A stretch of DNA of 64,000 bases from Glandiceps talaboti. Its lineage: Eukaryota > Hemichordata > Enteropneusta > Spengelidae. Under the pieces are notes generated by a model, which had not been told where the DNA came from, searched no databases, and was given only the letters and a program-made list of their open reading frames with translations. The stretch is from positions 6,962,975-7,026,974 of the forward strand of contig NC_135554.1 in assembly GCF_964340395.1 (NCBI RefSeq). The letters run 5' to 3'. Positions within the stretch are counted from its first letter, which is position 1; each line of letters starts with the position of its first letter. Positions 1-64,000 of the stretch are shown here, one piece after another. A program made the translations under genes and the position numbers.

Positions 1-167
1 TTATGTACTTTCTGAACTTGTATAGCAATCGGCTAATTCCATGCTGGTTTTTTTAAATTGCTGTATAATTTTATTTTTGCAATTGACCTTATCGAATCAT
101 TAAAATAATGCTTCTACCGAATTATTTATCAACAACTTTAATTATCGTGCATTTAATTTTATTTCAG

Positions 168-459
168 ATGTGAATGAAGGTGGCGAGATTCCATTACTCC
201 ACGCTGGTCAATATTCTTTTCCATTTGTATTTCAATTCCCGAATGACCAAAGTCTTCCCTGTTCATTTGAATGTGGGAAGATAGCATCTATACGTTACTA
301 TGTACAGGCTAATATGGATATCTCGTGGGCAGTTGATCCCATGGCTGAGCGATATTTCTCGTTTGTTGGCAGTCCCCTTGATTGTAATCTTCCACGCTAT
401 CAGGTATGTTTACAATCTCAAATACAATAACAGCCGTCAGTGTACTATTTTTAGACGTC

Positions 460-512
<53 letters not shown>

Positions 513-831
513 GGTGATAGGCAAGCAGGCAAACATATGGACATATATGCATGCAAGCAGACATACACATACATACAGACTGTTGGTGAAAGGAAGGGTG
601 GACCCCAATGGTAGACAAGTGGAGAGGCGGACATGTGGGCCTACAGACATGCAGGCAGATAGATAGAAAGACAGACAGCAAGGAGAGCAGACAGACACAT
701 GCCTGCCTACATGCGTGCCTATCTACCTACTTACCTATCTACCTACCTACCTACCTACCCAAATAACCCACCTACCCACATGTATCTACACTACACACGT
801 CAATCAGGCGGACAGGCAGACAGGCAGGATG

Positions 832-863
<32 letters not shown>

Positions 864-1632
864 ACGGACGGGCTGAATGAATGTATGAATGAATGAATGA
901 ATGAATGAATGAATGAATGAATGAATGAACGAACGAACGAACGAACGAACGAACGAACGAACGAACGAACGAACGAACGAACGAACGAACGAACGAACGA
1001 ACGAACGAACGAACGAACGAACGAACGAACGAACGAACGAACGAACGAACGAACGAATGAATGAACGAACGAACGAACGAATGAATGAATGAATGACAGA
1101 CTGAGAGACAAAAGACAAACACAGGTATAAGTTGAAATATAGGCTTATATAGCAAGCGTAATTATAAAGAAATATTATGTAAAAAAGTTCATTAAATAGC
1201 AGTCGTGTTGATACATAGATATTTTAAATAAGTGAACACCACACATGTCAAATTGTGACACATTTTTGGTTTCAAATAATAGAAAACCGTTCACGCTGCT
1301 GATAGGAAGACGCTGTGTTGTTGCTGTTGTTGTGCTAGAGGTCCCATTGCTTTGAAGGCTGAATTACAACGTACATCTTACTGTCCAGGAGAATACGTTA
1401 ACATTAGAACTAAACTAGACAACAATTCTGATAAAGCAATGAGACTTGGAGTCAAACTGGTACAGGTACAAGTAACATTGTATGTATGTATGTATGTATG
1501 TATGTATGTATGTATGTATGTATGTATGTATGTATGTATGTATGTATGTGTATGTGTGCGTGCGTGCGTGCGTGCGTGTGTGTGTATGTATATGTATGTA
1601 TGTATATATGTGTGTGTATGTGTGTGTGTGTG

Positions 1633-1675
<43 letters not shown>

Positions 1676-4645
1676 GCGTGAGTACTTACATACGTAGGTA
1701 TGGGTACTTATGTGGGCGGGGGGGGGGTCCATGTGTATGTGTGTATAACAATTTACCCAGCCTCTAATTTGTTCGCCTTTCATCTTCAGAATGTAACCAT
1801 CCATACAGAGACGCCAAAACGTGCATACAGAAGCGGGTCGTATGAAATCCTATGCTACACAAGTCCCTCAGTGCTGCCGGACCAAGAGTATATTTTAGAA
1901 ACAGCACGAATGATACAGATTCCAGTATTACCTCCATCTGTGCATTCACATGTAGTACAGATGAACTACATCATTGAGGTAAGTACTGTGGTATTATCAA
2001 CAGGATGGAGCGATTCACAATTATACTCAGATTCTCCAATTAATCGAAATTATAAATTGTTTGTCGTCGACATATTTCAAATATTAATGTTGTGGAATAC
2101 ATTTTGACGTTACATGTTTATTTCAAGTTTAAAACTACACATATGATTCAAATTCGATATGAATCTGTTGTTGTCTTGCCCCGGGTTGTCTTGACAACAC
2201 GCGGAGATCGAAACCTAACTATTTTCTAGCGATTTCTCTAGCGAAGAAGCAATCCACGACATTGCAGATATTGCGAACGATTTAGAAGCCCCTGTTGTTA
2301 TAAAATTCTGGGCTAATGGGAAAACTTGTGTTCGTATCATGTGCATGAGTGCATACCCAGATACATTGTGCACCACAGTTAAGTGGAGCATTTGAACTGA
2401 ATATTTTTTTCGTCAACAGGTTTCATTACTTGTAGACGACAAGAGTGAATTGGAGATCTATTTTCCCATCACCATTGGCAACGTGCCGTACATAGATACC
2501 AGCCCTGACACACTGCCTAAAGACATCACCTATGGTAGGTATCTAGTCATGACGTCAAATGACGTCATCATGACCATCTGTTTACAATTTCGACATTGTA
2601 CATTGAATTGTTGTTAGGCCTCATTAAAAGGTCACATTTACCAAACATACTTTTGGATTAATCCGAATTCCACCTTGAGGTCAACTTATTTGCCGTCTTT
2701 CACAATAATATATTTTGTGTGTGTACGAAGAAGCTCTTCGAGGTTACAATTATGTCCTCCGAGTAAGTCAGTTAATAATCTCAATTCCCATGGTGACGAT
2801 TTGAACTTTACTTATAGCGCCAAAGAATACGCAGTGAGCGAACTTGAAACGATGAAGGCGATCGAGTGACTTCTAATATGTAGAGACCTTTTTCTCCGAT
2901 GATTTTCAACAGATTGGCTTTGAACCCCTGAATGTCAACGACACCAAATGATACCGAAGAGTCACGTTTTAGTTCTGTCTACTAGTGTATTCACTATAGT
3001 GAGAAAGCTTTACGTGTCATATATACAACACAATATTATAGTTTTCACTACACAAATACAGCAGGGCGACCTAGGGATCCAGGTGGACATTTATGTATAT
3101 ATCTTTGGAGAGATGAGGGAGGAGGAATGACAAAAATGTGCAAAATTAAACTTGATTAGTCGAAATGCGCTACTCAAATTCCTGCTATCCTATGAAACTA
3201 ATGAATTTCGCCATATTACTTAACACTTTTGAAACTGTATTAATTAATCAAAATCTGTCCAATATCATAAATCAAATTAATAATTAGATTGACATTCAAA
3301 AACGATTTCTAATAGGCCATTCCAGACTGCAAACAGGAAATTGAGAATACAGCGCTAGCGCCCTCGCTCAACTCGAGGGTATATCATCAACTCATAATAA
3401 GATCTTAGAGCTTTCTCCCTTGGTATTCTGTAGACGCGTAAACCAGGGACGTTTTCGTATCGTTGAGACGAGGAAAGCAGCAGTGCTCTATGCTTAACCG
3501 AGTAAACCATATACCATGTAAACCCACACAGACAGGAAGTAGAGCGCCACCACGAAACATTTTGGAAAGATCTAGACCTATTGGTCCAATCGGAAACCTT
3601 GTCTTAGCATGTTTAAATATTATTCCCTGCTATTTTGCTTCGTTTGGAATAAGAAATGACAACCTAAGGGGCATTGTCACTACGAGTTGCTAGTGACGAA
3701 ACGCTTTGGGTTACGATTATTTCCGGCTGAATAAAGAATAATATATTATGAATAATATGAGTATGCCTCCTCAAGCATAATTTATGGGAAGTCATGAAAA
3801 CGCGATTTAGAACTAGTGGTGCCGACAAGGGTTGTTGTAACATAGAACGAGCAGAGTTATATCCACATTTATTGTCCAAAGAAAAACAAAACATGAATTG
3901 TGCATACTTTTCATAAATTTATTGTTTTATTGTTTTCTATATTCTCCTCTTAGCTCATGCTTCACCATCATCATGTGGTGCATCAACAGAAGACATCCAC
4001 TACAATGATGGTGAAAGAGTTACCCAGCTGAAACCGTTCTCCCCGCTCTATGTAACTTTAGCCAACGTACCCCTGACTTACACGTGTAATGGGAACACAT
4101 CGGTCAAAATGAACTCCGATGAAGATTCCACAAAAAACACACCAGTGACAAAGATTAACAGTACAGATCGGGACGGTGTCTTCATCCGGGTCAACTCTCG
4201 ACAAGAGTATTCAGTAATGCCACGGATTCGTGCATTTCATTCCAATTCAAACAGCAGCACGACAACTGCGAGTTCTTTACTCGAAGTGCCAATAAATGAC
4301 ATCAAATTAAAATTCGGACCTCAAAATGATATTTCAACAAAGAAAAAGTCGGGCATAGTATCGCCTATTGGCAGTACACGTGGAGTGCCATCTGTTAATA
4401 ATAGCAATGCAACGAGTAATGGACTCGTTAGACAGACAAAAACACAACCAGGCAGTTGTGACAAATTTGAACTTCTTCCTAGAAGAGTTACTACTGACGA
4501 AACGTTTGGAACGGACTCACCAATATACCTCGAGAGTGAACTTGTTACCCCAGGATACAGAAAATATCACTCAAAAGACGATGCCATCGGCGCGTGTATG
4601 CATTCTACTGAACAGACTTTCTGTATTTCAGGGCAATATGTGTGA
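168..4645 (+). CDS. Alpha-arrestin (arrestin domain-containing protein), 3' part
   Basis: The gene starts upstream of the window. Exons that join in frame are 168-403, 1283-1465, 1790-1978, 2420-2534 and 3954-4645, all with AG/GT borders; the stop is TGA at 4643-4645. The first exon is the end of an arrestin-N fold (FQFPND, SIRYYVQA, WAVDP). The second starts with KTV and carries a run of six cysteines before GPIALKAEL, matching the KTLCC.C...GP hinge of alpha-arrestins. The next two exons give the arrestin-C fold (IPVLPPS, MNYIIEV, FPITIGNVPY). The last exon encodes a long Ser/Thr/Asn-rich tail of about 200 residues. Family members are adaptors that bring membrane cargo to NEDD4-type ubiquitin ligases through PPxY motifs. 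I see no PPxY in this tail, only SPLY and SPIY. The introns are full of tetranucleotide repeats. The paralogue (ARRDC1-5 type) cannot be assigned. Confidence 0.85.
459..512. repeat. (CAGA)n microsatellite
   Basis: About 13 near-perfect tetranucleotide units in the arrestin intron, starting about 55 bp after the donor at 404. Degenerate CAGA, CTAC and CAGG tracts continue to about 830. Confidence 0.95.
831..1095. repeat. Compound tetranucleotide tract (GACT/GAAT/GAAC)n
   Basis: Successive blocks of GACT, GACG, GAAT and a long GAAC run (roughly 928-1056) with GAAT interruptions. It fills much of the arrestin intron between 403 and 1283. Long minus-strand ORFs reading Arg-Ser-Phe-Val repeats here are artefacts of the tract. 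Confidence 0.95.
1478..1676. repeat. (TATG)n-(GTGC)n-(GT)n-(CTGT)n compound microsatellite
   Basis: Begins only about 12 bp after the GT donor at 1466 and fills much of the 324-bp intron before the acceptor at 1789. Length changes here would directly alter intron length next to an arrestin-C exon. Confidence 0.95.
3614..3745. repeat. Fold-back (palindromic) element, family A, copy 1
   Basis: The left end (AATATTATTCCCTGC) and right end (GAATAATAT) are inverted copies. Inner arms pair imperfectly around a centre near 3680. It shares long stretches (CTAAGGGGC.TTGTCA.TACGAGT; TTCCGGCTGAAT) with the element at 22562-22705. It lies in the last arrestin intron. No coding capacity; MITE-like. Confidence 0.7.
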
Positions 4646-4890
4646 TAAAACGGCATGCAGTGTATGATGTGCTCCGGTCAATATGATTGATATCGCATAC
4701 AGTTCAGGGCAATATGTTAAATATTAGACTCCCGTTCAGGGCGATACACATGATACCCATACATGTATACGTGTACATCAGATGTATTTCAGGGTAATAT
4801 GATTAATATTACACTTACAATCTGAATTCCAAGACAACGTCCCATTTGTTAGGCCTATGTATTTCAGGGCAATATGTATGATATTGCACA
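4624..4890. repeat. Degenerate repeats of a 'TTTCAGGGCAATATG' motif
   Basis: The motif or close variants occur near 4626, 4698, 4735, 4787 and 4863. The first copy encodes the last residues (SGQYV) and the stop of the arrestin ORF, so the present C-terminus lies inside the repeat. Each copy resembles a 3' splice site (T-rich, then CAG). Confidence 0.6.
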
Positions 4891-5977
4891 TACAATGTAT
4901 TCTGTTCTTAGGGCAGTGAGCTGATGGCTGACATTGGAGTGTACGTAGAAGTTTGAAGTATAGTTATGACTAGATGCTATGCAGTGATTTACATATATAT
5001 GTAATCAGTCGATTAGTGATGTCCCACCAAATGTTAAAGGAGTCGTCTGGATTTGACATTTAGCATAACTGGGGAATAGCTAGATTTAGACCGATATATT
5101 GTCACGCTTGTGAACTTCGATTCACACTAAACATACGTTGGCGGGAATGTTCAGTTAGCTACACGCTACATCAAGTTACCCCCATACTGTATCACACATA
5201 CAAGCACACATGGAATTGCTCAACAAACACAGATTTATGGTTCGCCAATTACCACTCCAAACCAGAATGGTCTCTTTTCTCCTTCTGGCCTTGTATTGTC
5301 CAAGGTTAACGTTATGAAAATATCTATATTGCAGCCACAGGGTTTGCTATTAAACAGTGATGTCATAATATCTTCTATCTGATTGGATGACGGATGAAAG
5401 GATGACGTCATCGGTAATAATTAACTTATTATAAATGATATCGCCAGCGAAATTCTAACTTATCGTAAACTAAGACCACGTGTTCTCATAAATCTACTCT
5501 TTGACACTGTACACTGAACTGATCACAATATGTCAAAACCTATATTTTTGTCGTCATTCAACCGACAAGAGCCAGGGTTAAAATTATGTCTAGTTACTCA
5601 ATTTTAGAAGTAATATATTTTAGACAAAGGGACGACATTTGCCGAAATAATAGATATCCCAATATTGGACCATGACAATAGTTCATACCTTTCTCATGCC
5701 AACAGAAACATCTCACCACGTGAAACTGTTATCACGTAAAACAACAGCGAGTCCAATAGGACATACATATGGCTGACGTAGATGTTTGGTTTCCATGACG
5801 ACAATCACCCGTCACCCGTTCAAATCTAGTCTTGGTTCCATAAGCATATTTTTTCTCTTCAGATTTAGCAGGAAAGTATGCAAAACGTCTGCGAGTTTTA
5901 TGACAGTAAATAAATAATAAATAAACAGATTGGTACAGACAAACAATTTAACACCATGGATGTATACATCCATGCAT

Positions 5978-6028
<51 letters not shown>

Positions 6029-7834
6029 CACACACACACGCACACACGCACGCACGCACACACACGCATGCACACGCACACACATTAAAACTAGATGTTC
6101 TCAACAAAACTCGACTCAAAGGGTTCCAAATTTTGTGACAAGCCTTTGCCCTGTTAACAACGCATCGTCAGGTCAGTAAGTGAGAGAACCGCCTAATTAT
6201 GTAATGGAAATCTAGGGTGTGAAAAGCTCAGTACAAAAGAAAGGCGTGAAAAAGGGTAGAAGTGTGAACAGGGAAATTAAAAGTTAAAGTCGTTAGACAG
6301 CTAGTCGTGTTTCACTATTGAGTCCAGGCGTACATTTACCATTCTGAAGCTCTTTCTATTAAACACAAAAGTGGGACTATAACCATGCAAGGTACGTGTG
6401 AGTGGTTAATTAGCGTCCACTGTGACGAGGAGTTCAATTTTAAAATTTTGGCCTGTGTTTGATGTAAGAGAGAGAATGCTACATTTGACCTGATGAATAT
6501 CGATGTGCACGCAAAGTTGATAAGCGTAAGGGCTTGCAATGATACGATAATGGGTCAATCATGTAATTTAGTGATATATGACAACGAACCAATGATTATT
6601 AGCAAGACATGTTATGAAATAAGCTCAGTTATATGTCACTATTGCATTCTTTTTAAAATGTTATGTCTGAAAACCTCACTTTGGTTTTGGATAATTTACA
6701 CTATGATGTCAGGCAATGAGGTTATAAGTGATGACGTATCCCGTGCGCTGGTTCACACCATACGGATACAATGCTCACGTCACCACTTCTTGTGTATATT
6801 ACACTGCATATTCTACCCATACTTAATTAGCTCATTTATATATTCAATTACTTTTGGGATATCAAATCTCACAAAAACTTAATTTGATGAGACTCGCTAT
6901 GAGTTTAACAGATTGTGAATCAGCGACAATACAAAATACTCGAAATGGCATAGTATATCTGTGGTTTCTGGTTCTTGTGGTTGAAATAATAATGAAAAAA
7001 AAAATGAGGTTCGCCATCATACTTTCCGACAGTGTTATTTTCCCATAGAGTTAACACAGTATCCGGCGGCCATATTGGATACCAAAAAATTGGTTAATCT
7101 GATATAATTTTGATCTCAATTTCAAAAATATGCCTGGTGACCCCTGATGTTTTGTCTTTTGAGTTTTAAATTGCATATTCTTGGACAAAGTAATAGCAAT
7201 AGTTAACAAAGAATTAAGATTTCCCTTACAGAGGCACGTGTTACCTTAAAAGGTGACATTTAAGGCAAATACTAAAGATGACTGTATACCCTTATATAAA
7301 ATCAACTTAACTATTGACAGTAAATGCTTTGAGTCACGTCACGTGTTACCATGTATCGTTTGACCCCGGGGGTGTCACCATTTTTAACTTAATTCAATAT
7401 AATAATATTAGCTGTTAGCTATTATGAATACCTCAAGGATTCGATATTTAATTCCCTAATGGAATTCCTCTTTATGTGCACGTATAAAGAGAAAGCGAGT
7501 GCCTAGGTAGAGAATATCAAACCTTATTTACATGTACATAAATATCACTTTATTTTAATCTTGGGAATTTTTTGATACTTGATGTAAATGTATTGACAAT
7601 ACGTGTTTAATTACTATTGACATTCTGTGTCGATATTAAATTTACTGTAGATACTCAACATTTATGTAAATGATTGATGCAAATAACAGCTTTGGCTCTT
7701 AATTGTGTAACATTTTGATTATATGACATAGAACAAAATTGCTGTATTTTGCATCGTTACATAATTGTTTTGAAGATTTATCTAAATATTTGATTATAGA
7801 CGTGATCATACATTCGGTCTGTGACACCATTAGA
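4891..7834. other. Gene-free intergenic stretch
   Basis: I see no supported exon. It holds probable arrestin 3' UTR or flank, overlapping AATAAA hexamers at 909-926 of the 5-kb block (5909-5926) that could serve polyadenylation about 1.26 kb after the stop, and a (CA)n tract. Short ORFs here have no recognisable motif. Confidence 0.5.
5977..6084. repeat. (CA)n/(CACG)n microsatellite
   Basis: About 50 dinucleotide units with CG interruptions. His/Thr and Cys/Val ORFs across it are low-complexity artefacts. Confidence 0.95.
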
Positions 7835-7941
7835 CTGTAAGCCTATGTCGGGTCGTCTCGCCCCGCCCTCACCGGTCTGCGCTGAACAGGGGTAGGGGTT
7901 GACCGATGTGTGAGGGCGCCCCGTCACGACGTGCCTTACAG
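7835..7941. repeat. GC-rich fold-back element, family B, copy 1
   Basis: The element runs from CTGTAAG to CTTACAG. The left arm (CCCCGCCCTCACCGGTC) pairs with the right arm (GACCGATGTGTGAGGGCGCCCC). It is much richer in GC than its surroundings. A second, more degenerate copy lies at 21000-21087. Confidence 0.75.
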
Positions 7942-8192
7942 ATTAGGACCGTGACACCGTGACTAGTTCAGTGGTCAAGAATTGTGATTACGAAAATGAC
8001 CATATTGTACTGGTACTCTTATTCAGGTCAACTAATTTTAAGAAAAGTATTGAATTTTTAATTGTTTATTCATTGTACCCTTAAGCTTTCTTTTGCAATT
8101 TTTCAAGTACCAATTGTATATTTGAAATGCTACCTTTTACAATCCATTTTGATACCACCCCTAGAGTGATGAATGGTCAAAAAGAAACAAAG

Positions 8193-8390
8193 TCAATGTA
8201 TTAAAGGCCTGGGTTTCAATCCTAGGTATTCATATTAGTGTTAACTAATCAATGAAAAGAAAAATTCTGATTTAATATTATACGATTATTTAATTGCTCT
8301 TTGTCAACTTTTTCAATAGCGTTGCCAGACAACTGTTTTCCATGCTTAAATTCCATACCTTAACCGAACTAAGCCATCAAGGGACTAAAC
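8193..8390. repeat. Dispersed repeat, family C, copy 1
   Basis: Starts TTAAAGGCCTGGGTTTCAA and contains TATTAGTGTTA and GCCAGACAACTGTTTT. The same landmarks appear in the same order at 28049-28265. The leading segment has a weak resemblance to a Pol III B box (GGGTTTCAATCC), so a SINE origin is possible but unproven. Confidence 0.6.
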
Positions 8391-8613
8391 GGTAATTTTT
8401 TTTTGTTATTTCCGTTAATTTACGATGTTTGAAAAATAGTCAAACTTTCATCAAGAAACTGTCGAATATTTATTGGCTGAATTACTTATCTACGAGTTGT
8501 AGATGGCGCAGTACACCCTTGCTTTATGTCCATGTGTAAACAGCCGGGGACGAAATGCCCGTTTGGTGACAAATTGTGAGAATGCGGCTTATTAGGTACT
8601 CACTGGTTTACAT

Positions 8614-8803
8614 CAATCTGATTAAAATCTGATGTGTTGAAAGCGGCTAGATGCCTTTATTTACCTCTATTTCCATCGTTTTTGGACATTTGTTTTGTTC
8701 CGAGTGATCACTGCCTTCCTCTGGGAACAAAACAAACGACACAAAATAATGGACATATAGAGGTAAACAGCCACATTTACCACATCAGATTTTAATCAGA
8801 TTG
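8614..8803. repeat. Fold-back element, family D
   Basis: The 23-bp ends at 8614-8636 and 8781-8803 are perfect inverted repeats (CAATCTGATTAAAATC on the left). Pairing continues inward through TTACCTCTAT and TTTGTTTTGTTCC. A single arm with one mismatch recurs at 55006-55027. Confidence 0.85.
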
Positions 8804-10912
8804 TGCTTCAGCAAGTAGATCAAAACCACAAACCACTAAGAACTCTTAGCTTATAATTGCCTTGTTTTTTACAGACTTGCGAAAAAAATACAATTTATTT
8901 AATTAGGATCCTGTAATTTTGTTGAAAAAACTAAGTGTAAATGTGAACGATTACACTGCATTTATTTTTACATATGAATATTTTATATGAAAGCGGGTCG
9001 ACGACACTGAGGATTGTCGTTGATGGCGCTGCTGTATCGTCTGAGGAGAGTACTAAACATGTGGAGAGTAGACCCACATACCTACTGCCATATCCTTACA
9101 TTGTAATTTCAGACATGAACAAATCGTACTCCTTTGTTTCCTGTACGATGCTCTACTTACAAATTTACCTCGTTGTTCGTATTTTATATCCTTTCCTAGA
9201 AAACATATTTATAGAGGCAAACTGTTATATACTCAAGTTTGATGTTAGTACAAAGTTTATACATTATACTGGTCTTTACCAATTTTATAGGCATGCGCAG
9301 TATCTGAATTTTTACAAGCTTTCCAACAGTTGTCTAAAGATATATATCTCTTTGGAAAGCTGGTAATTTACTCTCATCATACATCATGATAAAACTCTAT
9401 AAAGGAGAACTGGGTTTGAAATCCTTTGACTTTTAACCTTTTACAGTTATGTACTACTTCCCATTTCAATGCACAGAATGTGTACAAGTGACAAACAAAC
9501 ACACCCAGAAACACATGGTACATGCATATGGACATACATACACACACACATACACACATACATGTATCCACACACACACACACTACTTACATATAGGCTA
9601 CCTCCTATGTGAATTACTGTATTAAATCATCATTTACTCTGACTTTTTAACTTGACTTTGCTAGCCAAGTTTTAAAGTTATTTGCATTTTGGAATCTACA
9701 GTTCTTAAAGACTCATTGATTTCTCAGAACTTTATCACCATCACAACCATTTTTTTCAGAGAAAGTTTTAAAGAGTTTGAAAATGAACATCAGATGGGTA
9801 TCTATGAACAAACACTTTCAAGATAGTTAGTAGATTAAAGTGAACCAGACTGAGGAATCAAATCTTTGGGATGGAAACAAGTCCAAATATAGCTATACCA
9901 GTTGACCAGTAGTAATCCACAAATCAATCATTTTTTTGAAATATGACCTTAATCTACACTTTCTGTTGTATGTGGAGTGGCACTGACCTTAATGGTTAGA
10001 TTTCAACTTACAGCCTTTCAATACATTGCTGTATGCACAAATAACAATACCAGCAAAATTACTAAAATATATCTTTTTTACATATTGTCCCAATTATCAC
10101 TAGGATGGCTTGCACATGTGATAAATGAGTTATCCGTGGTATTGATCTTCTATGGAAAAGCATATGACACTGGTAATCCAGCCTTCGATTTACTAAGATA
10201 GACGCAAACTAAATCTACTGTTCTTCGATGTGGTAGTGATAGCAGTTCCTCTGTTGTGCAGTTCTAATCTCCCTGTGATCAAGATAGTGTAAACATTGGA
10301 AGTCCCAAAACAGCACTGCAAGTTCATGGAACTCTAAATAAACTAGTTTTCAGAGACACCTCCTTACCGAGACTATAAATAAATCAATGTCCATTCAATA
10401 GCTTATCATTGTTGTATTTACAGGTTGCAACAATAGTTTTAGTTTGTGTCTATCTTAGAAAACTGAAGATTAAATTAATAGGATAATGATATATAACCCA
10501 TAAAATCCATTCTAAAATCCAAATTTGTTGAAACATATGTATTTCCATGATAAATATAGTGTGACAGTGCTGTATTACAGTACAGACGATGTTGCCATGG
10601 TGTTTCACTTTTATAACATGACATTTTTAACACCCACTCAAACAACTTCAAATGCAAAAGAAACAATTATATAGGTGCCCATGCACAGTGTGGATGTAGA
10701 AGTAGTCAAGTTGAAATGTTCATTATCAGTTGGAAAGTAAAACAAATCAAGTCATTAAAATCAAGTCCAAGCGTACTGGTGGCCTGTTTCTACTGTATTG
10801 TGAAGGAGTAGCCATAATTATCACTTTTCAATGTGACTGGGTATAGGATCCTACTGTGTGTGTGGTACCTCTGTTATTGCTAGTGTGGGGTTGAAATGCG
10901 TCTACCTTAAAT
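8804..10912. other. Gene-free AT-rich stretch
   Basis: No exon can be supported. A short (CA)n tract lies near 9539-9582. ORFs of up to 130 codons here lack recognisable motifs and do not sit between good splice sites. Confidence 0.5.
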
Positions 10913-11316
10913 GTAATGTCCAATGACTGAAACACCATAAAGGTAACATCATTTCTCCTGTAATGTCCAATGACTGAAACACCAAGGTAACATCATTTCT
11001 CCTGTAATGGCCGATGACTGAAACACCAAGGTAACATTATTTCTCCTGTAATGTCCAATGACTGAAACACCAAGATAACATAATTTCTCCTGTAATGTCC
11101 AATGACTGAAACACCAAGGTAACATAATTTCTCCTGTAATGTCCAATGACTGAAACACCAAGATAACATCATTTCTCCTGTAATGTCCAATGACTGAAGC
11201 ACCATAAAGGTAACATCATTTCTCCTGTAATGTCCAATGACTGAAACACCAAGGTAACATCATTTCTCCTGTAATGTCCAATGACTGAAACACCAAGGTA
11301 ACATTATTTCTCCTGT
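10913..11316. repeat. Minisatellite, about 44-47 bp unit, nine copies
   Basis: Nine copies of a unit containing CCAATGACTGAAACACC and ATCATTTCTCCTG. Two have a 3-4 bp insertion (CATAAAGG instead of CAAGG). It lies downstream of RPF1, about 120 bp past the likely poly(A) signal. Repetitive minus-strand ORFs across it are artefacts. Confidence 0.95.
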
Positions 11317-11436
11317 CATTAATACTGCAACAACTGATGTTATTCATTACTTGGTTTGACAAGGAACACACAAAAATAATTATAACCATTCACTTTAAAA
11401 TTAAATATTTCCACTTTTGTTGATGTTTTTTCTATA

Positions 11437-11442
11437 TTTATT
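11437..11442 (-). terminator. Candidate RPF1 polyadenylation signal
   Basis: AATAAA on the minus strand, about 415 bp after the RPF1 stop codon. It is the first good hexamer I see downstream of that stop, but no transcript evidence is available. Confidence 0.45.
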
Positions 11443-11858
11443 GATACAAGTACAAATGTACATCATTGTTTGAAATCAATAAAATATCTTTTTGATTCTT
11501 CAATTCTCCTTGTCTTTGAAGTTGATGTGGTCATTTTATTCTGATGTCTAGTAGGGGGGTTTATACATAAGTTACAGTGGCACAGCCGGGAACTCAGACT
11601 CTACTAAGCTAAAGTCAGTGAACATATACATTAATGAACATACCAGAGTTTATGATAGATGTAGTTGAGTATGCACAAACAATGCAGGTACTGACGGTGG
11701 AACGCGAGATATAACAGAGAACCACTAGCTATATTTGCAAAATGAAACAAAGTAATTTCCACATATCATCAAGTTACAGACTGTGCCCCATTAATATCAA
11801 CAGCTTGTACATGTATTTTCTCTCCATACATGTCATATGCAGGTAATCATATACACAT

Positions 11859-14800
11859 CTACAGATGGAATTTCCTTCGACTTGTGTCCATTTCATGACG
11901 CTGAAACAAACAACAAAACAAAAATCAATCTATGTTCCTATAAGTAGCGCTGTCTTTACTTCATATTTCCCATGACTTGTGTTCATTTCATAACACTGAA
12001 GAAAGCAATGAAACTTAAATCAATCCAAGTACAAACATGTATAAGTAACATCTTTGAATACCTTTGCTAATTCTATAGCATTTTTTCTTCAGGGTAGTAA
12101 GTAGGTAAAATATATCTAAGTTTTCCAATTGCAATTTACTTATTGCATAAAGCAATGCCAGTTTACGAGATCACACTTTTTCTGTTACCATGGTTGCCCG
12201 TAACAAAAACACTAAATCTAATAACATTATAAGAACGATGTGAAAGCAGTTAATACGAATTTGTATTACAATGGCATATCACCAAGAAAGCAATATTATG
12301 TGCAAAATTAATCAGATCTCACATAACTGTTAAAAACACTTTCCACTTGAAAACAGTAGTACAGACATTTCAGCTGTTTTTATACTAAATTACTAAACAT
12401 AAATCAATTAACTACTACTCTTACCTTGTGTACCCATTCATATTCACCAAATTTGGAATCAAATGTTCCTTTCTGAAGAGATCGTAATTTTAAAGTAAAC
12501 CTCGGACCAATTTCCTGTAAACCAACTCTCTTCTCATTACGGAAAATATACCTATAAATAGAATGTAATCATTCTCCTGTTATATCATACACAGTAAAGC
12601 CAAATAATCTATGGTTATGGTTACATAAAACTTTATTGATATTTTCATTTTTGATGTGTAAATCAGTTGATAAAAATATCTATAAAGTATTAGTATGTCT
12701 CTCGGGACAAAGATGGAGACACTGTGAGAAATTATGAATATTTTCCTTATTTGGAATAGAATTATCAAATATAATAGAAACTGAATGTGAAATAAGCAAT
12801 ATAATTTATAAACAGGAAACAATTGATACTGTTCAAGAAGCTGCCCTATTGACTTGGATACAAGATACATTCTTATTTCATAAATCAGAAAAACCTTTAT
12901 AAATTTTGTCAAATATTATCATTAAAAGAAAAAATTAAGCAATTGTCCAAATAGTTACTGTATACCTGTAACATAAGTGATTACAGCAGAAGAAAGAAAG
13001 CTGTGCTGAAGCAAAAGTCACAATGGATACAATTATTGCTTGTGTTGTGTCTGTCTCTTGCAAAGGGTGATTTACATAAATTGTATTCCAATTGTTGCAT
13101 GTGTCTTGTCTCTTGCAGAGGGTGATTTATATACATTGTAATGCAATTGTTGTATGTGTCTGTCTCTTGTAGAGTGGATTTATATACATTGTAATACAAT
13201 TGTTGCATGTGTCTGTCTCTTGCAGAGGGTGATTTATATACATTGTAATACAATTGTTGTATGTGTCTGTCTCTTGTAGAGGGTGATTTATATACATTGT
13301 AATACAATTGTTGCATGTGTCTGTCTCTTGCAGAGGGTGATTTATATACATTGTAATACAATTGTTGCAAGTGTCTGTCTCTTGCTGAGGGTGATCTATG
13401 TACACTGTAATACAATGACTGTTACCTGCATGAAAAATGTCTAAAAGTACAGACAAGTTTGGAAAACAAAGTTATGTGTTTGACCTTCTGAACAGAAGAT
13501 GCCAATACATGTACCCATTCCACTGTCTTTCATGTTTTTAAGTTCTGAATGTGTAGCTAAATACAACTCTAGCCCAAGTCATTACATGTAAGCCTGCACG
13601 ATCATGCTCCTAGGTCTTGTGCTTGTACACATTCTAACGTGTATCTAAACCTCTGTAATGTAAAATAAATCTTACCTGTGTCGTCTAAAGAAGATGTAAT
13701 CTCTCTGATTATGAAATGTAACCACTTGTCTTCCTTTGAATTCTGGATTATGTGGAAATAAAGATGCCAACAAACGTCCTACACTATGACCCAATCTGGT
13801 GTTAAAGTTATTTAGAATTAGTTCTGGTTGGTGTTCTGTGCTGGTACTGCAACGCTACGATGAAAACATAAATGTCATCAGTTAGTGAGGGCGACATTAT
13901 AAATACCTGTGTATCATAACCATAATTTGTGAATCTGCTATATAACGTAGTGAATGGAGTCATGATGGTTGAATAGTTAAAGAGTATCTGGCTTGTAATC
14001 CGTACATTGGTGTTTAGAGTCATGATGGTTGAAAGGTTAAGAGTGGCTGGCTTGTCATCTGTACATTGCTGGTTGTAGAGTCATGATGGTTGAATGTTTG
14101 GAGTGACACATCAAATATCGACTAGTGAAAAGAGCACACTGCTGCCAAAACCTTTTATTTTTAAAATTTCACACACTACTTCCATTGATGTGTACAAATA
14201 GCTATTCTTTCTCTTTCTAGTTTCATTCTATGGTAATACTCACCCTGATTTCTCTGGCTAATTTGACAGTACTCATTTTAAAGTGAAGGGTTGGACCATC
14301 AGGTAAATGGCAAATCAGTAATCCATCTGTACATGAGTTAAGGAAGTGTAGACTACACTACAGGTAGATTAGTATTGTGTTGATTCTCCATGATCTAATA
14401 CATAAACAAGTCAATATAATGGACATATCCAAATGCATTATTATGATTCATAAATCATATCTATGGTACATAAAAATTACATATTTTGAAGACTGCTTTC
14501 ATTAAAACAATACAGGATTCAAAAACACTTCTCTAAGATGTCCCTGTATCTGGACAATATTAGTTATGACTCAGGATACATTTGTGTTTACAGACACTGA
14601 CCTCTTCTTACGCCTACAAGAAGTGCAAGTCAGGAGGGTTGTTTGTACCATGTGACTGGTGTTTTGTATAGTTTACATAGACATGAATTCTGGCTGACAC
14701 CTAGCAGAAGTAGGAAACTTTTTTTATACCTGTGTGAACAGCACTCAAGTATATAGTGTGAACAGGGCTAAAGTATAGTGTGAACAGGGCTAAAGTATAG

Positions 14801-17626
14801 TGTGAACAGGGCTAAAGTATAGTGTGAACAGGGCTAAAGTACTAGTATACACTATCAACAAACCTATACTGACACCTATGGAACTCTGAACTAGATCATA
14901 GATGGTTTGTGTCTTGTATAAACAGAACAGTGAACTGACATTCATATCTTGTGATAATTATACAAGGATACTTGGTTTCTTCCGGTCTTCATTTATAACA
15001 ACCAAGTCTGTAAAATCACGTCCAATTGCCTGTGGTATCACTTTCTTCAAAGCCAACCCTCTTCTGTAGTAGACTTCTGAGTTTGGTATACTATCAGATA
15101 ACTCCTTACATAGCCTGGTTGTTCTCTGAAAACAAAAGAAAAAAACCAACTAAGTAAAATAGTGACATAAAGCAAGGTCCTTGGCATTATCCCAACCATT
15201 AGACTATGTCTTCATCTGTCAAATTTTGAACAAAGCTAGTTGACACAGATTTGATTACAGTGTAACCATTGTCACCCAGTTTGATGCTGACTGAACAGCC
15301 TTAGGATGTTTATGATAAGAATACAACTTGTCATTTGCTGACTGGAATCTACAAATCAATTCAGTCTGACTAGTTACACAAAGGGGATTCACACACTTGG
15401 ATGTCCACAGCTGTTATTTGTTAAATGCTGAATTGATTATCAGCATGGTTGGATTCAGCTAATGATTTTTCAATACTGTGTACATTGGCAACTTGTAGAA
15501 GTTTGACCTGTGGATGTGATTTTCATAAAATTATAGAACCCCAACATATTTTATTATATAAAGGGGTTAAAGCCGGGGTAAAATCAGGTAAAAAATGTAT
15601 AGATTTCTATGCCTTGATTTGAACTATAATTTTGTTAAGGAAACCATAATAACATATAGGTAAATCTGGTAAACTTTGTATGGATTTTACGATATCTTGC
15701 ATCATACATTGTAATTTGGGTGGTGAATCCCAAAATACCTGACCAACTACTAAGGTAGATTTTACCTACTATTAAATCCTTGCAAAAAGTAAATGAAAGT
15801 GAGGCATCTATACTGTTGTAACATTGTTGTTGATAAGTACATCTAATATGTCAAAATAAAACAAATAAATGTTGTCTGACTTTAGTTCAACTTACTGATT
15901 TAGGTCTATCTGATGTGGTTATTAATATTTTGGGTGTTGTCTCTCTGTTGAAATACGTTGCCATTTCATCAGTAGCTTCATCATACAATACCTACAATGT
16001 AACAAACAACAGCACATTACAGGTCATTTCTAAATAAATATAATCAAATACATGTACGTCACTGGAGAAAAGATGTCATAGATGTCACTGTCAAAGCCAA
16101 CATCTGGCATCTAATTTTCATGGTGAACATGTAGTTTCAATAATGTAGAATTGGTAGTGTATTGTCATGATACAGCACTTGAAAAGTTCAGAATTGGTGA
16201 CAGATACACACACTTTCATGACATAGAACTCTAAAACTGATGACATAAACACTTGCTGTCATGACATGCTTCCAGAACTGATAAACTAAACATGTTTATT
16301 ATTACCATAGGCCTATACATGTAGAACTGATCACAAACACATATTGTTATGACATACAACTCAGTTACTGATGACATGTGTTGTCATGACATAGAACAAC
16401 AAAAATGATGATGTAAATACATAGATACATTGTACATGTTGTCATGACATACAGCTCCAGTATAGATGACATATACACATATTATACTGCACATAACTCA
16501 AGTACTGATGACATAACCACACGTTGTCATGACACAAAACTCCAGAAATGATGACATATACACATATTGTCATGACACACAACTCCAGAACTGATGACAT
16601 CAGTCACATCACTGATAACATACCTCTTCATCTTGTGGATCTACCATAGTCTCATCATACACTCTGGTATTTTCAATTGTTCTGGGTATTCTCTTAGCAG
16701 GTCCCTAAAAAAAAAGTGAAAAGAGGTCATTTCATTAAATAAACCAACTACTCAGTATTGGTGGGAATAATTTATTAATAATGTACAAATCAAGTTAGAA
16801 TAATATCTCATTCTGAAACCAATTCAAAAAAGAATATACATATTATATATGTTTGTACTTACATTTTCGGAATTTTCCTCTTTCTTGCGTTTCTTTTGTC
16901 GTTCACGTTTTTCCTATTAAAAGTTTTAACATTTATTATAAGAATACAAAAATGATGTATAAATTATAATATATGTTTAGGTACACAGTTCAATAATCAC
17001 AATTATATTTATACAAGCTATAGCACATACCATGAGATTTGTAACATGTTTAGTTATAAGAACTTGATGTTTATCAATACAGTAAAAAAAATCAAGTCAT
17101 CTTTGTCATCGATGACTATATTTGAACCCTCAGTAGTACCAGATTGATTCATATGATATAAAAATTGTGTTACTACATAGATTTCAAACGAAAGAATCAG
17201 ATGTACAACATGTAGTTTATCTCTATTTTATTGTGTGTGTGTGTGTGTGGGGGGGGGGGGGTCGTGTTATTGAATGTCATAGTCCAACACATCGAACCTA
17301 TCAGAGTAGAACAACAGCAATTAAATAAAATAAACATGACTTTGTAATTTGATTATGATGTACAATGTATTGTGCAATTTTAAAGCCCAGCCCGGGCTAT
17401 GCTTGTAACGTTATTACACACGCGACATGGCCAGTCCCCAACCCACACTCTGAAATGAAAATGCGATAGAACTATTCATTAATACCTTGTGTTTCTTCCG
17501 TTTCAGCTTCACATACTCTTCTCTTCTCCTGTCCTTATTTTTGATTCGAGATATATTTGGTAGGGGTATTTCTACGGAAAGTTTCGACTTATCGGCTGAT
17601 CGCTTCTCCACATGGTGGTCCGCCAT
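11859..17626 (-). CDS. RPF1: Ribosome production factor 1 (Brix domain)
   Basis: Nine exons on the minus strand join in frame: 17626-17486, 16913-16863, 16704-16624, 15991-15896, 15125-14972, 14326-14244, 13854-13676, 12551-12425 and 11900-11859, giving 317 aa against about 349 in human. RPF1 is a nucleolar protein needed for pre-rRNA processing and assembly of the 60S subunit. The N-terminus is basic ([20 protein letters not shown], then KREKRQKKRKK-like residues). The Brix domain follows from about residue 100: [89 protein letters not shown]. The C-terminus is [11 protein letters not shown]. The start ATG lies in a YY1-like element. Its introns carry several tandem repeats. Confidence 0.96.
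11954..11995 (-). pseudogene. Decayed tandem duplicate of RPF1 terminal exon
   Basis: Upstream of the true last exon lies a second copy preceded by TTTCTTCAG. It reads [12 protein letters not shown] where the real exon reads [12 protein letters not shown], and it has no stop at the matching place. Flanking sequence is also duplicated (AAATCAAT...TATAAGTA), giving a unit of about 95 bp. Confidence 0.7.
13037..13410. repeat. Minisatellite, about 55-60 bp unit, in RPF1 intron 7
   Basis: Roughly seven copies of a unit containing TGTCTGTCTCTTG, AGAGGGTGATTTATAT and CATTGTAATACAATTG. Repetitive minus-strand ORFs arise from it and are not considered coding. Confidence 0.93.
13960..14100. repeat. 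Tandem repeat, about 61 bp unit, in RPF1 intron 6
   Basis: Two and a half imperfect copies with AGTCATGATGGTTGAA and TCTGTACATTG-like landmarks, just upstream of RPF1 exon 7 in genome orientation. Confidence 0.75.
14752..14842. repeat. 22-bp tandem repeat
   Basis: Four nearly identical copies of a unit reading GTGTGAACAGGGCTAAAGTA, with a partial leading copy, in an RPF1 intron. Confidence 0.93.
16060..16610. repeat. Degenerate tandem repeat built on a TGTCATGACA palindrome
   Basis: About nine imperfect units of 50-60 bp, each with the 10-bp palindrome or a variant followed by AACTCCAGAACTGATGACAT-like sequence. It fills most of RPF1 intron 3. Confidence 0.8.
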
Positions 17627-17640
17627 TTTGAAATAGACAC
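17600..17640 (-). promoter_or_regulatory. RPF1 start region with YY1-like element over the ATG
   Basis: On the minus strand the start codon sits in CAAAATGGCGGACC, which matches the YY1 consensus common at TATA-less housekeeping promoters. The same arrangement is seen at the LEPROT start codon. Confidence 0.5.
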
Positions 17641-18485
17641 TTTAACTACCTAAGGATTAGTTGGCAGAGCAGAGACCCTCTAAGTTCAGATTATTTGCCT
17701 TCACGTTTTTATAAGGTCGCGATCTTACTCCGACCATTGGTGGCGCTCTACAAAGTGGTAAAATTATTCCGGTGTGATTTCTTGGGTCTCGCAACATCAT
17801 AATTATTGGTGTATTTCTTTTATATGGGCCTTGAGCCTGATCCAAACAATAAATAAAATAAAAATAATCAAAAGAAAAGAACAGACAAGCTATTATTTCA
17901 ATGAATATGCAGGTGTATAAGACGAAAAGCAGTACTTTACAAAAAAACCCCACTTTTCATTTGTCAATACTTCGCGACCTACAGTACTATAATTTTAATG
18001 CACTTATATATCAATATCTGTTCAGCTCTGACAGCTCTAACCATAACAGCGATGCTTCAAAAACATATCTTGTGTCTTAGCTCGTCTGTATTAATAAGGT
18101 TTTTACTTTTTATTTTATCAAAATGAGGTTTCCGGTTAAACTACATTACACTTTAATTGTCATTTTTATTTTATTTTACCACATATTTATGAATTATTTT
18201 TGAGATCATCTCTTATTGATGTTGCAAAAAGGTGATGCGCAGTCACACTTGCTTGGTCACTTTTCGCTATAAATTCTTTTGTCAGCAATACAGGAATTTG
18301 AAAATAAGCGTCCCTTCACCCAACCCAAGGTATATGTGACCATTACACTGGTACTTTGCTTAAATAGAGAAGATGTAGCAGTATACACTTTGCAATGACT
18401 AACATTTATTTCTTTTGTAATTTCTCCTGGTTTGGTCCTACACATGGAGTAAAACAACTGCTATTGGCAATGTGCACAACTGAAA

Positions 18486-18900
18486 TCCAATGTCTGACAC
18501 ACACACACACACACACACACACGCAGTAAGAGAAACAAACTTAAAAAAACCCTACAGGATAATGGAACAACCCATGGACTTTAGCCAAGTGACTATGTAA
18601 CATGATTATAAAATGATACCTCATTGACTTCCATTCTAAAAGACAACCTATTTTAACAGAAAATCATTCTTTTGAACGTAACTTGAAAACTACTGATCAA
18701 GATCACTTTCATTGCAACAATTTTTTCATCTACACATCATAAGCAATGTCCCTCCCAAATTTGAAATCAATCGATCCAGTTGTTTCTCACTCTCAGTTGT
18801 TCTCTCTCTCTCACACACACACATCCACACATACATACATACATAAGTACACACACACACCTGCACATACATACATACATACATACATATCTTGATGCCT
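18486..18900. repeat. Microsatellite-linked repeat
   Basis: (CA)n at 18498-18522, then about 260 bp of single-copy-looking sequence (GAAATCAATCGATCCAG near 18760), then CT-rich and (CA)n/(CATA)n tracts to about 18890. The layout resembles a short mobile element ending in simple repeats. The family is not recognised. Confidence 0.4.
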
Positions 18901-19316
18901 ATAGCACGCTGAACCTCAGTTCAGTTGTGCTACAAACCACTGAAGGACGGTCAACCAATTAACACTATCCCATCATCTTATATTCCCACTTTAAAATCAG
19001 ACTGCTAAGTATCCATGGCTTACATGTAGTATCCTGCACATAAAACCAAGACAGTTGCTTCCTTCTGGTAAACTGAATTTTTATTCCACTATCAACATTC
19101 TGTGCAAAGACTGAAGGCTGAATATACACTTCAGTTGTGACACGGTTATACATAGAACATAAAAACAAATTTTTTTTTTTCAAAGTCTCTCTTCTAGATG
19201 ACTAGCATATATAAAATGTTACGTCAAAAGATTATAATACAAGAATGATATTGTAGTTACTTATAGTTACGTTTACACAAATAGTATGAAGTGAATTGAT
19301 CTATTCTATAGTCTAA

Positions 19317-19791
19317 AAGTCATCCGTGGTTTCAATTCTCTTTGATCTGTCTAGTCAAACAGACTGTAATGACATCATCGGTCCGGGCTTATTGGCCTGA
19401 AAGGAAAATTAGACCGCACCCACAACGGCTGATCTATCAGTCTATCTAGTCAAATAGATGTATGTAGAACAACATTCTGTGCTAAAGTTTAAATTTTAAA
19501 TTACCACAAACAACTGTATTTAATGCAATTGGAGCCCGAAGACGATATCACATCTACATGTGACTCACATTCAAATTTGAAGGTGGTGGTACGATGTACA
19601 CATAATTTGTATATCAGAATCGTGTTTTTCTTGAATGAATTACGCAATTACAAGTACCTGTCAATGTGTGATGGATTACTATTGACATGACTTTTGTCAG
19701 CATGTGGTTAAGCTAGATATTCACTCTGATTAGATCAATTTGATGAGACGTGCACGAGAGATAAAATAGAATCGAAACCACGGATAACTTC
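19317..19791. mobile_element. Non-autonomous element with about 31-bp terminal inverted repeats
   Basis: The left end (AAGTCATCCGTGGTTTCAAT, 19317 on) is matched in reverse complement by the right end (GAATCGAAACCACGGATAAC, to about 19791). The element is about 475 bp and has no ORF. Related internal motifs (GTCTAGTCAAACAGAC, ATCTAGTCAAATAGAT) occur near 19351 and 19446. Confidence 0.65.
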
Positions 19792-20191
19792 TTGAGTACA
19801 TATTCCAACACAATATTTTATTAGCCTAGGTTCTTGATTAAAAATTTCATTACACCTATCAATGCTGATGAACCCATGATGACTACAATGATGGTCCTAT
19901 GTTTCAAAATTACATTCAAAATGTATATCTACATATTCGCACACAAAAAAATTCAAGGAATACAAAACAGGGCTCATAGAAACTTGGTTATGAAAAACAA
20001 AAATATGGCCACTGAAGCACAACTGACAGCATTTTAATAATATGATTATTTCATAACAATTTTTAATATGAAAGTAAATCGATTATTGATATGTTACTGG
20101 AATGGGCATCTTCCATTTCCAGGTCAAAGAAAATGAATCATATACAGACACAACTTTTAAACCCACTAAGTGATCTGATGTGATATCTATT

Positions 20192-20354
20192 CTTATTGCC
20201 TTGCCTTATTCGGGCACTAGTCGACATCATATTACCCCTGGTGGTGTTATGTAGAAACTTTTTCCTTTAGCTTTCAACCTCTGGGAATTAGTTGCTGCAT
20301 AACCACCCTCGGGGTACTGGATGTCTACTCGTGCCCTCATAGCCAGGCAATAAG
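20192..20354. repeat. Fold-back element, family E
   Basis: Arms of about 60 bp: CTTATTGCCTTGCC...GGGCAC.AGT on the left, inverted as GTGCCCTCATAGCCAGG and CAATAAG on the right. The spacer is about 40 bp. It is downstream of LEPROT and has no coding capacity. Confidence 0.8.
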
Positions 20355-20999
20355 TTTATAATAATCTTTCATTTCTGAATATATGCCTTCTCTACTTTCA
20401 TTTATTGAACATTTGATACAGAGCAGGGTGACTCATCCTCTTTTTCTTGCGTCTCATGACGCAAAGTATGAGGTCACACAAAGACTGACTGCATAGCGCC
20501 ACACCTTTTTGGACTTATTTCACAAATCTTTCACAGAATATGTTGTTATGGCAATAATACATCCAACAAATTGTTCCATAAATACATTCATCCATCCATC
20601 CATACACACAGACATATGGAGCGTGATCCCTACGTGTATATCTTTACCAAGTTTGTCAGCTGTAGTCAATATAGAATCATGACAACAGGTAATTACCTGT
20701 TTCTAAAAAAATATTACAAACAGAATGACACAATATCTACACAAGATGTTACATTATGGAAACATTTTCCAGCAAGACTTACTCTGCAACACATTGAGTA
20801 ACTTTTATGCATATCAAACGGTATAATAATCTATTTCATTACAACTAAACGCATGGTTTCCTCTCTCTGGAATCATATTTTGTATAGTTCAGTCGAAGGA
20901 TGAATGTCAAATACATGTATGTGTTAAAAGGTCATACATAGGTTACTTTCATAGAAAATGCACTTGTCAGTGCACGTTTCAAGTGGCTTTGCATCTAGT

Positions 21000-21087
21000 C
21001 TGTTAGGTAAGCCATGACAGGGCGCCCTCACACATCAGTCAACCTCTAAGTTTGATAGAGCAGGCCGGTGAGGGCGGTACGACATTA
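21000..21087. repeat. GC-rich fold-back element, family B, copy 2
   Basis: Shares GGCGCCCTCACACATC.GTCAACC and GGCCGGTGAGGGCGG with the element at 7835-7941, in the opposite orientation. The ends have decayed. Confidence 0.7.
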
Positions 21088-22099
21088 CATATTTTACACT
21101 TTACTGACAATCTACTTTGTATCATGCCATAAAAATGTTCATTTTAACCTTCTAAACTGACACTGGTACTTCAATTTAAACTTTTACTGTAAGTGTAACA
21201 CTATTTCTAACACGGACACATTTCAAAATCATATATTTACAACAGACATGCTGATAAAGTTATGTATTTATTACAAGTTTTAGATAACATATCACAAGAT
21301 GTTTACTATCTAACTAACTAACTAACTACAGTTCAGATTCTAATCGGCAGTTACGACATACCCCAGTAATAACAAGTGTTTTTTCCCCCTTTCTGTACAC
21401 AGAGAACCAATATCAAGTCTCTTTATTTTGAATTCTATTCAATGTATACATACTAGTATACATTTCATTAGCTCATACACAAGTGAAAAATAAGGCCAAC
21501 CTTATTAGTTTTTATGTTTCTCATCACATTTTTGGCGAGAAGTGACTTTATTTTTATTGTTAATTTTTGCAATTAATCTTTTCATTATTCACATTTTATG
21601 CACACAAAGAGTGACAAGAAGATCAACAGTTTGCACTCGCAAGTTCTTACTTATCAAATTATGCTGACGTGTGTATTGGTTTGTCAATTTATGCATGCAC
21701 ATACGTAGACAAAATAAATTGTAATTTTTATGACAACTAACACAAAGTTTGTGGAAGTTATCGACAATTTATAAGTGATGAATTGATAATTCTACAAACA
21801 TTTGATAAAAAATTCAATATCACTTCAGTGGAATGCTCCGGATGGATTAAGACAAGAAACAAATGAAAATAATAAGGTGGCCCTCATTTGCATGACAAAA
21901 TAGAATTGTTGAAATCTGAATGATACAATGTTTTTGTCACAGGCGGTAAGAAGGTAGAATTTACTAAAAGTTTCCAAGTCTTTTTACGGAGATTCCCTTA
22001 CAATTGTCATTACATACATAGGCAACTCTGTAAATTTTACCAAATTTTACCAAGATACTGGCCATATAGCCGTAACAAAAACACTAACAATGTAACTTC

Positions 22100-22256
22100 T
22101 TAGAAGACGGAGAATTCAAACTCATCATCTCCTCTGAAGATCACAAAGTAGGCAAGAATAGTAAAGAAGCACACAGTGTTACCAGCTATTGTCAGCCCAG
22201 CTGCTCCCCACATGATCTACAAAAGAGATAGCAAATCAGCGATTAGTCTAGGTACG

Positions 22257-22314
<58 letters not shown>

Positions 22315-23998
22315 GTCAACCCAAATCATTTCTTCAGAGCCAGAATCCTTGAAACGTTGTTCTGTGCGACGGCACTGAAAGTCAATACACACGGAATGTT
22401 TCTTTGAATAATAATATATCTAGTTTTGAAAATTTTGAGACTGCAGTTGTCTTGTGTCCCGACATTGAGAATTCCAAAGTGTAAATACTACCTGCTAAAA
22501 ACCTGATTCACAATCTATTAAGAGGGATCTTTTTCAACAATAGCGTATGATGTATTTAGATGTTATTCCCCAATATTTTACTTCGTTTCACTAAGGAAAA
22601 TACTCATAAGGGGCTTTGTCATTACGAGTGGTTAGACAAGTAGTGACAAAACCCTTAGGTCACGAGTATGTTCCGGCTGAATTAAGAAAAATATTGGAGA
22701 ATAACATAATTATACCAGTGCTAGTAATATGAAACTTAAAAGAAAACTGGGGAATGTAATGACAATTTTGAATGTTTGACCCATATTTTGAACACAGCAG
22801 AACCAGTGACAGAGACACACTTTGTTGTGACACAGACACGCGTTGTCGTGACGATGTGTGGTATAATGATAGAGAGTACTATACAGATACAATAAACCAC
22901 TATTCAACCTAACAATGTAACCTAGATGTCATGCTACAGTGTTAATTTCTAAATATGCTATTGATATGATGAAAATTTTACTTCAAGTTCAATCAAAATG
23001 GTTTCCAAAAAAAGCTTTCAGACCCAAGATTGTCTTTTCCTGGTCTACAATCAGTAATGACAGAAGACATTTTCACCAGTCTCGCTGTGTTTTTTATTCT
23101 ATGGAACACACAGTTTGTTTGTTTTTAGTACTTACAGCATTGGTATGAGCTAGGATCAATGGTAGACCATACGCTGACACTACAATACCAGTCGTGAGAA
23201 AGATACAGAGTTCTATCAGTGCACTGCTTGCTCCCGATGACAAGTCTGGTGAATATTTTCTGGCAATTACTGTGGGTACTGGACATAATACATAGAAAAA
23301 CAACACAAACATAGGCCACCAGTCACTGGTATAAAGAAAGAAAGAAAGAAAGCGTTATTATTATTTTTGGTGAATTCACTCAAGTTTGCATATTGCATAC
23401 ATAGGCTGTTTGACTTATTTCTTACTCAACTGTGTCATTTGAATAAAACACTCAATAAATTTTCAAAATCTAAAACAGGCTTATATTGGTTTTGGGGTGA
23501 CCAGTGGCAAACCACTGTCACTGCATGAAAGGGTGGCATTTCTGGTTCCGTGTACATAAGTCATACAACAGAATTGCCGAAAATTCAGAAATGCCACATT
23601 TCCGTTGTGTGACCCGTCAGGTACAAGAAAGCGGAAACACCACTTTTCATGCAGTGTAATTTCTATGGTTTCTTCAAAATAGTATGTATATAAACAGAAA
23701 GCTGTCAATTTATCAAGATTGTCCTATTCTGTTACCAAGGATCTAAACAGCAGAACCAAAGTACTAAGATGCTTACCAAAAAAGTGTATTAAAACATATA
23801 TAAAATATAGCATTCAAATTTAAACATATTCACCATCACAGTTATTTCACATTCAAATTTGTGATAATGATAATTTGCATTGAACAATTCACTTCATATG
23901 CATATTATATATAAGTACATTGTCTTGCATAGACATGCACACCTTGTGTGTTCCATTGTGTAATCATTAACAAGTATTACTTGTATGACCCACTGTGA

Positions 23999-24074
<76 letters not shown>

Positions 24075-27000
24075 TGAGAGAAAGAGTGAGAGACAGACAG
24101 ACAGCCAGACAGAGACAGACAGACAGACAGGCAGAGTGGGTGCACGTGTACAAATGTATGTGCCACTCATGAAAGAGGTGACATGACTGTTGATACTTAC
24201 CCAAAGGGTTTCAGAGCACATCCTAGAACCACCAGTGTCAGCCCACATGCTAGTGCAAAGGCTAACACAATTAGACTGCAAATTGAAACAAATAGAATCA
24301 AAGATTTATTTCATATCAAGTGACAAAATTTTGACCCCTATTGACAATAACCAAATGTGGAGATGATGTGAATGACATTATAATGATTAAAACACTATAC
24401 ACTATTTGGCTCAACAAAGTTAATTATTATTTTGTCACTCATAGTCATACACAGAATTTACAACTTAGTACCGCCAGCTTTGTTTGTGAGAATATTCTTA
24501 CATGTATTTTGCAGAAGAATACATGTACATGTACTATTATACTGAGAATTTGGATGTAAAAGTTGTTTTTTGTTATCGTCAATTCCTCTTTGTACAGGAA
24601 TGTAAATGTTATGTTAATGTAAATGTTAAAATGTAAACTACATACTGATGGTATCATCTCTTTGTTATTATAATGTAGTACAGTACAAAGTACAATGTGT
24701 ATTATGTCCTGTTTGATAACAATAGAAAATTGGGATGTTAAAATGTAAACTGCATACTGATGGTATCGTCTCTTTGTTATTACAATAAAGTACAGTACAA
24801 TGTACAATGTGTATTATATCCTGTTTGTTGAATACAATAGTAAATTGGGATCAGCATATTATACATGCAATGGTACAATGTACATGTACCTGATACATCC
24901 ATTTTGTGCATTCCCACCAATTCAAACACCTTACATTTTTGTACTTTTTCGTCTAGAACCATACACTGTGATACAGTGACTTCTGTATATAAGAACAGCT
25001 TTATACTCAGTATATGAGTCATACAGCGGTTTTCATTGACTCGTCGTTTTGATATAACCCAATAATGTTAGTAATTTCTCCTGTTATATCTGACACCAAA
25101 TTTCATTACATGAATGTCTCTAACTTGGACATCTAAACTAATTAACATCAAATAGACATGACACTTACCCTGGTTATCAGTAGAATATGAACCAGACGTC
25201 AGCAGCACAGCGAGAAAGACAATGGGGGCAAAAAAGAGACAAAGAAAAAATGGTTTGTTAATGCATGAAAATGTGGATTCATTTTCCTACTGACATCAGT
25301 GCTCATAAAGGTCAGTTTCTAGGCTATGATATTATCAATGATTTCATATCACCAAGATGTGGGTTTACAGTAAAAGGAAGCTGAAAGATGTCCACAGTCA
25401 ATACTAACAACAATATACTATAAGAAGCATTAAACAAATTATCTGGATTACCGCAAACTGCAGATGGCCTCCTGTCGGAGTCAAACATTGCAAGTGTACC
25501 AGCAGGTCTCGATAGGTGTGTCTGTATTTAGACCTAGGTGGCATATGTTACAATGAATGTCATTGAATATTCAAAATGAGCAGGATGTGATGTGAGCTCT
25601 ATATGATGTTAAAATTCAAATCTGGGACAAAAGGATGTGCTAATTAGGGCCATACATTGTATTGTGGGATAGGAGGCCTTTATACAATATTCATGGTTTG
25701 TTTTCATATTCCAAAATAGTCATGTCATAACGTGTTGAAAACAGCACAAAAGAATCACACTGTTTTTCAAAAGCTGACAATAGAATTGGTTGAATATTTT
25801 TTATATTGGTTGATAATTTTCATCTGACAAGACACAACTTAACCACAAGTGACATGACAACATATACATGTAACCTGTCGGGCTGTGGGGGGTCTTAAGT
25901 TATAACACAAATATTAATAATGTCTGTAAAAGCACATCAATACAGCAAATTTACCTCTTGGTTATCAGACATTTATCAAAAATTTGAAAAACTTTGGTTG
26001 GAAAGGGTACACCTATATCGCAAATTATGAACAAAATGTCTTCATCAAAGAAAAAAATATCTGTCTCATAGTCGTTCAACTGGTGACAAGACCCTTTAGC
26101 TCACTTGTAATTCTTAGCTATGTGTAAAATCATAAGGCAAAATAAAAACAAATCTTGTTTTCGATAATTTCAATTCAGAAAACAGGATAGGTAGGTTGGA
26201 ATTTTATTTTATTTGACTTCCTTTAAATTTTTTAATAAATAACTTCAACCTCCAAGCACATGTTATGATGATGTAAGACACCGACTCGTTGCTCACAATA
26301 CTTCCGTGAGAGTTTGATGAGGTGTAAAAGAAGTAAATGAAGACACTTATAAGTTAAGTAGATGAACATGTTATGCAGACTCTACTAGTCTAAACAGACC
26401 TGGTTTCTCTCTAGAATATGATTTTAAAAGAAAGTTACCACGAAATGTAAACTGGCAACAGGCAATGGCATGAAGGTGTACAAGGAAATACAATGTAGAA
26501 GTAAATTGTTAAGAAATAGCGCCAATGGTGCTATAGCACAACTGTATTTGGCTGTTGGTATGGGTGTGGTCTTGTTGCCAGGTATATTTACCTATATTTT
26601 CTGAATGTTTATTTGCTTGCCTATTAATCCATGTTATTTTTATAATTTCCAACATCATTTGACTGTTGCTATGGGTGTGGTCTTGTTACTAGGCATATTT
26701 GCATACACCTTTTTGAATCTTTTTTTCACTTGGCTACCCTTCCCAGTTTGCATCTTTGCAATATAAACCATCATTTGGCTGTTGGTATGGGCATGGTGTC
26801 ACTGCTAGGCATATTTACATACATTTTATTTTTACAACTTTTAAAATTGTTTAAATCTGGCAACAAAGCATCTAATCTATGTTGGTATAAAATACAGTTT
26901 ACGGTCTAATTGATGAGTTATGTCATAATGTGATAATGATAGCACATACATGTACCTATCCTTGAAATTAGTGAGTACAAATTTTGTAGTGCGCCCTCAT

Positions 27001-30000
27001 GAGGTGACATTGGTATACATCCTGCCCCCTAGCCCTTTTAACATGGTCTGATCATAACAACTGTTATTTGTCTAGGACTACAGCATATCAAATGATGTAA
27101 TCTGGTATGATTTACAGTACTTATAAAAAGTCATTAAATTCCAGTGTAAACAGAAATGATGGCTGATACAGAAAAAGTCTTTAATAAAACCACTAATATA
27201 GTACACCTTATAAACAGAAGCACTTGAAGTCATAAAAAAGCTAACAATTATCATATTCCTGTGAACAGCTGATGGAGGCATACTGCCTGTATGGAAAATA
27301 CCATCTCAAGGTCTTTTTTGAGTTTTCAAATCACATTTGTACCTGTGCCAGTCTTTGGGGGAGAAAAACAAGATACATTTAACACTGTGATTTTAGTTTA
27401 GCTTTGGATACCCCACTAACTGATAGGGTGAACTCTTGAAAAATGTGCAGTTTTCCAGTATATCATATTTTATGGAACCCTGATAAACATGTAAAATGAC
27501 TAGTGAGCTTAGATAGACTCTACCTACTTACTTCTAATAATCATACAATTCATTTGAACTAGGAATAATGATATCCACACTGACTTTCAAATCAAACATT
27601 AAAGTTACTAGTACTAGTTAGTGTTCATCCATAAATCATATATCCATATGGATAGAATACTTCTTTAACAAAGTGAATAGTACCACTTCATAGAATTTTG
27701 CTTTAAAGTGGCCATATGGATTGGAAGAAGATTTGATGTTTATTTTGGATTTTTAATATATAAAATTTTATCATGGCTTCTTCCTTGAAAAATCAATGTG
27801 ATACAACATTAACAAGGTCTGACTGTGTGTGTAACTCAATACATTGCATAAGATTAAAAAATGTGTTAATGTACGTACAATAACAAACATTTTGCACATT
27901 TTTTTAGCTTTTTGAAATGTATTGAGCTTCAAACGCAGACTTTGTCAATGTTGTATCACATTGATTTTTCAAGAAGGAAACCATGATAAAATTGGTTTAG
28001 AAATCAAAAATCAAAAATAAATATCAAATCCTCATCCATATGGCCACTTTAAAGGCCAGGGTTTTAATACTAGGTTCTTGCATTAGTGTTATCTTATCAG
28101 TAGAGAACCATCAGGATTACATAGGATTATTTTTTTATTGTGGGCAAACTGTTTCTATAGCTTTGCTAGACAACTGTTTTTCACACCTAATGTTCAATCC
28201 TTTTTCAGAGTGGGCATATTCTGGTTATCATAAAGATAAAAGATTTCATGGTTTGGCCACTGGGAGTGCTGTTTACGAGTCAAGTTGAAAGATACAAAGT
28301 TACCACCTATATTCCATGTTGTTCACACTGTAATGTTATATTAACAACTACCAATCATCAAAAGTGATTGAAATCAATGCATTTTATCTCATTCAACATT
28401 TTACATTTCAGGGCTCAAAATTAACAGTAGTCCTATACCCACAGACTACCAATTCTTGTCATGAGGCTACCATAATTTGCAGCTAGTAGTCCACTCAGGC
28501 TACCACTGATAATGTGATGAGGATGGGAGATTTATGGATATGAACATATTTTAATAACACACATATTTCCAATACAGGAAATCTGTTTTCAGTTCAGGAA
28601 TATGGACTACAGGTCACAATCCTTGGGCTAACAATTTCTGAAATTAGCCCACTAGGACTACCAAAGAAAAAGGTTCATTTCCAGCCCTGCATGTATTTAT
28701 TAAAGAACATCAACTCAAAAGGTACCCTCCATCAATCAAAACCAAAGTGTTTAATTAAAGACGAAGTCATGACAGCGCATTATAAAATCATTTCAAATTC
28801 AAATCATGGTGCTTTCAAAATTTGTGTATTTTATTATGTAAAACACAGTGGTTATAGCAGTCATTATGGCAGTTGTGTTTGTAAGGTTAGGAACCATGGT
28901 AACAGAAGGAGGAAAGTTACATGTTGGTATTAAAATGTAAATTTGTTTATGTGTGGCACCCCTGTGAAGTGTCTAGTGAACACAGACACTGGAACCTAAA
29001 TTTGTTTATGTGTGGCACCCCTGTAAAGTGTCTAGGGAACACAGACACACACTATTTGTTTACTTAGTGCACTTCATAAAAAAACATTGTACATGAAGAA
29101 TCCCATTTGTTTATTTTTTTACGAAAAGTAGTGAAAATGTTATTTAATGAGTTTTTGTCACATTCTTATTTCAATAACAATGAACAGTGTTTACTAGATA
29201 ATAGAACTGTTATGTTGACAGCCATTTTTCTGAAGTAGAGCTGAGTCATGACGTGTACAGTGACAGTCACCCCTGATCCTATATTTAGATATTTGTAGTG
29301 CCAAACCCAATTTCTATTGTTGTTACACACATACATATGCCACTGTTGTATATATGGCTATGGGGAAAGACTATATATGGCTATGGGGAAAGACTTTTGT
29401 GAGGAATCCCTGATTTCAGTATTGCAACTATTTGCTGATCCTTAGTAGAACATGACATAATTCAATAAAAAATTGTCAAACGGCAGATTGGAGATACATA
29501 TTCTGCACAACAAAACATTAAAAAAAATTGGTTTTCATTTAGTTTGTAGAAATGTTGCTGTTGTTATGTATTATCGTCATGGTTACACGATATTTTCTCC
29601 TCAAATGACTAATTAACATTAGACGTGCAAAGTCTGCATCTACTATCTAGCATAACAGTAGGACCAAGGAGTCAACGCGAACGGTAGCGATGATAAGAAC
29701 AGTGCAGTTAAACTGTAAATAAAGAATTTATTCATTATCGTACAACTTTGGTTCGTCTGTTCACATCGACAAGGTCATATCATTAACTTTCGTTTTACTT
29801 TTAGCAGCTTACATGGAGCGTTCACGGCATATGCTAAAAGGCGGTACCATTGTTATGACAGATAAGACGTCTTTTTAAAGAATTACTCATCGCCCTCACG
29901 TATGATATTTACTTAATTATTCAAGACAGCCTCTTTGAACGTCAAATACTGCCATCGATAAAATTAGCTGATTTACTTCATAAGAATTTCTGAGAAACAA

Positions 30001-30121
30001 ATTAACATCGATACAGAGGTCTTGTCAGTCAGATGTAAAATTATCGGAATTCATAATCTTAGAATAAATCAAGGTATAAATGGCAACAAAAGATCGCTCA
30101 CTTACTTTTAATACCCGCCAT
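22100..30121 (-). CDS. LEPROT: Leptin receptor overlapping transcript-like protein (Vps55 family)
   Basis: Minus-strand coding exons are 30121-30106 (MAGIK plus one base), 24275-24201, 23325-23136 and 22216-22100, with the stop TAA at 22102-22100. A one-base exon at 25169 is needed for the frame (listed separately). The predicted length is 132 aa against 131 in human LEPROT and LEPROTL1. The family is a small four-helix membrane protein of Golgi, endosomes and late endosomes that controls receptor trafficking to the lysosome. Visible landmarks are MAGIK, GLTLVVLGCAL, DWWPMFVLFFYVLCPVP, IARKY, FLTTGIVVSAYGLPLILA, MWGAAGLTIAGN and an acidic C-terminus (RGDDEFEF). One gene covers both vertebrate paralogues by similarity, so the symbol is family-level. 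Confidence 0.93.
22256..22314. repeat. (ATCA)n microsatellite
   Basis: About 14 perfect units starting about 40 bp upstream of the last LEPROT exon in transcript orientation, next to its acceptor. Confidence 0.95.
22562..22705. repeat. Fold-back element, family A, copy 2
   Basis: Ends GTTATTCCCCAATATTTT and its inverse AAAATATTGGAGAATAAC. The interior is shared with 3614-3745, including TACGAGTGGTTAG and TTCCGGCTGAAT. It lies in the last LEPROT intron. Confidence 0.8.
23520..23655. repeat. Fold-back element, family F
   Basis: ACTGCATGAAAGGGTGGCAT on the left pairs with ACCACTTTTCATGCAGT on the right. An inner second palindrome is built from GGCATTTCTG and CAGAAATGCCAC. Located in a LEPROT intron. 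Confidence 0.8.
24004..24132. repeat. (GA)n and (CAGA)n microsatellite
   Basis: About 33 GA units followed by AGAGTGAG and CAGACAGA blocks, about 70 bp from the LEPROT donor at 24200. Ser/Leu ORFs over it are artefacts. Confidence 0.95.
24612..24850. repeat. Two-copy tandem duplication, about 118 bp
   Basis: Both copies carry TGTTAAAATGTAAACT, ATACTGATGGTATC, TCTCTTTGTTATTA, AGTACAGTACAA, ATGTGTATTAT and AAATTGGGAT in order, in a LEPROT intron. Confidence 0.9.
25169..25169 (-). other. LEPROT: Candidate single-nucleotide exon of LEPROT
   Basis: On the minus strand the site reads AACCAG|G|GTAAGTG: an acceptor, one G, then a consensus donor. Exon 1 ends in phase 1 (ATT AAA A) and the next coding exon begins T CTA ATT, which needs phase 2. 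Inserting exactly one base restores AGT CTA ATT, giving MAGIK-S-LIVLAF with the same spacing as vertebrate MAGIK-A-LISLSF. Upstream there is a strong pyrimidine tract (TTTTTTCTTTGTCTC and more), a CTGAC branch-like site and no other AG for more than 100 nt. The alternative is a downstream donor in exon 1 (GTGAGC), which would add one extra residue. Confidence 0.6.
26535..26830. repeat. Three-copy degenerate tandem repeat, about 115-125 bp
   Basis: Each copy has TTTG.CTGTTG.TATGGG, then GTGGTCTTGTT or a variant, then AGGCATATTTAC. It lies in the long first LEPROT intron. Confidence 0.85.
27701..28054. repeat. Large fold-back element, family G (about 354 bp palindrome)
   Basis: CTTTAAAGTGGCCATATGGA on the left and its inverse at 28035-28054 close a palindrome with arms of about 170 bp (TTGAAAAATCAATGTGATAC near 27786 pairs near 27960). 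The centre is GTACGTAC at 27871-27878. There is no ORF. Transcription through it would give a long hairpin RNA; it sits in LEPROT intron 1. Confidence 0.88.
28049..28265. repeat. Dispersed repeat, family C, copy 2
   Basis: TTAAAGGCCAGGGTTTTAAT, CATTAGTGTTA and GCTAGACAACTGTTTTTC are in the same order as in the copy at 8193-8390. It abuts the 27701-28054 palindrome, so one element may have inserted beside the other. The 82-codon ORF here is not considered coding. Confidence 0.6.
28936..29050. repeat. Two-copy tandem duplication, about 62 bp
   Basis: AAATTTGTTTATGTGTGGCA, CCCCTGT.AAGTGTCTAG and GAACACAGACAC occur twice in succession. Confidence 0.9.
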
Positions 30122-30688
30122 CTTACATGTTGACGTCATAACCCGGAAGTTAATTTGATCCTGAGATACCAAAACATTTTTTTCTAAAAATATATAATCA
30201 CGTATTTCAGGAATAAGGGCACGTTTCTCGCCGTCGAATAATTTGTAAATAGTTCTACCTAAGCCAGGCCTTGCTATTTCTTTCGAGAAAATTCGAGAAA
30301 GTTGTCGAAAAGTGACGAAGGAAGTAAAAATAGACCGGAAGTTGAATCATTACAGATTCAATTTTTTATTCATAGCTCTTTGATTCGACAATTTTATTTT
30401 GACTGATACAATGAAATAAATACAAATCGTATAATTATCAATTTTAAAATTAATTAAAAACTTACAAATATATATGTTTAAACTAATAGTTGATATATTT
30501 GTATACTGTTTCTTAATCTATTAAAACAATATATCGCATCGTGTGTCAGATAAAATTTGCTTTGGTCATTAACTTCCTATATATACGTCATCACACGTGT
30601 GAGAGCAGCCATTTTGAACTTAGAAGCCGATCAACTGCGGTTTGGTGAAGTTGTTTTCTCAAAGAAAAACTGAAAAATACCACAAAAC
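30122..30688. promoter_or_regulatory. Divergent LEPROT-VCP promoter region
   Basis: It separates the LEPROT ATG (30121, minus) from the VCP ATG (30689, plus). On the LEPROT side are a full CRE (TGACGTCA, 30131-30138), an ETS site (CCGGAAGT, 30143-30150) and a YY1-like AAGATGGCGG over the ATG. A second ETS site lies at 30335-30342. On the VCP side, within about 120 bp of the ATG, are an inverted ETS half-site (30572-30577), a TATATA-like run (30579-30585), ACGTCA (30585-30590), an E-box CACGTG (30594-30599) and a YY1-like GCCATTTT (30608-30615). ETS, CRE and YY1 combinations typify bidirectional housekeeping promoters. Confidence 0.6.
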
Positions 30689-40876
<10,188 letters not shown>

Positions 40877-41456
40877 ACAAGTCTTATATCAAATAACAAT
40901 TAATTTAAATTATTTCAACATCCACTTCATATTCAATACAGTAATAGACAGCCACCGTATCTTTATTTGTCCTTCGATGTCAAACCACTGTAGCTTCAGT
41001 CCACAATACCTGGATTATCAGAAGAACAAAGTAACATCTGTGTATATGAAATGATTGTCAACTTTCATAGCCCATTTTAGACGTGTAGTATTTGATTTTA
41101 CCATGAAACTGCAAGGACTTGAAATAATTCCAGACTACACAGTTGTCGTCTAACTACACAGACACTCTTTCACACACCACTGACGCTATCGTCTTGGGTG
41201 TGCACTGTAAATTTAAATATTCATAAAAAACTTTGATGTACCATCTTCATTTAGTATATGTATTTTAAGAATATTTTGAGAAGAGATTGTATTCAGAGCA
41301 ACTTAAAGGTTAACAGCTCTGTATTATTGACTTTATTAAAATTATTCAAAAGATAGTTTAGAGCAAACTCAGTCAGTGTAACTTTTGACATGAATTGTCT
41401 TCACAGAGAGAAACAAGGTAAACAAAATATAGACAAAGATAGTCGGCACAGATGGT

Positions 41457-41462
41457 AATAAA
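41457..41462 (+). terminator. Candidate VCP polyadenylation signal
   Basis: AATAAA 580 bp after the VCP stop. A second candidate, ATTAAA, lies at 41610-41615. Which is used cannot be decided from sequence. Confidence 0.45.
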
Positions 41463-42296
41463 GCCGTGTCAAATTTGAGCTACAAGAAAAATGAGAGATT
41501 TTGATTCTCTAAATTACTAGTAAAACATTGAATGTTTTGTCCATTGTTTAGTCAGTCTCTTGAAAAGTGTACTTTTCTATTAATTCATGTGTGTAAGATG
41601 AGATGATTTATTAAAGCTGTAAACTATCATTTCAAAAATATTTGAAAAGTTTGTGAGTTTTTGTGTCGCATTGTGAGTGTTTCAAGAGTTTGTGAGGTTT
41701 TTTGTCACGTTGTCTCACCGAATAAGGGAATACTGGTATATGTTATCGCTAATCAGTCACACATTCATTTCTTCTGATAGCCATGTGTTTTGAGGTTTCC
41801 ATTAGCCAGTTGTTGGTGAACCAATCGGTGCACCATGCGTACAGCTGCAAGTCTACCTGTAGACTCGACGGACTAGTGCTACTACGCTATTTGCTATCCT
41901 AACTGACATTTTGATTTTGTATTTTGCTGTTCTTTTCTCATCTATGATCATAGCTTTGTTCCACTGGTCTAGAAGCCACCTCCCACCACACACGTAATGA
42001 GTGCAAAACAGTACATTTGAATAGAATATGATGTATGTAGTTGGTGTGAGGTCAAAGGCTCTGACTGCATGACAAGACCTAATTGTGGATTCATCATGTG
42101 ACCTGATGGCATAATTTAAATGTCTTATTATGTATTCGACTAATCGTGTCCTATACAGGAATGCCATTCAAGACAAATTGAACACCCCAATGATTGTCAA
42201 CGATAAAAGGACAGTGAAAATCAAAATGTCAGGATAGCAAATACAACAACCTTCCATTGACCATGGCTCTAAGCCTGTCTCAAGCTACTAACAGCT

Positions 42297-42576
42297 AGTT
42301 TCTCTATTGATCACAAGTGTAATCTTTCACTCCCTGGTGTTAATGTAAACAAATTGTTGATAAGGACAAGGCTGGCTGGTCCACTACACATATGGCATAT
42401 GACACACATACACCCAGGCAGTAAACTTGAAGTGTCTGATGCATACATTAAATACACAAGTACAAGTGTGTCATGCAATCTGTGTAGTCCACCACCCAGC
42501 CTTGTCCTTATCAACAATTTGTTTACAATTATACACCAGGGAGTGAAAGATGACACTTGTGATCAATTGAGAAACT
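42297..42576. repeat. Fold-back element, family H (280 bp, arms about 110 bp)
   Basis: AGTTTCTCTATTGATCACAA on the left and its inverse at the right end (TTGTGATCAATTGAGAAACT). Pairing continues through CACTCCCTGGTGT, AAACAAATTGTTGATAAGGA and CAAGGCTGG. The arms differ at only a few positions, so the element is recent or recently converted. Confidence 0.9.
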
Positions 42577-43351
42577 GTATGTAATATTGACAGTTGACAG
42601 CAATTAATGTGTACCACAGACAAGTACATGTACTAGTAAGAACAGAATAGCAACGAGTATTATTCATAGGCATTAATTCTTACTGAATCTGTGTGTGTAC
42701 TCATAAGGTGGGGTTTGATGTACACATTGCCTTTTGAAATCATTGATCCTATCTATTGGGTGGGGGTTGGTTGGAAGTTAAATCAATATCCACACTTAGC
42801 CTAATTCCACCCAAAATATCCCAAAGTGTATGTTGGCTACGATAACAAGCGACCTATCGGTCAGAATAGCTCCGCTGGTTTTTTTTTAATTTAATTTTTT
42901 ATTTTGGTGACATGTAGAAGTGGTTCAGGTCTTCAGCTCTTCGAGTCACTATGCAGTTTTGTTTTAGCGATGCAATAAAGTGGTTATTAGTGGTTTCATA
43001 TGATGTCTCACTATAAAACACATTTTACACAGAAGTTGGTAATGTATTGTACTTTTATACCATAGTCACCATTTTATAACAAAAATCTACTGTTATGAAA
43101 AATTGCACAAAATCTCAGAAAAAAATGACTGGGAAATGCACACAAGAAAAAGAAAAAAAGAGGATTTTGAGGTTGGCTATAAGTAATTCCAGTGTCTTAC
43201 AGCTGTAACCCTGGAAAATTTTAATGAAGAATGAAATAAACTAGGGATCTAAAATGATTTTGAGGCAATTTGAATTTCAATTTTCTAACAAATTTACAAA
43301 GTCAACAACATTCAACTTGTTCTAGTTGTGGTAGATATATATAGGGAAGAA

Positions 43352-43896
43352 ATGTATTAATCGCCATCTTAGTTTCCGTACGGCGACAATCTCAACTACC
43401 CGGAAGAGAGTCATTCTCAGCCATACGTTACAGTGGTAACACTCGTTCATGTTCGGTTACCTTTCACAAAGAAAACACAACGAAATGGTTGAAATGATCT
43501 TTTTTTAATTTCTTTTCATCACAACAACAAAATCTGCGTGATCAAAAGTGTTGTAAACTAAACCAGAAAGAATTATCGGACTGGCTAAACTTCCCGATGA
43601 ACTGGAAGGTCCTACTACTTCCAAGTAAGCCTCGATAGTACTATAGTACGTGAGAAAATCGTCTCAAACTAGCGATACAACTTTCAAAATATAACTTGAC
43701 ATGTCTTCATTTGTTAGAGTTATACAATTCAAGACGGGTTTTCACTCGAAAACAACAATTCTGTGAATAATGACAGTGACACTCTGAACGCAGCGATTTC
43801 TCGGACGATGTTACCACTGTAACGTATGGCTGACAACGACTTGCTTCCGGGTTAGTCCCTCGTGCATACGGGTGGATTGTCGGCGATTAATACATA
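43352..43896. repeat. Fold-back / long-TIR element (about 545 bp)
   Basis: ATGTATTAATCGCC at the left end and GGCGATTAATACAT at the right end are inverse. The TIR-like arms extend about 95 bp, including ACCCGGAAG and CAGCCATACGTTACAGTGG with a perfect inverse near 43818. The central 350 bp has no ORF. MITE-like. Confidence 0.8.
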
Positions 43897-44045
43897 CATG
43901 TACATCGTCTGATATTTTAATTCACAGTGTTTTTTGTGACCGGCGCCTGTCAGCAGACTCTGCCATTTTTTTCATCATTCCATTGTATTTAAACCTTGTA
44001 CTTGACATTTCGCAATATTTATAATTCTCAACAAAATACCTCAAC

Positions 44046-44201
44046 ATGCCTCACTTCGCTCGTACTCAAAGCAGCCCCGCACGTAGTCCTGCTTGCATAC
44101 GGAGGAATTCGGGACTCGATTCTGACAATTGTCCCTCCCCCTCCGGTGTTCAGAGTCAAGTCAGTAATACAGACTCGTGCACCCGAGGACTACCCCGCGC
44201 G
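44046..44201 (+). CDS. Possible first coding exon of an unidentified gene
   Basis: The ORF opens with CAACATGCC, a fair start context, and codes for about 52 Ser/Pro/Arg-rich residues (MPHFARTQSSPARSPAC at the start). A GT follows at 44202. Local GC is higher than in the flanks, which suggests a promoter-proximal exon. I find no convincing partner exon downstream; a fragment around 46474-46543 between CAG and GTAAGT is one weak option. It could equally be chance. Confidence 0.2.
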
Positions 44202-44934
44202 GTATGATCACTGACACTGATGACATGATGAGAGAGAACCTTTTCGGATTTACATGTAAAACGGGGAAAGATACGCAAAACATAATGCAAAGTCTGAAGC
44301 CAAATTAAAGTTGTAATTATTTTAATTATTTTTACTTGCCAAATATTTGCATTTTGGAAAGGCAAGACACGTTCATGTCGTTTAACTTTACATGTGAACT
44401 GTCGGCCATATTTAAACTTCAACCGCATGCCTGGCATGCCCTTCCTTACGCAAGTTGTCTGAATTCTGGTTCACTGTCATTCCAAATTGCACGACGATAT
44501 AGAATTAACCACAAGTTACATGTTATCTGAAAACATCACACTTTTATAGTGGGTCTGAAGTGTGATTTTAGTGTGAGTACTAAGAACGTCCTGTGTTGAT
44601 ACTCAAGATACTTGCTGTGGAAAATCGCTCGGTCGAATGAGGTCACCTTCAGCTTCTGGTCGAATCAGGATAGAGTATGCAAATGAGGATGTTGCGGATT
44701 GGCTGATAATGTAGAAGGGTGCAGAATTGGATTTGAAGTTTACAACCCTGTTTCGAACAAACGCTTGTCATTTGGGCGCCCAATGCGTAGAATTATGACT
44801 ATAGCACATATTACATTGCTTGTTTGACGTCAATAGTGTCTTTTGAAAAGTGGCAGTTTACTTAAAGTCTCGTCGACTGATTTCCAATATGGCGTCGGTC
44901 ATTATGCTCATTAACATATTCATTTTTTTTTCAA

Positions 44935-45200
44935 ATTACAAAAAAAAAATCATAAAAAATAAAAATGAGGATGTGCTGACTTGAAATTAACAAATCTGAG
45001 TAAGCTACCCCCTGCGCATCAACACGCCAGATATCAAAGCAATCTAATAAGAGGTTTTCAAGGAGTTGATGAAAATGACATTTTATGAAAAAAAATCATA
45101 AAAAATTGAAAATGGCACAGATCAACTTGGCATGAACAAATCTGAATAGCCTCCCCCCAGGGAACATGCACACCAAATATCGAAGAATTCCGACTGTCAC
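44935..45200. repeat. Two-copy degenerate repeat, about 130 bp
   Basis: Both halves contain AAAAAATCATAAAAAAT, AACAAATCTGA.TA and a CCAGATATC/CCAAATATCG segment. A tail with GACAGCGGAGCTAAAA follows to about 45330. It looks like an unclassified dispersed repeat. Confidence 0.65.
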
Positions 45201-45330
45201 TTATGGAGTAGATAGTAAAAATATAAAAGTTTGACGGACACCTATGATTCACTCTACTCTCTATACCTCAATACCCACCTATACCTAAAGCTACGCTTTC
45301 AGCTTTCGCTGACAGCGGAGCTAAAAAACA

Positions 45331-47882
45331 AGCAAAACACTGTTGCACTGCCCATAATATTTTAACTGCAAAATTAAAAGATATTATCATATTGCAAGGG
45401 AACATCACTTTTCGGTTTTTATACGTTGGCAAACTGATGGATGGGTATAAATCTCACATACTAGTGACATATCACGAGGTGAAGAAATATGTCTTTTTTC
45501 TCTGAAATCATATCACTCATCAGTCTTTAATGTATTTATCCAACTTGTAGGTTGGGTGTGTATTGTTCACAACAAAATCTTCCCTAACCGTTCATTTTCA
45601 ACATTTTTGGCATTTTTGACATGATGACACTGACAAATTTTAAACTAAGTTGTTCATTCAGTAGTGCAATATGCATGGTACACATTGATAGTTCTACATG
45701 TCTTGGAGAACGTATTAGGGTTCTACGTGGATAAATAACTCACATTAATGATATCTATGTGATCTCGATATTGAAAACGCACGTTTTTATTTTATTTCAT
45801 AGTACTATTAGTAGTAATTATTTACTTTGTGTGTTTGGTGGGGGGGGGGGGGTGGTAAATCTTCGAGCAAAATTTCTCATTGTATTGCACTCAATGTTCA
45901 GCACATACACTGTACTTTAATCTAAATAGTTTAGAAATGAAATAATGGAATGAAATACGGTATCAGGATGGTTTTAAAAAATTATGAATCCATAGGTTTG
46001 AAATTTGATGAATAAGGTCTGTAAAGGACATTTCAGAAATTGCACGATACCTCGAGCTCGATATTGAGAACGCAATATGTTGTTGTCGTCGTCGTTTTGG
46101 GGAATAATTGTCAGTGAACAAAATCTATCACAAGTTACTACTGAACAGCCAAATATTTCCTCGTTGTCCACATTGCGAAGCACGCTTGTGAGCTTAACAA
46201 TAACCTTCGACACACTCTGTTTTAATACTGAGTGTAGTAAGCCAACGGTTACATTGTTGCACTCGTTCTCAGCAGTATAAATAGACACAAAATCTTGGAA
46301 ATGTAACGGTTTTTTTTCTTTACGCGCCAATCTCGTTCGTCAGACGATGAAATATAGCAATGTTGGCGTTGGTGTAATATTTGCTTTCCTTAGCCTTTCA
46401 TCTGGACATCTTAAATACAGCACATATTTTGGCTGGATATGAAATTGTTTCTGTTTTATTACGAGCAAACACCCAGGACAAACATCAGCAGTTTAAATTG
46501 GGTGCAGCCTGGAAAATACCAACTAGGCCTACACAGAGAAAAGGTAAGTCCTCTGTGGTGTATGTTTATGAGCAAACGTTGTAATTTACAACGTGGTCGT
46601 TATTTTTTGTACAACTTTACAACTACAAGCTCAAAATATTGTCCTTGATTCATTATCTGTACACATTTCTTTTTTAGGGTAATGATTTGTTAATTACTGT
46701 ACAGTTACAATCTTGATTTAGCTGTTTGGTGTACAGATAATTACCTCGAGTCAAAACATCTCTTACCATGATAGATCAGGTGCAGACGAAGCTGTGGTCC
46801 GTACTTGATTTTTTTAGTGGGTGGAGAATTGCAAGTTCTCGAATTGGTCAGAGGGAGGGAGAAAAAGAAAATACTATATCAGCGGGAACGTGTACATCAG
46901 CTTGGTGGGGAAGGGGGCAGGCAGTGGGCACATCGGACAGCTTCAACACTTTAGTGAGCACAGGAGTTGAAATTGCAAGTCGTACGATGGGAAAGAATGG
47001 GAGGGAGCGCATTTGCCGATGTGGGGAGACTAGTGGAAAATTTCACGCACGGGACAGTGGGCAGGCAAATCTAGTGAGAGGACACTTTGTGTAAAATCGC
47101 AGTTGGAGGGCAATTGCAACAGCTTTCACTTTCCCTGTAATCTTGAATCAAACACAACAATGTGTAAAAAGGGTTTATGTTTTCAATTTGTTCTAACGAT
47201 TTCAGAAAATTGACTCGTCGGCTCAGCTGGTTGTATAAAAATTGCATCTCATTGTCTCATAACTAATTGTGATCAAGAGTGTGGACGGAGATGTTTAAAC
47301 ATTAATTATGATAATATGGAAAACCCATACGTAGAATATTATGTTGAAAAAATCACTTTTTGGGTTTACTTCACGGTTTTGAAGTAGAACACCTATATTG
47401 TTTGTGGATGAAATTTGACATCCGAAATCAAACTAGAAATTGGAGTAAATTGGCAACAAACACACATATTTGTAAACAGCTAGCTGAACTATTATAATAG
47501 CTATCAATTTTGATTGGCACTGCCATGTAAAATGTGGTCGTCATGGTTACAAGGAAATGTTACCATGGTATTAAACGGGAAACAAATCTGACACTGGGAA
47601 CATGTGAAACACACATGCATGCACATCCCTTCCTCTACACACAACTATGTACATACACATGCTATTATAACACAGAATGTAAAAATTTGAAAGTACTTCT
47701 TTTATTTATAGTTACATGTACATGTATATCACACATTTCGACATGAATTAAATAAATCAATTTTGTATGATACATTTCTTCCATTTCAGCTATCACAATA
47801 ATGATAACAGCAATTCTAGCAATATTATACACACTTTATTTAGCATTTGATATTATTGAATTAGTGCTCAAAGCACTGTATA
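45331..47882. other. Gene-free stretch
   Basis: No supported gene. ORFs of 108-118 codons at 45974-46330 (minus) and 46768-47094 (plus) have no recognisable motif. A run of about 13 G residues lies near 45840. Confidence 0.45.
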
Positions 47883-48575
47883 TATTACCCCTACGAGAGA
47901 CATGATAGGTACAACCATTTATACCCCTAGCAGAGACATGTTATGGTACAACCATTTATACCCCTAGCAGAGACATGTTATGGTATAACCACTTATACCC
48001 CTACCAGAGACATGTTATGGTACAACCACTTATACCCCTAGCAGAGACATGTTATGGTACAACCATTTATACCCCTAGCACAGAGACATATTATGGTATA
48101 ACCACTTATACCCCTAGCAGAGACATGTTATGGTACAACCACTTATACCCCTACCAGAGACATGTTATGGTATAACCACTTATACCCCTAGCAGAGACAT
48201 ATTATGGTATAACCACTTATACCCCTAGCAGAGACATATTATGGTATAACCACTTATACCCCTACCAGAGACATGTTATGGTATAACCACTTATACCCCT
48301 AGCAGAGACATGTTATGGTACAACCACTTATACCCCTAGCAGAGAGACATGTTATGGTATAACCACTTATACCCCTAGCAGAGACATGTTATGGTACAAC
48401 CACTTATACCCCTAGCAGAGACATGTTATGGTACAACCACTTATACCCCTAGCAGAGAGACATGTTATGGTACAACCACTTATACCCCTAGCAGAGAGAC
48501 ATGTTATGGTACAACCATTTATACCCCTAGCATACAGACATGTTAATATGGTACAACCATTTATACCCCTAGCAA
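47883..48575. repeat. Minisatellite, 37-39 bp unit, about 18 copies
   Basis: The unit contains ACCCCTAGCAGAGACATGTT and ATGGTACAACCACTTAT. Variants include TATAACC and an extra GA. The copies are contiguous with no spacers, so this is not a CRISPR-like array. Confidence 0.97.
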
Positions 48576-49500
48576 ATCTTCAATCATTTGCTGACTTTGC
48601 CATGCTGTATTGCAAGACTGTTTATAGAAGTGCTGTGCTGTAGTTGCCTTTTCTTTATGTTCTGCTATATGCAACTTTAGACTGTCTAAGGTTGTTTTCA
48701 TCCTCAGTAATTCTCCCTCATCAATATCACCACACTCTGTCATTCTCTGTACTATTGTGGATTTAGTACAAATTTCTTTGCTGACCTCTTTACATGTATT
48801 ACAGTTTTGTGTGGGTGAATTGAATGACGACTTCTGTACTGAGATAACCAGCCCTCTGCTGCACTGCTACTTACCGTTTCTCTTCAAAGCTGTTGTTGAT
48901 TGGAGTTGAAGACACCAATGAAAGAATGCTTCAGTTTAGTTTCATACTATAGTTCTCTGAAATCCTGGTAATAGACAATAGGGTGAATACTGGTAAAAAG
49001 TAGAACAAAGGACCCTTGTGTTCTTCCTGTTGGATAGGAGTTTGCATCAGCAAATGTTAGGAATTGTTCCTTCAGAACAGTTTTATCGTTGTTTGACATC
49101 TCCCTTCCAGACCATGTCAGGCTGATAACTGTCTGACCTCCACTTTATCCTCTTCAAAAACACTGGTCCAGCAGTTATTCCAGTCTGTAGATGGGTCTGG
49201 AATAAGAACGTACTTCTCAAGTTTCTGAAGGAGTACATCTTTCTTTTTTAATGACACCACTGGATTAAGGAATTCTTGTTGTTTAATATTTCTTTGGCTG
49301 GCCAATCGCTGGCGTGATACACCAAGCACAGTTGCAATACACTCCTGGCAGAATAAATAATTTCCAGCAGAGTCAAATAAATTTCCTCTAATCCATTTAT
49401 TTTCTTCTTAAAACTGATAACCGTACTCTTGTGTAACAGGCTTCCAAAACTTATTCCATTTTTTCTGGCATTCTGCTCTATCTCCCTCTTCAACCACCCA
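48561..49500 (-). pseudogene. Decayed ORF of a repeat-associated protein, family not identified
   Basis: Minus-strand reading frames overlap with frameshifts. One frame reads SAGNYLFCQECIATVLGVS then RQRLASQRNIKQQEFLNPVV, with a Cys pair and regular hydrophobic pattern; further on comes LDSLKLHIAEHKEKA. It looks protein-derived but is broken by stops and shifts. It resembles large uncharacterised transposon-linked proteins in marine invertebrates, but I cannot name the family. Confidence 0.45.
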
Positions 49501-49889
49501 CCAACACTTGTTTGGCTTCGCTAGGGGTCTAGGTGTAGGAGATTCCTGACACATGTATTCATTTCCAATGGAACCGCTCCCCTCCCCCTCCGGCCATTAT
49601 ACATCCCTGTATCAGTATATTAACATCCTGCCAATGTACAATTAATGAATTAATGAATTTATAGTTTGTTTTTCAGTAGATATTATAAACCAAAATTAGA
49701 TTATTGTTCATCAGTCAGGCCAACTTGCAACAAATTATACAAGTTGTATAAAACTTACCTACATTGTCTCCCCATGAAAGAAGTATCCATGGTAACATTA
49801 CTATTTGGTTTCAATGAGGGTGATATTTTTGTACCCAAAATCAATAAATGCATCTAGTATCTATACATACATAAATTTCATGTGATTTT

Positions 49890-50310
49890 TGTTGAAAGTG
49901 TTGAAATTTTGATGGTGTGGGGTCACAATTATTATGACTATGAGCACTTTGCCATTTGGAGGAAGAAACAAACTCCACATATCAATATAGTTCAGTTGAT
50001 TTATCATAGATATGAACTGAAAGAAATATCCCCTGGTGCCTGTGTGTTCCTATGTTGTACAATTTCTTGTGATTTTTGTTCCAAAAATGTTGAACTTGAT
50101 TTTGATGGTGTGGGGGTCACATTTTGTACTGGCATTTTCAAATTAGCATACACAATGATTTTTGTTGTATAATTATGAAGGGGCATTGGTAAATTATGCA
50201 TATGTGCAAAGATAAACAAGCTCATTTTAATTTTTGTCAAACTTCAACAAAATTTTATAAGATATTTCTGTTGAAGATGTCAAAATTTAGATGGGGTGTG
50301 GGGTGACAAT
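49890..50310. repeat. Three-copy degenerate repeat, about 190 bp
   Basis: GTTGAAA-type sequence followed by TTTGATGGTGTGGGGTCACA recurs near 49900, 50090 and 50280 with decreasing similarity. Confidence 0.55.
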
Positions 50311-51649
50311 TTCAATTCTAGAATTTAAACCGATGTGGTGACCCCATATTTTTTTTATATCGATAAATAGCTGAAATAATAATAATAATAAAATGTACAC
50401 ATACAGTGTATAACAAAAATCTATCTCAGACTTTTATTCAGATAAAATAACAATATTTTATTTTGAAATAATAAAAGAGAAATTACAAAAAATATATCTG
50501 GACCTACTATACATTGCACTTAAATACGTACAAGTTAATTTGGTGTTCCAGGGATAATCTTTAACTGTCAAAAATCATGTTGTAGTTAATTGTTGTAAAT
50601 CTACTTATTTTGACCAAAAATATATATGTACATACAAGGAACGGTCAATATCTTGAGAACAAAGGTGGTGACATAGTAATTTCTCTGCATTTTTATTGAC
50701 ATATTCAGATATCAATGCTTAGGTATGCAAAGTATAATAAAAATCTATTGACCTTCTTGAATTTGACACCTCCTTCATCATGGTTGTGGTGAAAGAATTA
50801 CTACTTTACAAAACAAATTAGACAGTTAGAAAGGGGAGGGAAGCATGGAATAAAATGGGAGTACTGAAGGGGGCACATATTTTTCTAACACAACTGAACA
50901 AAGGTTCAGTATGACTGAGGTTCAGTGTGCTCTAGCTTAGTCATCAAAGAATCATCTCTGTGTGCATGTATTTGTGTGTGTGTGTGTGTGTGTATGTGTG
51001 TGTAAACGACTTAAGCTCACAAACCTGATGACAGATTTACTCGATATTTGGTGGGGATAAATATGATGTCTAGTTTGGGCGTTCAAATGAACATGATCGT
51101 ACCACAGGAGAATTATTCAAGACAATGTTATGCAATAAGTGATTTGCAAATGAGGTTGAAAAATTTGCACTTTTTGGCAAAAAATCTCCAACTCAAATAC
51201 TAATGGGCTGATTGAGCTGTAATTTAGTGGGGATGTTTCTTGGGGTGGTAATTCATACAAGTCATACATCTTCATGTAGTTCAAGATAATGCTCTAGAAG
51301 TGCAAGGTACATGTACTAGTACTAAAAACTTGTTCATGATAAATGTTCTCGGTCCAGTATTAAAAATTACAATTAGCAGACGTTTCACGATTAACCCTTC
51401 AAAGAACTGAATCTTCACACTTTACTGAAAGTGTAGGAAAGATATTATGATTTAGAATGAGCTAAAGAAGAAAAGATCAACATAGCAGTTAGTGTGTGAT
51501 ATCATATACATGTAGTTAGAGTCAATTCCAAAATGGTACAGAACCATACTGTAGATGATAGGGACTGAATGGAATTGTTTATTAATACCCTTTGGTTCCA
51601 ATATTCCAAGGTGGAATATGATATGTTCTTTTTGTGATGTACTAATACT

Positions 51650-53214
51650 TGTTTTTCAAAATGCTCCAGCAGCATAGACTTCCCCTTCCCTTTCTCTATC
51701 TCTTTCTTCTACAGTTTTGTCTCCACTCAGTTCTAACTTGGCGTTGTGCAAGAAGTCGTTCACTTTGTGCTATCCTCATATTATCCCTTTTATCAAAAGC
51801 AGAGCGACTGTATTGTCCATGTTGGACACACTTTCTGTAGAATTTTCAGGTTACATACACAGCCATCGTTAAAACTGGCTACTGCATGAGCTATGCCAAA
51901 CTGTAGCTGACTCGCACCAGACATGCCTTCTTTAGGACAACATTGCCAAATCATTGAATTAAGGCACTCACAACAGTTCTGAGTGAACCCATCAAGGCAC
52001 TTTTCAAGAAACCTTTCATCACCAAGTCTCTCGTATATTGTACTATCTCTTCTACATCAGCTTACGGGAGACAAAGTCTTGGTTGGTAAGTCTGTTGACC
52101 AGTTACCTGGTCAGACTGCCACTTACACCATGACTCTTCTCCCGGAGGGCAATATTGATGTTGTGGCTGAGCTACTGTTGATGCACTAATGGTGGAGGCC
52201 AGTTTTCACTTCCCTTTGCATAGACTCAAGGTTACCTTTGTTTCGCCGGATGGCCAAACCATAATACATGTACACTTGAAGTTCGTCAATAGCTTTATCA
52301 GTCAGCCTTCCCCTACCTACGATGGTCTTACCATCTCTCAGCCTTCATCACCCTACTTCTTTTTTTTTCTTTTCCGCAAGGCAGTTCCCATACGGTTTTG
52401 TACATGTCCAACACACTTTAGCTTCTCGATGTCTATATCATTACGGCCTGGCAGTGCGAACTTCAAGGTACGACTTTGAGTCGCCGTCACCCACATATCT
52501 TGTATATTGGAGATTTCTATTTGCAACTGACCGTCCAAATATTCTTTTAGCCCCTTCCGGCTCCATTGATGGTGCTGACCCTTCATAATTTACAGCACAG
52601 TCATGTGTTGTCATGCCTGGTAGTGCTCATCGTTTGCATCTACACCAGATCAACGGTCACATCCATAACATTTCTTGTTCAGTAATTCATAATCAATACA
52701 TTTACCGGAAGTCATGGAAATGCACGTAACAGCACCCTGCAAAGACGAATGGCCTCTCTTGGGCCATGTGCCATCTATCATTGCTGTTGTCGGTATTACT
52801 TCGTTGACTGGTGCATTTACATCGATGTGAATTTCCTCAGCACCCCTTCTCATACTCTCCTCTACAACCTCTATACTGCTGCATCTTTAATTTTGTTGAC
52901 TGTGTCTTGGTATGCATCACTACACACAATGGAGGAGGCATATTCAGTGTACCACACAATACTTCTAGGGAAACACGTCCTTTACCTATTGCTGACATGT
53001 CTAGAACCAATCGCCGATTTACTTCATATGCCCGACTGTCAGCACATGTAGAAGACGAATAAAAATCAACAGTGACTGGACAGTTACGACATTTCAAACG
53101 AAAGAGAGTGGCAGAACCCATTTTCTTGTCAAGGTTTTCAGTCAGGAACAGATCTTCATTACCACAGGCTTTACAGGATGTGTGTTGTGATATCAGCACT
53201 TGAAGTATGGCCAT
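51650..53214 (-). pseudogene. Mutator-like (MULE-type) transposase pseudogene
   Basis: On the minus strand, translated blocks in family order are split over several frames. They are a zinc-ribbon-like start with SCKACG and CRNCP (53214-52905), then YEVNRRLVLDMSAIGKG and MNMPPPL. Next come MIDGTWPKRGHSSLQG (about 52785), then VGHVQNRMGTALRKRKKK (about 52370), then GRLTDKAIDELQVYM and YYGLAIRRNKGNLESMQ (about 52280), and finally a SWCKW and NSMIWQCCP region near 51930. This is the DGTWQKRG-type transposase found in many invertebrate genomes. Frameshifts and in-frame stops show it is dead. Confidence 0.85.
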
Positions 53215-55180
53215 ATCTATTAGTCTGAAAAAATGAGAAAATAAATAATATTGTTGTAAGTATCAGTCATAGCAGGGTATGATATTGTACTCCACCCAAC
53301 CAGTGAATTTAACAAACCTGTTCTTTTTTCAGAAACAAGAATAATGGAAATGAAAAAATCTGTCTTTCAGGGCTAGGGTATTTTGTCACTATGGTTTAGG
53401 ATATTATACAGCAGTATTTGTCATCCAAACATGAATAACTATTAGTAGCATCGGGATGGAAGGGCATGATGCAGAGGGGGTTGCAAAAGAAACTCGCCAA
53501 ATCAAGTGATAACATACACAAAACCTACATTGTAAATATAACACTCGAAGAATACATATGTACATCGAATATCAAAGCAGTCCAAAAATACATTTCTCTG
53601 AATGTTGCAGGGCTCTGAATCATGTACAACACATACATGTTTTGCACATTTTTAATGATAACGGCCAAATGAAAAAGGTGTAAAAAAAGGTGCAAGATTT
53701 GTTTTCAATTGGTAATATATTTGTGTAAACATTACTCGTACCAAAAACCACAGTCACTTCAAAAATTCAATTGTATGTCACGTGATGTTTACGCTACCAG
53801 TACCACTGTACTCGTTATCCATCTCAAGTTCAATGTATGTAACTTATAACTTACAATATACATGCAACAACGAAAAATAAACCTGTAAACTAACCTAAAA
53901 CTTTCCAGAGGAACATTCCGTTGGTCATCATTCACAGCATCGACAATATTAGGGTTTTCATTTTTTTGGTAGTGTTACCCCTGTCCGCAACTTCTTGAAA
54001 CTTGCACCAGTGCTGGCAGTGGTGGTAGTGACCACAGGCACTCGAATCAATGTGTCTGATTTGGTTTCATGAAGAGTAGCTTTGAGAAGTTCTAACAATT
54101 GAAAACAAAGCATCATATAATTCATCGTCATTGGCTACAAAGCAATGTCTTGGATTTTGTATTGTGTCTGTTGTTCAAAAATTAGACTAACTTTTGTTAC
54201 ATTTGGACATTGAATTGTTTTAAGCTTAAGTGCCATCACCTTATAATAAAAACAAAACAGAAACATTTGAGACTGAGTTTTGTAACCTGAAACTTGGTAA
54301 ACAATACATGTGTTGTTTGTAATTGTCATGCTTTTCTTGAATAAAAAAATGCAAGATCACGCGACTCAAAGTACCCCAAACAAATTGCTGGTAATTTCAA
54401 TAAATTGGGTGAGTTTTAATATTAAAAGGAATAGAATTGAAGCTTTCTGAAAATTCAATAATCTCAGTTATGGTACATGGTTAAAACCAAAGGACATGAT
54501 CATGGCATGAGATTTGTTCTGCTTTAATCCCATAAGTACATAGACTGTGAAAAGTTCTTCAACTGATACTAATCTTCCACAATGATACATTTTTGACTTA
54601 TTAGATAAAGTCTTATGACCAGCAGTTTGAAAAGATAAAGACTTGTTGTTCACCTGAGCTTAAAGTTAAACCAATCCCAGTGAATGTGTAGAAATGCAAT
54701 GGTTTACAGCTTTTTAATGTCACATTAAATTGAAAATAGTTGATAAGGATTAGCACTCGATCATCCATTTCCAAGCACTTTGTTAGATTAGACAATGGCA
54801 GTTATTAATAAATGACTATTATTCATTTCATTATTTAGTTATCTTCCAACAAAACATTGCAAAAGAATATAGTTGCAAGGACACTAGTACTAAAGCAAGA
54901 AATCAACACTATTCCTGAACATAACACAGTCATATATATTACTCTACCACGAGAAGATGATCATAAATTCCTCCTAACTGGCGAGGTAATGAAAGTCTCA
55001 CATCTACATCGGATTTTAATCAGATTGGGAACAATGTTGACATTTACATGGTTTTGTTTTACACATGCTACTTATTTAAGATATAAAAGCACTTATGGAC
55101 CTAGTTAAATCATTGTATGTCGACAAGCTTATGATTTTTTTCCAGTGTTCTTTCTGTTCTGTTGATTTAACCTCCCTGTG
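53215..55180. other. Stretch without an intact gene
   Basis: Possible upstream remnant of the Mutator-like element near 53960-54090 (minus), reading LLKATLHETKSDTLIRVPVV. Otherwise I see only short unconserved ORFs. A single family-D arm (GGATTTTAATCAGATTG) lies at 55006-55027. Confidence 0.4.
55006..55027. repeat. Solo arm of fold-back family D
   Basis: Twenty-one of 22 positions match the right arm of the element at 8614-8803. The partner arm is absent nearby. Confidence 0.6.
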
Positions 55181-55184
55181 CCAT

Positions 55185-55690
55185 CTTTCCATGAAAACCA
55201 AGACTTTTAGTAAAGTTCTTATGTTTGGGAGCAAGCCTTGAATTGAACTGTTCATGATGTTAAAAAACGTTGCCGCGCGAGTGCTTGATGTATTGCCTGG
55301 TTAGGAATGTTAATGTACAATGCATTCTGCAAATGTTTGTGAAAATGTTTGAACTGCTAACTTCACAGACATTTTGTTACTCTCATCTAAGTAAACATGC
55401 TTCCTGGAGAGTTTTGTTAAACCAGCTACATCTTTAAAGTGTGAAGGATGGATTTTGGAAGTTCCGTAAGTTAAATCTGGTGTCTCAGACAACACAAAGT
55501 TCCTTAGCCTTTTGAGTAAGTGGGTTGGTTCTGAAAGCCAGTATATATGCAAGTCATTGTTAAATGGGTTGGGTGAGATCCAGGGTGTTTTCTTTGGCCT
55601 GTCGAAAAAAGCTGAACTATGGGAGGCTCCATCACACACCTTACACAACTTGTAGTTTTCCCATAAACTACATTGCTGAGAATTTCAATG
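55185..55690 (-). pseudogene. P-element / THAP9-like transposase fragment
   Basis: The minus-strand frame 55648-55310 reads LCKVCDGASHSSAFF, then LHIYWLSEPTHLLKRLRNFV, then LTKLSRKHVYLDESNKMSVK and LAVQTFSQTFAECI. This order matches the catalytic core of P-type transposases (IYF.SD.PHLLKT.RN; KLT..H..L...SKM.V.LA.Q..S). A continuation near 55290-55185 (FFNIMNSS) is in another frame. Only a fragment survives and I see no terminal repeats. Confidence 0.75.
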
Positions 55691-56093
55691 GTACCCCATA
55701 CAAGTTTTGTAAGCTTTACACGGTTCATATTTCCTACAGGATAGGATAGGACTGTTGATTTGGTACCTCAGTATCTGAACCATCATAACTTTTACTCCCT
55801 TCGTTTTGTGATTTGGACGACTCTGTCATGTCTGCTGTGTATTACTCTTCAGGAATAATTGTATCTTCAAAGCCAATCAGTTCATTTGTTCTTTTACATA
55901 GTTTTATCCCCTTACTTATGATGATTTCATCCCACGGAATTCCACCAATACCTTTGCAATTTCTTCTTTTGAGTTCACTTACAAATTTTTGAACATTTAA
56001 ATATTAGCACGGGTGCAGAGAACTCTGAAAACATTTGTGCCAATAACCCCGAGTACACCACAGTTGCACTCACCATAAGGTTCTATCCCTTTA

Positions 56094-56096
<3 letters not shown>

Positions 56097-56176
<80 letters not shown>
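56097..56176. repeat. (TA)n tract after Penelope-like copy 1
   Basis: About 40 TA units. A similar tract at 57826-57907 follows copy 2, so both copies end in TA repeats. Confidence 0.95.
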
Positions 56177-56262
56177 CTCGGTGAGTATCAATCTGCTAAG
56201 ACAGTGCTCTATACCGCAGTGGCAGAGCGTAATAGTTTTGGTAGTACTGGAACTCTTTCTTG

Positions 56263-56305
56263 GTTGTAACTCGGAGTTTCACGCATAGTGCGATCATCAG
56301 ACAAC
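56263..56305 (-). ncRNA. Hammerhead ribozyme motif of Penelope-like copy 1
   Basis: On the minus strand: GTTGT, CTGATGA, a stem-loop CGCA-CTA-TGCG, GAAA, a very short helix III (ACTC-C-GAGT), T, then ACAAC. GTTGT pairs with ACAAC to form stem I, and the invariant core CUGANGA...GAAA...UH is complete. Cleavage would fall just before ACAAC. The position 10.1/11.1 pair is U-U instead of G-C. Minimal type-I hammerheads with tiny helix III are known from Penelope-like retroelements and often act as dimers. Confidence 0.75.
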
Positions 56306-56506
56306 TCTGAGGCCTACTCTCTGGGTGTGCTGTATATATAGAGTGTAGACAATAGAAATACCATCACTATTGTCTGTGTCGGTGGGTAGGTGTTGTATGT
56401 GTGGAGGTGTTGGTTGTTATTGTGTGAGTTATTGGGTGCGGGCAAGTAAGTTTGGCTGGTTGTTACATGTTTGGGCTTTGATGTTCCGTTAGTTAACGGG
56501 TTTAGT

Positions 56507-57821
56507 TTAGGTGATAGATGCTCTATTGAAGTTGGACAAATAAAACTTATTCTCGTGTCGGCATTTGGATATCAACTCAGTTCTTTTGTTTAGTGTGGAG
56601 CTTTTGTCTGCTTTAATAATAGTTAGTTTTTCGGTTAAACACAGGTTGCATCGTTTTGTTTTATTGGTGTATGCTTGGGCTGTCTTGCTGATGGACCAGG
56701 ATACGGAAAAAGGCTCATTGTTTCTTTTCAGTTTCCAAATGTGTTTTGATAGTTCTGTGCTGTTTTCGTGTTTTTCATGTTTGAATGACTGTTTGTCGTT
56801 GGCGTATCTCTGTTTGAAGTTGTTCTCTGTTAGACCGATATATACTTTTGTTTGTTTTCCATGGACGGTGGCTTGGTATACGATGTTTTCCGTTTGGCAT
56901 TCGCCGTTCAAAGGGCAGGTGTCTTTCTGTCTGCAATTACAAGGTTTTTGAGTGGGTTTAGTTTTGCTGTTGGAGATGGTGGCGTTTGGCGTTATGGAAG
57001 CCATGTTTGGCATGCAGCTATAACTGACTTTGACATTGTTTCTGTTGAATATTTTGTGTAACTTAGAGTCTGCTGGGAAATGTTTTGCGATTAGGTTGAG
57101 GAATCGTTTGCCTACATTGGTGGCTACGTTTTTGCTGTATGGTGGGTTAAACCAGATGGTGTTTCTATTTCTGTTATTCTTGTTTTTCTTCGTCGGGGTG
57201 CTGGTGTACGTGATGTTCTCTTTGTGGCCGCTGGTTTTTAGTGCATTTTGGTACAATGGGGCTGCCTGGTTGAAGATGTGTTCGTCGGATGATATGTCGG
57301 AAATTCTACGGCCGATGGCTGACGATATGTTCTTGATGATGCTGGGTGGGTGGTTAGACTGCGTGTGTATGTACATGGGGTTGTCGTTGGGTTTTCTGTA
57401 AGGGTAATATTTACCGTTGTTGAGGTTGAGCGTTATGTCTAGAAAGTTGACGGTTTTCAGATTGGTGAGTATGGTTATTTTTAACTCCATGGCTTTGAAG
57501 GTTTTAGTTATGTCTTTTCTGATACTTTCTGATTTACTTCCGGTGATGTTCTTGAAGGCGGCGAGTCCGTTGTCCCTATAGAGACCTATGTTTTCTTTAC
57601 CATATTTTTTGGCTAATTTGTGTAGCATGAATATTCCGACCAGTTCGCATATTTCGGCCCCGTCGTTGCTTCCCATTGTGACGTCAAATGATCCATTACT
57701 ATTCTTTTTTACCCATGGTTTGGTTTTATCAGAGAGGAGAGATTTCCGCGCGTGCATGATAATTTGTTTGTCTTCATCTGATATGGTGGTGTATTGGCCG
57801 GCAAATTTGAGGGATTCTAAT

Positions 57822-57825
<4 letters not shown>
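56507..57825 (-). pseudogene. Penelope-like retroelement copy 1 (RT C-terminal part plus GIY-YIG endonuclease)
   Basis: A single open frame of about 440 codons (the listed start lies in the TA tract and is not real). Early residues show the palm and thumb of the reverse transcriptase: EICELVGIFMLHKLAKKYG, GLYRDNGLAAFKN, VNFLDITLNLNNGKYYPYRK, SNHPPSIIKNI. A Cys cluster follows (CNCRQKDTCPLNGEC), then a GIY-YIG endonuclease (VYQATV...KVYIGLTENNFKQRY, ELSKHIWKLK). The front of the RT is missing, cut at the TA tract. The catalytic YxDD is YRDN here (Asn codon at 57571-57569), so the copy is probably inactive despite its clean frame. Confidence 0.9.

Positions 57826-57907
<82 letters not shown>
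57826..57907. repeat. (TA)n tract between the two Penelope-like copies
   Basis: About 41 TA units at the 5' truncation of copy 1 and directly after the tail of copy 2. Confidence 0.95.
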
Positions 57908-57914
<7 letters not shown>

Positions 57915-57936
57915 AAATACACAAGTTATGGTACGG

Positions 57937-57982
57937 AGCTGTAACTCAGAGTTTCACGCTTGAATGTGATCTTCAGACGACT
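57937..57982 (-). ncRNA. Degenerate hammerhead ribozyme motif of Penelope-like copy 2
   Basis: The minus strand keeps CTGAAGA, GAAA, the short helix III (ACTC-T-GAGT) and the T before the cleavage site. Stem I has decayed to AGTCGT/ACAGCT with one mismatch and one G-T pair, and stem II is weak. It occupies the same place relative to its ORF as the motif at 56263-56305. Confidence 0.55.
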
Positions 57983-59169
57983 AACTGAAATTCAAGTGAT
58001 AGAATTCGAACTCGCAAAAGAACTGGTACCCAGATGTGATGCACGTTGTCTTGAGGAGTGACATGGTAGAATGATAGAATGTATTTGTCTTCATGGTGGC
58101 AATTTGAAATCAGTTCTAATCGTTTATTGAGGAGCCCCAATTTGTTCGCACTTATGATAAACATCTTCTCCGTAAGACACAGGTTGCACCTTTTTGTTGC
58201 GTTAGAGTAGGCGGCTGCATGGGCAACTATAGCTCAGTTGATGGAATACTGGTGGCCCGACTCCTTTATTTTCCAGACACACTTTGAAAGTTCTGCACAA
58301 TTTCCATATTTGTTATTGGCGAAAGAACACTTGTGGTTGCCGTAACGCGTTTTGAAGCTGTTTTCTGTTGAGCCAATGTAAGATTTGGTATCTCTGTTGT
58401 TTATTTTGACCTAGCTGGCGCTGTAGACGATATTGTCTGATTGGCATTTCCCATCAAGCGGGCAAGTTGATTTATCACGACAGTTGCATGTCCCTATGGG
58501 AGCTTCGTTTCCGCGTTTAAGGATCATATTATTGTGAGCTTAGATGATGGAAGCCATGTTATTCGTACAACTGTAGCTCACTTTCACGTTCCCCTTGTTG
58601 AAAATTTTATGTAACTTGTGCTCCTTAGGGAAGTGACGCCCAAGAAGTTGGAGGAAAATTCTCCCGACGTTATTGCTTACGTTTTGACTGTATGGAGGAT
58701 TAAACCAGATGACATTACGTTTCCTATTGCTCCGTCTCTTGATGGTGTCAATTCCATCTGTGTAAGCAAGGTTGTCTTTATAGCCACTTGCTTTGAGTGC
58801 GTCATCATAAAGGGGTGCTGCCTGGTTGAAAACATTCTGATTACATGAGATGTCACACATTCTTCTATTTATGGCTGCTGGGAGATGCTTGATGATAACC
58901 GGTGGGTGATTTGACTGTGAGTTGATGCACACTGGGTTGTCATTTGGTTTTCTGTATGGGTAATATTTCCCACTGGAAAGGTGTAATACGATATCGAGGT
59001 AATTTACAATTTTCAGGTTAACTCCGATGGTTATTTTCAGACCGATGTCATTGAGATCTTTGTGATGTTTTTCTTTATCTGTTCTGCCTTGTTACCTGAT
59101 ATTTTGTGGAAAATAGCTAAACCGTCATCCCTGTATAGACCTACATGGTCTTTAGAGTACTGCAATGCA
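57983..59169 (-). pseudogene. Penelope-like retroelement copy 2, degenerate
   Basis: Homologous to copy 1 across its length but broken by stops and frameshifts. Recognisable blocks are GLYRDDGLAIF (about 59135-59100), the SNHPPVIIKHL block (58932-58540), IWFNPPYSQNV, HKIFNKGNVKVSYSC, and the Cys-cluster and endonuclease remnants to about 58090. It keeps YRDD where copy 1 has YRDN. It is truncated further into the RT than copy 1. Confidence 0.85.
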
Positions 59170-61064
59170 ATAGCAATATATATAATATATTTGTTTCACT
59201 TTTAGTAACTGAATTTAAAATGATTTGTAAAATGCATCTGATTGTCAAAGATGCTCTCTTCTGCTTACACCAGGGTTTCACACACTACCCTACTACCAAC
59301 AAGCTATAATTTACATTACTTGTAAGATAAGTGGTGTTGTTCAGCCCTATCACTGGCTTCTTAACCAGGACTATGAGTGCTGACTGTATCTTACAGACTA
59401 TTAGAAACTGTACAGTGGACACATTAAAGTGGTTGCATCTCATTTTTGTCATATCTGGGAAGCAATACCCGCCCTTGCGTGGAGCCCCAGGCGTTCACCT
59501 TTTCTTTTCCCTTGCAAGAGCACCCTCAACATACCAAAATAACATTATTTTCTCTATTTACATTGTAACTTAATTCCTAACTTAGTTTTTAATGCCTCGC
59601 TTTTGTATTAATTATATTACATTTCTTGTTGACTAAAGCACTACTACTACTAGCCTAAACTGAGCACTAATGAACCTGTTAATGACCTCTTAACAATTCA
59701 AACTGCATTAGGATTGATGCTTATTGATGACTTAGAATGAAGCAAAATGTTACTTTGTTACCTTTACCAATTTTCATTGCATATGATGCATTCGAAATTT
59801 CAGTATTGTATCTACTGTGGTGACGACACAACAACGAAAGTGGCACCACCTCTTGCAATTGTCATTGTCACACTGTACCCAATCATCATCTGGTCCCAGG
59901 CAGAAAGGTATATCACAGGTTGTGTGTTTTGTATTGTTGTATGCCTTAGCCCTTGTAAGTAATCTTGTTTTAATGTACTGGCGATACCAATTGACATTGT
60001 GTTGTCCGACATTGTTGGGCTGAACTCCAGACAACAATGGTTCAGCATTCTGTGAAAAAAGTACTTATTCTTTATGTAATTAAAATAAACCAACTGTTGC
60101 TTCAATTAGACCTATCATGATTATTCATATATATATAATATTTTTGTTTCACTTAAAGTAAACGGATTTGTTAAATGCATCAGATTGTCAAAGATGATCT
60201 CTTCTATTTACACCAGGGGGTTCACACTACACATACTAAGTTTATTTTATTTATCAACAAGCTATAATTTACATTACTTGGTCATGCTCAAATACATTTT
60301 CTCTTGGAACATAGACTGTAAGGTAGGTCATGTTGTTCAGCCCTATCAGGCTTCTTAACCTGGACTGTGAGTGCTGGCATAAATGTATGTATCTTACAGA
60401 CTATTAGAAACTGTAAAATGGACAGGCATCTTAAAGTTTGTGTCATATCTGGGAAGCAATTCCCGCCCTTGCATGGCGCCCCAGGTGTTCACCAGGTCTT
60501 TTCCCTTCCGAGAGCACTCTCAACATACCAAAAAAACATTATTTTCTCTCTTTATATTTTCACTTAATTCTTAACTTAATTTTTAATGCCTCGCTTTTGT
60601 ATTAATTATATTACATTTCTTGTTGACTAAAGCACTACTACTGTTAATGACCTGTTAATGACCTCTTAACAATTCAAACTGCATAAGGATTGATGCTTAT
60701 TGATGACTTAGAATGAAGCAAAATGTTACTTTGTTACCAATTTTCATTGCATATGATGCATTCAAAATTTCAGTGTTGTATCTATTGCAATTGTTATTGT
60801 CACACTGTACCCAATCATCATCTGGTCCCAGGCAGAAAGGTATATCACAGGTTGTGTGTTTTGAATTGTTGTATGCCTTAGCCCTTGTAAGTAATCTTTC
60901 TTTAATATACTGGCGATACCAATTAACATTGTGTTGTCCGACATTGTTGGGCTGAACTCCAGACAACAATGGTTCAGCATTCTGTGAAAAAAGTACTTAT
61001 TCTTTATGTAATTAAAATAAACCAACTGTTGCTTCAATTAGACCTATCATGATTATTCATATTA
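59170..61064. repeat. Tandem segmental duplication, two units of about 930 bp
   Basis: Units at about 59170-60117 and 60125-61064 share, in order, GCATC.GATTGTCAAAGATG, CTTACAGACTATTAGAAACT, TGTCATATCTGGGAAGCAA, CTCGCTTTTGTATTAATTAT, TTGATGCTTATTGATGACTT, and a PHD-finger-like exon on the minus strand. Both begin beside short TA-rich tracts. The units differ by small indels. Confidence 0.9.
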
Positions 61065-61569
61065 CAATGAAGATGGTTGCAGCTAGAGAACGTCACAAAA
61101 AAACGAAAGAGAAGTCTTGGGTTATTCAAAGATCTAGCTGGTCAGAATTGGCGGAAGTCGATGTTAGTGAATGCCATCAGTGCCATATATACACGCATCA
61201 ATATTTGAATTAGAAGAGGTGATGTCGATGAACGCAAAAAAGAGAGACCAACTGTGGGGTATCTGTGTTGCTGCTTGCGTTGTAATCAACATCTTTGGAA
61301 TGATGACGTCGCATGCTTGATTTCCTGTGCCAATTACAAATTAATACCAGAACCGATATAAAGTCTCCCGTTACCTGACAATTGGGAAGATTTAACACCA
61401 CACATGCAACAGAGAAGTTCTGGGGTTGGAAAGGAAAGGATACTGACTCCTCTTTAAACCTAGATAGATTGCGTTCCATCTTACTGGTGATTTCATTTAC
61501 TTCCTCTTCCGATAGATCCACGAACTGAACGGTTGCATTGGGTAGCACATCTTTTTCACTTGTTGCCAT
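59774..61569 (-). CDS. Candidate gene with duplicated PHD-finger-like exons
   Basis: Exon 1 (61569-61375) starts MATSEKDVLPNATVQF in good context (AAAATGG), is acidic and helical-looking (SEEEVNEITSKMERN), and ends at CAG|GTAACG in phase 0. An ATG five codons upstream (61584) is also in frame. Either downstream exon joins in frame after CACAG: the near copy from 60981 or the far copy from 60049, both beginning NAEPLLSGVQPNNVG. The far copy encodes CDIPFCLGPDDDWVQCDN then CKRWCHFRC, a PHD-type zinc-binding pattern. The near copy has lost about 40 bp covering WCHFRC. The 3' end of the gene is not clear, and the listed end is only the ORF limit. It may be transposon-derived. Function unknown. 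Confidence 0.45.
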
Positions 61570-61584
61570 TTTGTTAAGGGACAT

Positions 61585-63596
61585 AAAGGCATTTTCAAAA
61601 CTGGTATTGCCATTTTCGATACTGGTATAGTGGACAAGCTGAGCTGAATTTTCATCTATGAAAAAGAAAATACGATGTATTATTTACATTGCTACAACAA
61701 AATAGAATAAGACATCCAGCTGACAAACATGGACCATGATGATATGCCTAAGATATTTGCCAGCATAACTGTAAGTGAACACGAAATATATTCTCACATG
61801 AACCTGAAACGATGCTACTATGGCAGTCACAAAGAGAGCATGTTATAAAACGGTAATACTTTGCAGTATCAAGATTTTCAATTCTTTATTTATTTTCGTG
61901 ACATATTGCCTTTCTATCAGACTACTTCTAAAAATGTTTACAAACGTTTTATGGTTCGTTCAATATAGATTCTGGCTGTCTTGTTCTTGTTTTTGTAATT
62001 GTATTTGTATGCTTTATATGTTTTATGGAATATCTTGATGGCCTGAAATAAAGAAATAATAATAATGATAATAATTACATGTATATCACAACACGACACA
62101 AGAACACTGAACAGACCACGTTATTTATTAATATCGCCTACGTATGCCTTTGCATATGGTACATGATCGTGCAACTCGAACAGTTTCCAGTGCTTCCGTG
62201 AGATGAGGTCTTTGCATTGTCGACACCAGTTTATTAATTTGCTGTTCTAGATTGGTCATCTTGCTGACGAGAGAATCCAACACCTCTACTCTTTCGCTTG
62301 AATTAGTAGGTAGATCTCTACTGCGTCTGTGTAAATTATAATTCTATTCCTGGGGGAAGCTGACGTGTTCGGTTTGTGGGAAATGTGTGGGCAGAGTACA
62401 GTCGATGAATGCCATAACTTGTTCGTTCGTTCGTTTGTTTGTTTGTTTGTTTGTTTGTTTGTGTGTGTGTGTGTTTGTGTGTGTTTGCCCCTGTATCTGC
62501 TTTCAATCACTGTCACTAATATAAGTATTCTTTCCTTTCATCTGTCTGAGAATATATGTATTTGCCAAAACGAAACATTTTATGAATATACTTGATTCAT
62601 TATCGAATTTATTATTATTTTGTCATTCATTGATAATATCATTGATTGATGAATGAATGAATGAATGAATGAATGAGTGAATGAATGGGTGCATGGATGA
62701 TTCTTTGATAGATTGTAAATTCTTGCATTTTGTTTGTTTGGCCTGCTTGAGAGGTATTGTTAGTGTGCAGTTTGAGTCACACACAAAATTTTTCTAGTTT
62801 GAGGCCTCCAGAAATCCGATCCTAGAAGAATATATAAAATGCAAAATGTTCTGAAGTAAACTTTCTTGAATATACAAGAATAGGATATTCAGTTCATCAA
62901 AAAGGAATGTATAAAGTGAGGTTCCTTCAGCAAATACAGTCAGCAGACATGCGTATCATGCGAGACCAAATTGTAAAACATCTAATCTACGAACTGTTTT
63001 ACAATCTCGAAGCACAAAATACAACTTCAAAAACGCTATTTATTTGTATTGTCGTAATAGCTAGGGAAGTGGTAAATGTTACTTTAGGAAATTTAACTTA
63101 TCGACAGGCTGTCAACCACAAATACAAATTTATATGTTAATGCTATGATCATGATATGACCATGATTGACAACTCAATTTGCCAATCATGATAGATCATA
63201 GTCATTTTTCATGACGAAATCATGTTTGATCATATTTTGACAGCAATGAAAACAATCAATTTTTGAGTGAAATCTGAGTGTATAGTTCACGACCGCAAAA
63301 CCTTCAGAGAAGACCCAATTGTTAAGCCAGTCTCCTAAAAATGCATTTGATTTTGGGGTGCACAAATTTTCCCGTGGAAAAGTAGATGATCACTCTGGAA
63401 ATCCTCTGCATCCCCATAAGTTTAAAATGTACATTCCCTTAATATAGCTACCAACGTTATATCTAATTTGAAGGAGTCATTACCAGCAAGAATGGTATAT
63501 TGTGTAACTGCATGCAGCACTGCTGCTGAAAAAGCATATCTGGGATCATGTTTCAGTAACTTCACAGAGGGGAAAGACGCAAACGTCATGCTTCAC
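61585..63596. other. Gene-free stretch with simple repeats
   Basis: (GTTT)n/(GT)n at about 62425-62487 and (GAAT)n at about 62652-62690. Near 63145-63235 several ATGATCATG-type palindromic words cluster. No exon supported. Confidence 0.45.
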
Positions 63597-63787
63597 CTTG
63601 CGTTCCAGCCCCATCGTGCATTTCTTGTCCTTTCGAATCAATGATGACAATGGGCTCTTCAATGTCCAGTTGTTCTTGGACTAGGTCAAATATACTATCG
63701 ACGTTAGCATCGTTATCGCTTATTCCGAGATATATTGTTTGTAAACGGTGTAGAGTACTTCCCGTTACTTCAACTAGTTGTACACTC
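63597..63787 (-). CDS. Candidate internal exon of an unidentified gene
   Basis: A 191-nt stretch open on the minus strand between a strong acceptor (CTGCTTTCAG) and a donor (CAAG|GTGAAG). It encodes SVQLVEVTGSTLHRLQTIYL, then GISDNDANVDSIFDLVQEQL and EEPIVIIDSKGQEMHDGAGTQ. The mixed charge pattern looks like folded protein. It resembles the N-terminal part of invertebrate G2/M-phase-specific E3 ligase-like proteins, but I hold that loosely. It could be an upstream exon of the PHD-type gene on the same strand. Confidence 0.4.
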
Positions 63788-64000
63788 CTGAAAGCAGTGT
63801 ATGATCGCATTAAAACAAATGTAAGTCTCGTCATTAAACCATTTTGCATAGATATAATATATGCACTCGGAGAAAGTCACACTGTATCCGTAAGCAGCGC
63901 TTAATAACCTGACTTATGTAGTAGATATGAAGATTGAACACATATAATTTGTCAGAAATAACAAACATTTTTCGATTGATAACCTATATGTAACTTTTAA

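Follow-up and report, generated by a model that had tools for sequence, protein, structure and literature searches.

Can a single nucleotide be an exon of its own in an animal gene? The question is raised by LEPROT, which lies on the minus strand of the window (the whole stretch of DNA analysed, 64,000 nt) and whose first two coding exons end and begin in phases that do not fit. Joined straight to exon 2, exon 1 translates into MAGIKI and a stop codon; with one G from position 25169 between them, exons 1, G, 2, 3 and 4 form an open frame of 132 amino acids. Judged from the sequence, LEPROT intron 1 probably harbors a genuine single-nucleotide exon, this G, and would be removed in two sequential splicing steps, as pieces of 4,936 and 893 nt. 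The G at 25169 would thus be one more member of a very rare exon class that is already known.

Gene structure and reading frame

A check reproduced all coordinates of the preliminary description on the minus strand, to which all positions below refer. The coding part of exon 1 (30106..30121, ATGGCGGGTATTAAAA) starts with the ATG at 30121, encodes MAGIK and the first base of codon 6, and ends in phase 1 at AAAA/GTAAGT (slashes mark splice sites), where GTAAGTGAGC follows and the donor occupies 30105-30100. Exon 2 (24201..24275, 75 nt, T CTA ATT ... TTT GG) begins at 24275 behind the acceptor TTTGCAG/TCTAATT and is in phase 2 at its start and at its end. Both the phase 1 end and the phase 2 start had been described in this way. 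Exon 3 (23136..23325) is 190 nt long, and exon 4 (22100..22216) comprises 117 nt with the stop codon included.

Exons 1 and 2 are separated by the 5,830 nt of intron 1. The proposed exon (25169..25169) stands between CCAG on its 5' side and GTAAGTGT with the donor GTAAGTG on its 3' side, so that AG and GT flank one intronic base. It would divide the intron into a 5' piece (25170..30105, 4,936 nt, GTAAGT...CCAG) and a 3' piece (24276..25168, 893 nt, GTAAGTG...TTTGCAG, donor 12.4 bits, acceptor 6.7 bits). The predicted mRNA junction is ATTAAAAGTCTAATT, in which G takes the middle position of codon 6 (A-G-T, Ser). That this base restores the 132-aa frame, as had been claimed, is confirmed by translation; the base is required for the frame, with two weaker in-frame models lacking it, both weighed below.

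The product belongs to the Vps55 family (PF04133; 123.6 bits against a cut-off of 24.6, E 5.2e-36, for the 132-aa version). We take the position and phase of intron 1 to be the same as in vertebrate LEPROT, the serine of codon 6 to correspond to alanine in vertebrate LEPROT and LEPROTL1, and MAGIK to be identical to the start of vertebrate LEPROTL1. For blunt snout bream leprotl1, the available part of the published description gives four exons, and its intron-1 primers seem to bracket the start, which bears on the vertebrate intron phase only indirectly.

Searches of the 590-Mb genome with the protein and with the joined CDS revealed no second LEPROT copy, each giving three matches, all of them LEPROT's own exons. 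No processed mRNA copy showing the junction was found, as the joined CDS matched the gene itself alone; it did so two bases into the intron because a G stands at both exon edges. A 21-base junction pattern, with up to three mismatches allowed, occurred at 105 places in the genome, a large share of which belong to a repeat of contig C20; the reversed control gave 59. Its best matches had two mismatches at three places, and the 70 bases inspected by eye at each contained no LEPROT. Relatives were likewise not confirmed in viral contigs (0 of 16 pattern stretches) or prokaryote contigs (0 of 93), and no PDB homologue of the protein was obtained at E up to 1.

Splice sites around the single base

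Splice-site matrices were trained on 18 introns modelled as GT-AG, and scores are given in bits. The exon 1 donor GTAAGT reaches 9.0 bits with 7/9 U1 matches, and the donor GTAAGTG behind the G, at 12.4 bits, compares with the stronger ones in the training set of 18. The acceptor side is the main weakness of the single-nucleotide exon: the 20 nt adjoining its AG form a poor acceptor, with 2.5 bits versus 6.1-15.6 in the 18 training acceptors. Upstream of it lies an AG-free zone of 115 nt between two AGs (25172..25286). The preceding AG is 117 nt away, as compared with 24-104 nt at the training acceptors, which bears out the claim of more than 100 nt without another AG. The long pyrimidine tract that had been described is real (25250-25212; 35 pyrimidines in its best 40 bases, two TCTC), but it is distal, about 43-81 nt upstream, and does not extend into the weak 20 nt next to the AG.

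The combination of these features is unusual. Among the 405 AGNGT motifs of the window, counted without those within 130 nt of its ends, five have a donor of at least 9 bits and two an AG-free zone of at least 100 nt; only 25169 has both. Counted from the 6,710 AGs of the window, 56 are preceded by a zone of at least 100 nt, two of the 56 zones are pyrimidine-rich, and one of these two has a donor of at least 9 bits within 30 nt. Among 210 candidate internal exons of 1-52 nt in intron 1 that restore the frame without a stop, the top-scoring one is this G, with an AG before it and a near-perfect donor behind it; no other candidate has a donor of at least 9 bits. When the intron was dinucleotide-shuffled, 12 of 1000 sequences contained any one-nucleotide candidate with a donor of at least 12.3 bits, and none of the 1000 combined it with an AG-free zone of at least 100 nt.

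Other genome copies of the 11-mer CAGGGTAAGTG were sampled at 70 of 376 places, drawn from the first 100 listed, on contigs C1, C2, C4, C5 and C6; clustered places and two single ones on C6 were omitted from those listed. Thirteen of the 70 lie in one array and were counted apart, and none of the 57 others had a zone of at least 100 nt, the longest being 85 nt.

Several further candidates were tried and rejected. The runner-up among longer in-frame microexons (34 nt, 26856-26823, donor 7.9 bits) would add 12 residues without a counterpart. Upstream extension of exon 2 is open for 12 codons and then meets TGA, the previous AG being 62 nt off. By inspection, AAA ATC TAA at the skipped junction holds no slippery heptamer for a ribosomal frameshift.

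Alternative explanations

The prior for a single-nucleotide exon is low because such exons are extremely rare, and other ways of reaching an open frame must be weighed. Exon 1 could end four bases further on, at 30102, using the donor GTGAGC (30101-30096) that overlaps the first one (both within 30096..30105); position 25169 would then be a recursive, cryptic or chance site. This gives the junction AAAAGTAA/T, i.e., ATTAAAAGTAATCTAATT, and a protein of 133 aa beginning MAGIKSNLIVL, in a frame free of stops and with a Pfam score matching that of the 132-aa version (123.5 and 123.6 bits). One of the 18 training donors is even slightly weaker (4.1 bits). We nevertheless regard this reading as improbable, given 4.2 bits and 5/9 U1 matches against the 9.0 bits of the overlapping GTAAGT, and given that it leaves the exceptional site at 25169 without explanation. 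GTGAGC is also not the strongest GT nearby, while the donor used was the strongest GT within 10 nt in all 18 introns (15 of which had a neighboring GT), a result with some circularity in it, since these donors also served to train the matrix. Moreover, GTGAGC would insert a residue that we presume to be absent in vertebrates. Somewhat less credible is a base missing from the assembly at an exon edge (AAAAGTAAGT and TTTGCAGTCTAA as assembled), with five As read as four or AGG as AG, or an indel private to the haplotype. The frame does break no more than about 5 nt from the junction, where a single extra base would mend it; against this stand an assembly of 590 Mb in 47 contigs and the neighboring VCP gene, whose 809 codons carry no indel. 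VCP is intact, with 14 GT-AG introns (the first and last placed by eye and then checked) and an unbroken frame of 809 aa. A missing base would also turn the site at 25169 into a coincidence of a kind seen in 0/1000 shuffles.

The remaining explanations carry far less weight. A shifted non-canonical junction (AAAAG/TAAGTG to CAG/T, or AAAA/GTAAGT to GCA/GT) would supply the G with 25169 unused and yield an identical mRNA, since a G sits after AAAA and before TCTA. However, junctions of the TA-AG or GT-CA type are hardly ever seen, and the 18 training introns and 14 VCP introns were all modelled as GT-AG, so we consider such a junction very unlikely. It is still less plausible that exon 1 is joined to an internal acceptor of exon 2, 14 nt from its start (GTGTTAG/CCTTTG), with TCTAATTGTGTTAG missing from the mRNA. 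The outcome, MAGIKTFALAC, is in frame at 127 aa and makes a microexon unnecessary, but five residues that open the first membrane helix are lost, the Pfam score drops to 118.6 bits, and an acceptor of 1.4 bits would be preferred to the nearer first AG with 6.7 bits; we give this hardly any credence. Equally little speaks for a different N-terminus, contributed by a first exon other than this one or by a trans-spliced leader: exon 2 has no in-frame ATG, so some upstream exon is needed, but the MAGIK exon offers a good start context and donor. A longer exon ending at 25169, with 117 nt to the previous AG, runs into an in-frame TAA (TAA CCA GG/T). The best-supported reading of the sequence is a one-nucleotide microexon, as inferred in the preliminary description, probably with stepwise removal of the intron; the alternatives named in that description are conceivable and score worse.

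Known single-nucleotide exons

One-base exons had been described as very seldom reported, with Arabidopsis APC11 as the case named, which is out of date. In the parts of the reports available, such exons, which come mainly from plants and fungi, have RNA support in VPS55 of land plants (PMC8831610) and Zygnema (PMC11096116), in Fusarium CYP621A (PMC12940212) and in snoRNA host genes of Candida (PMC5033589). The candidate reports that came up were not nuclear animal cases, and our literature search found no natural nuclear one-nucleotide exon in an animal.

Plant VPS55 (Yu et al. 2022, PMC8831610; Zygnema, PMC11096116) encodes the same protein family as LEPROT and likewise has its one-nucleotide exon near the N-terminus, with a GTRAGT donor; the difference is that its carriers are land plants and a streptophyte alga, while LEPROT here belongs to an animal. 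According to the text available (PMC8831610), that exon is backed by RNA-seq and RT-PCR, and models without it lose N-terminal residues (13 in Arabidopsis) and the correct first helix. The text implies that it lies upstream of the annotated start, and isoforms with and without it coexist in a liverwort, a hornwort and Selaginella. Fusarium CYP621A (Nelson and Syed 2026, PMC12940212) has a similar layout, with AG/G/GT, a passage from phase 1 to phase 2 and the G as middle codon base. This exon is kept in 20 orthologues, is backed by reads of two species, and is proposed to have arisen when one exon base was lost and a cryptic AGGGT rescued the frame. In contrast to LEPROT, it concerns a fungal P450 with an intron of 139 nt in F. 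graminearum, and the available account describes no long AG-free zone.

A required one-nucleotide exon, for which sequential or recursive splicing was proposed, is also A333 of Arabidopsis APC11 (Guo and Liu 2015, PMC4674806), with a putative branch point 44 nt upstream; it differs in being a plant exon in a 422-nt intron, in its base, A, and in its proof by base substitution. The Candida host genes (PMC5033589) share one base between two introns, with the donor or acceptor rebuilt using a G of the neighboring exon, but they are non-coding yeast genes with snoRNA introns and no reading frame. The animal spliceosome can include a 1-bp exon, as seen in HeLa minigenes in which the MPC1 microexon was cut to this length (PMC9929638) and branching took place mainly 68 and 64 nt upstream. 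This exon is artificial, the natural one being 4 bp long, and its authors report that the human genome yielded no natural exon of 1 bp.

Proposed mechanism and regulation

In the proposed mechanism, U2AF and U2 would bind the distal branch point and pyrimidine tract and then use the AG at 25171-25170, while U1 would recognize GTAAGTG 3' of the G. The two introns would be taken out one after another and not together, since a single base probably could not accommodate both machineries simultaneously. If the 5' piece left first, exon 1 would be joined to GGTAAGTG at 25169, and AAAA plus G would create the consensus donor AAG/GTAAGT (13.4 bits, as high as the top scorer among the 18 training donors), to be spliced to exon 2. 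If the 893-nt piece left first, G would become the first base of exon 2.

As the 5'-first order rebuilds a donor, the event would resemble recursive splicing, except that one base would remain. At Drosophila ratchet points (PMC8605326, as far as its available text goes), an acceptor likewise adjoins a donor in a long intron, and completion of the first step restores a donor. There, however, AG directly abuts GT and nothing is left in the mRNA, whereas in LEPROT one G stands between them and must stay; rebuilding of the donor is predicted from the sequence.

The site was also compared with the code of eMIC (SRRM3/4-type) microexons, taken from the available part of PMC8797185. It agrees in its weak 3' splice site (2.5 bits), the AG exclusion of 117 nt, the UC-rich tract (35/40 pyrimidines, two TCTC) and TGC motifs at -38 and -35 (25207 and 25204). 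The code also includes a strong branch point, CUAAY in flies. A branch-point-like CATTAAC lies distally in the AG-free zone (A at 25258; ATTAAC at -89); other yTnAy matches occur at -97, -30, -19 and -8, and the zone has no CTAAY. The weak 5' splice site of the fly version is lacking, as the donor has 12.4 bits.

We presume that the plant VPS55 exon lies two or more codons before the position of LEPROT intron 1, so that the two exons need not be homologous in position. A required one-base exon that green plants and this animal would each carry near the N-terminus might mark a recurrent hot spot of the VPS55/LEPROT family or a relic predating the plant-animal split; the animal exon, built largely like an eMIC-dependent one, could switch the gene on or off by tissue through inclusion of a single base. 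This proposal is speculative and, on present evidence, rather unlikely. Should the G at 25169 be a genuine exon, it would, as far as our literature search shows, be the first one-base exon to occur naturally in an animal nuclear gene, and would share its protein family with a plant case. It would mean that animal spliceosomes manage the minimum exon in nature, beyond minigenes, and would provide a natural substrate for studying the removal of two introns around one base. Gene annotation and RNA-seq mapping would miss such exons; in LEPROT, aligners could hide the G at a false non-canonical junction because there is a G at both exon edges.

Gene Organization of the Locus

The window (C7:6962975-7026974, in a genome of 590,416,875 bases and 47 contigs) contains intron-rich animal genes. 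VCP/p97 begins at 30689 on the + strand, with 14 GT-AG introns and 809 aa; LEPROT begins at 30121 on the - strand, with exons at 30121-30106, 24275-24201, 23325-23136, and 22216-22100, and its predicted protein is a member of the Pfam Vps55 family (E 5.2e-36). The two genes start head to head (30121-30689), with 567 bases separating their start codons, and may therefore have a common bidirectional promoter. LEPROT is followed by another conserved - strand gene, which we take to be RPF1. Elsewhere lie an exon of an arrestin-domain protein (104-427, Pfam Arrestin_N) and an open frame matching a Mutator-like transposase (52840-53262, Pfam PF20700). Two further open frames, of 472 and 183 aa (56510-57925 and 58543-59091), show shared sequence on visual inspection and seem to be pieces of a repeated mobile element; a Pfam search with them returned no match at E 0.001.

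A Frame Break in LEPROT and a Candidate One-Base Exon

LEPROT exon 1 ends in phase 1 (ATT AAA A|GTAAGT) and exon 2 starts in phase 2 (CAG|T CTA ATT), so that their direct joining gives MAGIKI-stop. The frame problem raised in the preliminary description is thus real, and its proposal that LEPROT needs a single-nucleotide exon is supported by the sequence, with a G at 25169 in intron 1 lying in CCAG|G|GTAAGTG. From the sequence, we consider this G likely to be a 1-nt microexon, probably with stepwise removal of the intron. Exon 2 is 75 nt long here, and its human counterpart 76 nt. On the scheme of Nelson and Syed (PMC12940212), exon 2 may plausibly have lost one base from its 5' edge, with an intronic AGGGT then rescuing the frame.

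A dead gene is unlikely, since no second LEPROT copy was found in the assembly by protein, joined-coding-sequence, or Pfam searches. The protein search gave three matches, each an exon of this gene, and the joined coding sequence returned the same three. The Pfam genome search placed exon 3 above the cut-off of 24.6 and exon 4 below it (20 bits); one other place on C7 scored 18.7 bits, also under the cut-off.

Splice Signals at the Candidate

Sites were scored with matrices from 18 window introns (12 of VCP, 2 of LEPROT, and 4 of the RPF1-like gene), leaving out the candidate and intron 1 and taking pseudocounts from generic frequencies. For the candidate, the donor reaches 12.4 bits (4.1-13.4 in the training set) but the acceptor just 2.5 bits (6.1-15.6), and this low acceptor score is the chief argument against a 1-nt exon. 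The features described upstream of 25169 are present: the previous AG is 117 nt away (training range 24-104), beyond the claimed 100 nt, and a pyrimidine tract lies about 43-81 nt upstream, with 35 pyrimidines in its best 40 bases. A branch-point-like CATTAAC stands at -89, inside the AG-free zone. As read from these elements, the layout is that of a distal branch point, and a matrix covering the last 20 nt would therefore undervalue the site.

Such a site is rare in the window. Among 405 AGNGT motifs on both strands, five have a donor of at least 9 bits, two have an AG-free zone of at least 100 nt, and only 25169 has both; the second-best donor among the 19 motifs of intron 1 scores 5.8 bits. 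Of 6,710 AGs, 56 have a zone of at least 100 nt. Two of these are pyrimidine-rich (25169 and one at a CT repeat), two have a donor of at least 9 bits within 30 nt, and 25169 alone combines all three properties. The window's other long pyrimidine-rich AG-free stretch lies at a long CT/GA microsatellite just downstream of exon 2 (23990-24100). When all internal exons no longer than 52 nt that keep the frame and lack a stop were ranked (n = 210), 25169 came top with 14.9 bits, ahead of one with 13.6 bits and a donor of 7.9; no other candidate had a donor of at least 9 bits. Among 1000 dinucleotide shuffles of the intron, 12 contained a 1-nt candidate whose donor reached 12.3 bits or more, none with a long AG-free zone as well; at 9 bits or more, the counts were 107 and 1.

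The 11-mer around the candidate, CAGGGTAAGTG, occurs 376 times in the genome (reversed control, 175). Seventy copies were inspected. Thirteen lie in a single tandem array; among the remaining 57, the AG-free zone never reaches 100 nt, the longest being 85. The array (G000:C2:3598128-3598911, L032-L044) has a period of about 64 bases. Many copies of GCTATTATAAGTCTAACTGTG lie at G000:C20:3237076-8161525, often spaced by 47 bases or multiples, apparently a satellite in several blocks.

Alternative Ways of Keeping the Frame

A donor four bases beyond the end of exon 1 (GTGAGC) would give MAGIKSN, and Pfam has no power to separate this 133-residue version from the 132-residue product of the 1-nt exon. 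This donor, however, scores 4.2 bits against 9.0 for GTAAGT, with 5 U1 matches against 7, and the strongest donor within 10 nt is the used one in 18 of 18 introns, a partly circular comparison as the same introns trained the matrix. A further way of keeping the frame is an acceptor lying 14 nt downstream of the start of exon 2, but it scores 1.4 bits against 6.7 and costs five residues. A sequencing error is possible, although the neighbouring VCP reads 809 codons unbroken. A subtler rival is a shifted, non-canonical exon 1/exon 2 junction, which would yield an identical mRNA because a G follows AAAA at the exon 1 donor and precedes TCTA at the exon 2 acceptor.

Proposed Splicing Mechanism

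If the G is an exon, its flanking introns would be removed sequentially, since a single base leaves little room for U1 and U2AF to bind at once; Guo and Liu proposed such removal for APC11 (PMC4674806). Splicing of the 4,936-nt piece first would produce AAAAG|GTAAGTG, ready for the next splice. This rebuilt donor scores 13.4 bits, tying with the best of the 18 training donors. The net effect would be recursive splicing with one base left behind; in a strict ratchet point, AG abuts GT (PMC8605326), whereas here they do not abut. The code of eMIC-dependent microexons comprises a weak 3' site, a long AG exclusion zone, UGC motifs, and a long UC-rich tract, and the candidate's acceptor side fits all four; in flies the code further includes a weak 5' site and CUAAY, neither of which is seen here (PMC8797185). 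Tissue-regulated inclusion is therefore a possibility.

Relation to Known One-Base Exons

The candidate would belong to a known but extremely rare kind of exon. The preliminary description held that such exons had been reported only very rarely, naming Arabidopsis APC11 (PMC4674806); according to the accessible parts of the sources, nuclear cases also include Fusarium CYP621A (PMC12940212), which shares with the candidate AG|G|GT and the jump from phase 1 to 2, non-coding snoRNA host genes of Candida (PMC5033589), and plant VPS55 (PMC8831610), also in Zygnema (PMC11096116). The LEPROT family is represented in plants by VPS55, in which the 1-nt exon likewise lies near the N-terminus; the published description puts it ahead of the annotated start, 13 residues into the protein (PMC8831610). 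No report of a natural nuclear 1-nt exon in animals was found in the literature searched, which took in few subscription journals. Aligned with LEPROT, the plant exon presumably falls two or more codons ahead of the position of LEPROT intron 1, and we therefore lean to separate origins of the plant and animal exons.

Mitochondrial cases, flanked by group I introns in placozoan cox1 (PMC5436844) and by group II introns in fungal rnl (PMC12308204), are of another kind than the nuclear candidate. An MPC1 exon cut to 1 bp was still included in HeLa minigenes, and the same work reports that a natural exon of 1 bp was not found in the human genome (PMC9929638).
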